Source of the DNA: Acidobacteriota bacterium | Lineage (GTDB): Bacteria; Acidobacteriota; Blastocatellia; Pyrinomonadales; Pyrinomonadaceae | Assembly (NCBI GenBank): GCA_025463135.1 | Contig: JAOAPY010000005.1 | Location: 1 to 64,000, forward strand | Direction: 5' to 3' | Length of the DNA: 64,000 nucleotides | Part shown: positions 1-64,000 of the stretch, piece after piece | How the letters are laid out: each line of letters starts with the position of its first letter | Numbering within the stretch: the stretch's first letter is position 1 | The notes under the pieces: model-generated | The model's input: the letters and a program-made list of their open reading frames with translations, nothing else | What the model was told of the DNA's origin: nothing | The model's database searches: none | Made by a program: the position numbers and the translations under genes

Positions 1-46
1 CGCTGGGCAAACCAGATCCTCTCGGCGTTATTGCTGCTCCAACGAC

Positions 47-76
47 AACCCACCCGCTACCGCAGGTGGTACTGAC
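47..76. repeat. 30-bp repeat also found inside alaS
   Basis: These 30 bases recur without mismatch at 26345-26374, inside the alaS reading frame. The ends CCACC/GGTGG form a small inverted repeat. No gene is visible in positions 1-200; this copy lies in apparently noncoding DNA. Confidence 0.85.
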
Positions 77-200
77 CTCATTGCCTCGCAGTAACTCGCC
101 GGGCAGTCCTTTCTTTCTCAGCAACACACTAACGGAGCACTACTGACCGGCACGGTACTGATTCAGTTTGATGGCGTGCGGAGTACAACTCAATTACAGA

Positions 201-319
201 ACCGGGAGCCTTAGCGAGCGGGTTTGGCCGCGTGGCCATCAACAAACGATGAATTTGGATTTCTTACGACTTGAAGGCTTGAAGGCTATCCCAGGTGACC
301 CGGTCGCTAAGGTTCCCGG
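201..319. repeat. Inverted repeat pair upstream of aroA
   Basis: The left arm (201-223) and right arm (298-319) are near-perfect reverse complements sharing the core CCGGGANCCTTAGCGA. The 75 bases between them hold no convincing gene. The arms could fold into a long hairpin and look like one of the many intergenic repeat pairs in this genome. Nothing else is recognisable up to aroA at 537. Confidence 0.6.
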
Positions 320-536
320 ATCTCTAATTGAGTGACAAACTGCTCTCGGATGCCGAACTGCATCGGTATCGGCTGATCTGCGGGCCATAGTCTCAAGTCC
401 CGCATGTGGTCTTCTGCAACGTCTGCTGTAAGACCACCTCAGCGGAGCTGTTTCGCTGGGGCTCCCGGGCTTGCGCGTGCGTGGAATGCCATTCAACCAG
501 CGCAGACTAACTACAAATTCAGGTTAAGATGGAGCG

Positions 537-1859
537 ATGAAAATCAAACCGGCTATGCGAATTAGCGGACGAGTTAGCGTGCCGGGCGACAAGTCCATTT
601 CTCATCGCGCGGCGATAATTGCTGCCCTGGCCGAGGGCCCATCGCGTCTTACCAATTACTCAACCAGTCAGGATTGCGCCTCAACCCTCTCTTGCTTGCG
701 CGGCCTTGGTGTAAGCATTCAGCAACAGAACAGCGAGGTGCTCATCGGTGGCAGGGGAATGACCGGACTCAATGCTGCGACGATGCCGCTGGATTGCGGC
801 AATAGCGGTTCGACCATGCGTATGTTGGCCGGCGTCCTCGCTGGACAGTCCTTCGATTCGCTGCTGACCGGCGACGCTTCATTATGTTCGCGGCCGATGA
901 AGCGAATAGTCGAACCGCTGAGCCTGATGGGCTCGAGCGTACACGCCACAGACAACCGTCCGCCGTTGCGAATTGAGGGTTCAAAAACTCTACAGCCGAT
1001 TCACTACGTATTGCCGGTCGCGAGCGCCCAGGTGAAATCCTGCATACTGCTGGCTGCGCTGAAAGCTCAGGGCCGCACCGAAGTGGTCGAGCGTCTTGGT
1101 CCAACTCGCGATCATACCGAACGGATGCTCCGCTGGTTCGGCGTGCCACTCGAGACACAGGCCGGCGTCGACGGCGCGATCACGATAGCTATCAACGGAC
1201 CCGTGAGCTATGCAGCCAGAGATGTAAATATTCCCGGAGACATTTCGTCTGCTGCGTTTCTGATTGGCGTCGCGGCCGTGTTGCCCGATTCGCAATTGCG
1301 AATTGACAACGTGGGCCTCAATGCGACTCGCTCAGGGATCCTGACGCTGCTGAGCTCGCTCGGATTCGCTATCGAAATCAGAAATCCACGCGAAGATTGT
1401 AATGAGCCAAAGGGGGACATTCTGATCAGCGGCAAAGTAGAAAAGCGACCGGCTGATTCGAACCGGCCCCCTCGTGTGGCTGGTCCGTTAATCGCGCCAT
1501 TGATCGATGAATTGCCTTTGCTGGCGGTGATGGGAAGTCAGCTCGCCGGTGGCCTCGAAATCCGCGACGCGGGCGAGCTTCGCCTGAAAGAAACCGATCG
1601 CATTGCTGCGACTGTCAACAACTTGCGCGCTATGGGCGCGCTGGTCGAAGAGTTCGAGGATGGCTTGGCGGTGACGGGTCCGACTGCTCTCAAAGGCGCG
1701 CCGCTCGATTCCTTTGGCGATCATCGCATCGCCATGGCGTTTACCGTGGGGGCCTTATTGGCCAATGACGATTCAGAACTAACGGGCGCCGACTGCGTGG
1801 CAGTATCTTTCCCGGAATTTTTTTCTTTGCTCGATTCAGTGGTGCAGAGTCGCGTTTGA
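537..1859 (+). CDS. aroA: 3-phosphoshikimate 1-carboxyvinyltransferase (EPSP synthase)
   Basis: Transfers the enolpyruvyl group of PEP to shikimate-3-phosphate, the sixth step of the cytosolic shikimate pathway. At 440 residues it has the family length. Visible motifs are PGDKSISHR (about residues 16-24), DCGNSGSTMR (about 86-95), GDISSAAF (about 235), LRLKETDRI (about 349) and FGDHRIAMAF (about 393), which supply the substrate-binding Lys, Asp and Arg/His residues. The start ATG at 537 has GGAG only a few bases upstream. The gene is followed after 39 bases by the aroK start, so the two consecutive-pathway enzymes are probably co-transcribed. Gene order and motifs make the assignment secure. 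Confidence 0.97.
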   Translation: MKIKPAMRISGRVSVPGDKSISHRAAIIAALAEGPSRLTNYSTSQDCASTLSCLRGLGVSIQQQNSEVLIGGRGMTGLNAATMPLDCGNSGSTMRMLAGVLAGQSFDSLLTGDASLCSRPMKRIVEPLSLMGSSVHATDNRPPLRIEGSKTLQPIHYVLPVASAQVKSCILLAALKAQGRTEVVERLGPTRDHTERMLRWFGVPLETQAGVDGAITIAINGPVSYAARDVNIPGDISSAAFLIGVAAVLPDSQLRIDNVGLNATRSGILTLLSSLGFAIEIRNPREDCNEPKGDILISGKVEKRPADSNRPPRVAGPLIAPLIDELPLLAVMGSQLAGGLEIRDAGELRLKETDRIAATVNNLRAMGALVEEFEDGLAVTGPTALKGAPLDSFGDHRIAMAFTVGALLANDDSELTGADCVAVSFPEFFSLLDSVVQSRV

Positions 1860-1898
1860 GCCGCAGGCATGGTCGCCTGCCCGGCGGGCAATCTTCCA

Positions 1899-2441
1899 AT
1901 GAACCAGCCAATTGTAATTACCGGCTTTATGGCTGCGGGCAAGACCACTGTAGCCTTGGCCCTGGCGCGCTTGCTGAACTGCCCTGTCATCGATCTCGAT
2001 CAACTTATCGCCGAATCAGAGCAGCGCTCGGCAAAAGAGATCATCGAACAGGACGGAGAAACAGCCTTTCGTGAAATTGAAACAAGACACCTGCTTCGGG
2101 CCCTCGGCCTGGGTCCGAATCTGGTAGTTGCCCTGGGTGGCGGCGCATGGACCAGGCAGGAGAACCGTGATTTGATAGCGGCGCACAGTGGCTTCTCTGT
2201 TTGGTTGGATGCGCCGTTTGCTTTGTGCTGGGAGCGGATTAGCGCCGGCGACACGGGGCGTCCGCTGGCTCCTGACAGAGAACAGGCGGAACGGCTCTAC
2301 TACGAACGGCGTCCGCTTTATGAGCGCGCTTCTTTTTATTTGAACGCTGATGGCGAGACCGGCGTGGATGGATTGGCATCCACGATTGCCGTGGCTTCAC
2401 TCAAATCCGAATTACATCAAAGAGATGCAAACGGAAGTTAG
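1899..2441 (+). CDS. aroK: Shikimate kinase
   Basis: Phosphorylates shikimate at O3 using ATP. The 180-residue product opens with a beta strand and the P-loop GFMAAGKT (residues 9-16), followed by VIDLDQLI (shikimate-binding Asp region), GGGAW and the lid motif GRPLAPD, all typical of the NMP-kinase-fold shikimate kinases. An in-frame ATG at 1869 exists, but the stretch 1860-1890 looks like a repeat and the P-loop spacing fits the ATG at 1899. The 3' end overlaps the next gene's likely start, suggesting translational coupling in an aroA-aroK-membrane protein unit. Confidence 0.95.
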   Translation: MNQPIVITGFMAAGKTTVALALARLLNCPVIDLDQLIAESEQRSAKEIIEQDGETAFREIETRHLLRALGLGPNLVVALGGGAWTRQENRDLIAAHSGFSVWLDAPFALCWERISAGDTGRPLAPDREQAERLYYERRPLYERASFYLNADGETGVDGLASTIAVASLKSELHQRDANGS

Positions 2442-3432
2442 AGACAATAGGGGAATCTTCTCAGCGTTGATAGGTGACGGTCGTCCGCTGTTGCTTTTCA
2501 TTGGACTGGGGCTCATCTTGTCTGGCGGCTTCGCCTTGTTCCTTTCAGCCACGCGACACTTTCTCCCGCATGATGTGCAGTTTCTGGGCATCACCGCCGA
2601 GCAACTTTGCGGCATCGATAACTGTCGCATTGTTTACTTCATGTTCCACGATCGCGTCGCCTTCGGTGGGGCGCTGATTGCCGTGGGCGCCCTATACATG
2701 TGGCTGGCCGAATTTCCGCTAAAAAAAGGCGAGGCGTGGGCCTGGTGGCTGTTTGTGGTCAGCGGGCTCGCCGGCTTCGGAAGCTTTCTGGCTTACCTTG
2801 GTTACGGTTACCTGGACACCTGGCATGGAGCGGGAACCCTGTTGTTGTTGCCCTTTTTTGTCGGCGGGTTGGCGCGAAGTTTTTCTTCACTGGTTAAGCC
2901 CAGAGGGATTAGGACACTCTTGCAGTCCGGTTCGAAAGTGATTTGGCGCTCGCCTTTCGGCCTGGGCAAAGCGCTGCTGCTGGCCACGGCCGGCGGCATG
3001 ATAGCCGGCGGCCTCACGGTAATGACGGTAGGCATGACAAGCGTCTTCGTGCCTCAGGACTTGCAGTTTATGGGAGTTACTGCTGCCAAACTCCAGGCAA
3101 TCAGTCCGCGCTTGATACCTTTGATCGCACATGACCGGGCGGGCTTTGGTGGGGCGATTTGTACTGTGGGGATTACTGTTTTGTTCTGCGTCTGGTGCGG
3201 GCGACCGTCCCGGAGTCTGTGGCAAGTGCTCTGTTTCGCAGGCCTGGTGGGATTTGCGACGGCCATCGGAGTTCACCCCGCGGTAGGATACAACGATCTG
3301 GTCCATCTCGGCCCGGCGATCGCCGGCGCTTTCATGTTTGTGGCCGGACTGGGTCTGTGTTACCGAACAATGAATAAACCTCGAAGAAAGACCGGCGATG
3401 TAATCCTGAAGACTCAATCACTCGGGCGTTAA
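2425..3432 (+). CDS. Internally duplicated integral membrane protein, function unknown
   Basis: I do not recognise a family. The 335-residue protein (counted from the ATG at 2425, which overlaps the end of aroK; an earlier in-frame ATG at 2350 would reach far into aroK) has about eight hydrophobic segments. It is built from two homologous halves. FLPHDVQFLGITAEQL in the first half matches FVPQDLQFMGVTAAKL in the second; HDRVAFGGALIAVG matches HDRAGFGGAICTVG; a tryptophan-rich helix and a glycine-rich helix follow in both. The repeated HDR-FGGA signature in each half suggests two pseudo-symmetric membrane sites. Its overlap with aroK suggests co-expression with aromatic biosynthesis, but no role can be assigned. 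Confidence 0.85.
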   Translation: MQTEVRDNRGIFSALIGDGRPLLLFIGLGLILSGGFALFLSATRHFLPHDVQFLGITAEQLCGIDNCRIVYFMFHDRVAFGGALIAVGALYMWLAEFPLKKGEAWAWWLFVVSGLAGFGSFLAYLGYGYLDTWHGAGTLLLLPFFVGGLARSFSSLVKPRGIRTLLQSGSKVIWRSPFGLGKALLLATAGGMIAGGLTVMTVGMTSVFVPQDLQFMGVTAAKLQAISPRLIPLIAHDRAGFGGAICTVGITVLFCVWCGRPSRSLWQVLCFAGLVGFATAIGVHPAVGYNDLVHLGPAIAGAFMFVAGLGLCYRTMNKPRRKTGDVILKTQSLGR

Positions 3433-3445
3433 TAGCGGCCTAATT

Positions 3446-3570
3446 TGGAGTGCGGTGACCGGTCACCGCTTTGGCCCGTGGCGGCTCGCCGCCGCGTTTC
3501 GTCGATGAGGCCTCTTCCGAGGCGTGCCGCGACAGCTCGCAGCGACCAAAGCCGTGACCGGTCACCGCCA
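3446..3570. repeat. Palindromic repeat element (GTGACCGGTCAC family)
   Basis: The outer arms GCGGTGACCGGTCACCGC (3452-3469) and GTGACCGGTCAC (3554-3565) are palindromes themselves and flank about 85 bases rich in smaller inverted repeats. A related element with the same layout (TTTGG, then a GTGACC or CTGACC palindrome, then GCTTTGG, ending in an inverted CCAAAGC arm) lies at 42025-42150. Confidence 0.75.
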
Positions 3571-3611
3571 AATCAAGAGCCGATTTATTTCGTCAAATTG
3601 AGGGGGAGTTC

Positions 3612-3896
3612 TTAGCGGCCTTTTGCGGGCCGCTTGCTACTGGAAGGAGAGCTAGGCGGGTTCACCTTTGCCGCGTCAACGGAGAGGTTATTTAGTTCCT
3701 CGAATTTCTGAAGGCCGAGTTCTACTATCGGAACTATTGCAGACGGTTTGATGTCGGCTTCGGACGCACCGAAGTTAGTAGCGGTGATGCCAAACCGCGC
3801 GAAGACACCCCAATAACCTTCGTGAATATCTCGGTCACGAATCATCAGCGTAGCTAACTCTTTGAAGGAATATCCAATTTGATTTGCTTCAGGCAT
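3612..3896 (-). CDS. Conserved-looking hypothetical protein downstream of hicAB
   Basis: A 94-residue soluble protein starting 15 bases after the hicB stop, so probably the third gene of the operon. The N-terminal 65 residues look like a compact domain (YSFKELATLMIRD, HEGYWGVFARFG, AIVPIVELGLQ) and the last 25 are a Pro/Ser/Lys-rich tail. I recall similar small proteins next to toxin-antitoxin genes in acidobacteria, but cannot name a family. No function is assigned. Confidence 0.7.
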   Translation of the reverse strand: MPEANQIGYSFKELATLMIRDRDIHEGYWGVFARFGITATNFGASEADIKPSAIVPIVELGLQKFEELNNLSVDAAKVNPPSSPSSSKRPAKGR

Positions 3897-3911
3897 GACT
3901 ATTTGAATCTC

Positions 3912-4451
3912 TCAATTTCCACGTCCAAGAGAGCCCTTTGCTAGATGGCTGATCATGACAACTTTCTCTGTTCGCGTGGATGACGTTTCGGTGTTGACAA
4001 CCTCTAAAGAGGTAACATGCTCATTAGAACTTAGAGCAGTAGCAACGACGAAGTTAAGCTGACTTGAATGTTGCGCGAACGCTTGCTTTAGTTCCGAGAT
4101 CATACGCATTCCGACTTGCTTTGCCCCAACTCTCTGCTCAACAGAACTGATCACAAGCTGGTTAAGACTAATGCCGTCAGTGGCAGCTAGCTGTGCGGCT
4201 TGACGGTGAAGCGATTTTGGTAGCCGAACCCGAAACTGGCCGCTATATCCGTCCGCCAAGTCGGGTTTGGGAAGCGGAACATTCTTGGCTGTGCAAGCTC
4301 GCATAAAAAGATCTAAAGCCAGCTTGGCTTCATCTAGTGCCTCTGCTTCAGTTTCACCCAAAGCCGACAGACCTGGGAAAGCAGGACACGTAGCGACGTA
4401 CTCCTGATCTTCTTCGCTCCATGCAATGTTGAAAGAATATTTGTTAGCCAT
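3912..4451 (-). CDS. hicB: HicB-like antitoxin
   Basis: The 179-residue product begins with a HicB partial RNase-H-like fold: FNIAWSEEDQEYVATCPAFPGLSALGETEAEAL is the family's hallmark order of beta strands and the PAFPGL loop (residues 6-40; written here only as family context). Residues about 75-105 (FRVRLPKSLHRQAAQLA and GISLNQLVISSV) form a ribbon-helix-helix DNA-binding domain of the Arc/MetJ type. It should neutralise HicA and bind its own promoter. The ATG lies inside the end of hicA (8-base overlap), which is the usual coupled hicA-hicB arrangement. The C-terminal ~60 residues after the RHH domain are an unusual extension. Confidence 0.88.
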   Translation of the reverse strand: MANKYSFNIAWSEEDQEYVATCPAFPGLSALGETEAEALDEAKLALDLFMRACTAKNVPLPKPDLADGYSGQFRVRLPKSLHRQAAQLAATDGISLNQLVISSVEQRVGAKQVGMRMISELKQAFAQHSSQLNFVVATALSSNEHVTSLEVVNTETSSTRTEKVVMISHLAKGSLGRGN

Positions 4452-4698
4452 GATTCAGACCGTCAATGGCGTCCAGAAGTTGCTTAACTTGGTACGCCTT
4501 GGCTTTACCTTTTCGTGATTGAAAATTCATCATCGAGCCGACCGCGTTCCCTATCGCTCCGTTCATGTAAACACGGTGCGCCCCAGACCCGCCGACTAAC
4601 ACCCAGCCGTAGCACGTTGCCAAAGAGCAAACCTCTGCGAATCTAAGATTTTCGGGAGAATTTCTTGCTTTGAGTAACAGCTTCTCGCATTTGGCCAT
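4444..4698 (-). CDS. hicA: HicA-like mRNA interferase toxin
   Basis: An 84-residue protein with the HicA double-stranded-RNA-binding-like fold: N-terminal helix with KARNSPENLRFAEVCSL, strand YGWVLVGG, then GAHRVYMN in the place of the catalytic GSHHxF/Y His motif, and the C-terminal helix YQVKQLLDAI. The usual SHH is here AHR, retaining one histidine, so activity is plausible but should not be assumed. It is the first gene of a hicA-hicB-hypothetical operon and the palindrome at 4769-4790 overlaps its promoter. Confidence 0.82.
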   Translation of the reverse strand: MAKCEKLLLKARNSPENLRFAEVCSLATCYGWVLVGGSGAHRVYMNGAIGNAVGSMMNFQSRKGKAKAYQVKQLLDAIDGLNHG

Positions 4699-4720
4699 GT
4701 TGACACGTCACCCATCTCTG

Positions 4721-5037
4721 TTAGGGAGGGCAAGCTAAGGAAGGCGACGGGGACAACCACCGTTGCGCATGGTACCGCATGCGGTACCATATTGCAAGAG
4801 AGTCAAGAGATTTATTTGCCCAGCGAGTTTTGGCGGCTTTCTTCGCGATAGCGGATCCGCTTCGTGGGCAGAGAGACTCTTAGCTCTCGCCTGTCCACCT
4901 TTGCTCGCTCCCAATTTGCCAAGCGCCTGAGCGTGAGGATTCTTCACTGGTGGTTCTATCTTCTCAGTCTCGCTCGTAGTGCCTTCCAAAATATACTTCG
5001 CTAATTGATTAGAATCTTTGGGCGGTCGTTTTGGCTG
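4721..5037 (-). pseudogene. Decayed small basic protein gene (frameshift, no normal start)
   Basis: Reading on the minus strand gives QPKRPPKDSNQLAKYIL, then NPHAQALGKLGASKGGQARA, then AKSLSAHEA. At about 4850-4862 the frame breaks. One frame over continues as SAIAKKAAKTRWANKSLDSL. I know this layout (DPNQLA, ALGRLGGxKGGxARA, IAxKAAxxRW) from small basic proteins common in acidobacterial genomes, sometimes labelled histone H1-like. No ATG precedes the conserved start; only a TTG at 4989 is available in frame. A frameshift plus a missing start points to a pseudogene, although a single sequencing error could explain the frameshift alone. Confidence 0.65.
4769..4797 (-). promoter_or_regulatory. 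hicAB promoter with 22-bp perfect palindromic operator
   Basis: Positions 4769-4790 form a perfect 22-bp palindrome centred on GGTACCGCATGCGGTACC. On the minus strand a -35-like TTGCAA (4797-4792) and a -10-like TACCAT (4774-4769) are spaced by 17 bases, so the palindrome covers the spacer and -10. HicB has a ribbon-helix-helix domain, a class that binds such sites, so autoregulation is the likely role. The palindrome lies inside the 3' part of the decayed gene. Confidence 0.7.
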
Positions 5038-5133
5038 ACCTGTGAGGATGATACTACAGCCGGAAAGCGTCTGGAGAAATAGTTCGGGGGTTTAACCATT
5101 GTAAATGCATCATTAGCTGCGGCCGTTAATTTG

Positions 5134-5163
5134 TTGGCAAGGTTGGAATTCTGGTGCTAGAAT
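5134..5163 (+). promoter_or_regulatory. Probable sigma-70-type promoter of the radical SAM gene
   Basis: TTGGCA (5134-5139) and TAGAAT (5158-5163) are separated by 18 bases and lie about 100 bases before the GTG start at 5264. No gene occupies 5038-5263, which otherwise shows nothing recognisable. Confidence 0.5.
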
Positions 5164-5263
5164 TGCGCTCCTATTCCCCAAGCAGGGCATGTCATTCGAG
5201 TCAGCGGAGATCATAGCACCTGGAGTTACCTAACTCAGCTTCATATTAGGAGGCGTTCCCCCT

Positions 5264-7003
5264 GTGGGTTCACCATTAATCGTCCTAACAGCTTCATCCA
5301 CCGAAGCGAGCGAGTGGCATCACAGCATCTGGCAACAGATGATGTCCGCCACTGTCCCGCAAAAGTTCGCCGACACCTTCTTCAATAAAGTTTCTTTCGA
5401 AAATGAATCATGGCCGGATGGCCGCGCGAAGTACGTTCCTAACGGACTGCGCATGGTTGAGACTCTGTTGTTGCGTGAGTATCCCGAAGAGGACGTCGTC
5501 ACCTGCTACGTCGATAACCTGGAAAAGTTTGTTGGTCCCGAGACCAAACTGATCGCGATTCATGCGCACAATCCGCTGGGCATCTCGTATGCAACGGATA
5601 TCTATGCCAAAATTTTTGGCGAGAACAACATGCCGCTTAACGCGCACCAGTTTCTCAGGATCGTCAAGCATCCAATCATCGAGAAATACAAACCCAAGAT
5701 CGTGGTAGGTGGTCCGGGCGCCTGGCAATTGGAAAGGGCCAATCGTCTCGATGAGTTCAAGATCGACTATTTGATCGATGGCGAGATCGAACGCGTGTTT
5801 GGCGATCTTTTCGAGCGCATCATGCGTGGCGATCCAAGTCTGCCGAGAATCATCAAGCTGGCAAAGGACACGCAACCGACCGTCGAAGAAATACCGGTGG
5901 TTAAGCATCGCTCGACGTTTGGTGTCGTTGAGATCACGCGTGGCTGCGGACGTGGCTGCCAGTTTTGTGGACCAGCAACTAAGGTAGGGCGCTCGTTCCC
6001 GCTGGAACATATTCTGGATAGCGTCAGGGTCAACGCCCAGGAGGGCGCCACCGAGATCATGATCTCGTCCGAGGACATGTTCCTTTACGAACAGGGGGCA
6101 AACTTCGAGACCAATATTCCTGCTTTGGAGAAACTCTTCAGCGGCATCCTCTCAGTGCCCGGCATCGAAACGATCCAGACGTCGCATATCACAATGGCGC
6201 CGGTCGTCAAAGACCCCAGCATCATCGAAAGACTGACGCCTTTGCTCGTACCGCATTCGCACGTGCAGCACAAAGACTCAACCGATCCGGATCGCCGCGC
6301 CGCCGACCCAATCATCGGCCTCGAGACCGGCAGCGCCCGTCTCTTCGACACGTACATGAAAGGCAAAGCCTATCCGTACAAAGGGTATCAATGGCGCGAC
6401 GTCATTCTGAAGGGCATGGAGACGCTGAACAAGCACAACTGGTTCCCCTTCTGCACGTTCATCATTGGTCTGCCCGGAGAAACAGACGCCGACACGAAAG
6501 CGTCCCTCGATCTGCTCTATGATTTGCGTCACGCCAAGGGAACATTCGTGCCCACGTTCTTCGTCCCGCTCGAAGACACGCGCATGAAAAAGAAGGAAGG
6601 CGCGAAGCTGCTCGACATGACGGATCTACAGTGGGAGTTTTTCTTCACCTGCTGGAAATACAATCTCGAGTTCTGGTACCGCGGGTCGCGTGCGAATGCG
6701 AAGTTCTCGCTGGGCGTGCCGATTTATTACAACATGCTCGGCAAGAAGCTTTTCGGCCGGCAGATCAAGTATCCGTTAGCGCGTTTTGCGGGCGTGCCGG
6801 ATCGCTTCATTCGCAAGCACATGTACCTGGATTTCACCGGCTACAAGCGCAATCGCAAGGGCATGGATCCATTTGAGAAAGAGATTGTGCCCGGGTTTAC
6901 CAGCGTCCGCGAAAAAGGTCTCAACATGATCGACGCAACCCAACTGCATTACATCAAGCCGCCTGCTGCCCCAGCCGAACCGGTGCACGCGTCCGGCGAT
7001 TGA
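5264..7003 (+). CDS. Radical SAM protein with N-terminal B12-binding-like region
   Basis: The 579-residue protein has a GTG start preceded by a strong AGGAGG at 10 bases. Residues about 20-200 resemble the Rossmann-like cobalamin-binding region of B12-dependent radical SAM enzymes (LIAIHAHNPLGISY, KIVVGGPGAWQ, YLIDGEIERVFGDL). The radical SAM core begins at VEITRGCGRGCQFC (about residue 224) with the CxxxCxxC cluster motif, followed by SSEDMFLY, GLETGSARLF and FIIGLPGETDAD. The substrate is unknown; related enzymes methylate or rearrange lipids, hopanoids or natural products. It is monocistronic, with its own promoter and a strong terminator at 7029. Confidence 0.88.
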   Translation: MGSPLIVLTASSTEASEWHHSIWQQMMSATVPQKFADTFFNKVSFENESWPDGRAKYVPNGLRMVETLLLREYPEEDVVTCYVDNLEKFVGPETKLIAIHAHNPLGISYATDIYAKIFGENNMPLNAHQFLRIVKHPIIEKYKPKIVVGGPGAWQLERANRLDEFKIDYLIDGEIERVFGDLFERIMRGDPSLPRIIKLAKDTQPTVEEIPVVKHRSTFGVVEITRGCGRGCQFCGPATKVGRSFPLEHILDSVRVNAQEGATEIMISSEDMFLYEQGANFETNIPALEKLFSGILSVPGIETIQTSHITMAPVVKDPSIIERLTPLLVPHSHVQHKDSTDPDRRAADPIIGLETGSARLFDTYMKGKAYPYKGYQWRDVILKGMETLNKHNWFPFCTFIIGLPGETDADTKASLDLLYDLRHAKGTFVPTFFVPLEDTRMKKKEGAKLLDMTDLQWEFFFTCWKYNLEFWYRGSRANAKFSLGVPIYYNMLGKKLFGRQIKYPLARFAGVPDRFIRKHMYLDFTGYKRNRKGMDPFEKEIVPGFTSVREKGLNMIDATQLHYIKPPAAPAEPVHASGD

Positions 7004-7028
7004 GATTGAACAACGTACAAAAGCAAGA

Positions 7029-7059
7029 GGCCGCTTCAGTTAGTGAAGCGGCCTTTTTT
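7029..7059 (+). terminator. Intrinsic terminator after radical SAM gene
   Basis: A perfect 10-bp stem GGCCGCTTCA / TGAAGCGGCC (7029-7038 and 7044-7053) with a 5-base loop is followed by six T residues. Confidence 0.95.
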
Positions 7060-7160
7060 AATGCTGGTTCAGTCTGAAAACTGAGGATCGCAGAGCATTA
7101 TCCCGAGAGCCTCAGATTTCTCAACCTTATGTTCACTCCAGATGGTGTTTCACCAATCAC

Positions 7161-8057
7161 TCATTTCCACGGGGCAAGATAGTCCCGCAGCATCTGATGC
7201 ATCGCAGCAAATGACTCGGCACAAAACAGCACCGGCTGAAAGTGGGTGGGGTCGTACTCTGTTTGGGACACAACATCCAGATCAAGCGGACGCAGGTCGG
7301 CATTGTGCATGGCCTCGAGCTCACCGGCTGAGGACAACAACCCGGTGCCGTAGGCTTTCAACGCTCCCGCTTCACGCAACACGCCGAACTCAATCGTAAA
7401 CCAATAGATACGAGCCAACCGATCCAACGCTTCCGCTGACCGGGTGCGCTCGACAGCAGCGCCGAAAAGTCGGTTTAGTTCCGCCAATGGTGGACTGGCA
7501 AGAGTCACGCCATGCCCGATTATCTCGTGGACCACATCAGGCTCGGGAGTGTAGAGCGGTGTCGAATGATGGCGAATGTACTGCGTGCACAGGAACACGC
7601 CGTGGGCCAGTGACTCCAGAAAGACACGCGGCTCAACCAGTCCCGCGACCGGCTCGAGCCGAAATCCGCTGATCGCCTGGACTCGTTCATTGACGACGCT
7701 GAGTTGCGGAATCTGATGGGCATCAAACTGCAGACGACGCAAGGCCGCCAGGTATTCCGCGCAGGCGTGTTCCTGATGTGCGGGCTGCAACGCCTTCCAG
7801 ATCGTGCCCCAAACCTCATGCTCTTCGTCCGTGTATAGTGCGTGAGGAATCGGAGTTCCCGGTTCATAGGTCATGGCGATCTCGGCAATACGGTTGCGAC
7901 GGGCCCGGTACTCCGCATCGCGAAACCCCGGGTGGTCCGGATCGAGCTGAACAATGGTATTGCGATCCGCGAGCGGCTGGTCTTCCTGATCTGCACTTGC
8001 CGTCACAATGCGGACGTCAACATGATCAGCCAGTAGCGTTGAGTGTTGTCTCGTCAT
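7161..8057 (-). CDS. phhA: Biopterin-dependent aromatic amino acid hydroxylase (phenylalanine 4-monooxygenase type)
   Basis: Non-haem iron enzyme hydroxylating phenylalanine (or possibly tryptophan/tyrosine) with tetrahydropterin and O2. The 298-residue length matches bacterial single-domain enzymes. The iron ligands are visible as HEIIGH (about residues 176-181) and the Glu in WFTIEFGV about 40 residues later; RHHSTPLYTPEPD upstream is the family's substrate-binding loop, and SGFRLEPVAGLVEPRVFLESLA is the characteristic preceding region. The start at 8057 fits the N-terminal length. No pterin dehydratase gene is adjacent. Phenylalanine is the commonest bacterial substrate, but specificity cannot be read from these motifs alone. 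Confidence 0.93.
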   Translation of the reverse strand: MTRQHSTLLADHVDVRIVTASADQEDQPLADRNTIVQLDPDHPGFRDAEYRARRNRIAEIAMTYEPGTPIPHALYTDEEHEVWGTIWKALQPAHQEHACAEYLAALRRLQFDAHQIPQLSVVNERVQAISGFRLEPVAGLVEPRVFLESLAHGVFLCTQYIRHHSTPLYTPEPDVVHEIIGHGVTLASPPLAELNRLFGAAVERTRSAEALDRLARIYWFTIEFGVLREAGALKAYGTGLLSSAGELEAMHNADLRPLDLDVVSQTEYDPTHFQPVLFCAESFAAMHQMLRDYLAPWK

Positions 8058-8072
8058 GATTTGACTCCTGAT

Positions 8073-8196
8073 GTCCGACGAACTTCAGTTTGTCGTTTGA
8101 TTGGATAGCGCAAACTTCCTTCTCTGATGGCTCAACAAAAATTTCCCTCGAAAGTATGCGCTAATGCCAACGACGACAAACTGAAGTTCGTCGGAC
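8073..8196. repeat. Inverted pair of GACAAACTTCAGTTTGTC-type repeats
   Basis: GTCCGACGAACTTCAGTTTG... (8073-8095) and its reverse-oriented partner (8174-8196) flank 78 bases. Each copy is near-palindromic (consensus CGACAAACTTCAGTTTGTCG preceded by GTC). The same family occurs at 9456, 9634, 10590, 10690, 13238, 52568, 52647, 57389 (partial) and 62484. The pairwise inverted layout resembles REP/REPIN sequences. No transposase of the REP-associated type is in the window. Confidence 0.88.
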
Positions 8197-8240
8197 AAAA
8201 AAAGGCCATCGATCCTTCCCTTGTGGAAGGACCGATGGCC
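8197..8240 (-). terminator. Strong intrinsic terminator, minus strand
   Basis: A 16-bp stem with one mismatch (8204-8219 with 8225-8240, arms GGCCATCG...CGATGGCC) is followed on the minus strand by seven T residues (8203-8197). It lies 24 bases after the stop of the small ORF at 8265 and 279 bases after the end of the gene at 8519. Confidence 0.9.
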
Positions 8241-8264
8241 GGTTTCTGGAAACTTGTCTTAGTG

Positions 8265-8360
8265 TTACATGATCACACCGCGACAGCCCATTACCCGACC
8301 GTCCCTCCACGTGGAGAGCGGGCCGTAATAGTAGTAATAGCTGTGGCGTCGGTTAATCAT
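8265..8360 (-). CDS. Candidate small protein, Tyr-rich (31 aa)
   Basis: On the minus strand an ATG at 8360 opens a 31-codon frame, with a GTG at 8387 in the same frame as an alternative start. The peptide begins MINRRHSYYYYYGPL and ends CRGVIM. Its stop lies 24 bases before a strong minus-strand terminator, which needs a transcript to end and is otherwise far from the upstream gene. There is no clear ribosome-binding site and no recognised family, so it could also be part of a long 3' UTR or a small RNA. Confidence 0.35.
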   Translation of the reverse strand: MINRRHSYYYYYGPLSTWRDGRVMGCRGVIM

Positions 8361-8518
8361 CTTCTTGATTGTCGTGTGCTCTAGCACCGCCAAAGAATAA
8401 CTACGGCAGTTCGGACCGTCAAGTCGTACAGCAGCTTGTAACGCAGGCTGCCCAGCCTGCCGTTCTTCGTCAGAGAACCTCGTAACGAAAGCTGGTAACA
8501 GGCTGGCAGCCTATTGTA

Positions 8519-9337
8519 CTAATTCGCGGTCGACCGCTTCAGACGGATGCCGCCATTTGTCGTCATGGCGCGAACCGTCGGCCCGCCAGAGCCCAGATTC
8601 ACGGAAAGCTCTTTGGTAATGCGTCCCTGGACGGTGACGGGAAAGTCGACGCTGACATTTCCGTTTACGGTCCCGGTCTCAAGATGGGCCGAATAGTTTT
8701 CCGGCACGGACATGCTGACGCCGCCATTGGTAGTTTTCACATCAAGCTCTTCCCCATCCCAACGATCTCCGCTGAGTTCGACTGCAACGCCACCGTTGGT
8801 AGTGCTGCCATGCACGTTGCCGCCGACGCGACGCAATGAGACGCCGCCGTTCATGGCACTGAATTCCATTTTTCCATTTACGTCTGAAATCGAAATGCCG
8901 CCGTTATGCGATTCAAGCGACAAATCAGAGCGGCGGGGAACAAAAATCTCGTAACTCACCGACCAGTTAAAGTCGCGCTGGTCAGCGGGCCCCGACGAGT
9001 GAATTCGCAATCCACCGGTGTCGATCCTAACCTGTTTCGCCAGTTCCTCGGCTTCGGCCTGAGTGGGCGCTGCGGTTTGCACACGCGAACGCACCAGAAT
9101 CTCGCCCTTGTCCCACCCTTTCACCGAAACGCCGCCGTTCCTGCCCGCGTCAACCGTAATCATGCCGCCCACGGGCAAAGTCTGTTCCCTGATTTCACAA
9201 TGGTTTTGCAGCCGGTCATTGTTCCAGGAATCGCGGCATTCCATGGGACCATCGGCCTTCTTCTGGGCCAGTCCCGCCGCCGCCGTGAAACTGATTGTAG
9301 CGAGGATTAGCAAAGTGTATCCGAGCCATTTTTTCAT
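8519..9337 (-). CDS. Secreted DUF4097-type beta-strand repeat protein
   Basis: The 272-residue product has a signal peptide (MKKWLGYTLLILATISFTAAAGLAQ; hydrophobic core residues 5-20, cleavage near 24) and then a right-handed beta-repeat region. The repeating unit centres on NGGV/NGGI: RNGGVSVKGW, HNGGISISDV, MNGGVSLRRV, TNGGVAVELS, TNGGVSMSVP and TNGGIRLKRS, roughly every 20-25 residues. This is the pattern of DUF4097/DUF4098 putative adhesin-like domains, probably extracytoplasmic. It is flanked on both sides by inverted pairs of the CGACAAACT repeat. Partner and role are unknown. Confidence 0.85.
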   Translation of the reverse strand: MKKWLGYTLLILATISFTAAAGLAQKKADGPMECRDSWNNDRLQNHCEIREQTLPVGGMITVDAGRNGGVSVKGWDKGEILVRSRVQTAAPTQAEAEELAKQVRIDTGGLRIHSSGPADQRDFNWSVSYEIFVPRRSDLSLESHNGGISISDVNGKMEFSAMNGGVSLRRVGGNVHGSTTNGGVAVELSGDRWDGEELDVKTTNGGVSMSVPENYSAHLETGTVNGNVSVDFPVTVQGRITKELSVNLGSGGPTVRAMTTNGGIRLKRSTAN

Positions 9338-9455
9338 AGCAGATTCTCCTCAAAAGCAAATTGTCTAATGCCGAAAAGTTCGCGCTGGTTTTTTCCGCTC
9401 TGCCGAAGTAGACACCACGGGAATTGAGGTTGTGGCAGAAAGTTTTGTGAAGAAA

Positions 9456-9656
9456 GTCCGACAAACTTCAGTTTGTCGTTAGTACCACAGGCTGCCAACT
9501 CTGTGTGTTCGCGCAGCCCGACAGGCTGGCAGCCTGTCGCGCGTGATCGACAAGCTGAAAAAAGGCCTGAATCCAGAGTTACCTTAGTCCGTCGAGTTTG
9601 TGTAACTGGTCCAGCGGCCCTTGGGAAACTCAACGACAAACTGAAGTTTGTCGGAC
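9456..9656. repeat. Second inverted pair of the CGACAAACT repeat
   Basis: Copies at 9456-9478 (GTCCGACAAACTTCAGTTTG orientation) and 9634-9656 (reverse orientation) are perfect consensus matches. Between them lies a smaller palindrome GACAGGCTGGCAGCCTGTC (about 9520-9538). This fills the 326-base gap between the genes at 8519-9337 and prmC; no gene is seen in it. Confidence 0.88.
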
Positions 9657-9663
9657 TGGAGCG

Positions 9664-10521
9664 CTACTGCTTCCGCAGCACCACGGTGCGAGGGATGCCT
9701 CGCAGATCATTGTGTATGGCAACCAGTTTCCAAACGCGCGGGTCGATCATTTGCTCAACCGCGACTCCTTGGTCGTAGCCGATTTCGAGCAACAGGTGGC
9801 CGCCCTTAAGCAGGAAAGCGGGAGCTTCAAGAATCAGACGCCGAATCATCGCCAGACCGTCGCTGCCGGAGGTCAGCGCCAGCCGTGGCTCGTACTCCCG
9901 AACCTCGCGCTGCAAACCTTCCCAATCCCGGTCCGCGATGTAGGGTGGGTTGGAAACAATCAAATCAAAAACAGGTCTTACATGAAATGCCGCAAAACAA
10001 TCTGCGACCATAATCGACATTCCTTTGCCGATCTCATTCCGAGCGGCATTTCGAGAGGCGAGCCGGGCAGCCGACGGAGAGATGTCAACCGCGACTGCTC
10101 TCGCTCGCGGTCGCTTGTGCAGAAGCGAAATTGAGATGCAGCCCGTGCCCGCGCCGATCTCGCAGATGAAAGGCGAAGCGCTCGCATCTGCCACCAGACC
10201 AAGCGCGGTTTCGACCAGCAACTCAGTCTCAGGTCGGGGTATCAAAGCATTCTGATTAACCTCGAAATCGAGCCCAAAGAATTCTTGAAACCCCTTGATG
10301 TACTGGAGCGGCTCGCCGCGGGCCCGCCGACCCACTCCCTGGCGAAACGAATCGAGTTCCCGCGGCGTCAGCTTTGTCTCGGCACGTGTGATGAGAAAAG
10401 TCTGATCCACTTTTAACACGTTTGCCAGCAGCGACGACGCCTGACGCCGGGGTTCGGAAATGCCGGCACTCTGCAGTGCCCTGGTTGCCTCCAGTATCGC
10501 TTCAGCAATTGACAGACTCAT
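9664..10521 (-). CDS. prmC: Release factor glutamine N5-methyltransferase
   Basis: Methylates the glutamine of the GGQ motif in RF1 and RF2. The 285-residue protein (ATG at 10521; an earlier in-frame ATG at 10566 has less support) has the family's N-terminal helical domain (residues 1-75, with RRARGEPLQYIKG at its end), the AdoMet motif ICEIGAGTGCISISL and the signature NPPYIAD that binds the target glutamine. Usually it follows prfA; here prfA is not adjacent, and repeats flank it on both sides. Confidence 0.95.
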   Translation of the reverse strand: MSLSIAEAILEATRALQSAGISEPRRQASSLLANVLKVDQTFLITRAETKLTPRELDSFRQGVGRRARGEPLQYIKGFQEFFGLDFEVNQNALIPRPETELLVETALGLVADASASPFICEIGAGTGCISISLLHKRPRARAVAVDISPSAARLASRNAARNEIGKGMSIMVADCFAAFHVRPVFDLIVSNPPYIADRDWEGLQREVREYEPRLALTSGSDGLAMIRRLILEAPAFLLKGGHLLLEIGYDQGVAVEQMIDPRVWKLVAIHNDLRGIPRTVVLRKQ

Positions 10522-10588
10522 GTTGGCCTTTGCGCTCTCTCCTAATGGTCCTATAATACGCCGCATAACGTTCGTTAAAGAATTTGTC

Positions 10589-10712
10589 AGTCCGACAAAC
10601 TTCAGTTTGTCGACCGTTCAGGTGGCACGGACTTAACTTCTTGATCCGGACCGGTCCGGTACCGGGAGGCGAGACTTGTTCTGCGATATCGACAAACTCA
10701 AGTTTGTCGGAC
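10589..10712. repeat. Third inverted pair of the CGACAAACT repeat
   Basis: Copies at 10589-10612 and 10690-10712 face each other across 77 bases, almost the same spacing as the pair at 8073-8196. The remainder of 10522-10869 has no gene I can support. Confidence 0.88.
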
Positions 10713-10869
10713 TTTTCGGAAGCGGAGCTGTATTGCATGTTTTCCTTAGGCACAACGGTACGAGTCTCGTTCCTCTCGTAACGTCAGGACCTCTGGACCA
10801 CGCGGTTTAGAGGTTCTGGCGTAAATAAGTCGGAGTCTGTTTGATGTCACGGTAAACGAGGAATATCTG

Positions 10870-11238
10870 GTGAGCCCGCTGAATAAAAGCCTTCTACTGT
10901 TCGCGCTGAACTGGCTGGACGCCCAATTAACCATTCTCTGGGTGCGTCTGAACGTTGCGACTGAAGGTAACGGGTTAATGGCCCGGGTCCTGAATTTGGG
11001 CGAGGCGCCCTTTCTCTTTACCAAGCTGGCGATTGGAGCCTTCGCGGCTTACATTCTTTATCGTTGTGCGCACCTGCCGATTGCCCGCCGCGGCCTCAAA
11101 TTGGTCCTCGGAATCTACTTCGCGTTAATGGGTGTCCACGTGGTGACAGGTTTATCAGCGCTTGGCTGGCACGCGCCAGAGGCAGTGCTGGCTTACCTCG
11201 TAGAACTGCCTCATTCCGTCATCTCTTTGTTTACTTAA
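10870..11238 (+). CDS. DUF5658-like small membrane protein
   Basis: A 122-residue protein with a GTG start and GAGG about 8 bases upstream. It has about three to four hydrophobic helices. LLFALNWLDAQLTILWV at the N-terminus, with an Asp in the first helix, followed by EGNGLMARVLNLG and FLFTKLAIGAF, matches the layout I know for DUF5658 proteins. Function is unknown. It precedes the htrA gene by 225 bases, an interval that holds only a hairpin at 11390-11409. Confidence 0.75.
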   Translation: MSPLNKSLLLFALNWLDAQLTILWVRLNVATEGNGLMARVLNLGEAPFLFTKLAIGAFAAYILYRCAHLPIARRGLKLVLGIYFALMGVHVVTGLSALGWHAPEAVLAYLVELPHSVISLFT

Positions 11239-11389
11239 GTCCAACCACCGAACCTGCAACCTTGCCAGGCAGGGATACGTTTATACGCTCAGTCAGGAGT
11301 GGCCGGATAAGCTTGCGCTCGGATAGAATCACGGCCTAAATTACGATAGGAAACAGCGGCGTTAGGTGCTCCACTAAAGCCGGTTCGCA

Positions 11390-11409
11390 CAACCGCAAGA
11401 ATGCGGTTG
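11390..11409. other. Short hairpin upstream of htrA
   Basis: CAACCGCA and TGCGGTTG pair across a 4-base loop, about 55 bases before the start codon. There is no T tract, so this is not a standard terminator; role unknown. Confidence 0.5.
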
Positions 11410-11463
11410 GCATCTTACGAGCGCTTGTTATAGCAGTAATTTCATACCTTGGGAGAAAGCATT

Positions 11464-12627
11464 ATGTATAAACTCTCTGCACGTCAAATATTGATTATCG
11501 CCCTGATTTCAGGGTTTTTCGCCGCCGCCGGCGTGGCGGTGCTGGATCGAATCTCCAGCCGCTTACAGCCTTCCGGTTCCGCCTTTTCGGAAAAGACCCC
11601 GGCCGGTATCGCGGATCCGGCAACCGGGACCGACGAAAACAACAACATCGAGATCTACCGCGTCGTCGCGCCGGGCGTGGTTAATATCAATTCCACTTCT
11701 TACGCACGCGACTTCTTTGGCTTCGTCGAACCGCGTGAGGGTTCGGGCTCGGGATCAATTCTCGACCAGGAAGGGGATATCCTGACGAACTACCACGTAG
11801 TCGAAGGAGCACAGAAGCTGTCAGTCAGTTTGGGTGGCCAGAAAACCTACCCCGCAAAGTTGGTTGGAGGCGATCCCGACACGGATCTGGCGGTGATTCG
11901 CTTGCTGGAAAAGCCGCGCGAGCCGTTAACAACAGTGTCGCTTGGTGATTCCGACAAACTTTCCGTGGGCCAGAAGGTTTTGGCAATTGGAAATCCCTTC
12001 GGTCTTGATCGCACCCTTACCACCGGGGTGATTAGTGGACTACAACGTCCGATACGCGCGCGCAACAATCGTCTCATCGAAGGCGCAATTCAGACGGATG
12101 CTTCGATCAATCCGGGAAACTCGGGGGGACCGCTGCTGGATTCACATGGTCGTATGATCGGCATTAACTCGCAGATCATTTCGCCCTCAGGTGGATCGGC
12201 CGGCCTGGGCTTCGCGATTCCAGTCAACATAGCGAAACGCATTGTGCCGCAACTGGTGAGCTTTGGCACTGTGCGCCGGCCCCGACTGGGAATCACCACT
12301 CGCGATGTCGCTGCTCTCAAAAATCAGGTAGAGATGCCGGTTTCGGATGGCGTTCTCATCTGGGAAGTAGCGCCGGGTGGAGCCGCTGCCAACGCCGGTT
12401 TGCAGGGACTGACCCAGACTGAAAACGGTGACGTTGAATTGGGTGACATTATCGTGGGCATCGACGGCGAGAAAGTGGGCAACGCCGATGACCTCTCACG
12501 TATTCTCGACAAACATCAGGTTGGCGAAACCGTGAGGGTCGAAGTTATGCGCAACGGCAAGCGATTGACGGTGACCGTGCGCTTAACGGAAGCACCTGAG
12601 GGCCGGCGTCCCGCGATAAGACGTTAG
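11464..12627 (+). CDS. Membrane-anchored HtrA/DegP-type serine protease with one PDZ domain
   Basis: Periplasmic quality-control protease of the S1C family. The ATG at 11464 follows GGGAGAAA. Residues about 8-27 form an uncleaved signal anchor. The trypsin-like domain has the catalytic triad visible: His in LTNYHVVEG (about 111), Asp in DPDTDLAVI (about 140) and Ser in NPGNSGGP (about 221). A single PDZ domain follows (about 270-375; GVLIWEVAPGGAAANAGLQ, LGDIIVGIDGEKV). The 387-residue length and single PDZ match DegS-like or acidobacterial Do-like proteases. It appears monocistronic. Confidence 0.93.
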   Translation: MYKLSARQILIIALISGFFAAAGVAVLDRISSRLQPSGSAFSEKTPAGIADPATGTDENNNIEIYRVVAPGVVNINSTSYARDFFGFVEPREGSGSGSILDQEGDILTNYHVVEGAQKLSVSLGGQKTYPAKLVGGDPDTDLAVIRLLEKPREPLTTVSLGDSDKLSVGQKVLAIGNPFGLDRTLTTGVISGLQRPIRARNNRLIEGAIQTDASINPGNSGGPLLDSHGRMIGINSQIISPSGGSAGLGFAIPVNIAKRIVPQLVSFGTVRRPRLGITTRDVAALKNQVEMPVSDGVLIWEVAPGGAAANAGLQGLTQTENGDVELGDIIVGIDGEKVGNADDLSRILDKHQVGETVRVEVMRNGKRLTVTVRLTEAPEGRRPAIRR

Positions 12628-12996
12628 GGTGTAGGAGATGGGGTGTAGGGTGTAGCTGAAAATTGCGAAACACTCTGCACCCGACTACTCCTCGCCCGTT
12701 CTACAATTGAACAGCGTCAGCGGGCCATTTCAAGAATGACATAAGGGCGCCGGGGTTACTTCGTTCAGAACATTTGGGACGCCAAGTTTCTTTTCATTGA
12801 CACCCTGGATGAAGAGGCATTTTGAATGCCTGCGTTCTGCCTATGTTCAAACAGACATTCAAGCCCAATCTGCTTCCCTCCATTACTGATCGCGGGGGCG
12901 AATACAGGCTTTTCTTATTTCAGATCCAGCGTCATCAGCCCAGGATTTTTGTCGTCCCTACACCCTATTCCCCAACGCCTACACCCTAATATCCCA
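12628..12996. other. Noncoding interval with GGTGTAG repeats
   Basis: GGTGTAGG motifs (12629-12656) are followed by an inverted cluster of CCTACACCC motifs (12957-12989). The same motif occurs at 49681-49710, 49769-49783 and 55113-55130. A reading frame spans part of this interval, but it consists of repeat sequence here. No gene is supported before 12997. Confidence 0.6.
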
Positions 12997-13236
12997 GTGA
13001 AGGAAACCAATCATTTCTTCAATCTCGGATACGGTTGGCTGTGCAAACATTGCAGCGCCGAAGATGCTGAGCGTCGAGAGCAGACAGGTAGCATTTGGCG
13101 CTTTTTTGACAAAGGCAAGACTGAAAAGAAAACACCACGGCTGCCAAGCCTGGTGCTGGCCCGTTTTACGGATGCCACGCGCAAGACTCTCGCTTGTCCC
13201 CGATGCAGCATCGAAGAACCCGTAAACAAGGCTTAG
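12997..13236 (+). CDS. Small zinc-ribbon-like protein
   Basis: A 79-residue frame from a GTG at 12997 ends immediately before a CGACAAACT repeat. It contains two paired-cysteine knuckles, WLCKHCSAED (about residue 14) and LACPRCSIEE (about residue 67), separated by a basic stretch, the spacing expected of a treble-clef or zinc-ribbon fold. The frame is open further upstream, but that part is made of intergenic repeats, so the start was placed after them. No clear ribosome-binding site is present. Family and function are unknown. Confidence 0.5.
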   Translation: MKETNHFFNLGYGWLCKHCSAEDAERREQTGSIWRFFDKGKTEKKTPRLPSLVLARFTDATRKTLACPRCSIEEPVNKA

Positions 13237-13237
13237 A

Positions 13238-13356
13238 GTCCGACAAACTTCAGTTTGTCGAGTCTCCCGAACTAATCTTCCGAAAGTGAACGAAAGCGAG
13301 AGCAGATGTGCCACGCTTTTTTCTTCACCCCGGTTGAAGCCGGGTGAGAATGAGAC
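13238..13356. repeat. CGACAAACT repeat followed by CCGGGTGAGAATGAG repeat
   Basis: A perfect copy of the CGACAAACT family at 13238-13260 begins 2 bases after a stop codon. At 13325-13356 a hairpin repeat CCGGTTGAAGCCGG followed by GTGAGAATGAGACGA belongs to another family, with relatives at 39487, 39577, 45232 and 45350. Confidence 0.8.
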
Positions 13357-13455
13357 GACTCTGTCACTTCCTTTTGATCCTACCGATGTTAGAATCTCAG
13401 CGCCCGATTTTGAAAGTACTTTTGTAGACTTGGATAAACTTCCGGTCTAATCCCC

Positions 13456-14682
13456 ATGGAAACAACCGCAAACATTGTCGCTGAGCCATCCCTTGCCGGC
13501 GCTATTTCACTGCGTTGGATTATTTCAGCCCGTGACGATCTGGTCTGGTTCATTGGTTCGGTGCTGTCGAGTTATGCGCTGTTGGCCCTATATGTCAGCG
13601 GCATTCTACCGCTGGTGCCGATGGTCGCGGCCTGGGCCATTCTCATCGATGCACCGCATGTCTTTGGTACTTTTTCGCGTACTTATTTCGATCGCACGGA
13701 ACGCCGAAACCGGGCGCGACTGTTGTGGGGCTCGCTGTTCTTCTTTGTCGTGGGACCACTGATGGTGCTCGCGCATGCGGGGCTGGTCTTCTTCTTCATC
13801 GCCGCGCTATGGGCTTATTACCACCTGGTGAAACAGCACTACGGCTTCATGGTGCTTTACAAGAAAAAGAATGGAGATCTGGCGCCGTTGGACAACGCGC
13901 TCGACCGTCTACTCTTATTGTTTGCTTTCAACTATCCCTTCGTTGCCTTTATCGCGCGCGATCCGGAAGCGATGGCGCGCGTGCCTGCCGTTCTGCACTC
14001 GAGCGTGAGTGGCCTGGCGCTGCTACTGCTCGCGGGCACGATAATCCTTGGAGTCGCCTGGTTGGCGCGCCAGTTTCAACGAGCGATTCTGGGACAAGCG
14101 CTCGACGTGCCGAAGTATTTGCTGCTGGCGGCGGCGATTCCGATGCATTGGATCGTTCTGCTGACGCCGATGCCGCACAAACCGATTGCTATCGTCGCCA
14201 TCTTGACGATCTATCACAACCTGCAATACCACCGTCTGATCTGGTTTCACAATAAGAAGTACCAATCACTAAGTGGCACGGGCGGCAGTGGCACGGGCGT
14301 CTCGCCCGTGGTTCGCGCGGTAGGTGGCGTGGGCGTCTCGCCCATGGTTCGTGAGGGAGGCTTAACCTCCCAGCATCATGCGCAGGATGCGCATGCCACT
14401 TCGCGCCAACCATACGGCGCGGCTGAATTGATCAGTCGCCGCTTACTTTTTTACATCGCGTTCGGGGTTCTCTTCGGAATCATTTACCAGGGACCACGCC
14501 AGTACCTGGGTTATGTCAGCATCACCCACGGCGGCGGCAGCGGCACGAGTGAACAGACATTGCCGATGCAGCTTGGCATCGCCTTTCTCTGGGGCTATGC
14601 CTTCATCCACTATTACCTTGATTCGAAGATCTGGCGAGTGCGCCGCGATCCATCAGTCGGCAAGGCGCTGAATATGAACTGA
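13456..14682 (+). CDS. Polytopic membrane protein with an in-frame repeat insertion
   Basis: The 408-residue protein has about eight to nine predicted membrane helices. Conserved-looking polar motifs include DAPHVFGTFSRTYFDR, YYHLVKQHYGFMVLYK, IYHNLQYHRLIWFHNKKY and HYYLDSKIWRVRRDP. These His- and aromatic-rich motifs at helix ends suggest an enzyme or metal-binding membrane protein, but I cannot name a family. Residues about 273-316 are a Gly/Val-rich and then polar stretch (GTGVSPVV, GVGVSPMV, HAQDAHAT) encoded by an intergenic-type repeat (14273-14402) inserted between a hydrophilic loop and the next helix. The frame is preserved, so the protein may still be functional. Confidence 0.85.
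   Translation: METTANIVAEPSLAGAISLRWIISARDDLVWFIGSVLSSYALLALYVSGILPLVPMVAAWAILIDAPHVFGTFSRTYFDRTERRNRARLLWGSLFFFVVGPLMVLAHAGLVFFFIAALWAYYHLVKQHYGFMVLYKKKNGDLAPLDNALDRLLLLFAFNYPFVAFIARDPEAMARVPAVLHSSVSGLALLLLAGTIILGVAWLARQFQRAILGQALDVPKYLLLAAAIPMHWIVLLTPMPHKPIAIVAILTIYHNLQYHRLIWFHNKKYQSLSGTGGSGTGVSPVVRAVGGVGVSPMVREGGLTSQHHAQDAHATSRQPYGAAELISRRLLFYIAFGVLFGIIYQGPRQYLGYVSITHGGGSGTSEQTLPMQLGIAFLWGYAFIHYYLDSKIWRVRRDPSVGKALNMN
14273..14402. repeat. GGCACGGGCGTCTCGCCCGTG-type repeat inside a coding sequence
   Basis: Two near-copies of GGGCGTCTCGCCCGTG (one ending CATG) plus GCATCATGCGCAGGATGCGC lie within the frame of the 13456 gene. The same family occurs in noncoding DNA at 20976-21165, 45622-45642 and 50022-50240. 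Confidence 0.8.
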
Positions 14683-16101
<1,419 letters not shown>

Positions 16102-16105
16102 AACT

Positions 16106-16179
16106 CTTGTAACGCAAACTGTTAGTTTAGGACGCTGGTTGCGAGACACCGCACGACGCAAACTAACAGTTTGCGTTGC
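16106..16179. repeat. AACGCAAACTGTTAGTTT inverted repeat upstream of spoVR
   Basis: GTAACGCAAACTGTTAGTTT (from about 16108) and its reverse complement-like partner AAACTAACAGTTTGCGTTGC (to about 16179) flank about 30 bases. The element fills the gap between the yeaH stop and the spoVR start. Confidence 0.8.
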
Positions 16180-16194
16180 CAAAACAGCCGCAGT

Positions 16195-17361
16195 CTAAGC
16201 TGGTGTTTCAATTCCTCGCAGGCCAAAAAACTGCTTCAGCGCCGGGTATACATCTTCCTTGTCATCGATGCGTACGCCGGAAAAATGATCCTTGTCTTTC
16301 AACCGGTCATTAAAGATCGAAAGCAGGGCCCCGGACGCACGCCGGTAACTACTGGATCCTTCCTCGCCGATCTCGCCATAGCCGAACAAGTTGCAGGTGT
16401 CGATCAGTTCTTCAGCCAGGCGCACCGCTTCATCATTGTCTGAATAGTAGTTGTCGCCATCGGAGAAATGGAACGGATAGATGTTCCAGTCAGCGGGTGG
16501 ATAACGCAGCTTGATAATGTCGAGCGCCAGTTGATAAGCGGAAGAAACAACTGTCCCGCCCGACTCTCCCTGCGTGAAGAACTGTTCTTCCGTGACTTCG
16601 CGCGCTTCCGTGTGGTGCGAGATGAAGACGATATCCACGTTGTCATACTTCGTGCGCAGAAAGCGCACCATCCAGAAATAGAAACTGCGCGCGATATATT
16701 TTTTGAATTCACCCATCGAGCCGGACACGTCGATCATCGCGATGACTACCGCGTTCGACTCATAGCGCATCACTTCTTCCCAGGTCTTGAAACGGAGATC
16801 GTCTTTCTTGATGTCGCCGAACTTCGCGCCCTGGCCTGCGCGCGCGTTGCGGCGGATGTTTTCCATGATCATGCGGCGCTTATCGAGGTTGGCGATGACG
16901 CCGGTGCGGCGAATCTCGTTGAACTGGGTCTTCTTTGACTGGACTGCCTTTTTGGCTTTTTCCTGCAGGAAGGGGAGGTGCAGATCTTCAAAAATAAGAG
17001 CGGCAATCTCGTCGATGTTTACTTCGGCTTCGTAATATTCGTCCCCGGCTTCCTGACCGGCCTGGCCCACACCGGTGCCCTGACCGGGTTGACTTTCACG
17101 TGCAATGACGTCGCCTGCGCGCGTCTTGCCGTCGCCCTGGCCGACATGTTTTTGCTTGTGATAGTCAAAACGAAATTTGTATTCATCGAGCGCGCGCATC
17201 GGTACGCGAACCGTGCGCTTGCCATCGGAAAGGATGATGGCTTCCTGGGAAACGATCGAGCCGAGATTTTTTCGGATCGCTTCCCTGACACGCTCTTTGT
17301 GACGCTCCTGGTCGATAATCCCCTTCCGCTGGAGCGACCAATCATTACGCTGGATCGTCAT
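16195..17361 (-). CDS. yeaH: DUF444/YeaH-YhbH family protein with VWA-like domain
   Basis: The 388-residue protein belongs to DUF444 (E. coli YeaH, B. subtilis YhbH). The N-terminus has RHKERVREAIRKNLGSI, then a basic glycine-rich linker with GQGTGVGQAG, and a von Willebrand A-like domain with MIDVSGSMGEF (about residue 207, the MIDAS DxSxS motif), SHHTEAREV and WNIYPFHFSDGDN. It is the conserved partner of PrkA and SpoVR in a stress and stationary-phase module. It lies between the hydrolase and spoVR and is read in the same direction. Confidence 0.94.
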   Translation of the reverse strand: MTIQRNDWSLQRKGIIDQERHKERVREAIRKNLGSIVSQEAIILSDGKRTVRVPMRALDEYKFRFDYHKQKHVGQGDGKTRAGDVIARESQPGQGTGVGQAGQEAGDEYYEAEVNIDEIAALIFEDLHLPFLQEKAKKAVQSKKTQFNEIRRTGVIANLDKRRMIMENIRRNARAGQGAKFGDIKKDDLRFKTWEEVMRYESNAVVIAMIDVSGSMGEFKKYIARSFYFWMVRFLRTKYDNVDIVFISHHTEAREVTEEQFFTQGESGGTVVSSAYQLALDIIKLRYPPADWNIYPFHFSDGDNYYSDNDEAVRLAEELIDTCNLFGYGEIGEEGSSSYRRASGALLSIFNDRLKDKDHFSGVRIDDKEDVYPALKQFFGLRGIETPA

Positions 17362-17385
17362 CTCTAAAACCTCGGATGATGGATC

Positions 17386-17512
17386 ATTCCCCGCTGAGAA
17401 TCACCTTTGCGTCTTTGCGCGTTTGCGGCAGACTAACCGTTTGTCACCAGTCAGGTATGAGTTGTCAGGGATCGATGTTCCCGCAAAGACTTAAAGACGC
17501 AAAGAAAGATTT
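17386..17512. repeat. TTTGCGTCTTTGCG repeat pair
   Basis: CTTTGCGTCTTTGCG (from about 17406) and the inverse CGCAAAGACTTAAAGACGCA (from about 17483) face each other between yeaH and the hydrolase gene. The same family occurs at 24023-24098 and 54970-55050. Confidence 0.75.
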
Positions 17513-17526
17513 TTGGCTGGTCACCA

Positions 17527-18477
17527 TTAAAGTTCTCTGCAAAACTCGGAGACCACCTCCGTGAACCCCAGGGGATATTCTTCCTGCGGCAAGTGTCCGC
17601 AATTGCGAAAGACAACCAGCCGCGAGCTGTCAATTTCGCGATTCAGGTTCCGGCCATGCCGCAACGGCACCTCAGGATCGTTGTCACCCCAAATCAACAA
17701 CGTCGGCTGGCTGATAAGATGCGCGTCCTCCTCGATTCGTTCGGCATCCCAACGCCGCACGGTGCGGATGATGGCGCGATGAGTGTTGGCCGCACGCAGC
17801 GGACGGTGACGTGCTTCGACTCGCCTTTCGTCCAGCACCCAGGAATGGCGCTCGTAGACTTTTCTCATGCGCCGGCGCAGCAACGTTCTCGAGCCCAGCA
17901 GGAACGGCGAAACAATGTCACCTACCAAAGGAAAACCAAACAGACGCAGCAGTAGATATTTGGTGGCTTCGTTGTTGGTTACCGATCCCACCAGCACCAG
18001 TCTTTGTAATCTCTCCGGATAGTCGAGTGCGCAGGTAGCGGCTACCGCGCCTCCATAAGATGAACCGACGATGTTCGCCCGCTCGATTCCCAGGTTGTCC
18101 AGGAGTCCGACAATCATTCGGGCCTGAGCTTCTATTGTGTACTCGCCCTTTCGAGGTTTGCCGGAATAGCCGTAGCCCAGCAGATCGACGGCAATCACCC
18201 GAAAACCTTCATCGGCGAGGCGCAGAAAAACCCGGCTCCAAACCAGGGTCGAGGAGCTGAAGCCGTGAATCAAAACAACCGCGGGCCCGTTGGGGTCACC
18301 GGCTTCCTGATAGTGAACTCGCACGTCGTCGACGATAGCAAAACGAGAGTAATCAGCGTGAAAGATCAGCTGGCGGTTCTGGTCCCAATCCACGTCCCGC
18401 GGACGGGCCAGCAGCTTGGCGGTCACAGCCGCGGTAACCAGGCCGGCGGTGCCTGCAAGTAGGTAGCGTTTTTTCAT
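17527..18477 (-). CDS. Alpha/beta hydrolase with N-terminal membrane anchor
   Basis: The 316-residue protein starts MKKRYLLAGTAGLVTAAV, a likely signal anchor, then has the alpha/beta-hydrolase core: oxyanion motif LIHGFSSST, nucleophile elbow GSSYGG (Ser), acid in LLIWGDNDPEVP and final His in RNCGHLPQEE. The frame runs upstream of 18477, but that extension encodes a repeat (AQHAGSCGPG), so the ATG at 18477 was chosen. Its position between prkA and yeaH, read in the same direction, is unusual and suggests a functional link, for example to lipid or envelope stress; the substrate is unknown. Confidence 0.88.
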   Translation of the reverse strand: MKKRYLLAGTAGLVTAAVTAKLLARPRDVDWDQNRQLIFHADYSRFAIVDDVRVHYQEAGDPNGPAVVLIHGFSSSTLVWSRVFLRLADEGFRVIAVDLLGYGYSGKPRKGEYTIEAQARMIVGLLDNLGIERANIVGSSYGGAVAATCALDYPERLQRLVLVGSVTNNEATKYLLLRLFGFPLVGDIVSPFLLGSRTLLRRRMRKVYERHSWVLDERRVEARHRPLRAANTHRAIIRTVRRWDAERIEEDAHLISQPTLLIWGDNDPEVPLRHGRNLNREIDSSRLVVFRNCGHLPQEEYPLGFTEVVSEFCREL

Positions 18478-18485
18478 GTGCTTTC

Positions 18486-18643
18486 CGGGACCGCACGATC
18501 CTGCGTGCTGAGCCTCATCGATCATTCCCCTCTCAAGAAATATTACAACGCCCGCAACTCTACTTTCAGAGCGCGGGCGTTTTCCTTTCATTCTCAATCC
18601 AGCATGCGACGCGTGTTTAGCAGGCAGGATGCCTGCGGTCCCA
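18486..18643. repeat. Inverted pair of GGGACCGCACGCATCCTGCG-type repeats plus hairpin
   Basis: GGGACCGCACGATCCTGCGT (18487 onward) and the inverse GCAGGATGCCTGCGGTCCCA (to 18643) bracket the prkA-hydrolase interval. Between them CGCCCGC and GCGGGCG (18549-18580) can pair as a hairpin followed by a short TTTT on the plus strand. Other copies of the family are at 21811, 32254, 32331 and 32758. Confidence 0.75.
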
Positions 18644-18645
18644 GC

Positions 18646-20583
18646 CTACCGCGACAGCAGGGTTCCCACGTATGTCAGCAGCTCGTTCGCGCAAACCGGG
18701 CAGTAGCCGTGGTCCTTTACCAAACGATCCACGACGTCGTTGATCTTACGCAATTGATCGGGATCCGGCGTCTTGGCCGAGGTAGTAATCTTCACGACAT
18801 CTTTCAGGTCGGCAAAGATCTTTTTCTCAATCGCTTCTTTCAAACGCTCGTGCGAGTTGTATTCAAAGGGCTTGCCCTTGCGCGCATATGACGAGATGCG
18901 GATGAGTATCTCCTGCCGGAAAGTGTTCTTCGCATTTTCAGTGATGCCGATCTGCTCTTCGATCGAGCGCATCAGTTGTTCGTCGGGATCCATTTCTTCT
19001 TCCGTAATCGGATCCTTGATTCGTTCCTTATTGCAGTAGGCTTCGACGTTATCGAGATAGTTGTTGCACATGGTGCGCGCCATCTCTTCATAAGAGTAAA
19101 CGAAAGCCCTCTGCACTTCGGTTTTTGCCAGCTCGTCGTATTCTTTACGCGACTGCGAAATCAAATTGAGATAACGCTCGCGCTGGTCGGCGCTGATCCC
19201 GGTATGTTGTTCAAAACCGTCTTTGATGGCGCGCAGGGCGTCGATGGGATTGATGCAGGTCACACCGTCGCGCACCAGCGCACTGGAAAGACGGTTGATG
19301 ATATAGCGGGGCGAGATGCCGTCCATCCCCTCGCGTATTGAATCTTCTTTCAACTCGCGTACGTCTTTCGATTTGTAACCTTCGACGTCCTCGCCGTCGT
19401 AAAGTTTCATCTTCTTGACGATATCGACGTTGGCTTTCTTCGGCTCTTCCAGGCGCGTCATCACGGCGAACATCGCCGCGACTTTCAAAGTGTTGGGCGC
19501 CAGGTGCACGCTGCGCAGCGCTTCCGACTGGTGCAGCAGCTTGTCATAGATGCGTTCTTCCTGCGAGACGCGCAGGTTATAGGGCACCCGCACCAGGATG
19601 ATGCGATCCTGCAGGGCTTCTGACTTGCGGTTGCCGGCAAAGGCGATGTACTCGTTCTCGTTCGAGTGAGAAAGAATCACCTCGTCGGCATAGATCATCG
19701 CAAAGCGGCCGGTTTTGATGCTCTGTTCCTGCGAAAGCGTCAGCAGGCTGTAGAGGAACTTCTCGTCGACTTTCAACATCTCGACGAATTCCATCAGGCC
19801 GCGGTTGGCAATGTTCAGCTCGCCATCAAAACGATATGCACGGGGATCGGATTCGACTCCAACCTCGCCGATGGTCGATAGATCGATGGATCCGGTTAGT
19901 TCCGTGATGTCCTGCGATTTCGGATCGCTCGGCGAGAAGGTACCGATGCCCACGCGTTCCTTCTCAGAAAACCCAACGCGTTGCACGCGCACGTCTTCAT
20001 GGCGTCCGTTGTAGGTGTGTTCCAGCGCATAACGGCATTGCGGGCAAAGGTCGCCTTCGATGTAAATGCCGTAATGCTTATCGATCTCGGCGCGCAATTC
20101 GTGCGGAATCAGATGCAGCGGCTCCTCGTGCATCGGGCAGTCTTTGATTGAATAGACAGCGCCGCCTTCGGTCTTGGTCCAGGCTTCCAGACCGCGTTTG
20201 AGCATGCTGACGATGGTTGATTTGCCGCCGCCGACAGGACCCATCAGAAGCAAAATGCGCTTGCGTACTTCCAGGCGCTGGGCCGCGGATTTGAAATACT
20301 CAACCAGCCGGGCGACGGGTTCTTCGATGCCGAACAATTCCGGAGAGAAAAATTTGTAGGCGATGATTTCGTCGCGCGTGCCTTCGTTGAGACGCTCGAG
20401 GCCGGCAGCCTGAATCATGTCATTCAGGCGAGCGTGTGAGAGTTGGGCGATGCGAGGATTCTGGGTTACCAGTTCGAAATAGTCGCGGAAGGTCCCTTCC
20501 CAACGCAAAGCCTCATGGACGCGCCGCAGATCTTCAAGTCTTTCGCTAATATTAAATTTTTTGCTGCCATCCTGCTCTTCCAT
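18646..20583 (-). CDS. prkA: PrkA family serine protein kinase
   Basis: The 645-residue protein (ATG at 20583, AAGG just upstream) has the PrkA AAA-type ATPase domain with P-loop LLMGPVGGGKST (about residues 113-123), FVEMLKVDEKFLYSLLTL and YADEVILSHSNENEY, followed by the C-terminal kinase-like region (CNNYLDNVEAYCNKE, DEQLMRSIEEQIGI). Two paired-cysteine knuckles are visible, DLCPQCRYA and GYCPVCANE. E. coli YeaG and B. subtilis PrkA act in starvation and sporulation control. It is the first gene of a minus-strand cluster with a hydrolase, yeaH and spoVR, and is probably the signalling component of that module. Confidence 0.95.
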   Translation of the reverse strand: MEEQDGSKKFNISERLEDLRRVHEALRWEGTFRDYFELVTQNPRIAQLSHARLNDMIQAAGLERLNEGTRDEIIAYKFFSPELFGIEEPVARLVEYFKSAAQRLEVRKRILLLMGPVGGGKSTIVSMLKRGLEAWTKTEGGAVYSIKDCPMHEEPLHLIPHELRAEIDKHYGIYIEGDLCPQCRYALEHTYNGRHEDVRVQRVGFSEKERVGIGTFSPSDPKSQDITELTGSIDLSTIGEVGVESDPRAYRFDGELNIANRGLMEFVEMLKVDEKFLYSLLTLSQEQSIKTGRFAMIYADEVILSHSNENEYIAFAGNRKSEALQDRIILVRVPYNLRVSQEERIYDKLLHQSEALRSVHLAPNTLKVAAMFAVMTRLEEPKKANVDIVKKMKLYDGEDVEGYKSKDVRELKEDSIREGMDGISPRYIINRLSSALVRDGVTCINPIDALRAIKDGFEQHTGISADQRERYLNLISQSRKEYDELAKTEVQRAFVYSYEEMARTMCNNYLDNVEAYCNKERIKDPITEEEMDPDEQLMRSIEEQIGITENAKNTFRQEILIRISSYARKGKPFEYNSHERLKEAIEKKIFADLKDVVKITTSAKTPDPDQLRKINDVVDRLVKDHGYCPVCANELLTYVGTLLSR

Positions 20584-20975
20584 AGCCTTTTCAAACCTCA
20601 TTGGCTGTCGCGCGTGGATAGCGTGGGGGAAAAGCACGCCCTGAAAACAGCAATCAGTTCGTTTTGCGGCTGCTGTGGCACGCGCAGGTTGCGCGTGGGC
20701 AATCCGTTGGTTGCTGTTACCGTTTCATCTCGATATGTGCGCCACTGTGCGCGGAAGCAGCGGCGCGGCATCTTCGAGACAATCAGTAAAATGATTGGTT
20801 CTCAATGATCACTTCAACGATCGGCTTTCAATGATCTTAGTTTGGCAATCGGTCGGTGAGCTGGGAGCCAGGCTGTTGGAAGCGAACCGGTCGCTTTCAT
20901 CCCCGTTACGGTGAGCTCAGTATAGCACAGCCGATCAGGGGTCAAGTCAATGGTTGTTTTTTCGCGCACGAGTGA

Positions 20976-21165
20976 CACGAGCATCCTGCTCGTGTGGCCG
21001 CAGGTAATAGCGTACTGCGTTGGAACTCGCATCTTGCGCAACGCACACGGGCGGGACGCCCGTGGCACGTGGCACGAGCATCCTACGCGTGTGGCCGCAG
21101 GTAATAGCGTACTGCGTTGGAACTCGCAGCTTGCGCAACGTACACGGGCGGGACGCCCGTGCCAC
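20976..21165. repeat. Tandem duplication, two units of about 97 bp
   Basis: Two nearly identical units (20976-21072 and 21073-21165) each begin CACGAGCATCCT, contain GTAATAGCGTACTGCGTTGG and end with the palindrome ACGGGCGGGACGCCCGT. The second unit abuts the truB stop codon. The rest of 20638-20975 carries no gene I can support. Confidence 0.9.
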
Positions 21166-22113
21166 TTATCGCGCCAGCACAACCTTTGGCTGCAACGTTC
21201 CACTGACCTTGTCAAAGATCCCAATCGCGAGCAGATTGCCCTCGGCATCGCGCATACGGACTTTCTCACCATCCACCCACGCCGCCTCAGCTTCCATTTT
21301 GATCTGCATGCCGTTGCGTGTGCGCGCGGCGTCGGCAGCGGTTAGATGCAGGAAAGGGAGCCCTGAGAGTGCTGCGTCCGTCGAGACAATCAGATCCGCC
21401 ATCTCGTCGCTGGATACCTTTAGTTCCAGGTCTTCCAAACTCACGGCCGCCGTGATGCGAAAGTCGCCGGCGCGGGTGCGCCTGAGAGCGATGAGGTGCG
21501 CGCCCACTCCAAGACGACGGCCCAAATCTTCGGCCAGCGTTCTGATGTAAGTTCCGGCTGAGCTGACAACACGCACAGCAAGATCGCTCGTGCCATCTTC
21601 GTTTCTTGTGAGTAACCTCCCGTCACGGGCAACCGTTTCAAATTCATGAATGATGACCCGCACGGCCGGTCGTTCGATTTCCTCGCCGCGTCGTGCGAGT
21701 TCGTAAAGTTTGCGCCCCTGATGCTTCTTCGCCGAATACATCGGCGGCACCTGATCGATCTCACCACGCATGCCGGTCAACGCTTCTTCAATCTCTTCAT
21801 CGCTCAATCCCTGGGACCGCACGCATCCTGCGTGCTGCTCTTGCTCCAAAATCGCTCCGGTGAGGTCACCAGTATCCGTCCCATACCCGAACCTGATCAC
21901 CGCTTCATATTCCTTTTCCGCACCGCTCAGGAATTGCGCCAAACGCGTCGCGCGTCCGACCAGAATCACCAGCACGCCGGTCGCAAACGGATCCAGCGTT
22001 CCGGTATGGCCGATGCGGCGCTCCCGCAGAATGCGCCGCACCCGCGCCACCACGTCGTGCGAAGTAATCCCGGCCGGCTTGTCGATGATCAAAACTCCAT
22101 CCATGAAAGGCAT
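21166..22113 (-). CDS. truB: tRNA pseudouridine-55 synthase with in-frame repeat insertion
   Basis: Makes pseudouridine 55 in the T-loop of tRNAs. The ATG at 22113 was chosen because the longer frame translates a repeat. Motifs: DGVLIIDKPAGITSHDV at the N-terminus, HTGTLDPFATGVL with catalytic Asp41, and VPPMYSAKKHQGRKLYELARRG, which is nearly invariant in TruB. A C-terminal PUA-like domain follows (VDGEKVRMRDAEGNLLAIG). Residues 93-101 (QHAGCVRSQ) are encoded exactly by a 27-bp copy of an intergenic repeat (21811-21837). They lie in a variable loop between GAILE and LSDEEIEEAL, so the enzyme should tolerate them. Confidence 0.95.
   Translation of the reverse strand: MPFMDGVLIIDKPAGITSHDVVARVRRILRERRIGHTGTLDPFATGVLVILVGRATRLAQFLSGAEKEYEAVIRFGYGTDTGDLTGAILEQEQHAGCVRSQGLSDEEIEEALTGMRGEIDQVPPMYSAKKHQGRKLYELARRGEEIERPAVRVIIHEFETVARDGRLLTRNEDGTSDLAVRVVSSAGTYIRTLAEDLGRRLGVGAHLIALRRTRAGDFRITAAVSLEDLELKVSSDEMADLIVSTDAALSGLPFLHLTAADAARTRNGMQIKMEAEAAWVDGEKVRMRDAEGNLLAIGIFDKVSGTLQPKVVLAR
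21811..21837. repeat. 27-bp repeat inside truB, identical to 32758-32784
   Basis: All 27 bases match the noncoding copy at 32758-32784. The length is a multiple of three and it begins and ends at codon boundaries, adding nine residues. Confidence 0.92.
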
Positions 22114-22182
22114 AGTACCGTAAACCGTGAACCGCAAACTGAAAACCGTAAGAATGTTTACGCAACGAAATCTCATACGATC

Positions 22183-22237
22183 GTTTAGAAAGGGCAGTTG
22201 TGCTCCGACCCCAGCGGACCAGCCCGCTTTCTAAACA
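22183..22237. repeat. GTTTAGAAAG...CTTTCTAAAC inverted repeat
   Basis: The arms GTTTAGAAAG and CTTTCTAAAC are exact reverse complements. The element sits in the divergent truB/recX interval; a relative lies at 38138-38235. Confidence 0.75.
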
Positions 22238-22271
22238 GGTCATGATTGGTTTCGGAAAGGGCTCTGAATAA

Positions 22272-22871
22272 ATGCTCGAAGCAATTCCAGTCAATATGTT
22301 TAAATACCTTTACATGCCAGATCGACGAAGAATGGGAAAGCCGGCGGCGGACGACTCACCCCCGGCAACGACGCTCACGCCCGAAGAGATTCGCGCCCGC
22401 ACTTTTCAGCGTGCGGTAAAACTTCTGGCTGCTAAATCGCGCTCTATCGCCGAGCTGCGCGAACGGCTGCTGGAAGGAAAACGAACCAGCAAGTTCGCGG
22501 TTGAAGAAGTGATCGCCCGCCTGAGTGAATACGGCTATCTCGATGACGAACGATTCGCTTTCGGTTATGCATCCCTGAAAGTACGGCAACGCCCCATCGG
22601 CCGCGCCCGTCTGGAGCGCGACTTGATGTTCAAGAAGGTGCCAGGTGAAATTGCCGAACAGGCGCTGGATCTGTTGTTCGCCGAGACTTCTGAAGCGGAT
22701 CTGATCGACCGGGCCATTGAAAAACGACTGCGACTGCGCGGCCGGCCAAAAGACCGATCGGAAGCGAAAAAGCTTTTCGATCATTTGCTGCGCCAGGGAT
22801 TTCCCTTCGAGCTTGTGTCGGAAAAAGTCCGCGCCGCGATGAAGGTCGATCTCGACGAGGATGAATCATAG
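22272..22871 (+). CDS. recX: RecX-family regulatory protein
   Basis: A helical protein of up to 199 residues. The three RecX helical repeats are visible: RTFQRAVKLLAAKSRSIAELRERLL, YGYLDDERFAFGYASLKVRQRPIGRARLERDL and LLRQGFPFELVSEKVRAAM. RecX binds RecA filaments and limits recombinase activity. The start is uncertain; ATG codons at 22272 (with GGAAAGGG upstream), 22314 and 22332 are all possible because the N-terminal 40 residues are not conserved. recA is not adjacent in this window. Confidence 0.85.
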   Translation: MLEAIPVNMFKYLYMPDRRRMGKPAADDSPPATTLTPEEIRARTFQRAVKLLAAKSRSIAELRERLLEGKRTSKFAVEEVIARLSEYGYLDDERFAFGYASLKVRQRPIGRARLERDLMFKKVPGEIAEQALDLLFAETSEADLIDRAIEKRLRLRGRPKDRSEAKKLFDHLLRQGFPFELVSEKVRAAMKVDLDEDES

Positions 22872-23157
22872 TATTTTGGAGTGCTGCTAACAGACTTTAG
22901 AGTTCTGCTGCTGGGGTGGCACACAAACGAAATGAAACACTGATTCGCGGGCTGAGGCAGCTCCCCTGCGACGTGATCAAAGCCTCCTGGAGTTTGAACT
23001 CTAACGCCTGCTGAAAAGAGCTGGAACAATCCACGCGAACTACGATAAAGTGTTGCCTCACGTAACCAATGATGTGCGCTGCCTAATACAAATAGAACAG
23101 CAGGTCAACGTCTGCGCTCGCACGGGAGCGCGCAAAAACTTTCAGGAGACTCATGAG

Positions 23158-23847
23158 ATGACATTCATAGCCCAGGCGGTAATCTCGTTCTTGCGCCGGC
23201 GCACTTCGGTACGCTTCTCGATATCGCTGGTGGTTGTAATCTGGTTGCTCGGTGCGGTAAACGCTTCGGCCCAGACACTGATCTATTGCGGCTCTGAAGA
23301 CGGACGGTACCGCGCCTGCCCGGTCGATACTCGTGGGGGCGTTCGCCTGGTGGATCAGAAGAGCAGGATCGCGTGTGTTCAGGGTGAGACCTGGGGATAT
23401 AAGCGCGATCTGATTTGGGTCAAAGGCGGCTGCCGCGCTGATTTCGAAATCGGCGAGAACAACCGTGACCGCGACAACAACCGTGACCGCGACAACAACC
23501 GGGACCGGGACAACAACCGGGACAACAATCGGGACCGCGACCGTAACCGGAACTCTCACGGAAGCGTGACCTGGACCGGCAAAGTAGATCACGACATAAA
23601 ACTGGTCGTCTCCGGCTCTCGACTCGATTTCTATGTACTGTCCGGCAAGTCGTCCGGGCCCGGGCGCTATTACTTTACCGGCGCTGCGATGCCGCGCGAC
23701 GTGAATGTCTCCGTAAGTCGGATCAAGGGCCGCAACGATGTTCAAATTACTGAGCAGCCGTCACGCTACAACAAATACAGCGGCATCATTCGCATCACCG
23801 ATAGCCGGGGCGGCTCAAGCGATACGGAAATCGTGATCTCCTGGTGA
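23158..23847 (+). CDS. Secreted DUF3011 protein with Asn-Arg-Asp repeat linker
   Basis: The ATG at 23158 is preceded by CAGGAGA. The 229-residue protein has a signal peptide (cleavage near residue 38, NASAQ). The next ~65 residues carry the cysteine pattern of DUF3011: LIYCGSEDGRYRACPVD, SRIACVQGETWGY and WVKGGCRADFEI. A minisatellite (about 23459-23560) then encodes NNRDRD repeats as a hydrophilic linker. The C-terminal ~85 residues (WTGKVDHDIKLVVSG, YYFTGAAMPRDVNVS) look like a beta-rich domain. Function is unknown; DUF3011 is probably a lectin-like or wall-binding domain. Confidence 0.82.
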   Translation: MTFIAQAVISFLRRRTSVRFSISLVVVIWLLGAVNASAQTLIYCGSEDGRYRACPVDTRGGVRLVDQKSRIACVQGETWGYKRDLIWVKGGCRADFEIGENNRDRDNNRDRDNNRDRDNNRDNNRDRDRNRNSHGSVTWTGKVDHDIKLVVSGSRLDFYVLSGKSSGPGRYYFTGAAMPRDVNVSVSRIKGRNDVQITEQPSRYNKYSGIIRITDSRGGSSDTEIVISW

Positions 23848-24424
23848 AGGGGAGTGGCCCGACGAAGCTGATCGGTTGCATCCGCCGATCCGATTGGAGA
23901 TATCTCGCGGCTTTCATAGAAGCAGTTAATTCGGGTGGAGCATTGCCACAACCTCGCCCGGTTGCAAAGACCTCTCCGCACTCAACAACTAGCGAGGCTG
24001 CGCCTCAGACCGACAAGATTCCTTTGCGTGCTTGGCGTCTTTGCGGGACGCTCTTCACTGGCGACAAAAGAATTTCCCGCAAAGATGCAAAGCACGCAAA
24101 CAATGTTCGACTCAAAACTTGACTCACTTGCATCCAGTCTTACGCTACAAGGATTCTAGCGACGAAGATTCCGTCCAGGCAGCTTTGAGTAGTTCCCCAA
24201 TGTCCCGCTGAACCGTCGCTGCCGAAATCTAAAAAAAGGGCAGTGCGATTTCGCGCACCACCTTGAAGGGTCTTTCCCCGTCAACTCCTTCCAACGGAGT
24301 TCACCCTCGAATGGGCCCGTGAATGCGAGGTTTATATGCTTGCGTTGGGAGCAAGTCAATGGCGGTGGCAAAGCCGGTTGCCTGCTTCGCTGGCACACTC
24401 GCGCATGCTAGACTCAAAAGCCTT
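23848..24424. other. Interval before alaS with TTTGCGTCTTTGCG repeat pair
   Basis: The inverted pair 24023-24056 and 24079-24098 (CTTTGCGTGCTTGGCGTCTT and CCCGCAAAGATGCAAAGCAC) belongs to the same family as 17406 and 54970. No gene, T-box or other riboswitch is recognisable before the alaS ATG. Confidence 0.55.
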
Positions 24425-27400
24425 ATGACTGGAAACGAGATTCGCGAAAAATTCCTTGAATATTTTGAAAGGCACGGCCATACGCGTGTGCGCTCGTCAC
24501 CCCTTTTGCCGGCCAACGATCCCACTCTGCTGTTCACCAACGCGGGCATGAACCAGTTCAAGGACGTCTTCCTCGGCCTGGAAAAACGCGACTACGCGCG
24601 CGCGGTTTCGTCGCAAAAGTGCGTTCGCGCGGGCGGCAAACACAACGATCTTGACGAAGTGGGAAAGACGGCGCGCCATCAGACTTTTTTCGAGATGCTC
24701 GGAAATTTTTCGTTTGGGGATTACTTCAAAGAAGACGCTATCAAGTTCGCCTGGGACTTTCTGATCAATGAGCTCAAGCTCGATCCCGAGCGTCTGTGGT
24801 TCACGGTTTTTGGCGGCGACGACGAAGTTGCCGCGGATGATGAAGCCGCCGCCCTCTGGGAGAAAGTCGGCGCCCGACCCGAACGGATTCTGCGCTTTGG
24901 ACGCAAGGATAATTTCTGGCAAATGGCCGAGACAGGTCCCTGCGGTCCCAACTCTGAAATCAATTACTACCTCGGCGAGCATCCCGAAGATCCTGAATTC
25001 AACCGTGCTGATCTTGTGAATGGACCTGGCGATACGACGATGGAGATCTGGAACCTGGTCTTCATGCAATACAACCGCGTGGAGGTTGAGAAGGGACAAT
25101 ACAGACTCGAGCTGCTGCCAAAGCCGTCGGTCGATACCGGCCTGGGTTTGGAACGCACGGCGGTAATTCTGCAAGGTAAGTTTTCAAACTACGATACCGA
25201 TCTGATCCGGCCGATCGTCGATTTCACGGCGCAGCTTGCAGGACGCGATTACGAACCGGAAACGCAGGAAGGTTTTGCGATGCGTGTGATTGCGGATCAC
25301 GCGCGGGCGACTGCTGTTCTGATCGCGGACGGGATTTTGCCAGGGAATGAAGGTCGGAATTATGTGCTGCGAAAAATCATGCGGCGCGGTATTTATCAGG
25401 GCCGGCACACATTGGGTTTTAACGACAACTTTTTTTACAAAGTGAGTGACTTCGTCGTCGATCAGATGAGCGGGGCTTATCCGGAACTGGAAGCACAACG
25501 CGGTTTTATTGAGAAAATGGTTAAGTTGGAGGAAGAGCGGTTTGGATCGACGTTGACTATTGGGTTGGAGAAACTACACGAACTTATCGGTAGAGACTCC
25601 AGCAAAACGTTTGGCTTGGATCCTCAAGAACTTGTCAGACTCTATGACACCTTCGGCGTTCCGATCGATCTGATGTACGTGATCATGTCTCAAGAAGGGC
25701 ATGAGATCAGACCCTTGGTGAGCATTCCGGGTGCCTTGCCCTACAGACCAAAACTTCGAGTTGGTGAAGATATTCTTGAAGAGGACTTTAGAACAGGAAT
25801 AGAGCACTTGGTACAGCAACTTCAACAACAAAAGACAGCTGGGCAAAAAACCAAAGGCCGTCCCGCGTATGTTGCTTCGTCAACCGCTCCACCTCCGTCA
25901 ACAGTGGCCGAGTGGATCGAACAGAAGATGGAAGAGATAGGGATATCACAGCTCACTCAGGCTGAGATTATTCTCAAGAATGGGGGTACGCATACGCTGT
26001 CGGACGGGGATGACCCGATCTCAAAAACACCCATGTCAGAAGTCACTAGCATTTCGTTTAGACAAAGCGCCAAAGCTGCCGGAAGAATCGGATCGGAACA
26101 CCGCGCCAGAGCTATGCAGGCAATTCGGGCAACAAAATTCCGGGGCTATCAAACGACGTTCGTTTACGATACGCGAGTCCTTTTTTTGATTGAGGCAGGC
26201 GATGAAGTGAAAGAACTGAGTGAAGGTGACGAAGGTGAAGTCATACTCGATCAAACCCCGTTCTACGCTGAGAGTGGTGGACAGGTTGGTGATGTCGGGC
26301 GTCTTGTCGGTACCGCCTCCGTGAGGGGGCGGGTTGGCGACTCGAACCCACCCGCTACCGCAGGTGGTACTGACTTCAGTGCGGTGGTGGTTGATACTTA
26401 TTCGCCGGCTCAGGGTTTGATTGTTCATAAGATCAAAGTCGAAAAAGGAACGTTGAAAGTTGGCGACACTGTTACGGCTGAAGTTGATGTCGAGAAACGG
26501 GATGCGACGCGGCGGAATCACACGGCGACACACTTGATGCATGCGGCCTTACGCGAAGTGCTGGGCACTCACGTCAAGCAGGCCGGTTCAGTCGTCGCGC
26601 CCAACTACCTGCGCTTTGACTTCACGCACTATCAACCATTGACCGCGGCGGAAACGGAAGAAATCGAGCGGCTGGTCAACTACCACATCCTGCGCAACGA
26701 GCCGGTCCAGACAAACGAGATGGCTGTCGAAGAAGCGATGCGTTCGGGCGCCATGGCCCTGTTCGGCGAAAAGTACGGCGAGAAAGTGCGCGTGCTTTCC
26801 ATCAACGGCGCGGAAGGAATCTTTTCCAAAGAACTGTGCGGCGGCACGCACGTGCGCGCCACGGGTGATATCGGCGTCTTCAAAATCGTGAGCGACGAAT
26901 CAATCGCCTCCGGCGTGCGTCGTATTCGCGCCGTCACCGGCATCGATGCCTACGAACGCTTTCGCGAAGACGAACTGCTGATCGATCAGGTCGCGAGCAA
27001 CCTGCGCACTTCGCGCGCGGAGTTGCCGGTCGTGATTGGCAAACTCCAGGATGAACTAAAGAAGGCGCGCCGCGAAGTCGATGAGTTGCGCCAGAAAATC
27101 GCGAGCGGCGCGAGCAACGCCTCGGCAAACGGGGACGAAGTACGCGAGATCGCCGGCATCCGTGTGCACGCGCGCGAAGCCAGCGGTCTTGACTCAGCCG
27201 GCATGCGCCAGCTTTCCGATACCTTGCTGGCGCGTATCAAGTCCGGCGTGGTCGTGCTCGGGCGCAGCAGCGACGGCAAGGCTTCGATCATCGTGCGCAC
27301 TTCGCCCGATGTGGCCGGGAAGGTCCCCGCCGGTCAGGTGATCAGAGAGCTCGCGCCGATTATTGGCGGCAAGGGCGGCGGCAAACCCGATATGGCCGAG

Positions 27401-27487
27401 GGCGGCGGCAACCAGCCTGAAAAACTCGGCGAAGCGCTGAACGCGAGTTACGGTGTGATTGAGAAGCTACTAAGCCAGGCGGGCTGA
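24425..27487 (+). CDS. alaS: Alanyl-tRNA synthetase, unusually long
   Basis: Attaches alanine to tRNA-Ala and edits mischarged Ser and Gly. The ATG at 24425 starts MTGNEIREKFLEYFERHGH, the normal N-terminus. Class II motifs are clear (FTNAGMNQFKDVFLG, RHQTFFEMLGNFSFGDYFK, DTGLGLERTAVIL). Editing-domain zinc ligands are visible as NHTATHLMHAAL and LCGGTH. The C-terminal domain ends GGKGGGKPDMAEGGG. At 1020 residues it is about 140 longer than most bacterial enzymes. Roughly 100 extra residues lie between LYDTFGVPIDL (about 408) and FRGYQT (about 572), in a more AT-rich stretch, and a further repeat-encoded segment (SNPPATAGGTD) lies at about 640-651. Confidence 0.96.
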   Translation: MTGNEIREKFLEYFERHGHTRVRSSPLLPANDPTLLFTNAGMNQFKDVFLGLEKRDYARAVSSQKCVRAGGKHNDLDEVGKTARHQTFFEMLGNFSFGDYFKEDAIKFAWDFLINELKLDPERLWFTVFGGDDEVAADDEAAALWEKVGARPERILRFGRKDNFWQMAETGPCGPNSEINYYLGEHPEDPEFNRADLVNGPGDTTMEIWNLVFMQYNRVEVEKGQYRLELLPKPSVDTGLGLERTAVILQGKFSNYDTDLIRPIVDFTAQLAGRDYEPETQEGFAMRVIADHARATAVLIADGILPGNEGRNYVLRKIMRRGIYQGRHTLGFNDNFFYKVSDFVVDQMSGAYPELEAQRGFIEKMVKLEEERFGSTLTIGLEKLHELIGRDSSKTFGLDPQELVRLYDTFGVPIDLMYVIMSQEGHEIRPLVSIPGALPYRPKLRVGEDILEEDFRTGIEHLVQQLQQQKTAGQKTKGRPAYVASSTAPPPSTVAEWIEQKMEEIGISQLTQAEIILKNGGTHTLSDGDDPISKTPMSEVTSISFRQSAKAAGRIGSEHRARAMQAIRATKFRGYQTTFVYDTRVLFLIEAGDEVKELSEGDEGEVILDQTPFYAESGGQVGDVGRLVGTASVRGRVGDSNPPATAGGTDFSAVVVDTYSPAQGLIVHKIKVEKGTLKVGDTVTAEVDVEKRDATRRNHTATHLMHAALREVLGTHVKQAGSVVAPNYLRFDFTHYQPLTAAETEEIERLVNYHILRNEPVQTNEMAVEEAMRSGAMALFGEKYGEKVRVLSINGAEGIFSKELCGGTHVRATGDIGVFKIVSDESIASGVRRIRAVTGIDAYERFREDELLIDQVASNLRTSRAELPVVIGKLQDELKKARREVDELRQKIASGASNASANGDEVREIAGIRVHAREASGLDSAGMRQLSDTLLARIKSGVVVLGRSSDGKASIIVRTSPDVAGKVPAGQVIRELAPIIGGKGGGKPDMAEGGGNQPEKLGEALNASYGVIEKLLSQAG
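26345..26374. repeat. 30-bp repeat inside alaS, identical to 47-76
   Basis: The 30 bases add exactly ten codons (part of SNPPATAGGTD) between two beta strands of the region before the editing domain. The noncoding copy at 47-76 has no mismatch. Confidence 0.92.
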
Positions 27488-27828
27488 TTTTTCCTGAGCC
27501 CTGCCGCTTCGAATTTCTTGTAGTTTGAAATTGAAAAATCCCCAGCTACAGCAGGGTTCATCAAAGAAAGAGTCACGCGCTTCTCTTCAGCGCCGTTAGG
27601 CGCGAAATGTTTATAGTCAATCGTTCCGTTAAGAAACTATCGCACCGGAGCAGCGCAATAATCGTGCAACGCGCAGCCTGCCCGTGTTTTAGTGGCGGGC
27701 GTGCTTCTTACGCAGGTTCACGTGCGGGACGTGCGCCACGCTTGTTTCGCTCCTACCGGAGCTTCGTATTAAGGCAACCCCATCATTTCTAAAAACATTT
27801 GGCACCTACGGAGCGGAACCCACAACGA
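27488..27828. other. Convergent interval with CCGTTAGGCGCGAAATGTTTATAG-type repeats
   Basis: Stretches such as GCGCGAAATGTTTATAG (27600-27616), CTACCGGAGC (27755-27764) and CCTACGGAGCGGAACC look like a degenerate repeat family. A short frame here (27607-27792) has no coding character. No gene is supported. Confidence 0.45.
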
Positions 27829-28278
27829 CTAAATCTCAACCCGCTCTCGTTCAGCACTCGTGCCCATATCCAGAAACTTTCGCCGGTATCTTCCCTCGGG
27901 CATCATGCAGCTGTCGAACTTTCCAAATACGCTGTAGCGATTGCGCGCGACTACTTTGTAGATCGCGTCGCGCAAAAATCGCGGCAAGACTTTGCCGACA
28001 ATCGCCAGGCTCCAAATCCCACCCAACGATCTTCCCAGCGAGAGGATCGCATCGGAGCGTGCCAGCAACCTCTCGTCAGGCTCATCGTAATTTACGACGA
28101 CATAAACTGTGTCCAGATCGTGCGGGTTGGCCCCGTGACGTTTCAGAATGCCGGCCGTAAAGTCGCTTTGCAGTGAAGCAAAGCGCAACCGGTCGCGCTT
28201 ATCTCTTTTCAAAAGAAACTGCACGAGCCGGTTACAGAGACCGCAAACGCCATCATAGAGAACGATTGGATTAGACAT
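27829..28278 (-). CDS. DCC family protein (DUF393, thiol-disulfide oxidoreductase-like)
   Basis: The ATG at 28278 has GAGGTAAGC before it. The 149-residue protein has the DUF393 signature at its N-terminus, VLYDGVCGLCNRLVQFLLKRD, containing the CGLC thioredoxin-like cysteine pair, and the C-terminal YKVVARNRYSVFGKFDSC block typical of the family. DCC proteins are predicted oxidoreductases with a thioredoxin-like fold. It is the last gene of a minus-strand group and is separated from the upstream epimerase by a repeat element (28319-28392). A second, divergent DCC gene occurs at 30100. Confidence 0.88.
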   Translation of the reverse strand: MSNPIVLYDGVCGLCNRLVQFLLKRDKRDRLRFASLQSDFTAGILKRHGANPHDLDTVYVVVNYDEPDERLLARSDAILSLGRSLGGIWSLAIVGKVLPRFLRDAIYKVVARNRYSVFGKFDSCMMPEGRYRRKFLDMGTSAERERVEI

Positions 28279-28318
28279 GCTTACCTCGTGGCCGATGTTG
28301 ACCCGGTGTGGCAACAGG

Positions 28319-28392
28319 TGTTGAGAGTACCGCCTTCCAGGCGGGCTTTTAAGCCGACGAAAAGCCCGACTGAAGTCGGTACTCTAAACGCC
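28319..28392. repeat. GAGTACCGCCTT...AAGTCGGTACTC repeat element
   Basis: GAGTACCGCCTTCCAGGCGG and CCCGACTGAAGTCGGTACTC form two hairpins in an inverted arrangement, ending TAAACGCCTG. Relatives occur at 38985-39060 and 45410-45476. Confidence 0.82.
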
Positions 28393-28403
28393 TGTTACCA
28401 ACG

Positions 28404-29351
28404 TTACCTCGTGGCGCACCAGCGCAGGTCCTCGAGTCCGAATGCTCCAGGCTCCGGCAAGCCATTGCGAATTTGCTCGTCCGTGAATTTCCGTGTAGGC
28501 ATCAGGTCATAGGGTAGTGCATCGCACGGCAGGGCCGATTCAGTTACTCCTTCAGACAAGATGCGTACCTGGGCCCGCGCGACCAGCGGCACCGTCATGG
28601 TCCATTCGCACACACGCGCCAGCAGGTAATGAAACCAGATCGGCGCACGCACCATGCGTATCCTCTTTCCAGTCACGCGCGCTACTCGGCGGACAGCTTC
28701 ACTCAGCAGAAGTTCTTCAGCGCCGGTGACGGCCACCGTCTTTTGCGTCATTCTGCCGGCCACAATTGCAGCGCGCATGATAACAATCAGATCTTCAATG
28801 GCCAGCGGGCGAATACCCTTTTCCTTCATTCCCACCATGGCAAAGAGCGGGAAAGTATAGAGCGCGTGGCTCAGGTGGTCCAACATGTGATCGCCGCGGC
28901 CATAGACCATGCCCGCGCGGATGATAGTGTAATCAAGCCCGGAGTGTCGCACGATTTCTTCCGCGGTCCATTTTGATTCGTGATAGGGCGAGCCGCAATT
29001 GGCGCGCGCGCGCAGGAAACTCATCAGCAGAATTTTCTTTACTCCGGCTTCCCGGGCCGCCGCGACAACGTTCCTGGTCGCCTCGACATGTACTCTCTGG
29101 TAAGTCTGTTGGCCCAGTTCACGATTAATTCCGGCGCAATGGGCCACGACGTCGCAACCGGCAAACGCGTTCGTTAAAGAATCTACACTTGAAAGATCGG
29201 CGCATACAAAACGAGCGCGCGTTCCAACCTCAGCATCTTTAGCTGCTCGCTTACCGCGACCGAGCAGCACGACCTCATGGCCTTCGGCGGCGAGTCGCTG
29301 CGCCAGATGGCCGCCAATGAATCCTGTTCCACCTGTAATTGCAATTCTCAT
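28404..29351 (-). CDS. NAD(P)-binding atypical SDR / NDUFA9-like epimerase family protein
   Basis: The 315-residue protein opens with the Rossmann motif IAITGGTGFIGGHLAQRLAA (GxxGxxG) right after the ATG at 29351, and continues with VLLGRGK, DVVAHCAGI and SPYHESKWTAEEIV in place of the classical YxxxK. This is the layout of the complex I NDUFA9-like atypical SDRs. It probably binds NADP(H) and acts as a reductase, epimerase or assembly factor; the substrate cannot be told. It is 18 bases downstream of the tetR-like gene and belongs to the same operon. Confidence 0.86.
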   Translation of the reverse strand: MRIAITGGTGFIGGHLAQRLAAEGHEVVLLGRGKRAAKDAEVGTRARFVCADLSSVDSLTNAFAGCDVVAHCAGINRELGQQTYQRVHVEATRNVVAAAREAGVKKILLMSFLRARANCGSPYHESKWTAEEIVRHSGLDYTIIRAGMVYGRGDHMLDHLSHALYTFPLFAMVGMKEKGIRPLAIEDLIVIMRAAIVAGRMTQKTVAVTGAEELLLSEAVRRVARVTGKRIRMVRAPIWFHYLLARVCEWTMTVPLVARAQVRILSEGVTESALPCDALPYDLMPTRKFTDEQIRNGLPEPGAFGLEDLRWCATR

Positions 29352-29369
29352 TTTCTTTTTCCTTTCCAA

Positions 29370-30089
29370 CTAGACCGCGAGACTTTCGCCTCCAACATCA
29401 TTGGCAGCTTCGCGCAATTCCTCTATCAGTCGCAGCGCCCGCTTGCGCACCGGCCGCATCAGGGGATTGCTGGCGAGTGAAATCAGTTTGTCGAGCAGAT
29501 CAACGGTGGTGTCGATCAGACGATAGGTGCGCCTTTGTTTGGGGGATGAATCGTGAATCCAGAAAAGGACGATCCCCATGTGATAAAGCCAAAGCAGATA
29601 CGGCAGCTCGGCCTTGAGGTCTTTGGGAATGCGCACGTTTGCACTCTCAACGAGATCCTTGAAAACGTCGATACTCGCACGGCGCACCGGATCAGAGTCG
29701 CTGCCAAAGGGATTCAAAGGACTCTGTGGATTGGCGGCAGTTTTGAAAAGCACGCCTGCAAACTCGTGATAAGGCTGAAGCGTCGTCATCTTCAGCTTGA
29801 TCACTGTGAGCAGGCGTGCTTTGAAAGTCGTTCCTTTTGGCAGCGTCGCGAGTGCCGCCAGGTGCTGCTCGTGTGTGAGGTGATAGAACGCCTGAATCAG
29901 ATGTTCCTTCGAACCGAAGTAGTAGTAAGCGTTGCCCAGCGACACGCCCGCGTGTTTGGCAATAGAGCGCATCGTGGTCTCTTCATAACCGCGCTCGTGA
30001 AAGATCTCGAGCGCCGCTTTGAGAATCAGCGCCCTGGTCAGTTCGCCCTTTTGCGTCTTGATCGATTCCTTACTCGCAGCGCCCATCAC
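29370..30089 (-). CDS. TetR family transcriptional regulator
   Basis: A 239-residue regulator with the N-terminal TetR helix-turn-helix (residues about 18-65: LTRALILKAALEIFHERGYE, TTMRSIAKHAGVSLGNAYYYFGSKEHLIQAFY). The C-terminal part is helical and ligand-binding, with a basic tail. The gene starts 10 bases after the DCC gene at 30100 and sits third in the operon, so it probably autoregulates through the two TTGAACRYGTTCA sites at 30898 and 30962. The ligand is unknown. Confidence 0.92.
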   Translation of the reverse strand: MMGAASKESIKTQKGELTRALILKAALEIFHERGYEETTMRSIAKHAGVSLGNAYYYFGSKEHLIQAFYHLTHEQHLAALATLPKGTTFKARLLTVIKLKMTTLQPYHEFAGVLFKTAANPQSPLNPFGSDSDPVRRASIDVFKDLVESANVRIPKDLKAELPYLLWLYHMGIVLFWIHDSSPKQRRTYRLIDTTVDLLDKLISLASNPLMRPVRKRALRLIEELREAANDVGGESLAV

Positions 30090-30099
30090 AGCCCCCTTT

Positions 30100-30465
30100 T
30101 TATTTGCTGAGTCCCGTCACGCGGCCGATCTGATAACGGTTCTGCGAAATAAGCGATACCACACGTCGCGTGGTCGGCAACAGTTCCGGAGAAGAAAGGC
30201 GGTAAGCCCATTCGCGATACTGCGACAGCGACCATAACACCATCAGCCAGGCCTTCGGCCCCATATAAACCTGGCCCTGTTCCCCGATCACCGTCAAATC
30301 CGACGCTGTCAGATCGTGATCGAGATAGGGATAGCGATGGCGCGCCTCTTCAGACTTGCACGGCACGAAGACCAGTTCCACGAGCTTGCGCTGTTGCCCC
30401 AGCCAATCGTGGGCCCGCCGGCATAGTCCGCACTCGGGATCGTAAAGCACGGTTAGGGCGGACAT
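30100..30465 (-). CDS. DCC family protein (DUF393), second copy
   Basis: A 121-residue protein with the signature VLYDPECGLCRRAHDWL at residues 5-21 (CGLC pair) and IGEQGQVYMGPKAWLMVLW in the middle, as expected for a short DUF393 protein. It begins 3 bases after the stop of the membrane protein at 30469, so the two are surely co-translated. It is divergent from the DCC protein at 27829, suggesting different partners. Confidence 0.87.
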   Translation of the reverse strand: MSALTVLYDPECGLCRRAHDWLGQQRKLVELVFVPCKSEEARHRYPYLDHDLTASDLTVIGEQGQVYMGPKAWLMVLWSLSQYREWAYRLSSPELLPTTRRVVSLISQNRYQIGRVTGLSK

Positions 30466-30468
30466 GGC

Positions 30469-30876
30469 TCAAGCCTCCCGCACCTTTGTGAAGCCGTCGG
30501 GCGGCACCGGCGGCGGTCCGTTAACCAGACTGGCGCGGCGGCGCATGCGGCTAAAGATGAACAGGTTGAAAAAGTGCATGCCGCCCAGCACGATCAAGAC
30601 CATTCCTACCTTCACCGACAGGGCTTCGATACCATCCTGCGTGGTGCCGATGTTGTAACCAAGTTTCAAGGCCAGGCTGACATAGCCGAAGTTGATCAGG
30701 TAAAAGCCGACTACGAGCAAGTGATTGACCGAATCGGCGAGCGCCTCGTTGCCGTGAAAAACATCCACCAGAAACACGCGACCGTTCTTATGCAGCGTGC
30801 GCGCGACCCAGATGGTCAGGGCAATGCTTATCGCCAGATAGATCAGGTAAGCGTAAGTGGTCATCCCAGTGTCCAT
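30469..30876 (-). CDS. Small integral membrane protein, first gene of the TetR operon
   Basis: The ATG at 30876 follows GGAGGAGG. The 135-residue product has three hydrophobic segments (YLIYLAISIALTIWVARTL, SVNHLLVVGFYLINFGYVSLAL and VGMVLIVLGGMHFFNLFIF) and a proline-rich cytoplasmic tail. HGNEALADSVNHLLVVG looks conserved. No family is recognised. Expression is controlled by the promoter and operators immediately upstream. The pairing with a DCC protein suggests a membrane redox or lipid role, by inference only. Confidence 0.85.
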   Translation of the reverse strand: MDTGMTTYAYLIYLAISIALTIWVARTLHKNGRVFLVDVFHGNEALADSVNHLLVVGFYLINFGYVSLALKLGYNIGTTQDGIEALSVKVGMVLIVLGGMHFFNLFIFSRMRRRASLVNGPPPVPPDGFTKVREA

Positions 30877-30897
30877 GATGTGCCTCCTCCAAGAGTT

Positions 30898-30975
30898 TTG
30901 AACACGTTCAAGTATCAATACGCAGGTTACTCTCCTCTTGTTCCGCCCGTCAAGGAATTTTTTGAACGTGTTCAG
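30898..30975 (-). promoter_or_regulatory. Promoter bracketed by two TetR-type operators
   Basis: Two near-palindromes, TTGAACACGTTCAA (30898-30911) and TTGAACGTGTTCAG (30962-30975), flank a minus-strand promoter with -35 TTGACG (30953-30948) and -10 TAACCT (30929-30924) spaced 18 bases. The downstream operator ends 21 bases before the start codon at 30876. The TetR gene lies in the same operon. Confidence 0.75.
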
Positions 30976-31067
30976 GATTGTTTAAGGAGGCCGGTTTTGG
31001 AGGGGAGAGTAACGGCTGTTCAAGTCAGTTGTCAGCAGCCTCAACTATGATCGGATCCTTCCCGGTA

Positions 31068-31170
31068 AGGTAGAGCCTTACCGCACTGGGCGGCGGCAAA
31101 GCCGCGAGAACGAAGAACGAAGAACCAAGTACAAAGAACCAAGTACAAAGAACCAAGTACAAAGAACAAC
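31068..31170. repeat. GCCTTACCGCACTG repeat and 14-bp tandem array
   Basis: GCCTTACCGCACTGGGCGGC with GGCAAAGCCGC (31074-31108) recurs at 42728-42763. It is followed by a tandem array of AAGAACCAAGTACA with about three full units (31118-31165). Confidence 0.8.
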
Positions 31171-31236
31171 TAACCACTGATTTCTAAACGCGGCACATTT
31201 TTCATCACTCGTCACTGACGGTGTATGATGCTCACC

Positions 31237-32247
31237 ATGCAAAACAAACAGATCGTATTGGTCAGCCGGCCGGCCGGCACTCCCTCGATGGAGAACTTTC
31301 GGATTGTCGACACTGAGGTCCCACAGCCAAAAGATGAAGAAGTGCTGGTGCGGACCCTGTATTTGTCCGTTGATCCGTACATGCGCTCGCGTATGACTGA
31401 TCGCAAATCGTATGTCGATCCGTTCGCCCTCAACGAAGTCATTTCCGGCGGCGCCGTCGGCGAAGTAATCGAATCCCGCTCTGACGCTTTTCAGTCGGGA
31501 GAAATCGTCACGGGCATGCTCCCCTGGCAGCTGTACTCTGTCGTTAAAGCCAGGGGACTACACAAAATTGATCCGGCCCTGGCCCCGATAACGACGGCGT
31601 TGGGTGTCCTCGGAATGCCGGGCCTTACGGCCTACTTCGGTCTTCTGGATATTGGCAAGCCGAAAGAGGGCGAGACCGTCGTGGTCTCAGGCGCTGCAGG
31701 GGCGGTCGGTACGATTGTTTGCCAGATTGCCAAAATCAAAGGCTGCCGCGTAGTTGGCATTGCCGGCAGCGACGAGAAGAACCAGTATCTCAAAGACCAG
31801 CTGGGCGTGGACGCGACGGTCAACTACAAGACAGCCGAGTTGAAACTGGAGTTGAGAAAAGCATGCCCGAATGGGATAGATATCTATTTCGATAATGTTG
31901 GCGGCGAGGTCTCTGACGCAATCATGACGTTGATCAATCACGGCTCGCGAACGATCCTTTGTGGGCAGATCGCCTTATACAACCTGGAAAAGCCCGCTGT
32001 TGGTCCGCGTATCCAACCTTATCTGTTGGTCAACAGCGCGTTGATGCAGGGTTTCATTATTACCGACTACGCAGCGCGATTTGGTGAAGGCGTCGGGCAA
32101 CTCGCACAGTGGCTGCGAGCCGGTAAGCTGAAATACGCCGAGAATATTATCGAAGGCTTTGAGAATACGCCGCGCGCTTTTCTGGGATTGTTTACTGGAG
32201 AGAACCTGGGCAAACAGTTGGTGAAAGTAGCGGACCCAAAGGGTTGA
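31237..32247 (+). CDS. Zinc-independent MDR-family NADP-dependent oxidoreductase (CurA/PTGR-like)
   Basis: A 336-residue medium-chain reductase without the structural or catalytic zinc cysteines. Visible are LYLSVDPYMRSRM and the coenzyme motif VVVSGAAGAVGTIVCQIAKI, then RVVGIAGSDEKNQYL, DIYFDNVGGEVSDAI and GSRTILCGQIALYN. This set is typical of the NADPH-dependent 2-alkenal, curcumin or prostaglandin reductase group, which reduce alpha,beta-unsaturated carbonyls. The chosen ATG is 31237; ATG at 31225 is also in frame. It is read divergently from the TetR operon. Confidence 0.9.
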   Translation: MQNKQIVLVSRPAGTPSMENFRIVDTEVPQPKDEEVLVRTLYLSVDPYMRSRMTDRKSYVDPFALNEVISGGAVGEVIESRSDAFQSGEIVTGMLPWQLYSVVKARGLHKIDPALAPITTALGVLGMPGLTAYFGLLDIGKPKEGETVVVSGAAGAVGTIVCQIAKIKGCRVVGIAGSDEKNQYLKDQLGVDATVNYKTAELKLELRKACPNGIDIYFDNVGGEVSDAIMTLINHGSRTILCGQIALYNLEKPAVGPRIQPYLLVNSALMQGFIITDYAARFGEGVGQLAQWLRAGKLKYAENIIEGFENTPRAFLGLFTGENLGKQLVKVADPKG

Positions 32248-32461
32248 GTCTGCCTGGGACTGCACGCAGCCTGCGTGCTAACGTTCCCGAAGAGGCAGCT
32301 GACCTCGAAATGTTTATCTTCCGCGGGATTAGCACGCAGGATGCGTGCGGTCCCAGGTTCGGCGTCGCGCGCGGATCGCTTTCCACAGCTTCCTCATGCG
32401 ACTTTTCGATTTGTTAGAGATAGTTTTATTCATTGGACTCTCGTTTGAAACAGGCTGAATG
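32248..32461. repeat. Inverted pair of the GGGACCGCACGCATCCTGCG repeat
   Basis: Copies at 32254-32279 (CTGGGACTGCACGCAGCCTG) and 32331-32356 (inverse) bracket a small interval. No gene is supported between 32248 and 32461. Confidence 0.75.
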
Positions 32462-32686
32462 TCAGCGAGTGTTCAAGTGCAACTCCCCCGCCTGCCACAA
32501 AGTTGCGAAAGTGCTCCGAAATTTCTCAGATTGCTCCCGGTGATCACTCACCCAACGCGACACAACCATCTTAATCTCACGCTCAGAAGGTTCAGAGTGA
32601 GGCGGAACAGCGTTCTCTTCGGAACTCGCGCCGATTTTTTCGGGCTGACGTTTACGGATAAGGCGTATGGGTCGATTCTCTCGCAT
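32462..32686 (-). CDS. Small conserved-looking hydrophilic protein
   Basis: A 74-residue protein whose ATG at 32686 is preceded by GTGGAGGACC, a good ribosome-binding site. The N-terminal half is basic and disordered (RPIRLIRKRQPEK); the C-terminal half is a helical block SEREIKMVVSRWVSDHREQSEKF...LWQAGEL that I have seen in small acidobacterial hypothetical proteins. No function is known. The longer in-frame reading upstream (to 32794) translates a repeat and was not used. Confidence 0.65.
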   Translation of the reverse strand: MRENRPIRLIRKRQPEKIGASSEENAVPPHSEPSEREIKMVVSRWVSDHREQSEKFRSTFATLWQAGELHLNTR

Positions 32687-32757
32687 GACGGGTCCTCCAC
32701 TCACTAACGCGCAACGCGGAGCAAAAAAGGACCACCCCAGGAAAAATATTTTCTGGC

Positions 32758-32784
32758 CTGGGACCGCACGCATCCTGCGTGCTG
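32758..32784. repeat. Noncoding copy of the 27-bp repeat found in truB
   Basis: Identical over 27 bases to 21811-21837. It lies in the 191-base interval between the small gene at 32462 and the kinase stop codon. Confidence 0.9.
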
Positions 32785-32877
32785 ACATTCCCAAAGAAGC
32801 AATTGACAGTGAAATGGTTGTCTCACCCAGCGATCAGCATGCTGGAAGCGTGTGGTCCCGGATGGTGTGGGGTGAAA

Positions 32878-35800
32878 CTACGGAATCGTTCGTTCGGTGC
32901 CGCGCAGCAGATCTTCAAACCGGGGATCGGATCGCAGTGCTTCCAGGTGTGGATCTACCCGCACGAAAGTGAATCCCACGGCATGCTCGCGTTCAGCCTG
33001 CGAAAGCCAGCGAAAGGCGCTGTCGCTATCACCCAGCAGGGAATAAATGATCGCAATCTCATAGGCGGTTACCCACTGCTCATGTCTTTGGCGAAGAATC
33101 GTTTCCAGAATGACCTGAGCTTCTTCGTGCCTGCCGATGGCAGCCAGAACGTGCGCCCGTTTGGCCCGCGTGGTCGGAGTATCGCCGGCAAAACTTCGCT
33201 CCTGTTCAAAGGCCGCCAGAGCTTCGTTGGGCATGCCCTTTTTCTCGTACGCCCAGCGCAGGATGGTGTGCGCGGCGACTCCACCCGGATCCAACGCCAG
33301 CGCTCTCTGACACTGTTGAATCGTGTCGTCGAAGCGTCCGGCGAGGAACAGCACGTTGGCGACAGCGGTGGCCAGCACTGGTGACTGCGGTGAAATCTCA
33401 CGCGCGCGTTCGATCTCGGCGGCGGCTTCGTCGTGCCGGCCCATAGCCGATAAGCTATACGCATACCAGCGGTGCGCGACCTGGATACTTGGCTTCAGTT
33501 GAATTGCTTTGCGTAACTCTCGTTCGGCGCCATCCCAATCGCGGTCGAAATGGAGATGAACGAAACCCAGCGAGGCATGCGCCTCAGCCAATTCCGGATC
33601 TGCTTCCACGGCCCGGAGGGCGTATTGTTTGGCACGCTGCCAGGCTCCGGACGGCGGTGGTTCGACATACCAATTCAAGAGTGCGTAACAGTCGGCAAGT
33701 TCAGAATGAGCGAGGGCGAAGGTCGGATCGAGTTCGACCGCGCGCTCCAGTCGTTCGATTGCCTGGCGCATGCCTTCGGCCGATCGCCGCGTAGCGTAAT
33801 AGCGACCGGCTGTATACAACTGGCGCGCTTCTTCGTTGCCGCCGGGATCGGTATCCGGCGTGGGATTCAGTGCCGGGGCTGTTTCAATTGTGCTCCTGAG
33901 ACTCACCGATCGCCGTTGCGGTGTGGCGGCGGCAGCGACACCAATACCGGCCTTGCGGCCCGCGCCCGGGTTTCTTGTCTTGCTCACAAGATCTTCAAAC
34001 TCCGGATCACCCCGCAGCGAATCGAGCTGCGGCTCCACGCCCAGCCACACCAACCAGCCTTCATTGATGGTGTAAGCCTCGCGCAACAATGCGAGTGCGG
34101 GTTTGCGTTCTCCCATTAACAGATGAATCAGCGAGCGGTGATAGGGCGAGACATAGGAACGCGCGGACATCTCGTGCAAGCGACTGAGCGCCGCGCGCGC
34201 GTCGTCGTGACGCCCGGCTGCTGCATAAGCCGCGCCCAGGCAGGCAACGAACATCTGACCGCCGCTGGATGCGTCCAGGGCTTTCTCTGCGACCCGGATC
34301 GCCTCGTCAGGGTTGCCGGCTTGCCTCAGCGTCCAGGAGAAAGTTGACAGACCGTAGGCAAAGTCCGGAACAGCCTCCAGCATATTTCGATAGGTCGTAA
34401 TTGATTCTTCAAAGCGTCGCGCCTGGTAGTAAGCCCAACCCAGTCCCTGCATGATATTGGCGGAAAGCGGATCAAGTTCGCGGGCCCGCAATAACTCTCT
34501 CAGGGCTTCATCAAAGCGGCCCTCCATTAAAAGATGAAAGCCGTACCAGTGATGCCCGGTTGCATAATTCGGATTGATCTCGATTGCCCGACGGTGCTGT
34601 CCTTCGGCGACGGCCCAATCAAAGTCATGGCACACGGTCGCAAACCCGAGCGCGCTATAAGCTTCCGCCGAGGTGGGATCCAAATCGACGGCCCGGCTCG
34701 CCGCCCGCTTGGCGGCCGCGGAGCACTCGGCAAATGGCTTGATACCAAAGACACCGAGCCAGTTGTAATAATCAGCGATGCCGGTGTAGGCCAGAGCATA
34801 GTCGGGATCGAGTTCGATGGCGTGGTTGTAGCATTCGAGCGCCCTGGCAAAACCGGATTCGGTATAACTGTTCCAGTAGTAACGACCGCGCAGATAAGAC
34901 TCGAACGCTTCGGAACTGTCGGTGCCGCGTTTGGAAAGCTGGTGCTGCTCATCGCGAGTCAGCTGCGGCAACAGGGCCGTCGCGACTTGCTCCGAAATCG
35001 AATCCTCAATCTGCAACACGTCCGTGGAATCTTCATCAAACTGCTCCACCCAACGAGTAACACCTTCGTTGACGCTCAAGAGTTGCGTCGTCACGCGTAA
35101 GCGATTTCCGGCGCGCCGCAGGCTGCCGTCAATAATGTAATCCACACCCAGATCTTTACCCGCCACAAAAGGATCGACCGTGGCGCCGCGGTAACGCAAC
35201 ACGCTGCTGGTGGGACGCACGATCAATCGCTGCACATTACTAAGACGTGTGATCAGCGCATCAGTCAGGCCGACCCCGAGGTATTCATCACCGGTGTTTT
35301 CCAGCGGCGAGCTGAGCACCCTGAAAGGCAGCACGGCGATCGACTCCTGACCGGCGCGTATTTGAGCAGGCAGGGTTGGCAATGCCGCCAACCGGTGGTT
35401 TAGCTTGCGCAGCAGATCGTTGAAACGAGGATGCCCGTGCAACGGGTCGAGTTCCGGATCAACACCGATCCAAAGCACCTTTGCGTCCCGGGTCTGCTCT
35501 GCCTGTTCCAGCAGATCGAGCGCCCGATCGATTTGGCCCAGCGCACAATTGACCAGCGCCAGATGATACGGCGAAATATAGCGACGCTCAGAGATGGCAT
35601 CCATCTCGCTCAGAGTCGCTTCGGCAGCTTCGCTGTTGCCGGCCTGCGCCTGCGCCGAACCCAGTCGGGCGAGTGTGTGACTGGCCTTGCCCATCAGGTC
35701 AACGCAACGCTGGGCCGCGGCCACGGCTTCTTCGTATCGTCCCAGCCGGCCCAACAAAAAACTCGCGCCATAAACCATAAGCAGGTTCTGCGGCTCGTTC

Positions 35801-38025
35801 TCAATGGTGTCGCGACACAGTTCATAAGCCTCGTCATACCGACGAGAGTGGTAAGAGCACCAGACCACGGTAAAACGCGAGATGACGGCCAGCGGATCCA
35901 GATCGCGCGCCAGGTATGCTTCCCGCAGACTCTCGGTAAAACGGCCCTCCATTGCCAACTGTAAGGCGTAATAGATGCGCGCCGTTGAATAATTGGGATT
36001 GAGCTCAATGGCATGCAGGAGCTGCCGCTCGGCATTGGCCCAATCAAACTCGTGGCAGAGTATGGCCTGGCCCAGCGCTCCATGCCCTTCAGCCAACGCC
36101 GGATCGATTGATACCGCCGTCGCTGCTGCTTCATAGGCCGCGGCCGAACATTCAGAAAACGGCATGACACTGAAACTGCCCAGCCAGTTGTAGTACTGCG
36201 CCACTCCCGCATAGGCGACCGCATAGTTGGGATCGAGCGCGATGGCCTGGTGATAACAGACGATCGCCCTGGCAAAACCATCTTCAGTAAAAGTGTTCCA
36301 GTAAAAGCGTCCTCGCAGGTATGCCTCATGTGCCTGGGGATCGTTCGTGCCACGCTTGGCTAATTTGCGGCGCTCATCACCAGTCAACTGCGGCACCAGG
36401 GCCTCTGCTACATTCGCTGAGATTGCGTCTTCCAGACTCAACACGTCAGTGAACTGCTCGTCAAACTGTCCGGCCCACACAGCGGTGCCGTCGCCCACGT
36501 TGAGCAATTGGACCGTTACGCGGATCCGATCTCCGACCCGGCGCACGCGGCCGTCGAGCACAAAGGCCGTACCCAATGCCCGCCCCGCTGCCAGGGGGTC
36601 CGACTCTCCGCCATAACGCAGGACACTGCTGGTGGGCCGCACTTCAAAGCGTCGAATCCCACTCAGTCGCGTGATCAGCGCATCGGCCAGGCCGGTACCC
36701 AGATAGTCGGGAGCTGAATCACTCCCATCGTGCATGTCCAACAATTTCAGAGGCAGCACGGCCAGAGAGTTTTCCGTGGTGAGGTGTTCAGTGCGCCCGT
36801 GCCAATCACCAAAAGGCGCCGCCGGCAGATCGGACACCGGGCGGCCTTCCAAATAGCTCGTGAGGTCGTCGCGCAATTGCTCCGCCGACTGATAGCGCCA
36901 TTCCGGTTCCTTGCGCAGCGCCCTCATCACGATGTTATCGAGGTCGCCGGTAAACTCGCGTCGCAGTGATTCGAGCGTCGCTTTGCGCGCCGTATACAGT
37001 TGCTTGAGAGTAGTAGCCTCGTCTCCGGAGTAGGCCGCGGGCAACAAATCATCAGAGCGCGTGATGATGATACTGAGCGGCGCGGGTGGTTCTTCGCAAA
37101 TCACCCTGGCAATTTCATGTGGGGCGCGATTGCGCAAGCGGTAAGGACGATGCCCGCTCAACAGCTCATAAAGCAACACACCGAGAGAATAGACATCGGT
37201 ACTGGGGGTCGTCGGATCGCCCTGCACTTGTTCCGGCGAGGCGTACTCAGGTGTCATCAAACGCATGGCCGTGGCGGTCGGATCGTGCGTGATATCGCCG
37301 GCCAGATCGGGATTTAGAAGTTTAGCGATGCCGAAATCGAGCAGCTTCGGGGCTCCTTCCGCGGTCACCAGAACGTTGGATGGCTTTATATCTCGATGCA
37401 CCACCTGTTTCTGATGAGCGTAATGAACAGCGTCGCAAATTGCCCGGAACAGTTTGAGGCGTTCGCCAATACTTAACTGATGGTTATCGCAGTAGCGGTA
37501 CAGAGGCTCGCCTTCGATGAACTCCATGACGAAGTAGGGCAAGCCGTCATCGGTCGTGCCGCCGTCCAGCAGGAGGGCAATGTGCGGGTGGTCCAGGGCA
37601 GCGAGGATTTGCCGCTCTTTGCGAAAACGTCGCAAAATAAAATCGGTGTCCATGCCGCGCTTAACCAGCTTGATGGCTACCCGCTTGTTAAATTCGCGGT
37701 CGACGCGCAGTGCTTCATAGACGGCGCCCATGCCGCCGCGGCCAATCTCGCGCTCGATGCGATAAGCGCCCAGCCGCCTTCCGATCATGGGATCGATATC
37801 TTCAAAGGCAAGCGTTTCCAGCACAGGTATCGCGGTTTGACCGTACAAGTTCTCTTCGAGGAGATCGCCGGCGCTTTCGTGCTGCGCCAGCAGCGTTTCT
37901 ACTTCCTGTCGCAGAGTTTCGTCGTCAGCACACGCCTGACACACGTACTGGTCACGTTCCGTGGGTCCGAGGTCCAGCGCCGCCTGGAAAATCTCTTCAA
38001 CTTTTAGCCAGCGTTCGGGGGTCAT
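32878..38025 (-). CDS. Giant Ser/Thr protein kinase with two TolB-like domains and three TPR modules
   Basis: A 1715-residue cytosolic protein without a membrane helix. Residues 1-75 form the short helical leader (RWLKVEEIFQAALDL) common to this family. The kinase domain (about 88-395) has IGRGGMGAVYEA, the catalytic loop HRDIKPSN (about 213) and DFG. Module 1 (about 420-885) is a TolB-like domain (SLAVLPLKLLD) plus TPRs ending WIGVDPELDPLHGHPRFNDLL. Module 2 (about 895-1370) repeats it (SIAVLPFRVLS) and ends WLGVEPQLDSLRGDPEFEDL. Module 3 (about 1400-1715) has TPRs only and ends FVRVDPHLEALRSDPRFEDLL. The ECF sigma gene 290 bases upstream is the expected regulator or substrate partner. Confidence 0.93.
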   Translation of the reverse strand: MTPERWLKVEEIFQAALDLGPTERDQYVCQACADDETLRQEVETLLAQHESAGDLLEENLYGQTAIPVLETLAFEDIDPMIGRRLGAYRIEREIGRGGMGAVYEALRVDREFNKRVAIKLVKRGMDTDFILRRFRKERQILAALDHPHIALLLDGGTTDDGLPYFVMEFIEGEPLYRYCDNHQLSIGERLKLFRAICDAVHYAHQKQVVHRDIKPSNVLVTAEGAPKLLDFGIAKLLNPDLAGDITHDPTATAMRLMTPEYASPEQVQGDPTTPSTDVYSLGVLLYELLSGHRPYRLRNRAPHEIARVICEEPPAPLSIIITRSDDLLPAAYSGDEATTLKQLYTARKATLESLRREFTGDLDNIVMRALRKEPEWRYQSAEQLRDDLTSYLEGRPVSDLPAAPFGDWHGRTEHLTTENSLAVLPLKLLDMHDGSDSAPDYLGTGLADALITRLSGIRRFEVRPTSSVLRYGGESDPLAAGRALGTAFVLDGRVRRVGDRIRVTVQLLNVGDGTAVWAGQFDEQFTDVLSLEDAISANVAEALVPQLTGDERRKLAKRGTNDPQAHEAYLRGRFYWNTFTEDGFARAIVCYHQAIALDPNYAVAYAGVAQYYNWLGSFSVMPFSECSAAAYEAAATAVSIDPALAEGHGALGQAILCHEFDWANAERQLLHAIELNPNYSTARIYYALQLAMEGRFTESLREAYLARDLDPLAVISRFTVVWCSYHSRRYDEAYELCRDTIENEPQNLLMVYGASFLLGRLGRYEEAVAAAQRCVDLMGKASHTLARLGSAQAQAGNSEAAEATLSEMDAISERRYISPYHLALVNCALGQIDRALDLLEQAEQTRDAKVLWIGVDPELDPLHGHPRFNDLLRKLNHRLAALPTLPAQIRAGQESIAVLPFRVLSSPLENTGDEYLGVGLTDALITRLSNVQRLIVRPTSSVLRYRGATVDPFVAGKDLGVDYIIDGSLRRAGNRLRVTTQLLSVNEGVTRWVEQFDEDSTDVLQIEDSISEQVATALLPQLTRDEQHQLSKRGTDSSEAFESYLRGRYYWNSYTESGFARALECYNHAIELDPDYALAYTGIADYYNWLGVFGIKPFAECSAAAKRAASRAVDLDPTSAEAYSALGFATVCHDFDWAVAEGQHRRAIEINPNYATGHHWYGFHLLMEGRFDEALRELLRARELDPLSANIMQGLGWAYYQARRFEESITTYRNMLEAVPDFAYGLSTFSWTLRQAGNPDEAIRVAEKALDASSGGQMFVACLGAAYAAAGRHDDARAALSRLHEMSARSYVSPYHRSLIHLLMGERKPALALLREAYTINEGWLVWLGVEPQLDSLRGDPEFEDLVSKTRNPGAGRKAGIGVAAAATPQRRSVSLRSTIETAPALNPTPDTDPGGNEEARQLYTAGRYYATRRSAEGMRQAIERLERAVELDPTFALAHSELADCYALLNWYVEPPPSGAWQRAKQYALRAVEADPELAEAHASLGFVHLHFDRDWDGAERELRKAIQLKPSIQVAHRWYAYSLSAMGRHDEAAAEIERAREISPQSPVLATAVANVLFLAGRFDDTIQQCQRALALDPGGVAAHTILRWAYEKKGMPNEALAAFEQERSFAGDTPTTRAKRAHVLAAIGRHEEAQVILETILRQRHEQWVTAYEIAIIYSLLGDSDSAFRWLSQAEREHAVGFTFVRVDPHLEALRSDPRFEDLLRGTERTIP

Positions 38026-38137
38026 TGGTCAGGGTAAGAGTGATTTATTTCTTTGCTTTGTTTAGGTCTTTGGACTTTGATCTTTGGTTTTTGATTTCGT
38101 GATGAACAATCGTCGTTGGTTTTAGTCGCATATATTT

Positions 38138-38235
38138 CGTTTAGAAGCGGACTTGTCCGCCGCGCGTGCGACATGAGAGACCCTCGACGTGCACTTCAAC
38201 CCACCGGCGGGCGCACAAGTGCGCTTTCTAAACGC
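38138..38235. repeat. GTTTAGAAGCG...GCGCTTTCTAAAC inverted repeat
   Basis: The arms CGTTTAGAAGCGGACTTGTC and AAGTGCGCTTTCTAAACGCG flank about 60 bases; same family as 22183-22237. It fills the interval between the kinase and its sigma factor gene. Short AAAGTCCAA/CAAAGACCAA runs (38247-38311) follow. Confidence 0.7.
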
Positions 38236-38315
38236 GTGGAGTAATTAACGTCCAAAGAACAAAGATCAAAGTCCAACGAACAAGAATCAAAGACCCAAGA
38301 CCAAAAACCAAACCC

Positions 38316-38882
38316 CTATTTTTGCATTTCACCGTGCAGCCATGCTTTGGCAAAACGCCAATGCCGTTTGATTGTCGTGGGCGTCACTCCCATTACATCG
38401 GCCGTCTCCTCGAGCGAGAGGCCGCCGAAGTACCGAAGCTCGACCATGCGCGCTTTTTGTTCGTCAAATGCGGCCAAAGCCTTGAGCGCATCGTCGAGCG
38501 CGATCAATTCTCCGCTTCGTTCCACAGCTCGATCTATGTTTTCGTCAAGGGAGAGCTTTTGAAAGTCCTGGCCGCGCTTTTCCGCGTTGTGTTTGCGCGC
38601 GTGGTCCACCAGCAAGCGGCGCATGATCTGGGCCGCGACCCCAAAAAAGTGCGCCCGGTTTTGCCAATTCACTCGTGTCTGGTCGACCAGTCGCAAGTAC
38701 GCTTCATGCACCAGAGCCGTCGGCTGCAAGGTGTGATCGGGACGCTCCCGGCGCAGGTAGTTAGCTGCCAGCTTTCGCAATTCATCGTAGATTACAGGCA
38801 ATAAAATATCAACCGCGTTTTGATCGCCATTTGAGAGCTCGATTAGCAGTTTAGTGACGTTGTCCGCGGGTTGCTGGCTCAA
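38316..38882 (-). CDS. ECF sigma factor, TIGR02999-like
   Basis: A 188-residue sigma-70-family regulator. Region 2 is visible as LRKLAANYLRRERPDHTLQPTALVHEAYLRL and NRAHFFGVAAQIMRRLLVDHAR, the signature of the TIGR02999/ECF-Ser-Thr-kinase-associated group. Region 4 follows (ARMVELRYFGGLSLEETADVMGVTPTTIKRHWRFAKAWL). These sigma factors lack classical anti-sigma genes and are usually encoded with a Ser/Thr kinase, as here (32878). Both genes are read in the same direction. Control by phosphorylation is inferred from other ECF-kinase pairs. Confidence 0.93.
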   Translation of the reverse strand: MSQQPADNVTKLLIELSNGDQNAVDILLPVIYDELRKLAANYLRRERPDHTLQPTALVHEAYLRLVDQTRVNWQNRAHFFGVAAQIMRRLLVDHARKHNAEKRGQDFQKLSLDENIDRAVERSGELIALDDALKALAAFDEQKARMVELRYFGGLSLEETADVMGVTPTTIKRHWRFAKAWLHGEMQK

Positions 38883-38984
38883 ACGTTTTATTTCTCCGCA
38901 ATTACCAGGATAAGGGCGGCCTCAAGTATAAAGCACACCCGCACGACGTTGGTAACGACGACTTATGCGGCTTGCTTACAGGTG

Positions 38985-39060
38985 TTTAGAGTACCGCCTT
39001 TTAGGCGGGTCTTTTACTCGATCACAAAAGCCCGACTGAAGTCGGTACCCCAAGCGCCTG
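38985..39060. repeat. GAGTACCGCCTT repeat element
   Basis: GTTTAGAGTACCGCCTTTTA and CCCGACTGAAGTCGGTACCC, ending GCGCCTG; same family as 28319-28392. No gene is seen in 38883-39162 beyond this. Confidence 0.82.
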
Positions 39061-39162
39061 AAGTCACAGAATTTTCTTTTCTCGGGTGGCCCTATTCGAG
39101 ATTCGTTTGCGCGTTAGTGTATGGAAGACAAATTTCTTGGATTTTTTTGAGAGGTAGGAACC

Positions 39163-39471
39163 ATGCAAGCCAATCAACTGACCATCAAGAGTTATCCCGG
39201 CCCCGCGCCACTGAATACCGCGCTGCCCGAAAACGTATCCAGCACCTTGAAAGGCTGGTTGAACAGGTTGGTTGGCTGTTGGCATACAGAAATGAGCCGC
39301 CCGTTTTCCAGCGAGGGCAAAGCATACCGTGTATGTCTCAGCTGTGGCGCCCACCGGCGGTTCAATCTGAGGAACTGGGAGATGCAGGGCGACTTTTACT
39401 ACAGCCTGCCCACCAATAAACATTTCCGCGCCCTGAACGGTCTGGCAGCCGTGCGCCGCGTGATTGCGTAA
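39163..39471 (+). CDS. Small cysteine/histidine protein, acidobacterial hypothetical
   Basis: A 102-residue protein with GAGAGGTAGG upstream of its ATG. Residues about 30-70 carry GCWHTEMSRPFSSEGKAYRV and CLSCGAHRRFNL, three cysteines and two histidines arranged as a plausible zinc knuckle. The C-terminus is FYYSLPTNKHFRALNGLAAV. I recall similar small proteins in acidobacteria but no function. It is monocistronic and is followed by a very long inverted repeat. Confidence 0.75.
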   Translation: MQANQLTIKSYPGPAPLNTALPENVSSTLKGWLNRLVGCWHTEMSRPFSSEGKAYRVCLSCGAHRRFNLRNWEMQGDFYYSLPTNKHFRALNGLAAVRRVIA

Positions 39472-39486
39472 CGGGCAGCCCCTTTC

Positions 39487-39610
39487 TCACCCGGTTTCAA
39501 CGGCATCAATATACTTGACTCAACTTGCCTCAAAGGCAAAGCGTTAGCAATCTGGTGTTTGAGTCAAAGTATGTTATTGCCGTTGAAACCGCGTGAGATT
39601 GAGATGAAGC
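39487..39610. repeat. Long inverted repeat between convergent genes
   Basis: The arms contain CACCCGGTTTCAACGGCA plus ATACTTGACTCAA on the left and TTGAGTCAAAGTATG plus TTGCCGTTGAAACCGCGTGA on the right, an inverted repeat of nearly 40 bp per arm with mismatches and a loop of about 40 bases. It lies between the convergent genes at 39163 and 39673 and could end transcription from both sides, although no T tract is present. Confidence 0.75.
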
Positions 39611-39672
39611 CAGACAGCGGGATGAAGCCGGCTTTTGCGCGGATGACACGTTACGCGCGCCATCAACTCGAC

Positions 39673-41076
39673 CTACACCTGCAGCCTGATCTCCACACTT
39701 AGTCCCCCATCGAGCGCGTTGGTGGCTTTGATTGTCCCGCCGTGCAAGCGCACTGCGCGGGCCGCGATAGCCAGCCCCAGGCCGGTGCCTCCCGTCTTGC
39801 GATCACGAGCGTGCTCGACCCGATAAAAGGCGCGGAAGATATCCTGGATCGATTCTTCCGGCACGCCCTTGCCGTGATCGCGAACATTCACCGTCGCGTA
39901 TCGGCCACCGTTTACACTTTCACAACTAAGCGCAATTTCGACCTCGGTCCCGGGCGCGGTGTGTCGCACGGCATTGCGCACCACATTCTCAACCGCGCTC
40001 CGCAGCAGATCACTAACGCCGTCAACGCTGCAGGCTTCGCTGGCGACCAGACGGACTGAGCGATCCAGACTCAGTGCTTCGTACTGAGCGTCATCTGCCA
40101 CTTCTTTGACGAGCGCGCCAAGATCTATCTCCACCTTGCTCAAATAATCCGTACCGCTCTCGAGCTGGGAAAGCGTCAGCAGTTGGCCAATCATCTGGTT
40201 CATGCGTTCGGCCTCGCGGCCGATGCGGTCCAGCGCCGTGCCAACTTCCGGATTGCCGCGACGGCGCGCGAGACCGAGCGCCACGCCCTGACGAGCAAGC
40301 GGGGACCGCAACTCATGCGAGATGTCGCCAAGCAGCCGTCGTTGGGCTTCGACCAGGGATTCGATGCGGCCGGCCATCTCGTTGAAGTCGCGGCCGAGGT
40401 AACCGATCTCATCACGTCGCTGCAGCAGCTTGTCATCTACCCGCGCGGTGAGGTTGCCCTCGGACAAGGCCTGGGTGGCGCCGCGCAACTCGACAATCGG
40501 TTTCGACAAATACCTGGCGAACCAGTAGCAGAAGAAGGCGCCAATCAGTAAGAGCGGTAAAAGACTGCGCGCGGCCATGCGCAGGCCAAAAAGCAATGAG
40601 CCTCGTTCACCCAATCTTGGCGGCCGACCAGGGAAGTTTGGCTTTGGTAATTCACCAACCAAAACATAATGTGCTCCGCTCGGGGCCTGGACGGACTGTG
40701 CCCCGAGAGGTTGTTGCCGTTGACTGGGAAATTCGAACTGGAAGCCACCAGACTGCGCCGCGCGCCGCGCCAGCTCGCCCGCATCATGGGGCACCGGGCG
40801 ACCGGACACTTCGGCGCCGCCGGCATCGAAGACGACGGCATTGATATGCGAAGCGCCCGCCACGCGATCGAGATAGGCAGTCAGGGCTGACTTGCCATCC
40901 CTTTCCAGAATCTCCACCGCCGTCTGCGCATAGACTCCAAACATCGGCGCCATTGGATTTCCTCGATCTGATTGCGAGCGTCGTTCCATCACGATGCCCG
41001 TCGTGAAAGAAGCTATATTCACGAGCACCATAGCCAGGCCGAACCACAAAAAGATTTTTAGAAAGAGACTTCGCAT
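39673..41076 (-). CDS. CpxA-like sensor histidine kinase
   Basis: A 467-residue membrane kinase. Helix 1 (about 5-30), a periplasmic sensor domain (about 31-165), helix 2 (about 168-190), HAMP (about 190-243: SKPIVELRGATQALSEGNLTARV), a HisKA domain with the phospho-acceptor in LLGDISHELRSPLARQGVALGLA (about 255), and the HATPase with N box (ENVVRNAVRHTAPG), G1 (VRDHGKGVPEE) and G2 (GGTGLGLAIAARAV). The LGDISHELRSPLARL-type H box is characteristic of CpxA. Its regulator gene ends 9 bases upstream; a Spy/CpxP-like gene is divergent. Confidence 0.92.
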   Translation of the reverse strand: MRSLFLKIFLWFGLAMVLVNIASFTTGIVMERRSQSDRGNPMAPMFGVYAQTAVEILERDGKSALTAYLDRVAGASHINAVVFDAGGAEVSGRPVPHDAGELARRAAQSGGFQFEFPSQRQQPLGAQSVQAPSGAHYVLVGELPKPNFPGRPPRLGERGSLLFGLRMAARSLLPLLLIGAFFCYWFARYLSKPIVELRGATQALSEGNLTARVDDKLLQRRDEIGYLGRDFNEMAGRIESLVEAQRRLLGDISHELRSPLARQGVALGLARRRGNPEVGTALDRIGREAERMNQMIGQLLTLSQLESGTDYLSKVEIDLGALVKEVADDAQYEALSLDRSVRLVASEACSVDGVSDLLRSAVENVVRNAVRHTAPGTEVEIALSCESVNGGRYATVNVRDHGKGVPEESIQDIFRAFYRVEHARDRKTGGTGLGLAIAARAVRLHGGTIKATNALDGGLSVEIRLQV

Positions 41077-41085
41077 AGCCGGGAC

Positions 41086-41805
41086 TCATTCGCCTTTGAG
41101 ATCTTCGGGCGAAGCGTAAATGTAGCCGATGCCGCGCACGGTCTTGATTCGTTCCACGCCATTAACCTGATGCCCGAGTTTCTTGCGCAGATTGCTGACA
41201 TGCGTATCGATGCTGCGGTCGAAGGGCGACAGGTTTCGATGGAGGACTTCCCTGACCAGTTCTTCGCGCTCGACGATGCGACCGGGTGCACTAAGGAGTT
41301 TTACCAGCAGCGAGTACTCGACAACGGTGAGTTCAACGATCTCGCCGCCTCGACGCACTGTGCGCGTTCGCTTATCGATTTCGATGTCGCCGAGAACGGT
41401 AATTGCGGTTTCTTGCTTCGCTTCGGGTTCAGTTTGAGTGCGGCGCAGGACCGCACTGATCCGCGCCACCAATTCCAGTGGATTGAAAGGTTTGGGCAGG
41501 TAATCATCAGCACCCATTTGCAGACCGATGATGCGATTGATGTCGTCGCCCCGCGCCGTCAGCATCACAATCGGCAGACGCGAGCGAACGCGTATCTGGC
41601 GCAGAACTTCGAATCCATTCATACTGGGCAACATGTAATCAAGCACCGCCAGCGCGTGTTCGCCGGACAGCGCGCGGTCCAGGCCCGCTTCACCATCATG
41701 GACCGCTTCGACCTGGTAGCCGTCCGGTTCCAGGTACTCTGCGACCAACTCGCAAAGTTCAATGTCATCGTCTATGACCAGGATTCGCTGCATCGTCAAA
41801 CTCAT
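41086..41805 (-). CDS. CpxR-like OmpR-family response regulator
   Basis: A 239-residue OmpR-type regulator. The receiver has the acidic pocket IDDDIELCE, phospho-acceptor Asp in AVLDYMLPSMNGFEVL (about residue 56) and Lys in DYLPKPFNPLEL. The C-terminal winged helix has LTVVEYSLLVKLLSAPGRIV and DRSIDTHVSNLRKKLG with the RGIGYIY wing. SPFDRSIDTHVSNLRKKLG is notably CpxR-like. The start may be at 41805 or at ATG 41793. The cognate kinase follows 9 bases downstream, and a divergent Spy/CpxP homologue shares its promoter region. Confidence 0.94.
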   Translation of the reverse strand: MSLTMQRILVIDDDIELCELVAEYLEPDGYQVEAVHDGEAGLDRALSGEHALAVLDYMLPSMNGFEVLRQIRVRSRLPIVMLTARGDDINRIIGLQMGADDYLPKPFNPLELVARISAVLRRTQTEPEAKQETAITVLGDIEIDKRTRTVRRGGEIVELTVVEYSLLVKLLSAPGRIVEREELVREVLHRNLSPFDRSIDTHVSNLRKKLGHQVNGVERIKTVRGIGYIYASPEDLKGE

Positions 41806-41871
41806 TGGGGCCGGGTGAAATAATTACGACCAACTCCGGTATTTTTCTATCTTAGTAATGAGATATGTTTT

Positions 41872-41886
41872 GTAAAGCTTCGAAAA
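41872..41886. promoter_or_regulatory. CpxR-box-like site
   Basis: GTAAA-5-GAAAA, one base from the enterobacterial CpxR consensus GTAAA-N(4-8)-GTAAA, 67 bases before the regulator start and about 300 before the Spy-like gene. The consensus is known from E. coli, so its use in this phylum is inferred. Confidence 0.35.
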
Positions 41887-41904
41887 ACCATTAACGCGCT
41901 ACTT

Positions 41905-41918
41905 TGCAAATATTTGCA
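41905..41918. promoter_or_regulatory. 14-bp perfect palindrome in the divergent cpxR/spy interval
   Basis: TGCAAATATTTGCA is a perfect palindrome and is flanked by TTAACGCGC and GCGCTTAA, a second, imperfect inverted layer. It is AT-rich in an otherwise GC-rich genome and sits between two divergent genes, a typical operator position. The binding protein is unknown. Confidence 0.45.
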
Positions 41919-42024
41919 TGCGCTTAACGAAGTCTTTGCGTCCGCGGACCCGCTATCGCGTCTAAGATACTGAACCAGGAACAGGAAGCGCAGACTCATG
42001 CCGACAAGGTCGGAGGCAAGTCTT

Positions 42025-42150
42025 TGGAGTGCGCTGACCTGTCAGCGCTTTGGCGGGACGCGACTCGTCGCGGCCACGGTTCAGTGGAGTCTACTGCAAG
42101 GGGGCGGCATCAAGCCGATTGAACCAAAGCGCTGACAGTTCAGCACACTC
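42025..42150. repeat. Palindromic repeat element (second copy of the 3446-3570 family)
   Basis: GCGCTGACCTGTCAGCGC (42031-42048) and GCGCTGACAGTTCAGCAC (42129-42146) are the outer palindromes, with TTTGGAGTGCG on the left and CCAAAGC on the right as in the first copy. Confidence 0.75.
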
Positions 42151-42190
42151 GCAACAGGAGCCAAAGAGGATTGAGAAAAGGGAGAAACAA

Positions 42191-42673
42191 ATGAGAACAA
42201 ATTGGAAAAAGATCAGCTTAGTAATCGCCATCGCCGGGGCGCTGTTACTGGCGGTCGCTGTGGTTGGATTCTCGCAGGACCCGCAGGGACCGCGCGAGGG
42301 CGGTTTTCACCGCGGCCCTGGCGGCCCCGGTCCGCGCGATGGTCTGGGCCCTTTGGCACGCGACTTGAATCTCACGGACGAACAGAAGGCGCAGATTAAG
42401 AAAATCAACGAAAGCTTTGCCGGAAGCACACAGAGTCTGCACGAGCAGTTACGCGCGCTCCACGAAAGTGAAGGTGATCCGTTCAGCGGTACCTTTGACG
42501 AAGCCGCAGTACGTGCCGCAGCGGAAGCGCGGGCAAAAATTGAGATTGAGTTGCAAGTATCGCACGCAAAGATGATGTCGCAGATTGGCGCTGTGTTGAC
42601 GGCTGAACAAAAAACTCAGCTCGCTGCGCGGCGGCATGATCGACGTCCGCCGCCGCCACCGCCAGGCGAATAG
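42191..42673 (+). CDS. Spy/CpxP-family periplasmic protein
   Basis: The ATG at 42191 has GGAGAAACAA directly before it. The 160-residue protein has a signal peptide (about residues 1-29, ending VVGFSQD), a Gly/Pro/His-rich linker (REGGFHRGPGGPGPRDG), then an LTxxQ helical domain: DLNLTDEQKAQIKKINESFAG and GAVLTAEQKTQLAAR. The paired LT-EQK motifs are the hallmark of Spy/CpxP/ZraP chaperones. It lies divergently from a CpxRA-like system, matching the cpxP-cpxRA layout of enterobacteria, so it is probably a target and feedback partner. Confidence 0.9.
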   Translation: MRTNWKKISLVIAIAGALLLAVAVVGFSQDPQGPREGGFHRGPGGPGPRDGLGPLARDLNLTDEQKAQIKKINESFAGSTQSLHEQLRALHESEGDPFSGTFDEAAVRAAAEARAKIEIELQVSHAKMMSQIGAVLTAEQKTQLAARRHDRRPPPPPPGE

Positions 42674-43070
42674 GCGGAGATTACGCGCAAGGGAAAGTCT
42701 TGAAACGCCGTAGACCACTTACGGCTCTGTCTTACCGCACTGTGCGGCGGCAAAGCCGCTGATCTTTGCAGACGCAAGTTTTTGCAGCACTCCCCAGGGA
42801 TGACCGTCAGGGTGAGAGTCGTTAAGCGAGCTTGATCAGACCCTTTTCAAGTTCAGCATTGTAACGACTCTCGCCCTGTAGTCATCAGCGTAGGCGTAAT
42901 GGCACTCGCTGACCGATCTTCTTCCCAACTGTCTCCACACCAAATCCTGCTTCCATCTCTTGACGGAACTTTGCACCGCCTTGACGAACTCTTTACGTCG
43001 TTCGTCTGAATTCGGGCGTCAAAGGTTCGACACCATGATTTCGATTTCCACGACCGAGGGGGTAGCGAAA
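42674..43070. other. Interval with a 25-bp inverted repeat
   Basis: GATGACCGTCAGGGTGAGAG (42799 onward) and its inverse (42862-42886) form an imperfect long hairpin. A GCCTTACCGCACTG-type repeat lies at 42728-42763. No gene is supported. Confidence 0.6.
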
Positions 43071-43286
43071 ATGAGTGAGCCGTTTGCCGATCACCAACTC
43101 TGTCAGAGTAAGAATATCCAGGCCTATTTCGACGATGAACTTGATTCCACTATGCATCTACTGGTTGAGCGTCATATCGGCGAATGTCCTGTCTGCAACG
43201 CGGAATTGGGCGCGCTGCAACGTTTACAGGCGTTAGTCGGACTCGCTTTTAGAGGCCAAGCCGGTCTCTCTCCCGTTATGCATTGA
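43071..43286 (+). CDS. Short zinc-finger (zf-HC2-like) anti-sigma-type protein
   Basis: The ATG at 43071 has GAGGGGG upstream; an earlier in-frame ATG (43035) is less likely. The 71-residue product holds DHQLCQSKNIQAYFDDELDS and ERHIGECPVCNAELGALQRLQ. The HxxxCxxC motif and preceding YFDDEL are the hallmark of the anti-sigma zinc-binding domain. There is no membrane segment after it, so it is a soluble mini anti-sigma factor or a regulatory adaptor. No sigma gene is adjacent; the nearest is at 38316. Confidence 0.78.
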   Translation: MSEPFADHQLCQSKNIQAYFDDELDSTMHLLVERHIGECPVCNAELGALQRLQALVGLAFRGQAGLSPVMH

Positions 43287-43379
43287 CACTAATTTTGACA
43301 TTAATTGTGCCCTCTCGGCTTTGGCGGGCCGAGCAAACTTCCGCTGAGCGGTTTAAGGGCGTAGCCGCCGGCGGAAAAT

Positions 43380-43418
43380 GGAGGACCGCGTTAACCGAGG
43401 CAAGTAGCGCGGTCCTCC
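43380..43418. repeat. GGAGGACCGCG hairpin
   Basis: GGAGGACCGCG (43380-43390) and CGCGGTCCTCC (43408-43418) are perfect reverse complements with a 17-base loop. There is no T tract, so it may be a repeat or a processing site between 43071 and 43466. Confidence 0.7.
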
Positions 43419-43465
43419 AGTCCGAATTCGATCCATAACCACCAGGAATTCAACGCGAGCAAAAT

Positions 43466-43861
43466 ATGTCAACCAGGCAAACGATCCTGCTGGTCGATGA
43501 TGATCCGACCGTCTTAAACATGCTGGCCCGGGCGCTCGAGGAGAGCTATGAAGTCTTAATCGCCGGGGATGGTGTCGATGCCGTCTATGTTTATGAACGT
43601 AATTTGGAGAGGGTTGCGGCGGTAGTGACGGATTTGGAAATGCCGCGCCTTAACGGGCAAAGCTTGTCTGAGTGGCTGCATCATATACGTCCGCAGTTAC
43701 CAGTCATCATCATGAGTGGCAGTTTTCGCCGACAGGCGCTGAGGGATTTGACTCAGCGACCGATGACCAGCTTTCTGGGAAAGCCTTTTGAGACTGCTCA
43801 ACTCGAAGAGGTACTGCACAACGTTCTGGATATTAATGAGGGACAGGCGTCACAACCGTGA
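43466..43861 (+). CDS. Stand-alone receiver-domain response regulator
   Basis: A 131-residue protein consisting of a CheY-like receiver only: acidic pair LLVDDDPTVL (about residue 10), phospho-acceptor Asp in VVTDLEMPRLNG (about 56), Thr/Ser in IIMSGSF and Lys in FLGKPFETAQ. There is no output domain, so it should act through protein contacts. It has no linked histidine kinase and follows the zinc-finger gene by about 180 bases. Partner unknown. Confidence 0.9.
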   Translation: MSTRQTILLVDDDPTVLNMLARALEESYEVLIAGDGVDAVYVYERNLERVAAVVTDLEMPRLNGQSLSEWLHHIRPQLPVIIMSGSFRRQALRDLTQRPMTSFLGKPFETAQLEEVLHNVLDINEGQASQP

Positions 43862-43981
43862 ACCGCGTACAACGGCTGCCAGCCTGTTGCCGTTGCAGAC
43901 ACACTAGCTTGGCGCTGCGAGATCTGCAGGCCGGCAGCCTGCAGTACAAAAGGGGCCTGCAGTACGAAGAGGGTTCAGTTT

Positions 43982-45169
43982 ATGAGACACGTCATCTCGA
44001 GCGCGTTTGTTTTGCTCGCCATTTTTTTGGTTGCCGGCCAGTTGCAGGCTCAATCCGGACGCGCGCGACCATCACCGAGCACATCCGGGACCAGTTCCGC
44101 GCGCCCGACTACTGCGGCGGATGATGCCGAAGAGACGCCGGAGACCACCGGACCCGCGGAAACAATCGAAGGCGACGTCTTACGTGTCGATACCTCGCTC
44201 GTCACCGTCCCGGTGAGTGTCATGGATCGTTATGGCAAGTACATTCCCAACTTGCGCCGGCAGGACTTTCATATTTTTGACGAAGGCGTCGAACAAAAGA
44301 TTGCTTACTTTGCGACGGTGGACCAGCCATTTACGGTCGCCCTCGTGATCGACACCAGCGGTTCGACTCACTTCAAGCTGGAAGAGATTCAGGACGCGGC
44401 AATCAGCTTTGTAAATCAGCTGCAGCCGGAAGATCGCGTGCTGGTAATCTCGTTTGACGATTCAATCAGGGTCCTGAGTGAAGCTACGAATGATCGCACC
44501 GCCTTAATGCACGCCATACGGCGCAGTCGCACCGGCGGGGGCACGCGGCTGTATGATGCCGTCGACATGGTCATCAGAAAAAAGTTGAGCAGCATTTCCG
44601 GACGCAAGGCGGTGGTCCTTTTTACGGACGGCGTCGACACAACCAGTCGTAGCGCTTCTTATTCGAGCACCTTAAGAGAAGCCCAGGAATCAGACGGCGC
44701 CTTTTACACGGTCAACTACGACACGTCGCAGGATGTGTTGGGCCAGGGCGGCATTCCCACCCCCGGCAGCACCGGCATCGGCATCTGGATTCCCGGTTGG
44801 CCGGGCGGCAAAGGAGGCAAAGGCGGTGGCTTGCCCGGAGGCATTGGTAACGGACCGGCTACGGGTGATTACCGGCGCGCCACCGAATACCTGCACGAGT
44901 TGGCCGAGACTTCCGGAGGCAGGTATTACCGCGGCGATACCATGATGGGAATTTCGGCAGCCTTCGCCGAAGTTGCCGATGAACTGCGACGGCAATACAG
45001 CCTTGGCTACTATCCGCGCCAGGCGGGACAAGCGGGCCAGTTGCGCAAGATCAAGGTGCGGGTCAATAAACCGGACCTGGTTGTAAAATCGCGCGACAGC
45101 TACATCTATTCGCAAAAGAAAACGAACGATAAAGATCCGGTCACTCAACAACTCACCGACGGCAATTAA
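43982..45169 (+). CDS. Secreted VWFA-related acidobacterial protein (TIGR03436-like)
   Basis: The 395-residue protein has a signal peptide (MRHVISSAFVLLAIFLVAG, cleavage near 23), a Ser/Thr/Pro-rich linker (25-70), a small beta domain (VPVSVMDRYGKYIPNLRRQDFHIFDEGVEQ) and a VWA domain with MIDAS VIDTSGST (about 121-128). Within the VWA domain a Gly-rich loop (WIPGWPGGKGGKGGGLPG) interrupts the fold before YLHELAETSGGRYYRGD. The combination is the acidobacterial VWFA family, common in this phylum and of unknown function, probably for protein or surface contacts. Confidence 0.92.
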   Translation: MRHVISSAFVLLAIFLVAGQLQAQSGRARPSPSTSGTSSARPTTAADDAEETPETTGPAETIEGDVLRVDTSLVTVPVSVMDRYGKYIPNLRRQDFHIFDEGVEQKIAYFATVDQPFTVALVIDTSGSTHFKLEEIQDAAISFVNQLQPEDRVLVISFDDSIRVLSEATNDRTALMHAIRRSRTGGGTRLYDAVDMVIRKKLSSISGRKAVVLFTDGVDTTSRSASYSSTLREAQESDGAFYTVNYDTSQDVLGQGGIPTPGSTGIGIWIPGWPGGKGGKGGGLPGGIGNGPATGDYRRATEYLHELAETSGGRYYRGDTMMGISAAFAEVADELRRQYSLGYYPRQAGQAGQLRKIKVRVNKPDLVVKSRDSYIYSQKKTNDKDPVTQQLTDGN

Positions 45170-45699
45170 CAGATCTCGGGCGGCATCATTCTTCGCGTGA
45201 TCACACCACCGGCCGGACTCTCTCTCATTCACACCCGGTTTCAATCGGGTGATCAGCGCAACAGAAATTCCGTCTAGCCGTTTCAACGATTTACCTTTTT
45301 GACGAAGGACACAAACCGCTGAAACGGTTCGAAAATAAAAAGGAGCCCTCATTCACCCGGTTGAAACCGGGTGAGAATGAGATGAAGCAAAGGCAATCCC
45401 GGCACGTTTAGAGTACCGGCTTCAGCCTTGCTTTTAAGGATCACAACAACCCGCTTGCAGGCGGTACTCCTAGACGCATGTACGCTCAAGTCTCTTCACC
45501 TCTCTGGCACAATCACGATCCTCTCGCTATCATGCGCTGCGATAAACGAGAACACGCCGAGGGTTCTGTTAAAGGCGCCACACGATCAGAGCTCTGCGGG
45601 TGAGAGGGAGACAGGAAAGGCCAACGGGCGAGACGCCCGTGCCACCCGCCCGTGCTATCCCCGTGGCGCGCTAGCCTGAGAAAAGAAGAGAGAGAGCGA
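45170..45699. repeat. Repeat cluster before the propeller kinase
   Basis: Holds CACCCGGTTTCAATCGGGTG (45232-45251), CACCCGGTTGAAACCGGGTG with GAGAATGAG (45354-45381), a GAGTACCGGCTT element (45410-45476) and ACGGGCGAGACGCCCGTGCC (45622-45642). Some relatives are at 13325, 28319, 14290 and 50121. No gene is supported. Confidence 0.8.
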
Positions 45700-48600
45700 A
45701 TGCGTACCGCACAGTTGAAGTGGCCACACTTCCTTTGGTCTTGTCTGCTTTGGCTGGCGGCCGCGAGCACTGTGTCCGCGGAGCAGTTGCCGCTCAGGAC
45801 CTACACTACCTCAGACGGCCTGGCGCACGATCAGGTCACGAGAATCAGGCAGGACTCGCGCGGCTTTCTCTGGCTGTGTACCGGAGACGGCTTGAGCCGC
45901 TTTGACGGTTATCAGTTCATCAACTATGGCACTCATGAAGGTCTGTCGCTGGCCCGAGTTAATGACCTGCTGGAAACGCGCGCCGGTGTCTATTGGATCG
46001 CCACCAACGGCGGCGGCGTCGATCGTTTCAATCCCGATCGAGGCGCGAACAACGGCGCCGATCTCAAACTGTTCGTGCCTTATAGACTGGGGAACGATCA
46101 ACCCAGCAATCGCGTCAATGTGCTGTTCGAAGATCACGCGGGCACAATCTGGGCGGGAACTGATGGTGGATTATTCCGACTGGAAACCAAAGACGGTCAC
46201 GAAGCGTTTCAGCTCCGTGCGCTTAATCTCACCAAGCCTGATGGCATCCTTGAAATTCAGGACATAGTCGAAGACGCGGAAGGTTCCTTATGGATCGGCT
46301 GCAGCTTTGGGGTAGTGCGGCTGCTGCCGGACGGCCGGCGAGTTCACTATGCGATTCAACCCGCCGACGCAGGCGACTATGTCTGGTCAGTCCTGCGAGA
46401 CAAAGATGGCCGCATCTGGATGGGAGCGCGTGCCGGTCTGGTTGTGCTTAGACCTGAAGCGACGTCACTTGTTTCGCACAGCTCTCTCAGCGAGATCGCC
46501 CTTACCCAATCGCCGCAATCTCCCGCGCGGCTGGCGAAAGAGGTTTCATTGCCTGCTGCCGGCGGGCAGTGGGCGTGGTTCTCGACCAGAAACGGTCTCA
46601 GCGATGACAGCGTCCATGCATTGTTCCAATCTCATGACGGCAGCATCTGGCTTGGCACGCGCGGAAGCGGTCTGGTCCAATTTGATGGTTCACACTTTGT
46701 TAGTTCGTTCTTGTCTCACGGAATCAGAAACACCCTGAACTCGATCCGCGAAGATCAGGACGGGAACATCTGGGTCGGCACACAGGCAGAAGGCGCCGTC
46801 AAGATCACCAGACATGGTTTGACCTCCTTTGTGGATTCTGATGGTCTGGGCAATGCGGACATTGCCTCGATCTTTGAGGGTCGTGAAGGTGAGCTGTACA
46901 CCGTCAGCGGCAAGTGGTTTATCAACCGTTACGATGGCGGCAAATTCACCGCGGTGCAGCCGCGCCTGCCCCCGTCAGTTGTGGCCGGCGATTCCGGTGG
47001 CCGGATTATTCAGGACCATGCCGGTGAATGGTGGGTGGCGACCACCAAGGGCCTTTATCTTTTTCCCAGGGTGGCGCGGTTCGAAGATCTTGCGCGCGTA
47101 GCTCCGAAAGCGATCTTTACCACGCGTGAAGGCCTTGCGGACGATAACGTTTCCAGACTCTTCGAAGATGCCCGCGGCGATATCTGGATCAGTTCTTATA
47201 ATCCGCCGGTTACTTTGACTAAGTGGGAGCGAGCGACTAATAAACTGCAACGCTTCTCGGAAAACGACGGCCTGCCGCCCTTCAACTGGGCCAACGCTTT
47301 TGCCGGCGATCGAGCGGGCAATGTTTGGTTGGGTATGCATAACGGCGGCCTGGTTCGCTATGGTGGCGGACGTTTCCGCGTCTTCAAGACCAGTGATGGA
47401 GTTCCCGACGGCATCATCCAGGGAATGTACTCCGATCGCAGCGGTCATCTTTGGGTAGGGACCAGCGCCGGCGGCGCCGCACGCATCGACGATCCCGAGT
47501 CTGAACGACCACGTATAGAAACCTTCACCACCGCCAATGTTCTTTCCAGTAACAATGTGCGAGCCTTTACGGAAGATCAAGGAGGACGAATTTATATCAC
47601 CACGGCGCGAGGGGTGGACCAGGTGGATCCACGCACCGCCGCGGTTGGTCATCTGACGGTCGATGATGGCTTGATCCGTAGCGAGGTCCTGGCGGCGTTC
47701 AGCGATCGCCACAACATTCTCTGGTTTGGAACTCACTCAGGCTTGTCCCGCTTTGTCCCGCTCCAGACGGAGCCGCGCCGGCCGCCACCAATCCTCATTA
47801 GTGCCCTGCGTGTCTCCGGCGTTAAGCAAACAATCTCTGAACTCGGCGCCAAGGAAATATCCGGTTTGGTGTTTGCCGCCGCTCAGAACCAGTTGGAGAT
47901 TGACTACCTCAGTCTGAATTTTGGTTCGGCGGGTTTGCTGCGTTACCAGTACCGGCTGGAGGGACTGGACCAGGGCTGGAGTGCGCCCACCGATCAGCGA
48001 ACGGTGAACTATGCTCATTTGGCGCCCGGCACTTACAAATTCCTGGTGCGGGCCTGGGGTGCGCAAAATATTCCGAGCGCGCAACCGGCAAGTGTCACGT
48101 TTACGATCCGGCCGCCCTTCTGGCGTCGCTGGTGGTTCATCGCTTTGGCGTTATTGTTCGCCGCTGGGGTCGTTTATGTGGCGCTGCGCACGCCGGTGGC
48201 GCGACGCAAGGAACGAATTCGTGCGGCCGCGCTGCTGCGCCAGGCGCGCGAGGAGCGCTTTCGCGAGATTCAACAAGTGCGCACGCGCATAGCCACCGAT
48301 TTGCACGACGATATTGGCTCGAGCCTGACACAGATCGTCTTGTTGAGTGAGCTGGCGCAGCAACAGTTGCCGCACGGCGCGACACAGTCTTCCGCGCCGC
48401 TCCTGCAAATCAGCAGCGTTTCCAACGAACTGGTGGAGACAATGAGCGACATCGTCTGGGCCATCAACCCGCAAAAGGACCATTTGAGTGATCTTTCCCA
48501 GCGCATGCGCCGCTTTGCCAGCGATGTTTTTGCGGCGCGCGGCATCGTGGTGCAGTTTCAGGCGCCCGCGACCGATCATGACGTGCCCCTGGGAGCAAAC

Positions 48601-48924
48601 CTGCGCCGCGAACTTTTCCTTATTTTCAAAGAGAGTATCAACAATGTCGTCACCCACTCAGGCGCTACGGAAGTAAGTGTTGATTTCCATTTGCAAGCTG
48701 ATCGCCTGCGGCTGCAAATCAAGGACAACGGTCGCGGCTTTGACCCGGTGCGTGTAGGTCGCAACTCCGGTTCATTGAATGGCGGCGGCGGCAACGGACT
48801 GTCCAGCATGCGCCGGCGCGTCCAGGATTTGGGAGGCGCTTTTGAGGTACAGTCAAACCTGGGTCTGGGAACAACGATCACTTTGGATCTGCCGCTCAGC
48901 AAACATCTGACGGAGAGAGGCTGA
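45700..48924 (+). CDS. Two-component propeller histidine kinase (HisKA_3 type)
   Basis: A 1074-residue sensor. A signal peptide (to about 27) is followed by a large periplasmic beta-propeller of repeated WLGT/WVGT units (RGFLWLCTGDGLSRF, GVYWIATNGGGVDRF, GSIWLGTRGSGLVQF and others, about 40-700). A Y_Y_Y-type domain (LRYQYRLEGLDQGWSA, LAPGTYKFLVRAWG, about 745-805) and a membrane helix (RWWFIALALLFAAGVVY, about 810-830) come next. The cytoplasmic part has a HisKA_3 acceptor TDLHDDIGSSLTQIVLLSELA (His about 869) and an HATPase (NNVVTHSGATEVS, IKDNGRGFDPV, GNGLSSMRRRV). The start at 45700 has AGAAGAGAGAG upstream. The LuxR-type regulator begins 8 bases after it. Confidence 0.94.
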   Translation: MRTAQLKWPHFLWSCLLWLAAASTVSAEQLPLRTYTTSDGLAHDQVTRIRQDSRGFLWLCTGDGLSRFDGYQFINYGTHEGLSLARVNDLLETRAGVYWIATNGGGVDRFNPDRGANNGADLKLFVPYRLGNDQPSNRVNVLFEDHAGTIWAGTDGGLFRLETKDGHEAFQLRALNLTKPDGILEIQDIVEDAEGSLWIGCSFGVVRLLPDGRRVHYAIQPADAGDYVWSVLRDKDGRIWMGARAGLVVLRPEATSLVSHSSLSEIALTQSPQSPARLAKEVSLPAAGGQWAWFSTRNGLSDDSVHALFQSHDGSIWLGTRGSGLVQFDGSHFVSSFLSHGIRNTLNSIREDQDGNIWVGTQAEGAVKITRHGLTSFVDSDGLGNADIASIFEGREGELYTVSGKWFINRYDGGKFTAVQPRLPPSVVAGDSGGRIIQDHAGEWWVATTKGLYLFPRVARFEDLARVAPKAIFTTREGLADDNVSRLFEDARGDIWISSYNPPVTLTKWERATNKLQRFSENDGLPPFNWANAFAGDRAGNVWLGMHNGGLVRYGGGRFRVFKTSDGVPDGIIQGMYSDRSGHLWVGTSAGGAARIDDPESERPRIETFTTANVLSSNNVRAFTEDQGGRIYITTARGVDQVDPRTAAVGHLTVDDGLIRSEVLAAFSDRHNILWFGTHSGLSRFVPLQTEPRRPPPILISALRVSGVKQTISELGAKEISGLVFAAAQNQLEIDYLSLNFGSAGLLRYQYRLEGLDQGWSAPTDQRTVNYAHLAPGTYKFLVRAWGAQNIPSAQPASVTFTIRPPFWRRWWFIALALLFAAGVVYVALRTPVARRKERIRAAALLRQAREERFREIQQVRTRIATDLHDDIGSSLTQIVLLSELAQQQLPHGATQSSAPLLQISSVSNELVETMSDIVWAINPQKDHLSDLSQRMRRFASDVFAARGIVVQFQAPATDHDVPLGANLRRELFLIFKESINNVVTHSGATEVSVDFHLQADRLRLQIKDNGRGFDPVRVGRNSGSLNGGGGNGLSSMRRRVQDLGGAFEVQSNLGLGTTITLDLPLSKHLTERG

Positions 48925-48931
48925 GATAAAA

Positions 48932-49600
48932 ATGTCGGAAAACCTGGCAGGGCCGCCACCACCTTTAATCAAGACCGCTATCGTTGAAGATCAAAAGAGC
49001 ATTCGCGAGAGTCTCTCGATCTTTATCAATGGCACACCCGGCTATAGTTGTACCGGCGGCTTTCGCACCATGGAAGAGGCGCTGGAAAAGATCAAGTTCG
49101 ATCTGCCGGACGTGGTGCTCTGCGATATTGGTTTGCCCGGGATGTCCGGTATCGAAGGCATTCGCATCATCAAGGATCGGTATCCGAAGATCAAAGTGTT
49201 GATGCTCACCGTGTATGAAGACGACGATCGCATCTTCGATGCCTTATGCGCGGGCGCCAGTGGCTATCTGCTGAAACGGACCACCCCTGAGCGATTACTG
49301 GAAAGTATGCGGGACGCGGTGGCCGGAGGCGCGCCCATGTCTCCGGAAGTGGCCAGCAAGGTAGTGGCTTTGTTCCGCGACATTCGTCCTCCCGATCGCG
49401 CCGACTACCAGCTTACTCCGCATGAGGTGCGTTTGCTCAAGATGTTGATTGACGGTCACAACTACGTCACCGCCGCCGCGGAACTGGGCGTGAGCGTCAA
49501 CGGCGTAAAGTTTCATATGCGAAATATTTTTGACAAGCTGCAAGTGCACTCCAAATCCGAAGCCGTAGCCAAAGTCCTCCGCGACCGCATCGTCCGCTGA
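48932..49600 (+). CDS. NarL/LuxR-family response regulator
   Basis: A 222-residue regulator. The receiver has IVEDQKSIRE, phospho-acceptor Asp in VVLCDIGLPGMSGIEGI (about residue 65), MLTVYEDDD and GASGYLLKRTTPERL. The C-terminal LuxR helix-turn-helix is LTPHEVRLLKMLIDGHNYVTAAAELGVSVNGVKFHMRNIFDKL. It begins 8 bases after the propeller kinase and is certainly its cognate partner. Target genes are unknown; the adjacent DUF1800/DUF1501 genes are candidates by position only. Confidence 0.95.
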   Translation: MSENLAGPPPPLIKTAIVEDQKSIRESLSIFINGTPGYSCTGGFRTMEEALEKIKFDLPDVVLCDIGLPGMSGIEGIRIIKDRYPKIKVLMLTVYEDDDRIFDALCAGASGYLLKRTTPERLLESMRDAVAGGAPMSPEVASKVVALFRDIRPPDRADYQLTPHEVRLLKMLIDGHNYVTAAAELGVSVNGVKFHMRNIFDKLQVHSKSEAVAKVLRDRIVR

Positions 49601-50021
49601 TTTGCTTGCGCCCCACTCCGGCAGCGGAGAAGGGTTAGGGGAGAGGCGTGCGACGCCCCTAACGCCTCCCCATTCCACCGGGGGTGTAGGAGTTAGGAGG
49701 TGGGGTGTAGGAAGAAGTGTTTTGGGGTTGTATGTCGCCCTTTAAATTGATCCGCATACGGCGTTTACTACACCCTACACCCACTTATCATGGGGAGGGG
49801 ATCAATGCTGATATTTACCGTCCTCTCAATCACTACTCGCCATCTCACATCACTACACGAACAGGTAGTGACTTGATCCGCCCGAATTATTACCCTCAAA
49901 ACCTCGCAAGCCCCAGCGAATCACTTCCTGAAGATATCCATGTTAACCAGCCCCGTAACTGAAGAAGATGAAATCGACGCGCTGCTGGCGAATGTTTGCG
50001 TAGCAGAGTTATTGAACTGCC
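49601..50021. other. Interval with GGTGTAGG repeats and an ORF remnant
   Basis: GGTGTAGG/CTACACCC repeats occur at 49681-49710 and 49769-49783. From 49940 a frame MLTSPVTEEDEIDALLANVC runs about 28 codons and then enters the repeat unit at 50022, so it may be the truncated start of a lost small gene. No complete gene is supported. Confidence 0.5.
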
Positions 50022-50240
50022 GGCGTGGCATCGGCATCCTGCCGATGTTGCCGCAGGCTTCATTCAATGAGAAAGACATTACTCAACACACACACGGGCA
50101 GGATGCCCGTGCCACAGCAATCACGGGCGAGACGCCCGTGCCGGCGTGGCATCGGCATCCTGCCGATGTCTCCGCAGGCTTCATTCAATGAGAAAGACAT
50201 TACTCAACACACACACACGGGCGGGACGCCCGTGCCACAG
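50022..50240. repeat. Imperfect tandem duplication, period 121 bp
   Basis: Two copies (50022-50142 and 50143-50240) each contain GGCGTGGCATCGGCATCCTG, TTCATTCAATGAGAAAGACA and end with an ACGGGC...GCCCGTGCCAC palindrome. The second ends just before the ribosome-binding site of the next gene, so the promoter and leader of that gene are partly made of repeat DNA. Confidence 0.88.
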
Positions 50241-50250
50241 GAGAAATATC

Positions 50251-52560
50251 GTGCCTGCACGAACGCTGCGAATATCGCTAGTCGGCCTGTTGGTCTGGAT
50301 AATGGCCGCGGTGCCTGTTTTCTCTCTGCCGCTGCCGGCGGTGACAGTGACCGTTAGTCCCACCTCCGTTTCGGTTCCGGTGAGCGGCGACCGACAGTTC
50401 ACCGCGCAAGTCAACGGTGCTGCAAACACGGCTGTCACCTGGACCGTCAATGACATTCCCGGTGGCAATGTGACCGTCGGCACGATTGACAGCACGGGCA
50501 AGTTCACGGGTTCCGCCGTGCCGCCGACAGGCTGGACGGTCACGGTCAAGGCCGTCAGCGTTGCCGATCCAAACGCCTTTGGCGCCAGCGTGGTGACCAT
50601 TCGCAATCAGATTCCCTGGGTGACGTCGGTAGTGCCGAACGCCTTGCCGCTGGGACCGTTCAGCATCACGGTCAATGGCAGTCGCTTTGTCAGTGGGGCG
50701 CAGGTATTGTGGAACGGAACGCCGCTCTCGACGAACTTTGTCAACGCCGGGATGCTCACCGCGACCGGCAATGCCGGCCAAAAAGGCAACGCCTCGGTTA
50801 CGGTTGCCAATCCTGGACCAGCCGCTGTTTCTACACCTCTTTACGTCAACGTGTCTTCAAACGTGGTGGTAGTCGTCACGCCCGCTTCCGCGAATCTGTT
50901 AGCCGGTGCTTCGCAGCAGTACCAGGCAACGGTATCGGGCACTGCGAATCTGGCGGTGATCTGGATGGTGAATGGCAAACCCGGCGGTGATGGCGGGGTC
51001 GGCACGATCACGGGGCAGGGGTTGTACACAGCGCCGGGTGTGATGCCGGTCGGCAATTCCGTGACGATAAGCGCCCTGAGCGCCGCGGACGGCGTTACAC
51101 AGGGAACGGCAACCGCCTACCTGCAGGATCCACTCGCGATCACTTACGGCAGGTTTCTGGAGCAGACCACTTTTGGGCCGACGGCCCAACTGATGGCCCA
51201 TGCACAACAGGTCGGCATGCAAGTGTTCCTCGATGAACAGTTCGCCACGCCCGAGTCAACATGGCCATCGTTAGTTACGGCGACTCGTTCCGACGCGGTT
51301 GATGCGTTTTACGGCAACGCAAAGAACGGTCAGGACCAACTGCGCCAACGCACCATCTTTGCGCTCAGCGAAGTCATCGTGATTGCGATGAACAAGAACA
51401 CCAACGGCAACGAGATCGTGCCCTGGTTACAGCTACTCAGTCGCAACTCATTCGGCAACTATCGCACGCTGCTCAAGGAACTGACGCTGGACGCTTCAAT
51501 GGGCAAGTACCTCGACCTGGCAAACAGTGGCGTGGGGAGCGGGGCGGCGAATGAAAACTATCCGCGCGAGGTGATGCAGCTCTTTTCGATTGGCTTGTAT
51601 CAACTGAATCCCGATGGCTCGCGCCAGTTGGATGCGACGAACCAACCGATACCGACTTACAGCCAAACCGATGTGCAGCAATTGGCCAAGGCGCTGACCG
51701 GCTGGACTTATAGCAGTCCAAACGGAACGACCGGCTTGGGAGGAAATTGGAATTATTTCCCGGGCCCGATGATCCCGGTGCCCGGCAAGCACAATACTTC
51801 GTCGAAGACTTTCCTGGGTCAGGCGTTGCCCGCCAATCAGACTATTCAGCAGGATCTGAATGGAGCGATTGACATAATATTCAATCATCCGAACGTCGCG
51901 CCGTTCATTGCCACGCGCCTGATTCGAGCGTTGGTGACCAGCAATCCCAGTCCTGCCTATATCGCGCGCGTGGCCGCGATCTTCAACGACAACGGACAAG
52001 GCGTGCGTGGCGATATGCAGGCTGTGATACGCGCCATCATCATGGACCAGGACGCGCGCAATGACACGCCGCCCGCGGACTTTGGTCGGCTCCGTACACC
52101 GATGCAACACACCATCGCGTTGGCCCGCGCGCTTAATCTAAATGTGAACGGGGCGTCCGGGTTTGCCTATCTCTTCTACAACATGAACGAAGGCATGTTG
52201 GATGCGCCGTCAGTCTTTGGCCACTATTCGCCGCTTTTCCGGATTCCAAAATCGAGCCTGTATGGACCGGAATTTCAGATCTATTCGGCGAGTGACGCCA
52301 TCAATCGCGCCAACTTTTTCTATTCACTGCTTTACAACCCGTGGCCGATCAATCCGGCGCTGCAACCATTCGTCAATCTGGCCGGCAATTCGACTGGTCT
52401 GATCAATGCAGTGGATAACGCCCTCCTTTACGGGCGCATGTCGCCGGCCACACGCAACGCAATCGCTGCCGCGTTGCCGGCGCAATCCGACAACAACACG
52501 CGGGCCCTGGCCGCACTTTACCTGACCATAACTTCAGGCGAATACCTGGTGCAGCATTAG
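50251..52560 (+). CDS. Secreted DUF1800 protein with Ig-like and IPT domains
   Basis: The GTG at 50251 follows AGGAGAAATATC. A signal peptide (VGLLVWIMAAVPVFSLP) precedes an Ig-like repeat (about 30-115: VTVSPTSVSVPVSGDRQFTA), an IPT domain (about 118-205: IPWVTSVVPNALPLG), a second Ig-like repeat (VTPASANLLAGASQQYQA) and the DUF1800 domain (about 290-769: GRFLEQTTFGPTAQLMA, YPREVMQLFSIGLYQL, KALTGWTYS, RLIRALVTSNPSP). Together with the downstream DUF1501 protein it forms a pair widespread in environmental bacteria. Function is unknown; an envelope or surface role is likely. Confidence 0.92.
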   Translation: MPARTLRISLVGLLVWIMAAVPVFSLPLPAVTVTVSPTSVSVPVSGDRQFTAQVNGAANTAVTWTVNDIPGGNVTVGTIDSTGKFTGSAVPPTGWTVTVKAVSVADPNAFGASVVTIRNQIPWVTSVVPNALPLGPFSITVNGSRFVSGAQVLWNGTPLSTNFVNAGMLTATGNAGQKGNASVTVANPGPAAVSTPLYVNVSSNVVVVVTPASANLLAGASQQYQATVSGTANLAVIWMVNGKPGGDGGVGTITGQGLYTAPGVMPVGNSVTISALSAADGVTQGTATAYLQDPLAITYGRFLEQTTFGPTAQLMAHAQQVGMQVFLDEQFATPESTWPSLVTATRSDAVDAFYGNAKNGQDQLRQRTIFALSEVIVIAMNKNTNGNEIVPWLQLLSRNSFGNYRTLLKELTLDASMGKYLDLANSGVGSGAANENYPREVMQLFSIGLYQLNPDGSRQLDATNQPIPTYSQTDVQQLAKALTGWTYSSPNGTTGLGGNWNYFPGPMIPVPGKHNTSSKTFLGQALPANQTIQQDLNGAIDIIFNHPNVAPFIATRLIRALVTSNPSPAYIARVAAIFNDNGQGVRGDMQAVIRAIIMDQDARNDTPPADFGRLRTPMQHTIALARALNLNVNGASGFAYLFYNMNEGMLDAPSVFGHYSPLFRIPKSSLYGPEFQIYSASDAINRANFFYSLLYNPWPINPALQPFVNLAGNSTGLINAVDNALLYGRMSPATRNAIAAALPAQSDNNTRALAALYLTITSGEYLVQH

Positions 52561-52567
52561 AAGTACA

Positions 52568-52669
52568 GTCCGACAAACTTCACTTTGCCGTCGCTGGTAC
52601 GACAGCTGCGAGCCGATGTTTAGCGTTACAGCCTGTCGCACGAAAGCGACAAACTGAAGTTTGTCGGAC
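52568..52669. repeat. Fourth inverted pair of the CGACAAACT repeat
   Basis: A degenerate copy at 52568-52590 and a perfect inverse copy at 52647-52669 flank 56 bases in the interval between the DUF1800 gene and the small gene at 52689. Confidence 0.82.
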
Positions 52670-52688
52670 TCTAAGAGGTTCGGAGAAC

Positions 52689-52898
52689 ATGGAAACAGAT
52701 TATTCAAAAATCAATGACGAACTGGTGGCGGTCAATACTGGTAAACCCCTCGCCGAGTGGATGCAGATCCTTTGTTGTCTGGAAGCGTGTAAAAAATGTT
52801 CGGACGATTTTGTGGTCCACCTGCAACACGAGTTCAAGGTCCCGCGCTTTTGGGCCAGGAGACTGACGATGCGCTACCTACAACTGGGTTTGAGATAG
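52689..52898 (+). CDS. Small cysteine-containing protein between DUF1800 and DUF1501
   Basis: A 69-residue protein with CGGAGAAC upstream of its ATG. The sequence (METDYSKINDELVAVNTGKP, LAEWMQILCCLEACKKCSDD, VPRFWARRLTMRYLQLGL) resembles the short DUF4287-like or SRPBCC-linked helical domains with W-x(n)-W and an A-T-RY pattern, but I am not sure. Four cysteines cluster near residues 29-37. It lies 24 bases before the DUF1501 start, so co-translation is likely. Confidence 0.65.
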   Translation: METDYSKINDELVAVNTGKPLAEWMQILCCLEACKKCSDDFVVHLQHEFKVPRFWARRLTMRYLQLGLR

Positions 52899-52922
52899 AC
52901 GATGCGATCCGCGAGGTAACTG

Positions 52923-54287
52923 ATGAAGACCGATAACAAGTTTTCCCGAAGAGAGTTTGTGCAACTGAGCGCGGCCTTTGCCATGCTGGCGGGCCTGGGC
53001 CAATTCAAATCGACGACCGCGGCGCCGGTGCAGGATTACAAGGCCCTGGTCTGTCTGTTCATGTTCGGCGGCAACGACGGGCATAACATGGTAGTGCCAT
53101 TGAACAATGCGCAATACGGCGCCTACCAGGCGGCGCGCGGCGGGTTGGCCCTGCCACAGAATCAACTGCTCGGCATTAATGATGCGGCGCAGGGACCGTT
53201 TGGATTGCACTATGCCATGCCTGAATTACAGGCCCTCTACAATCAGAATCGGCTGGCCATTCTCGCCAATGTGGGCATCCTGGTCCAACCGACAGTCTAT
53301 GCCAATCTGTCGAATCCCAACTTTGCCTTGCCGCTCAATCTGCGCTCGCATGCAGACCAGGTAGTCGAGATGCAAACCGGCTTTCCCAGTTCCGGCGGCA
53401 GCACTGGATGGGGCGGGCGCACGCTCGACCTTCTGCAGGCGAACAACGTGGGTACAAGCTTTCCGGTGTCGATCTCGATGAATAGTCCGGCGCTGTTTTG
53501 CGTAGGGTCAACCGTGCAGGGAACTGCACTGCAACCGGGAAACTATTTTGACCAGACGGCGATGAATCTTTACCCGGCTTCGGCAGGTCAGGCGCGCGCG
53601 AATGCCCAACAACAAATCATCTCCGCGGACAGCGGCAACTCGATCGTCAATGCGGCGAATGGCGCAATGACCAATGCCCTCGCGCTCAACCCGCTGCTCA
53701 AGAATGCGGCGAACGCCGTCAACTTTACCAAGCCGTTTCCGCAAACAGCCATCGGTACTCAATTGAAAGAAATTGCGCGCCTCATCAGTCTCAACTCGCA
53801 ATTGAGCGTGGGACGCCAGGTGTTCTTCTGCAGTCTCGGTGGCTTTGACACGCACGGGGGCCAGTCTTATCAGCAATGGGATTTGTTGCAGCAGGTGAGC
53901 AAAGCGCTCGATGCCTTCTATGCGGCGACGGTCCAGTTGCAGGTTGCCAATCAGGTGACGGCATTTACGCTTTCGGATTTTGGGCGGACCCTGCAGCCGA
54001 GCGGCACCGGTTCAGATCACGGCTGGGGCAGTCATCACCTGATTCTCGGCGGCGCGGTCAATGGCGGGCGACTCTTTGGCACCTATCCGTTGATGACCAA
54101 CTACGCGAACTTCAACGCGACGAACAGCGACTATGCCGACAATCGAGGTGTGATGCTGCCGAACACTTCGCTCTCGCAATACGGCGCGACGCTGGCGCGA
54201 TGGTTCGGTACGAATGACTCGGATCTCGACAGCCTGTTTCCCACCCTCCCAAATTTCGGCACGCGCGATCTGGGATTCCTGAGTTGA
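52923..54287 (+). CDS. Tat-exported DUF1501 protein
   Basis: A 454-residue protein with a twin-arginine signal SRREFVQLSAAFAMLAGLG (residues 8-26). The DUF1501 (sulfatase-like, alkaline-phosphatase superfamily) domain shows LVCLFMFGGNDGHNMVVPLN, the family's metal-site motif, GGFDTHGGQSYQQWDLL and TLSDFGRTLQPSGTGSDHGWGSHHLILGG. It is encoded with the upstream DUF1800 protein, as in many planctomycetes and acidobacteria. Substrate unknown; the conserved Asp/His motifs suggest a metal-dependent hydrolase, and export via Tat suggests a folded cofactor. Confidence 0.93.
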   Translation: MKTDNKFSRREFVQLSAAFAMLAGLGQFKSTTAAPVQDYKALVCLFMFGGNDGHNMVVPLNNAQYGAYQAARGGLALPQNQLLGINDAAQGPFGLHYAMPELQALYNQNRLAILANVGILVQPTVYANLSNPNFALPLNLRSHADQVVEMQTGFPSSGGSTGWGGRTLDLLQANNVGTSFPVSISMNSPALFCVGSTVQGTALQPGNYFDQTAMNLYPASAGQARANAQQQIISADSGNSIVNAANGAMTNALALNPLLKNAANAVNFTKPFPQTAIGTQLKEIARLISLNSQLSVGRQVFFCSLGGFDTHGGQSYQQWDLLQQVSKALDAFYAATVQLQVANQVTAFTLSDFGRTLQPSGTGSDHGWGSHHLILGGAVNGGRLFGTYPLMTNYANFNATNSDYADNRGVMLPNTSLSQYGATLARWFGTNDSDLDSLFPTLPNFGTRDLGFLS

Positions 54288-54312
54288 TGGTGTCAGTTGC
54301 GGAAGTCGCCAA

Positions 54313-54696
54313 CTAAACTGCCAGCGCGGAGTGTACGAGGCAGGGCGTCTCTTTTTCCAGGTACCTGACAAACCGGTTCTGTTCATCGACGAGGATTACC
54401 TTTGGGATGATTGGGCTCTCGCTCAACTCAAAGCCCATGATGATGATTTCCTCACCGGCCTTGATCAAATGTGCCGCCGCTCCGTTCATGCAGATGGTGC
54501 CCGAGCCGCGCTCGCCGAGGATTACATAGGTCTCTAATCTCGAGCCTGAATGGTTGCTGGTAATTAACACCCTTTCGCCTTCCATAAGCTCGGCGCGCTC
54601 CACCAGGTCTTCATCTATGGTGATGCTGCCAATGTACTGAAGATTCGCTTCAGTAACGGTAGCCTTGTGTATCTTTGATCTCAGGACCCATCTCAT
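54313..54696 (-). CDS. panD: Aspartate 1-decarboxylase
   Basis: Makes beta-alanine for pantothenate and coenzyme A. The 127-residue length (ATG at 54696, starting [18 protein letters not shown]) fits; a longer in-frame reading to 54798 lacks family support. The self-cleavage site Gly-Ser is in [10 protein letters not shown], generating the pyruvoyl cofactor, and the catalytic Tyr and the loop [13 protein letters not shown] and [12 protein letters not shown] are all present. No other pantothenate gene is adjacent; it converges with the DUF1501 gene. Confidence 0.95.
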
Positions 54697-54852
54697 AGCT
54701 ACTGCCTCATGTTCGCGTGTTCGTAGGTTTATCCGCTTTTCAGCGAAGATGCTGCCGGTTTCGAGGGGGAGTCCCTCGACGTAATCAGCTCGCGCCATTA
54801 GCGTTATACTTCTATTCGGCTGAGATTCGTAGAAATCGGTGGGAATAAAGAC

Positions 54853-54933
54853 GGCAGAAGGCAGAAGGCAGAAGGCAGAAGGCAGAAGGCAGAAGGATTA
54901 TCTTCCATTTGGCATTTGTCAATTCTCATTGGG
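54853..54933. repeat. GGCAGAA 7-bp tandem array with 40-bp companion
   Basis: About six GGCAGAA units (54853-54896) are followed by ATCTTCCATTTGGCATTTGT and CAATTCTCAT. The companion is the reverse complement, with a few changes, of 59711-59746, which is also next to such arrays. Confidence 0.85.
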
Positions 54934-54969
54934 CCATCGGGATATGTCGCCCTTCAAAGGTCAAACTTT

Positions 54970-55050
54970 CTTTGCGCGCTTTGCGTCTTTGCGGGGAATT
55001 CTTTGTCGCCCTAAGTGATGCCCGCAAAGACGCAAAGCACGCAAAGGAAT
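54970..55050. repeat. TTTGCGTCTTTGCGGGG inverted repeat pair
   Basis: TTTGCGCGCTTTGCGTCTTT (from about 54971) and GCAAAGACGCAAAGCACGCA (from about 55023) face each other; same family as 17406 and 24023. A CTACACCC repeat follows at 55113-55130. No gene is seen in 54799-55134. Confidence 0.8.
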
Positions 55051-55134
55051 AGGAAGAAGGATGTTGGAGTTGTACGTCCCCTTCCAGTTGATCCACTTAC
55101 CCTACCGCGATTACTACACCCTACACCCTAAACA

Positions 55135-57327
55135 TCAGGCGGGAACATGAGCCTTATTTTCCCGGCCCCAGGCTCGATGCCGCGCGATTGCGTTGATGAA
55201 TTCCGTCGCAACCTTTTTGCCAGGCGGGTTGCGGCTGAGAATGATGCCCTCCTCAGCAATGACGTCAGCGCCGGCGTCACCCTTCAGGAACGCGGCACTG
55301 AGAAGATCAATACCCTCAGTCGTGGCCGCAATCGCTTTGCAGTGTTTGTAAGCTTCATTCAGGAAGTGAATAGCATCGGCCTCGTTACTGAGCGCGGTCA
55401 CACTTTGCTCTCCGCCCGGAACATACACGGCATCGAACAGCACCGACTTGCAGGTGAGCAGGCTAAAATCAATATCAACTTCGGTACCTTCACTGCCAGT
55501 CAAAGTCCCCAGACGCGGCGCTACGATCTTCACTACCGCGCCTTCCCTGGTCAGGGCATTCTTAAATACGGTTAAGGCAGCATTATCGAAGCCATCAGCA
55601 GCAAGCACCGCGATTTTTCTCGTCCTTATGGTGTCCTTGACGGTGTTGGCCATGCTTAGCGCCGCCGAAGTGCCAACCTCCTGCTTTGCTCGCTGCGGTT
55701 GAAACTTCTTTGGATCGCCATCCGCGGGGATACTTTGATTCAATGGCCCATTAATTTTCGTTGGGACCTGAAGCCCAAGGCCCGCCGCGACGCCGTTAGC
55801 GAGTGTCTTATCAACCTGCGCGAGCATAAACAGCATGCGTTCCCGGATCGCAATCGTTTCTACTTTCCCCAGTTCAAAGCGCAACGCGTTGATGATGTGC
55901 GTTTGCTCCGGCTCTGATTGACTGTTGAAGAAGAGCGTTGCCTGGCTGAAGTGATCAAAGAAACTCGGACTTCGCGCGCGCACTTTCCGCGCATCGATTT
56001 TTTCCGCATAGCTTACAAAGCCGCTCATATCTTTTCCCGCCTGGAAAGGACAACCGCCCCCGAGCGTGTTCGGTTCATAACTGACCCGGCCCTGGTTAAT
56101 CGTCTGCCGCATGTGCGCGTCGCGTTGATTGTTGTGGACCGGCGCCAGCGAACGGTTGATCGGAATCTCATGGAAGTTGGGACTGCCCAGCCGCGACAGT
56201 TGCGTGTCCGTGTATGAGAACAAGCGTCCCTGCAGCAGCGGGTCGTTGGTGAAATCGATGCCGGGGACAAGGTGACCGGGATGGAATGCGACCTGCTCCG
56301 TCTCCGCAAAGAAGTTGTCAACATTGCGGTCAAGAGTCAGTTTGCCGATGCGTTTGACCGGCACCAGTTCTTCGGGAATTAGCTTGGTCGGATCAAGCAG
56401 ATCAAAGTCAAATTTATGCTCATCTTTCTCTTCGACAATCTGAACGCCGAATTCCCATTCCGGAAATGCGCCGCTGTCGATTGCCTCGTACAGATCGCGC
56501 CGGTGAAAATCCGGATCGTTACCGGAAATCTTCAGCGCTTCGTCCCAGACCACTGAGTGAACACCAAGCAGAGGCTTCCAGTGAAACTTCACAAACCGCG
56601 ACTTACCCTGCTCGTTGACGAAGCGGAAGGTGTGAACGCCGAAGCCTTCCATCATGCGCAGGCTGCGTGGGATGGCGCGATCGGACATGGCCCACATGAT
56701 CATGTGCATCGATTCCGGCATCAGCGATATGAAGTCCCAAAACGTATCGTGGGCCGAGGCGGCCTGGGGAACTTCATTGTGCGGCTCGGGCTTTACGGCA
56801 TGGATCAGATCGGGAAACTTGATGGCATCCTGAATGAAAAACACCGGAATATTGTTGCCGACTAAATCATAGTTTCCTTCTTCGGTGTAAAACTTTACGG
56901 CGAAACCGCGGACATCTCGCGCCAGATCAGTTGAGCCGCGAAAACCCGCAACCGTCGAGAAGCGCACGAACACAGGTGTGCGGGCGGCGGGGTCCTGAAG
57001 GAACTTTGCTTTCGTGTACGGAGCCATCGATTCATAGACCTGGAAAAAACCGTGAGCACCGACACCGCGGGCATGCACAATGCGCTCGGGAATACGTTCA
57101 TGATCGAAGTGCGTGATCTTCTCACGGAGAATGAAGTCTTCAAGGAGGGTAGCACCGCGCTCGCCCGCTTTGAGTGAGTTCTGGTTGTCATTGATGCGCA
57201 ATCCCTGATTAGTGGTGAGGAATTGGTCCGCGCTGTTCTCGGTGTTGGCACTTAAGTCAGTTATCTTGGCTGCGGCTTTTTGAGTTTTTGCTTTTTGAGT
57301 TTTCTTCTGTTGAATATTTTTCGCCAT
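55135..57327 (-). CDS. katE: Large-subunit catalase (HPII/KatE type)
   Basis: A 730-residue clade II catalase that breaks down hydrogen peroxide. RBS GAGGAGATAGC precedes the ATG. A Lys/Gln-rich N-terminal extension (1-35) is followed by the haem domain: [20 protein letters not shown] with catalytic His, [21 protein letters not shown], and the haem-ligand Tyr in [14 protein letters not shown] (about 369). The C-terminal ~150 residues ([33 protein letters not shown]) are the flavodoxin/GATase1-like domain of large catalases. It is followed upstream by a thioredoxin-reductase-like gene in the same direction (about 100 bases), suggesting joint redox defence. Confidence 0.96.
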
Positions 57328-57431
57328 TGCTATCTCCTCGTTTTTGAAATCGAATTCGAAAAATTTCCCCGCGTCTTGATCAAAGGTTCCTGAAGTTTGT
57401 CGGACCCGAACCCGCCGGCGCCGTTGCGTAC

Positions 57432-58367
57432 TTACAATTTCCGTTCAGCAGGGACCAGAGACTGATGCAGGTGAATGGCCGCCATCGCGCCTTCGGCGGC
57501 GGCGACAATTGCCAATTGAGAATTGGGTGTCACGTCACCCGCCGCGTAGACGCCCTCAACACTGGTCTGTTGGTTTTCATCTACCCAAACCAAACCGCGC
57601 TCTTCGTCCAACTTGCAGCCCAGCGCTTCATGGAGATTGCTGGAGAGTTCGGTGCCGAGGTTGAAGAAAAGGGCATCGCACTCGAGTATGCTTCCATCCG
57701 TGAACCGCACTCGCCGCAACTGCTTTGACTCCCCGTCACCTTCCAACGCCGCCACGTTTTGTTCTCGCAATTGAATATTGCAAGCTGCAAGCTGAGCGCG
57801 ATGTTCGGCAGTCATGTCGCCGGCGTCGCTTCCAGTGACCAGCGTAACTTTGTCCGTCCAGGTCAAAAGGCCCAGAGCAAACCCCACAGTCTTCTTGCCA
57901 TTTCCGAGTGCCACAACGCGCTTTCCGGTGACCTCATAACCGTCGCAGTCAGGACAGTGATGAACGCTTACTCCGTAGAACTCGCGGAAGCCGGGACAGT
58001 CCGGAGTTAGATCACGCAAACCGGTGGCGAGTATCAGCCGACGCGCTTCAAATGGTCTGGCGCCAACATCGCCGCCGGTCGTTGACACACGAAAAAGGTC
58101 ATTAGAAATTCGTTCGAGGCTGCTGACGCAGGCTTCAACGACCAAGCCACCATGCTGCGTGACTTCGTGGCGTCCGCGCGCCAGTAATTCAGCAGGCGAA
58201 ATTCCGTGATGTCCCAGAAAACCATGAACGCCGTGCGAGTATTCATTGCGTGGACTCTTCGTGTGAAAAACTATCGTCGAATGCCGGTAACGGGCCAGAA
58301 AAAGAGCAGCGGAAAGTCCCGCGGGTCCGGCGCCAATGACGATGCAATCGTACGGCTCTTTTTTCAT
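57432..58367 (-). CDS. Thioredoxin-reductase-like FAD-dependent oxidoreductase
   Basis: A 311-residue two-dinucleotide-domain flavoprotein. The FAD motif is CIVIGAGPAGLSAALFLARY (residues 9-28), the redox pair CPDC is in VHHCPDCDGYEV (about 138), the NAD(P) domain has VVALGNGKKTVGFALGLL, and the C-terminal FAD motif is GVYAAGDVTPNSQLAIVAAAEGAMAA. GNGKKT in place of GGGxxA suggests altered NADPH binding. Thioredoxin itself is not nearby. Position just upstream of the large catalase suggests oxidative-stress function. A degenerate CGACAAACT repeat (57389-57405) lies between the two genes. Confidence 0.9.
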   Translation of the reverse strand: MKKEPYDCIVIGAGPAGLSAALFLARYRHSTIVFHTKSPRNEYSHGVHGFLGHHGISPAELLARGRHEVTQHGGLVVEACVSSLERISNDLFRVSTTGGDVGARPFEARRLILATGLRDLTPDCPGFREFYGVSVHHCPDCDGYEVTGKRVVALGNGKKTVGFALGLLTWTDKVTLVTGSDAGDMTAEHRAQLAACNIQLREQNVAALEGDGESKQLRRVRFTDGSILECDALFFNLGTELSSNLHEALGCKLDEERGLVWVDENQQTSVEGVYAAGDVTPNSQLAIVAAAEGAMAAIHLHQSLVPAERKL

Positions 58368-58476
58368 TGATAGCTGGTCAGACTCAGGGCGGACCGTTCG
58401 CTACCGTTGAAAGACATCCCTGACTGTCTCAAAAGCAGGTCCTGTCCTAACATGATTGGAGGTCTCATTTAGATGA

Positions 58477-58502
58477 GGGCGAAAGGCTAATGCCTTTCGC
58501 CC
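58477..58502. terminator. Hairpin after the Asn-rich lipoprotein gene
   Basis: GGGCGAAAGGC and GCCTTTCGCCC pair perfectly around a 4-base loop, downstream of the minus-strand gene at 58552 and upstream of 57432-58367. It lacks a T tract on either strand, so the call as a terminator is weak. Confidence 0.45.
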
Positions 58503-58551
58503 CCATTCGTAGTTCCCAGCCGAACTCAGGCAACGCGGTCGTGGCTCTGCG

Positions 58552-58830
58552 TTATGGTTGGGTGTTCTTGTTCTTATTGGCATTGTGACTCTTCGCGTTA
58601 GCGTTCGCATTGATGCTTCGGACACCCGCAGTGTTCTTGTTTCCGTTGTCGTTGGTGACAACACCCACGTTTGAGGGTGCGCTATTCGCGTTCATGTTTT
58701 GATTGATATTCGCGTTCGTCTCAACCACACCATTTTTCGGCGCAGTGTTATCGTTAGCTGTCTTGTCGGCACATGCTGCCCCAAGGCTGACAAGGGCCGC
58801 CAGGCAGAGAAAAACCAAAGTTCGTTTCAT
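58552..58830 (-). CDS. Asparagine-rich small lipoprotein
   Basis: The ATG at 58830 has AAGGAAG before it. The 92-residue protein begins MKRTLVFLCLAALVSLGAAC, a signal with a cysteine at about residue 20 as a likely lipobox (imperfect). The rest is low-complexity, dominated by Asn, Ala, Lys and Gly (NINQNMNANSAPSN, INANANAKSHNANKN), with no fold evident. Such Asn-rich lipoproteins are common in Blastocatellia; role unknown. It lies 34 bases after the glycine-zipper gene. Confidence 0.7.
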   Translation of the reverse strand: MKRTLVFLCLAALVSLGAACADKTANDNTAPKNGVVETNANINQNMNANSAPSNVGVVTNDNGNKNTAGVRSINANANAKSHNANKNKNTQP

Positions 58831-58864
58831 TTTTCTTCCTTCTTCCCTCACGCAGTTGAGACGT

Positions 58865-59407
58865 CTAGCGGTAGACGTCTTCTCCGCGGTTCCTTTTCCA
58901 ATCTTCTTCAAAGTAGGTCGCGTCTTCAGGGTTGCGCGGTGTCACGCCCATCATGATGCCGCCGTTCCTGATCCCTTCCTCGTAACGCTTAACGCGCTCT
59001 TCAGGAATACCCGCGCCAACCAGAGCGCCAATTAGTCCGCCAGTAGCGCCTCCAGCTCCCGCGCCTGCCAAGGCCGCTGCGATAGGTCCGGCAACGAGTA
59101 GCCCGAGCCCGGGTAATGCCAGCGTGGTTCCGATAGCCGCCAGCGCGGCCAGCGTTGCGCCCACCGCACCACCAATGGCGGCGCCAGCGCCCGCACCCTC
59201 CAACGCCTTGTTGCCGAGTTCAGTTTCGCGGCCGTCAGTAGTGAAATGTTTCTTACGGGTCTCATCCGACATCAAAAGATTGACGTCCTTGTCACTGTAG
59301 CCCCTGTTGGTGAGCGAACTGTATGCGCGCTCAGCACTCTCTCTGTCTCGGAACAATCCAGTAACCATTCCTGATCGTGCTGTTCCGGATCCGATTGTTT
59401 CTCCCAT
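58865..59407 (-). CDS. General-stress-like protein with glycine-zipper region
   Basis: A 180-residue protein. The N-terminal ~55 residues (MVTGLFRDRESAERAYSSL, GYSDKDVNLLMSDETR) resemble the YflT/general-stress-protein-17M-type domain. The middle (about 65-130) is a long Gly/Ala-rich hydrophobic segment with repeated GxxxG spacing (GAGAGAAIGGAVGAT, GAGAGGATGGLIGALVGAG), probably two membrane helices. The C-terminus (RVKRYEEGIRNGG, PEDATYFEEDWKRN) is acidic. Function unknown, probably envelope stress. Read together with the lipoprotein at 58552. Confidence 0.78.
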   Translation of the reverse strand: MGETIGSGTARSGMVTGLFRDRESAERAYSSLTNRGYSDKDVNLLMSDETRKKHFTTDGRETELGNKALEGAGAGAAIGGAVGATLAALAAIGTTLALPGLGLLVAGPIAAALAGAGAGGATGGLIGALVGAGIPEERVKRYEEGIRNGGIMMGVTPRNPEDATYFEEDWKRNRGEDVYR

Positions 59408-59818
<411 letters not shown>

Positions 59819-60691
59819 CTACGTAACATACTCCCAATGCCACGGTTCGTAGCAGTAGGGCCGGAAGCCGAAGCGCTCGGCGTTGCGCACGAGCCACTGG
59901 TAAACGCGGGTCTCAACTTGCAGCGCCCGGTTTGCATCCCGAGTATCGACAGGTTCGCCGCCGACGTAAAGATCCAGCGCGCGGCCGGTGAAGTGCGGGC
60001 TGTTAACTGCCAGGCCGGCACTGCCTGAGGCGGGAGACTCGCTACGCAGCTTGTCCTGATACTCACGCGAGCGAAAGGCCGAGATTATTTTCAGATATTT
60101 CTCGCCCACTGCCAGTTCGCCGTGGCCCTTGCTCGCAAGGCCGAGCGACCGATCGGCAACTGCCGCCGCCACCATGCGCTTGTATGCGGCGTAGGTGCGA
60201 CGCTCGACTTGTCTTAGCTCTTCGGCGCGCGTGGGATCGTAAAAATCCGGGATGGGAGCGGTAAGCAGTTGGCCGGGCTGGGCCACCGTGCGATCTTTTA
60301 GTCGCTGGTCCTGCCACACCTTGATCATCGCGTAGAGTGTTTCTTCATCAAGCACGCCGCTGGGTTTCAGACCAGCACCCGCTTGCCAGCGCGATAGTGC
60401 CGACGCGAATTTTGGGCTGGCGTTGTCATACTTCGTGTTGATGAGCTGTTTGATGAGTGCCGTATAGATAGACCACCCGTGCTGCTCCTTGTTTCCGAAC
60501 GTCCACTTCAGGTCGTTGCGAAGCTGAGCATTGCGCGCCGCCGCGTCGTTCAAGCCGGAATGAGAAGAGGCCTTCTCCGGCCGCGTCTGAGAGCGCTCAA
60601 TCGTCGCGGCAAACGAGCCTGCGGCGAGTGAGGTGGCGAGCGCAACAACCAACACCGCAATGTGTTCTTTGAAATACTTCATACCTCGCAT
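59819..60691 (-). CDS. Exported M15-type D,D-carboxypeptidase/peptidase
   Basis: A 290-residue protein; GGAG lies 6 bases before the ATG at 60691. A signal peptide (about 4-30, [17 protein letters not shown]) precedes an N-terminal helical region and a C-terminal VanY-like peptidase domain with [31 protein letters not shown] (zinc His and Asp) and PWHWEYVT (zinc His). The family cleaves the D-Ala-D-Ala end of peptidoglycan. The gene begins 26 bases after the end of the gene at 60718, so both belong to one operon. Confidence 0.9.
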
Positions 60692-60717
60692 ACATGTCTC
60701 CAAACCCCCCACTATCT

Positions 60718-62046
60718 TTATTTCACCATCGTTGAGGAAACCGGATATGGATTTCCTTTTTTCGGGACCTTTCCGGCCATGGCTTTGCCTTCGGCGGAGG
60801 TCCACCGCTGTCCGTAGAAGAAACCTTCGGTGGCCGACACAGGAGCGAGTCGTTTATCCAATGGACTGCCGCCGGGGGGAATTTCCATATCAACGATGAA
60901 CGAATTGAAATACATATTGACGTTGCCCTTTTGTTCGGCATGGATGTCGGGCATGCCGTTACTGCCAACGCGCCAGCGCCAGGTACGCCAGACTTCGCCG
61001 TTGTTCATCAAACTGCATTCCCAGTTTCCGGGATAGTCTTCCAGCGCCAGGCGATTGGTGTCGCGCACGCGGCCCCAGGTCAGCGGCGCCTGTAAACGGA
61101 CCATGCGGAAACCGATCTCGTCCCGGTATTCTGTGCCGCGTTTGAATTGCGGCGCGTCCCGGTCAGTATGAATTACCTGAAAGCTTCTGGCGACATGACT
61201 AAGCGCCTGATCGGCATACGGCATCGGACCGGGCATTGAAAGCCGCTTGCCATCAACCGAGCAACGCATGTAGCCCTGCGGCAGGTCATAGCCGATGGTG
61301 CTGGGCGAGAGGCTGAAATAGAGTTCCACCAAATTCGCGCCTGACCGTTCAGGCCGGCTGCCGAATTCAAAGTAGGAGGTGTAACCGGTCGGTCGCAGGA
61401 AGAGAAAACTGACGGGCGCTTCGCCGTGACGTGGGATGAAGTACTGCGGGGGAGCTTCACCGGGTTGTTGGCCTGCCGGGACGCGGTGCACCGTGCGGAC
61501 TTCGATCTTGTAAGTGCGCACAAGTTTTTCTTCGTCGGTGTCGCCGTTCACAGTCAGGACGCGCACCTCAAAGTTACCGACCTCCTTCGTGGCCGTGTCT
61601 TTGCGCCAGCACTCATTGGTCCACATGTAGCTTTCATCAATGTCATTTGCTCCGCGGTGATAGATGTCGACTTCGCAGCGTGTCGTGGCGACTGCTCGTC
61701 CGGCTTTGGCCACCACCAGCTTGATCGCGCTGCGATTTGGATACTCGCCGAACACTCGCACATGACTCTTTAAGACCCAACCGGTGCTGTAGGGAATGTT
61801 GTTTTGACCAAGCGCTTCGGTGGAAACAGCTTCAAACCAAGTGAAGCCATCGTCAACACGATTGTCGCCGCTCGTCGCGGCCCCGCCGGCCGGTTGCGTT
61901 GCCACCGGGTCGGGTGCCGCGGTAGTCGCCGTCGGAGGTTGAGCCGGTTGATTCGGCCTTGGTCTGGGAAACCGCGATCTTGTTTGTCCGAAGCCGGCGA
62001 GATTTGCGGCCACAATGACGCAAACCAGGTAAATGACTTTCTTCAT
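60718..62046 (-). CDS. Secreted beta-rich protein of unknown family
   Basis: A 442-residue protein with a signal peptide (MKKVIYLVCVIVAANLAGFG, cleavage near 20) and a Pro/Thr/Ala-rich linker (25-60). The rest has regular alternating hydrophobic patterns, with Trp- and Tyr-rich motifs DESYMWTNECWRKD, SFLFLRPTGYTSYFEFGSRP and EVWRTWRWRVGSNGMPD. I cannot assign a family. It heads a two-gene operon with an M15 peptidase, which suggests a role in cell-wall handling or surface structure. No catalytic motif is visible. Confidence 0.8.
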   Translation of the reverse strand: MKKVIYLVCVIVAANLAGFGQTRSRFPRPRPNQPAQPPTATTAAPDPVATQPAGGAATSGDNRVDDGFTWFEAVSTEALGQNNIPYSTGWVLKSHVRVFGEYPNRSAIKLVVAKAGRAVATTRCEVDIYHRGANDIDESYMWTNECWRKDTATKEVGNFEVRVLTVNGDTDEEKLVRTYKIEVRTVHRVPAGQQPGEAPPQYFIPRHGEAPVSFLFLRPTGYTSYFEFGSRPERSGANLVELYFSLSPSTIGYDLPQGYMRCSVDGKRLSMPGPMPYADQALSHVARSFQVIHTDRDAPQFKRGTEYRDEIGFRMVRLQAPLTWGRVRDTNRLALEDYPGNWECSLMNNGEVWRTWRWRVGSNGMPDIHAEQKGNVNMYFNSFIVDMEIPPGGSPLDKRLAPVSATEGFFYGQRWTSAEGKAMAGKVPKKGNPYPVSSTMVK

Positions 62047-62521
62047 TTGTCAGCTCCCTCTGATTTGACGAGTATGATAAGCCCAGTGGATAAGCCTTCT
62101 AATTCTTCACGGTGTCCCGATAGGATAGCATCAGCAAACTTTGTTCGTCACCATCCAGTACAATGTCGGAGAGTTACGCAAGTTCACTATTGGCGTCATC
62201 AAGAGACCGCCTCCAAACTCGCCTTTACTCGGCAATGATCACTGGCTCAGCTGATAGGCCCGAAGGGCGGCAATCAATGGCCGCGTCCGTAAGGGCGTGG
62301 AATGGTGTTCCAAAAATTAGTGAGCGCCGTAGGTGCGAAATACGGAAGATGAATCAGGAAAAAGTGTCGGCCCTTGGGGACTCATAAGAACCCCATACTT
62401 TCTACTAACTGTCAGCGAGACTGACTTGATCAGAGCTTTTCTAGAGCCCAGTTTCTTTGAAGAATTCTACTGCTGAGAGTCATCGACAAACTAAAGTTCG
62501 TCGGACTGTGATCGTCAATGC
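62047..62521. other. Interval with one CGACAAACT repeat
   Basis: A copy of the CGACAAACT family with two changes lies at 62484-62506. The rest has short motifs such as GCCCGAAGGGCGG (62261-62273) and GCGCCGTAGGTGCGAAATAC. A frame of 74 codons (62163-62387) has no coding character. No gene is supported. Confidence 0.5.
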
Positions 62522-64000
62522 TTAATCGCCGGTGGCCAGATCGGAAGGCAGTGAATCCGGCGGGGCTGGTTCCTGCTGGCTGGCTTTCTTGGCGTGACGT
62601 GAGCGGAAAAACGAAGTGCGGTCCAGCACGTTTTCCTGAAACTCCTCGAGGTACAGATAGATCACCGGCGTAATGTAAAGAGTGATGAATTGCGAGACTA
62701 TCAATCCTCCGACCACAACCAGACCGAGCGGCCGGCGAGAAGAACCATCGGCGCCGTAACCCAGCGCGATGGGGATGGCGCCAAAAACCGCTGCCAGTGT
62801 CGTCATCAATATCGGCCGAAAGCGATCCACGCTGGCATCGTGAATAGCCTGCTCGGCCGGTTGGCCCGCTTCGACTCTTTGCCGCGCAAAGTCAACGATC
62901 ATGATGCCGTTCTTCTTAACGATCCCCATTAGCATGAACATACCGACAAAGGCATAGAGCGAAGCCTGCTGTCCGAACAGGACCAGCGTTAACAAACCGC
63001 CCACCAGCGCCGTCGGCAAAGTTGAAAGCACGGTCAGCGGATGCACGTAGCTCTCGTAGAGGATTGCCAGGATTACATACATCACGAACACGGCCAGGGC
63101 CATTAATATTGTCAGGCTGGTAACGGTGTTGCTGAACGTCTGGGCTTCGCCCTGCAGTTCCGCGCGCAAGGTCGGCGGCACGATTTCCTGCGCCGACTTA
63201 TTGATGAAGTTGGTTGCATCGCCCAACGCGACACCTGGTTTCAGATTGAAGAACAGAGTCATGGCGGTGAATTGATTCAGGTGATTCACCGCCTGTGGTC
63301 CAAGGGTGGTTTTCCACGTAACCAACTGGCCCAAAGGCACCAGGCGCTGACCATCGTCGGACCTGATGTAAAGCCGCGCCAGATCTTCTGGCTTGCCGCG
63401 TGCCTCATCAGCAATTTCCAAAATCACCTGGTACTGATCTTCCGGCTTTTTGATCAGGTACAAATAATTCTGCGAGTATGCGTTCCGCAGCAGCGTGAGA
63501 ATCCGTGCTTCCGAAACGCCGTAGGTTTTGGCTTGATCGCGCTGAAGATTTATATCGAGGTTGGGAGTGTTGCTGTAATAATCCGATGAAACCGACAGGA
63601 ATCCCGGATAGGTCATCAGCTTGCCCATTAGCTTCTGTCCAACCTCATAAACCTGGCTGGGATTAGCGCCCGAAACGCTGAAGGCGTACTGACCCTGGTT
63701 CTGGCTGGTGACGCCGGTGCTGATCTCCAGTACCGGAAACGGGCGCAGAAAAGTCATGACGCCGGGAATAGAGTTGAGCCGGCCCATCATTTCGGCGGTG
63801 ACTTCGGCGATCGGTTTGCGCTCGGCTGGCGGCTTGATAAAGGTAAACGTGATTCCCTGATTCGCCGCCAGAAAGCCGGTGGCGCCCGTCAGGGTAAAAT
63901 CGGTAATCACGTTCGGGTCCTGATGCAGGGCCTCGTCAACGCGATTCTGCAGGGCGCGCATTTGATCGGGCGACGAGCCTTCGCGAGCGATGAAGGCGCC
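62522..64000 (-). CDS. RND-family multidrug efflux transporter (AcrB/HAE1), 5' end beyond window
   Basis: The frame is open to the last base of the window, so only the C-terminal 492 residues are seen, about half of a normal ~1040-residue RND pump. Visible are periplasmic porter-type segments (SVSSDYYSNTPNLDINLQRD, ALQNRVDEALHQDP) and the membrane part with FVMYVILAILYESYVHPLTV, LFGQQASLYAFVGMFMLMGIVKKNGIMIVDF and RPILMTTLAAVFGAIPIALG, which match the HAE1 family. The C-terminus has a Pro/Ser tail. A membrane fusion protein is expected upstream, outside the window. Confidence 0.94.
   Translation of the reverse strand, partial: GAFIAREGSSPDQMRALQNRVDEALHQDPNVITDFTLTGATGFLAANQGITFTFIKPPAERKPIAEVTAEMMGRLNSIPGVMTFLRPFPVLEISTGVTSQNQGQYAFSVSGANPSQVYEVGQKLMGKLMTYPGFLSVSSDYYSNTPNLDINLQRDQAKTYGVSEARILTLLRNAYSQNYLYLIKKPEDQYQVILEIADEARGKPEDLARLYIRSDDGQRLVPLGQLVTWKTTLGPQAVNHLNQFTAMTLFFNLKPGVALGDATNFINKSAQEIVPPTLRAELQGEAQTFSNTVTSLTILMALAVFVMYVILAILYESYVHPLTVLSTLPTALVGGLLTLVLFGQQASLYAFVGMFMLMGIVKKNGIMIVDFARQRVEAGQPAEQAIHDASVDRFRPILMTTLAAVFGAIPIALGYGADGSSRRPLGLVVVGGLIVSQFITLYITPVIYLYLEEFQENVLDRTSFFRSRHAKKASQQEPAPPDSLPSDLATGD

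Follow-up and report, generated by a model that had tools for sequence, protein, structure and literature searches.

REPs inside truB have been described before. Di Nocera et al. reported in 2013 that the truB genes of Stenotrophomonas maltophilia, Erythrobacter litoralis, and Sphingopyxis alaskensis contain REPs (PMC3733652), and a passage of the same paper, citing earlier work, places RPE-1, a Rickettsia palindromic element, in the truB gene of Rickettsia conorii. REPs occur as solo copies or as inverted doublets (REPINs), and decay is the expected fate of solo copies (PMC3116915). A literature search for REPs in coding regions of Acidobacteriota returned only PMC3733652, while searches for RPEs together with pseudouridine synthase, and for heptamers, returned nothing. 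Here, we describe an element within truB of an Acidobacteriota bacterium, found in a 64,000-nucleotide stretch of DNA (the window, meaning the whole stretch that was analyzed). The original prediction, made on the letters of the window, was that a loop of a housekeeping enzyme had tolerated a short mobile palindrome. This is supported by the analysis, and the parallel that had been drawn to the Rickettsia palindromic elements is apt in view of the RPE-1 copy mentioned above.

Results

The truB element and its copies in the window

The host gene encodes a clear TruB, which matches the TIGR00431 TruB equivalog of NCBIfam above the cut-off. Solved TruB structures in the PDB match the protein with E values down to 9e-54, and an AlphaFold model of this TruB (mean pLDDT, 92.9) gave a Z score of 32.9 against E. 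coli TruB (1k8w). Read on the minus strand, the element encodes QHAGCVRSQ, as had been proposed, and six of its six reading frames are open.

The 27-mer at 21811 to 21837 is identical to the noncoding copy at 32758 to 32784, as originally claimed (chance expectation of 0 from 100 shuffles), and with one more base leftward the match is 28 bp long (21810 to 21837 and 32757 to 32784). The degenerate copies named earlier were also recovered, and a further copy at 32837 to 32859 had been overlooked (Table 1). All three noncoding loci of the window are inverted pairs, not single repeats; the truB copy is partnerless, the solo half of a REPIN. It had also been pointed out that the element begins and ends on codon boundaries. 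This is true of the 27-mer but uninformative, because the consensus of the REP family, running approximately from CCT to GC(TG), has no sharp ends. The REPIN at 18487 to 18644 lies between the next gene and a 663-aa ORF (18646 to 20637), a putative pnp by its size and position.

Table 1. Coordinates in the window of the truB gene, the element within it, and the related intergenic doublets
Feature	Position	Strand	Description
truB, tRNA pseudouridine(55) synthase	21169..22113	-	315 aa; host gene; element forms residues 93-101 in the variable loop
Solo REP in truB	21810..21837	+	Head CCTGGGACC; 7-bp stem GCACGCA/TGCGTGC; loop TCC; tail TG
Intergenic REPIN doublet	18487..18644	.	Left REP ~18487-18510 (+), with a 1-bp deletion; right REP 18618-18644 (-), GCAGGCA stem variant
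Intergenic REPIN doublet, 103 bp	32254..32356	.	REPs 32254-32280 (+) and 32330-32356 (-)
Intergenic REPIN doublet, ~102 bp	32758..32859	.	REPs 32758-32784 (+) and 32837-32859 (-); the left REP has the same sequence as the truB copy

The REP family in this genome

Genome-wide, there are 67 copies with the exact core and approximately 161 copies with at most three mismatches. A grammar scan, using the head GGGACC followed by a 7-bp stem and a 3-nt loop, was run on ~1.0 Mb of the genome's own sequence around the copies. It returned 126 matches, versus 1, 3, and 2 for three unrelated control heads. The stem letters covary with the partner strand (GCACGCA in 48 matches, GCACGCT in 32, GCACGCG and GCACGCC in 10 each, GCAGGCA in 9, and others). 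In 110 of the 126 matches, the loop reads TCC. Head positions are 96 to 98% conserved, which is partly by construction, the head being part of the search pattern. Compared with shuffled sequences, folding of the single-stranded DNA hairpin gave a z score of -3.6 and that of the doublet a z score of -10.1.

For arrangement and location, 161 copies within the same ~1.0 Mb were classified; these were chosen by criteria slightly unlike those of the genome-wide count, and the two numbers are the same by coincidence. Among them were 50 inverted neighboring pairs with a modal length of 97 to 101 bp, a single pair arranged otherwise, and 60 solo copies. A simple ORF scorer placed 120 of the classified copies between genes and 11 internal to genes. 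Another 24, near the 5′ ends of ORFs, were set aside and not taken as intragenic, the start codons probably being wrong. Two further patterns were found post hoc and are not relied on: the GCAGGC/GCGGGC stem variant seems more frequent among copies inside genes than among the others (4/13 versus 6/148; Fisher P value, 0.004; e.g., loci L068, L072, L074, and L094), and solo copies are in excess inside genes (P value, 0.02).

The family thus fits the definition of REPs as short imperfect palindromes (20 to 40 bp) in many dispersed, mostly extragenic copies, with a conserved unpaired 5′ head beside a stem that carries compensatory changes. Fixed-spacing inverted doublets are commoner than other arrangements, the truB copy itself being solo. 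We have very high confidence that this is a REP family with REPIN architecture. The GTAG and CGTC REP superfamilies were ruled out as its place, the head being GGGACC, and the family is filed as REP-type.

Distribution among relatives and candidate transposases

The REP family is nearly absent from 98 relatives of the same taxonomic family, with 0 or 1 match per genome and single matches in four of them. It has therefore expanded in this lineage. The exact 23-mer is present in a few other genomes, which are other Acidobacteriota MAGs and two Verrucomicrobium strains, and one genome that holds it also has a doublet of the same grammar (L225).

Six Y1-type transposase genes are present in this genome, none with this REP within ~1.5 kb. 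In a groundwater Acidobacteria MAG, which also has exact copies, a RAYT lies between inverted REPs of the form GGGAAC-GCCAATC-TCCT. With this RAYT as the query, relatives were found in other members of the taxonomic family; the same protein search of this draft genome found no RAYT of the cognate clade (best match, E value of 1e-5). In one family member, G033, a RAYT has CTGGGACC-GCGGGCG-TCC REPs on both sides, in which the head and loop are as here and the stem is different. The RAYTs of four other genomes (G002, G081, G134, and G136) are flanked by head variants with the loop TCC or similar. A RAYT of the G033-type clade is likely to have spread the REP family here, and the cognate RAYT may since have been lost or may lie in a gap of the draft genome.

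The TruB loop across relatives

The loop that follows the TGDxTG motif was compared across 104 TruB genes of the taxonomic family and class, this one included (105 rows, one genome appearing twice). Its length varies from 20 to 206 residues. The original prediction had regarded the absence of exactly nine residues from relatives as a sign of insertion, and their presence with unrelated synonymous codons as a sign of an old protein feature. QHAGCVRSQ occurs in none of the 103 relatives' TruBs, so the latter was not seen, but a clean nine-residue insertion is not demonstrable because the loop is hypervariable. Minus the nine residues, this loop is 20 residues long, the low extreme, nearly all relatives having at least 22. 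Therefore, either sequence was also deleted or replaced during the event, or the ancestral loop was short.

The loops of many relatives are themselves repeat DNA. Those of G023, G024, and G027 contain heptamer arrays (AATTACG type and AAGTCTC type) that occur at many further places of the same genome, and none of these heptamers was found in this Acidobacteriota genome. In G017, a 20-bp palindrome unrelated to this REP is found at 44 places, 7 of them in the TruB loop, and is absent from six congeners. The G017 loop (L122; G017:C174:35512-36071) reaches 206 residues by tandem units of ~102 bp, each with the 20-bp palindrome that is scattered genome-wide. In several relatives (e.g., L127, L133, and L144), arrays of period 7 also immediately precede the truB start. 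A second variable loop with tandem heptamers lies right before the [CS]SAGTY motif (e.g., L051 and L145). In-frame tandem heptamers were seen in conserved proteins of G027 (L289 to L300) and G023 (L283, L284, and L288), including MutS2-like, CoaBC-like, and kynureninase-like proteins, a P-type ATPase, and a nickel insertion protein.

A DNA feature of TruB might actively draw repeat insertions, beyond offering a tolerant loop. Strong period-7 windows within the truB coding region would suit such targeting, being found in the first loop in 17 of 104 genes, in the second variable loop in 12 of 103, and elsewhere in only 3 genes, as would the share of the G017 palindrome in this loop and the fact that truB carries a REP or RPE in four other taxa (PMC3733652). 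However, these repeats are of mechanistically distinct classes and turn up in other proteins as well: in a control that counted TruB itself, the loop repeats were inside genes at 4 of 13 loci in G023, 8 of 13 in G027, and 3 of 24 in G017. TruB is therefore a recurrent site but not the sole one. These observations fit selective tolerance of surface loops, the simplest reading of the recurrent repeats in TruB, and make active targeting improbable. On balance, and with appreciable doubt, we favor the view that the variable loop and the second loop of TruB are places where unrelated, genome-specific repeats (REPs, palindromes, and tandem heptamers) have repeatedly landed and been built into the protein, many times independently, in this taxonomic family and apparently in Rickettsia and Proteobacteria, making TruB loops an archive of genome repeat families.

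Copies inside other proteins

Copies away from gene ends were found in TruB, ThiD, MutL, HypF, a CatA-like acetyltransferase, a VWA protein, a glycoside-hydrolase-like protein (Pfam match under the cut-off), and a large putative membrane protein, and a degenerate copy lies in a putative methyltransferase gene. At least eight further proteins besides TruB thus carry REP copies. Proteins were named by Pfam or NCBIfam matches where these were found, the putative membrane protein and methyltransferase being named from sequence only. ThiD contains a whole doublet, equal to ~38 residues, that separates GGH from EAIDLL. The solved structures of ThiD are without the doublet and have EAVD within a few residues after GGHL. 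The check originally proposed, a genome-wide count with the phase of coding copies, yielded the numbers given above and the finding that the intragenic copies use at least five of the six reading frames.

The latter bears on the idea that the truB copy was domesticated, its palindrome or peptide being kept for regulation of the truB mRNA or for alteration of the enzyme. The truB copy has the majority sequence, although decay would be expected of a solo copy (PMC3116915), and REPs in other bacteria are thought to serve as RNA or DNA signals (PMC3733652), both of which would agree with domestication. Against this, copies lie in unrelated proteins in at least five frames, and therefore the encoded peptide does not look selected; the diversity of frames argues for tolerance over the use of one particular peptide. 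In addition, the same loop of relatives is filled with unrelated sequences, with no conserved function of this sequence. We consider domestication even less probable than targeting.

Proposed origin of the truB element

We are confident, with little reservation, that a REP of a lineage-specific GGGACC/TCC family, most likely spread by a RAYT, landed in the hypervariable loop of TruB and was probably kept as neutral. According to this explanation, a RAYT (a TnpA_REP-type HUH transposase) of the clade found beside GGGACC/TCC REPs in relatives would move the nonautonomous REP family. The insertion into the hypervariable loop on the TruB surface would be either of one unit or of a doublet that then lost one half. 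The net length change would preserve the frame, TruB would stay functional, and the insertion would be retained as neutral. We infer that TruB activity was preserved despite the element because the element is open in all six frames and the reading frame of truB is kept, and neutral tolerance of the insert is the likely outcome.

That the element was inserted into truB is deduced with high confidence from its family membership rather than seen, since no close relative with an empty site is among the data; a search for a second genome of the same genus found none. The identity of the truB copy to the majority sequence makes a recent insertion plausible. What counts against insertion of a RAYT-spread REP is that a RAYT of the cognate clade was searched for here without success and that no Y1 gene of this genome is flanked by this REP. 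The highly improbable notion that the nine residues are ancestral, with the repeat match due to chance or to reverse copying, has virtually nothing in its favor beyond the loop being natural in TruB, and it is opposed by the 28-bp identity to a 161-copy family (chance expectation of zero) and by the absence of the nine residues from all 103 relatives.

Discussion

The findings presented here indicate that mobile hairpin DNA becomes protein sequence in conserved enzymes (TruB, ThiD, MutL, and HypF) outside Rickettsia. The TruB loop offers a natural comparative system, in which a single site can be followed over approximately a hundred species with varied repeats, so that how repeat-derived protein segments arise, are tolerated, and decay can be tested directly.

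Among known systems, REPs and REPINs with their RAYTs (Bertels and Rainey 2011, PMC3116915; Di Nocera 2013, PMC3733652; PMC6006769) share with this family an imperfect palindrome of 20 to 30 bp with a conserved 5′ head, fixed-spacing inverted doublets that are mostly intergenic, and a putatively cognate RAYT that, in relatives, is flanked by the same REP design. They differ in that the head here is GGGACC, not GTAG or CGTC, and in that no cognate RAYT was found in this genome. The family described here also comes from a group of Acidobacteriota in which no earlier report of such elements was found. The REPs of S. maltophilia, E. litoralis, and S. alaskensis likewise lie inside the gene for tRNA pseudouridine synthase B, but they belong to GTAG/CGTC families and to a different phylum. 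The RPEs are also palindromic repeats that are tolerated in frame in conserved proteins, a likeness of behavior only; RPE-1 is described as longer, whereas the units here measure 27 to 28 bp (~100 bp as a doublet) and mostly lie between genes.

The original prediction had called the family undescribed. Its kind is already known, namely, a REP/REPIN family with RAYT-type relatives, and, given the three truB genes reported in 2013, the presence of a REP within truB is likewise no novelty in kind (PMC3733652). As far as could be found, two things are absent from these known systems: the GGGACC/TCC family, for which relatives carry a REPtron of the same head and loop, and the occurrence of many unrelated repeats within one TruB loop in a single taxonomic family.

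Follow-up and report, generated by a model that had tools for sequence, protein, structure and literature searches.

Twin palindromes flanking the promoter of a membrane protein-DCC-TetR operon are candidate autoregulatory operators recurring in several bacterial phyla

In the analyzed window, a stretch of 64,000 nucleotides from an Acidobacteriota genome, five minus-strand genes encoding a small membrane protein (MEM), a DCC1-like protein (DCC1), a TetR-family regulator, an atypical SDR and a second DCC1-like protein (DCC2) follow one another behind a promoter region that carries two 14-bp palindromes, O1 and O2 (Table 1). This gene content had been proposed in an initial annotation of the DNA and was found to be right by family matches. 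The gaps between the genes were approximately 3 nt (MEM-DCC1), 10-13 nt (DCC1-TetR), approximately 18 nt (TetR-SDR) and approximately 89 nt (SDR-DCC2), and a single operon is likely because these gaps are short. DCC2 matched PF04134 with 94.4 bits (cut-off 27.8) and kept the CGLC motif. In the TetR protein, the HTH domain PF00440 and the C-terminal ligand/dimer domain PF17931 (TetR_C_23) were found with 64.8 and 84 bits (cut-offs 24 and 29.1), respectively. There was no other full-length TetR of the same family in the genome, in which the next matches reached 55 bits over approximately 100 residues.

Table 1. Positions in the window of the operon genes and of the elements of the promoter region
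Feature	Positions	Strand	Basis
MEM, small membrane protein, 135 aa, three long helices predicted	30469-30876	-	no Pfam or NCBIfam family
DCC1, DCC1-like thiol-disulfide oxidoreductase, PF04134, CGLC motif	30100-30465	-	55.6 bits, cut-off 27.8
TetR-family regulator, PF00440 + PF17931	29370-30089	-	start GTG 30089 or ATG 30086
Atypical SDR (NAD_binding_10 / Epimerase), accessory, some relatives only	28404-29351	-	family match
DCC2, second DCC1-like protein, PF04134, accessory	27829-28314	-	family match
Candidate operator O1 (distal, upstream of -35)	30962-30975	.	TTGAACGTGTTCAG on +, CTGAACACGTTCAA on -; sequence; kept upstream of homologous operons
Candidate operator O2 (proximal, around or just downstream of expected transcription start)	30898-30911	.	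TTGAACACGTTCAA on +; sequence; kept in relatives
-35 element TTGACG	30948-30953	-	sequence; -35-like hexamer at similar place in relatives
-10 element TAACCT, 18-nt spacer, weak consensus match	30924-30929	-	sequence
Ribosome-binding site AGGAGG, 6 nt before ATG	30883-30888	-	sequence

The structure model of MEM showed three long helices (pLDDT 80, pTM 0.58), and no close solved fold was found in a fold search. The MEM profile gave a weak sequence match (E 5e-4) to the C-terminal part of the rhodopsin in PDB 5jsi, and in this alignment the rhodopsin lysine stands opposite a nearly invariant lysine of MEM. Kinship of MEM with rhodopsins was rejected, as no rhodopsin was present among the Foldseek matches, none at E <= 0.001. 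An anti-phage defense system was ruled out, since none of the five operon proteins matched the PADLOC defense models. Upstream of the operon, a gene for a CurA-like NADPH-dependent reductase (31225-32247, plus strand; 430 bits compared to a cut-off of 440) starts approximately 250 nt from O1 and points away from it. By eye, a short tandem repeat of GAACCAAGTACAAA units was seen upstream of this gene (31110-31165), and two similar stretches (32253-32320 and 32758-32830), beginning CTGGGAC(C/T)GCACGCA..CCTGCGTGCT, are perhaps a dispersed repeat. Further on, 32878-38025 of the minus strand encodes a 1715-aa protein that looks by eye like a Ser/Thr kinase carrying a long repeat region.

Read along the minus strand, O1 (30975-30962) is followed by the -35 element, an 18-nt spacer, the -10 element, O2 (30911-30898), AGGAGG and the ATG of MEM (30876-30874). 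The initial annotation had described two near-palindromes bracketing a promoter; the sequences and coordinates were borne out for this minus-strand promoter, and the term is a fair one, as O2 is completely symmetrical except for its two central bases and the symmetry of O1 is broken at one more base pair. When the 6.48 Mb genome was searched for exact matches to the pattern TTGAACRYGTTCAR, only O1 and O2 were found, and the backward control pattern had no match. The 12-base core TGAACNNGTTCA occurred six times in the genome compared to four times for its control and approximately 4.6 expected, so that a single core means little. The expectation for two cores within 100 bases was approximately 3e-4 per genome. 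Chance palindromes are ruled out by this paired-core expectation together with the uniqueness of the exact pattern and the empty backward control. None of the other four cores in the genome is a promoter site: long open frames contain the cores labeled C2, C3 and C36, and an ORF of 1054 aa (24323-27487) contains the remaining one, at approximately window position 24549. Elsewhere in the genome, a 14-bp site with one mismatch was found three times, each time within a long open frame. A larger regulon in the same genome found no support in these sites, and with no pointer to further targets the regulator therefore looks local. Across relatives, 90 sites gave the consensus TTGAAC[AG][CT]GTTCAA, with A/G then C/T at the center and a run of A on its 3' side; the core columns of this motif do not vary because the search required them.

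The promoter of the window is weak by consensus. It was not listed by a simple sigma-70 scan, and its score was not above that of shuffled sequences (p 0.33); of 39 strict site pairs, 15 had promoter scores above shuffles (p <= 0.05), the window not being among them. Support for it comes from relatives, in which the placement of a -35-like hexamer is kept: in 27 of the 39 strict pairs, the distance from the start of O1 to the start of this hexamer is 20-23 bases, and 22 of these 27 have TTGACA or TTGACG there (counted from the table of loci). In six actinomycete loci, the best -35 was TTGAAC, which is part of O1, and a TA-rich hexamer follows it after 17 nt. In both promoter layouts, O2 lies within approximately 20 bases after the -10 element in most loci.

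When relatives of MEM were collected, the operators were found to follow the TetR gene. Among 103 MEM loci with at least 200 nt of upstream DNA (one locus, L061, was dropped for too little upstream sequence, and another, L035, which a contig end cuts, had no scorable MEM), an operator was present upstream in 46/46 loci with a TetR gene downstream of MEM and in 0/57 loci without one. When one truncated locus and three contigs that had been counted twice were removed, the counts were 44/44 and 0/56, respectively. At least two strict sites were present in 39 of the 44 TetR loci. With one mismatch allowed, every TetR locus had two or more sites except L075 and L080, which had a single site each, and none of the TetR-less loci had two or more. 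A palindromic operator at the regulator's own promoter, the arrangement looked for in the TetR family, was thus found through co-occurrence, which strongly supports the self-regulation by TetR that had been proposed for this operon. The initial annotation had named loss of the operators in relatives that retain the operon as evidence against its reading; when relatives were searched, no such loss appeared, the operators being absent only where the TetR gene was absent.

MEM relatives were found in 18 of 297 Acidobacteriota genomes searched, the genome of the window included, and paired sites were present in 14/14 loci of the phylum beyond the window that had MEM, TetR and readable upstream DNA. 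Two loci (L023 and L025) had MEM without TetR and without sites. A GTDB scan gave 408 MEM relatives, of which the best 80 by similarity were kept. According to the record titles, TetR-bearing and TetR-less loci are both present within Acidobacteriota and within Planctomycetota, and the association holds in each. Phylum alone therefore does not explain it. On the best MEM tree, TetR and the operators need 11 changes each. This tree is poorly resolved, its supported branches forcing one independent TetR/operator pair only, and phylogenetic independence of the gains or losses is not proven.

Acidobacteriota, Planctomycetota and actinomycetes share the order operators-MEM-(DCC)-TetR. Of the five-gene set first described, MEM-DCC-TetR stood as the conserved core, whereas the SDR and the second DCC are present in some loci only. 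Of 100 loci, 72 had a DCC gene no more than 2.5 kb downstream of MEM, with CxxC in 69 of these 72; among 44 TetR loci, 11 lacked DCC. Where DCC and TetR were both present, DCC was always between MEM and TetR (33/33). When 198 genomes of the phylum of a Frankiaceae bacterium (by record title; G396, the genome of L075) were searched with the TetR profile, seven strong matches were found, G396 included. The six other matched genomes, found through TetR alone, have the same arrangement, with MEM, DCC and TetR in turn behind twin sites 45-46 bases apart. The sole exception found to strict co-occurrence, outside the table of 103 loci, is a Streptomyces cynarae plasmid (L173, 4920-4978), in which both operators stand before MEM-DUF393 and the annotation of the surrounding 10.4 kb shows no TetR (within approximately 5 kb). 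A TetR encoded elsewhere could serve this copy. An IS5 transposase lies just downstream on the plasmid.

In Verrucomicrobiota and others, a MarR/GbsR-like regulator stands in the place of TetR. Its gene was found upstream of MEM in 24 TetR-less loci, immediately adjoining in most. The protein scored just under the cut-off of Pfam MarR_2, and the label GbsR-like is our own reading. The dyad TTTCA-N8-TGAAA was present beside the MarR/GbsR-like gene in 21 of these 24 loci, twice or more in 18, compared to 0/44 TetR loci and 2/32 loci with neither regulator; in shuffles, any dyad occurred in at most three loci. In several loci, L097, L057 and L100 among them, TTTCAGN6CTGAAA dyads were seen both before the MarR/GbsR-like gene and before MEM. 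The MEM module would thus be controlled by either of two unrelated regulators that have separate sites.

The paired operator pattern was found in 15 of 396 Acidobacteriota genomes and the backward control pattern in 0/396, among the genomes listed. In one genome (G339) the sites precede a standard operon outside the first MEM list. In three others they precede an SRPBCC membrane protein gene followed by TetR (G059), an ArsR-AHSA1 gene pair plus a membrane protein gene (G241), and the gene for a membrane protein without Pfam match followed by that of a phospholipid-methyltransferase-like protein (G188). Genes of lipid type, namely SRPBCC/polyketide-cyclase-like, fatty-acid desaturase, MBOAT and epimerase genes, are near some copies of MEM or of the sites. 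The operon may conceivably have an envelope or thiol-redox function, although we put this at somewhat less than an even chance; the term membrane redox system in the initial annotation derives from the name of the DCC family. Our best guess is a thiol response of the membrane or envelope that would be induced by a hydrophobic ligand. A tentative alternative, which we consider possible, is that the operon serves the metabolism of lipids or hydrophobic compounds, with TetR sensing a lipid-like effector on which the SDR and the SRPBCC partners would act. The lipid-type genes that share paired sites or neighborhoods point in this direction, as do the lipid genes that KstR controls from a similar operator in the available part of its description (PMC1995591). 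However, each lipid-type neighbor occurs in few loci, and DCC, mostly with CxxC, is the commonest partner of MEM.

As judged from the DNA, TetR is very likely an autorepressor of MEM-DCC1-TetR-SDR-DCC2, its dimers blocking the promoter at two sites. A TetR homodimer would bind each 14-bp palindrome, and with O1 just upstream of the -35 element and O2 at or just past the transcription start, bound dimers would exclude RNA polymerase. A small, probably hydrophobic ligand on the C-terminal domain PF17931 would cause the dimers to leave, so that the membrane protein, the DCC protein of thiol-redox type and more repressor would be made. The outcome would be a response at the membrane that can be induced and that limits itself. 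Very probably, such a self-controlled switch is present in several phyla.

Repression through looping or cooperative contact between dimers at O1 and O2, in place of independent blocking, is unlikely. Two sites are the rule (39/44), and their spacing clusters at 45-46 and 53-62 with a phase signal over 39 pairs (R 0.34, p approximately 0.01). This signal was lost when pairs under 49 bp were left out (31 pairs, p 0.18), and the spacing is mostly 45 to 64 across relatives. It is still less probable that TetR is an activator or a dual regulator, with O1 recruiting the polymerase and O2 limiting TetR itself. The place of O1 just upstream of -35 could be used by an activator and the promoter is weak, but the position of O2, at the expected start site or shortly past it, and the actinomycete -35-like TTGAAC inside O1 both favor steric exclusion. 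That the palindromes belong to another DNA-binding protein, TetR regulating something else, is very improbable: the S. cynarae plasmid keeps the operators with no TetR annotated nearby, but they were present in 46/46 loci with a TetR gene and 0/57 without it, and the motif matches a TetR-dimer site in size and symmetry, like the 14-bp KstR palindrome in the available part of its description (PMC1995591).

The predicted kind of regulation is ordinary TetR autorepression. Classical TetR is an autoregulated repressor with two operators in its own promoter region, and the same arrangement is predicted here; the difference is that there is no efflux pump, the output being a small membrane protein and a DCC protein. 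According to the available part of the KstR report, a dimer of this mycobacterial TetR-family regulator binds the 14-bp palindrome TAGAAC(N2)GTTCTA (PMC1995591). The KstR operator, TnnAACnnGTTnnA, resembles the sites described here in its length and AAC-N2-GTT core, and dimer binding, autorepression and a site at its own promoter, all predicted here, are KstR features in the same source (PMC1995591). In contrast, the flanks are TAG/CTA in KstR and TTG/CAA here, and KstR has a large lipid-degradation regulon compared to one local twin-site operon. With 38.9 bits compared to a cut-off of 280 in the NCBIfam KstR model NF033703, the TetR is not a KstR equivalog. A full-length relative with a solved structure is PDB 3c07, a putative TetR-family regulator that scored 261 bits with the TetR profile and 471 bits over 232 residues with the actinomycete TetR of L165, which comes from an operon of the same layout. 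No operator or ligand for 3c07 was stated in the sources found. We take 3c07 to be SCO4850 of Streptomyces coelicolor. In the available parts of the literature found, SCO4850 appears within tables. The two DCC proteins resemble the DCC1-like thiol-disulfide oxidoreductases (PF04134) in scoring above the curated cut-off and carrying CxxC, by which they would belong to this family, and differ in being paired, under regulation, with a three-helix membrane protein.

In the literature searched, outside which most subscription journals lie, no paper was found that names the operator strings, TetR_C_23, PF04134 or 3C07 together with TetR, or that reports the pairing of DCC with a three-helix membrane protein, and nothing relevant was found for DUF393 or DCC with TetR or operon. 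The initial annotation could match the gene set to no described system, and likewise none was found in this literature. In the available part of a heliorhodopsin paper, DUF393 is one co-transcribed gene among others.

Of interest are how widely the arrangement is conserved, the exchange of the regulator and the uncharacterized membrane-DCC module. MEM-DCC could be an undescribed, widespread membrane thiol-redox module that needs gated expression, for which phyla chose two unrelated dedicated repressors with cognate dyads (TTGAACRYGTTCAA for TetR and TTTCAGN6CTGAAA for the MarR/GbsR-like regulator) and for which the signal would be hydrophobic and membrane-damaging, a proposal that we regard as rather doubtful. 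The findings provide a predicted operator for a TetR subfamily with a solved structure (3c07) for which no site or ligand was found in the literature searched. They also describe a predicted regulon that spans phyla and centers on a family of membrane proteins for which neither Pfam nor NCBIfam has a model, and two unrelated regulators before the same MEM-DCC module.
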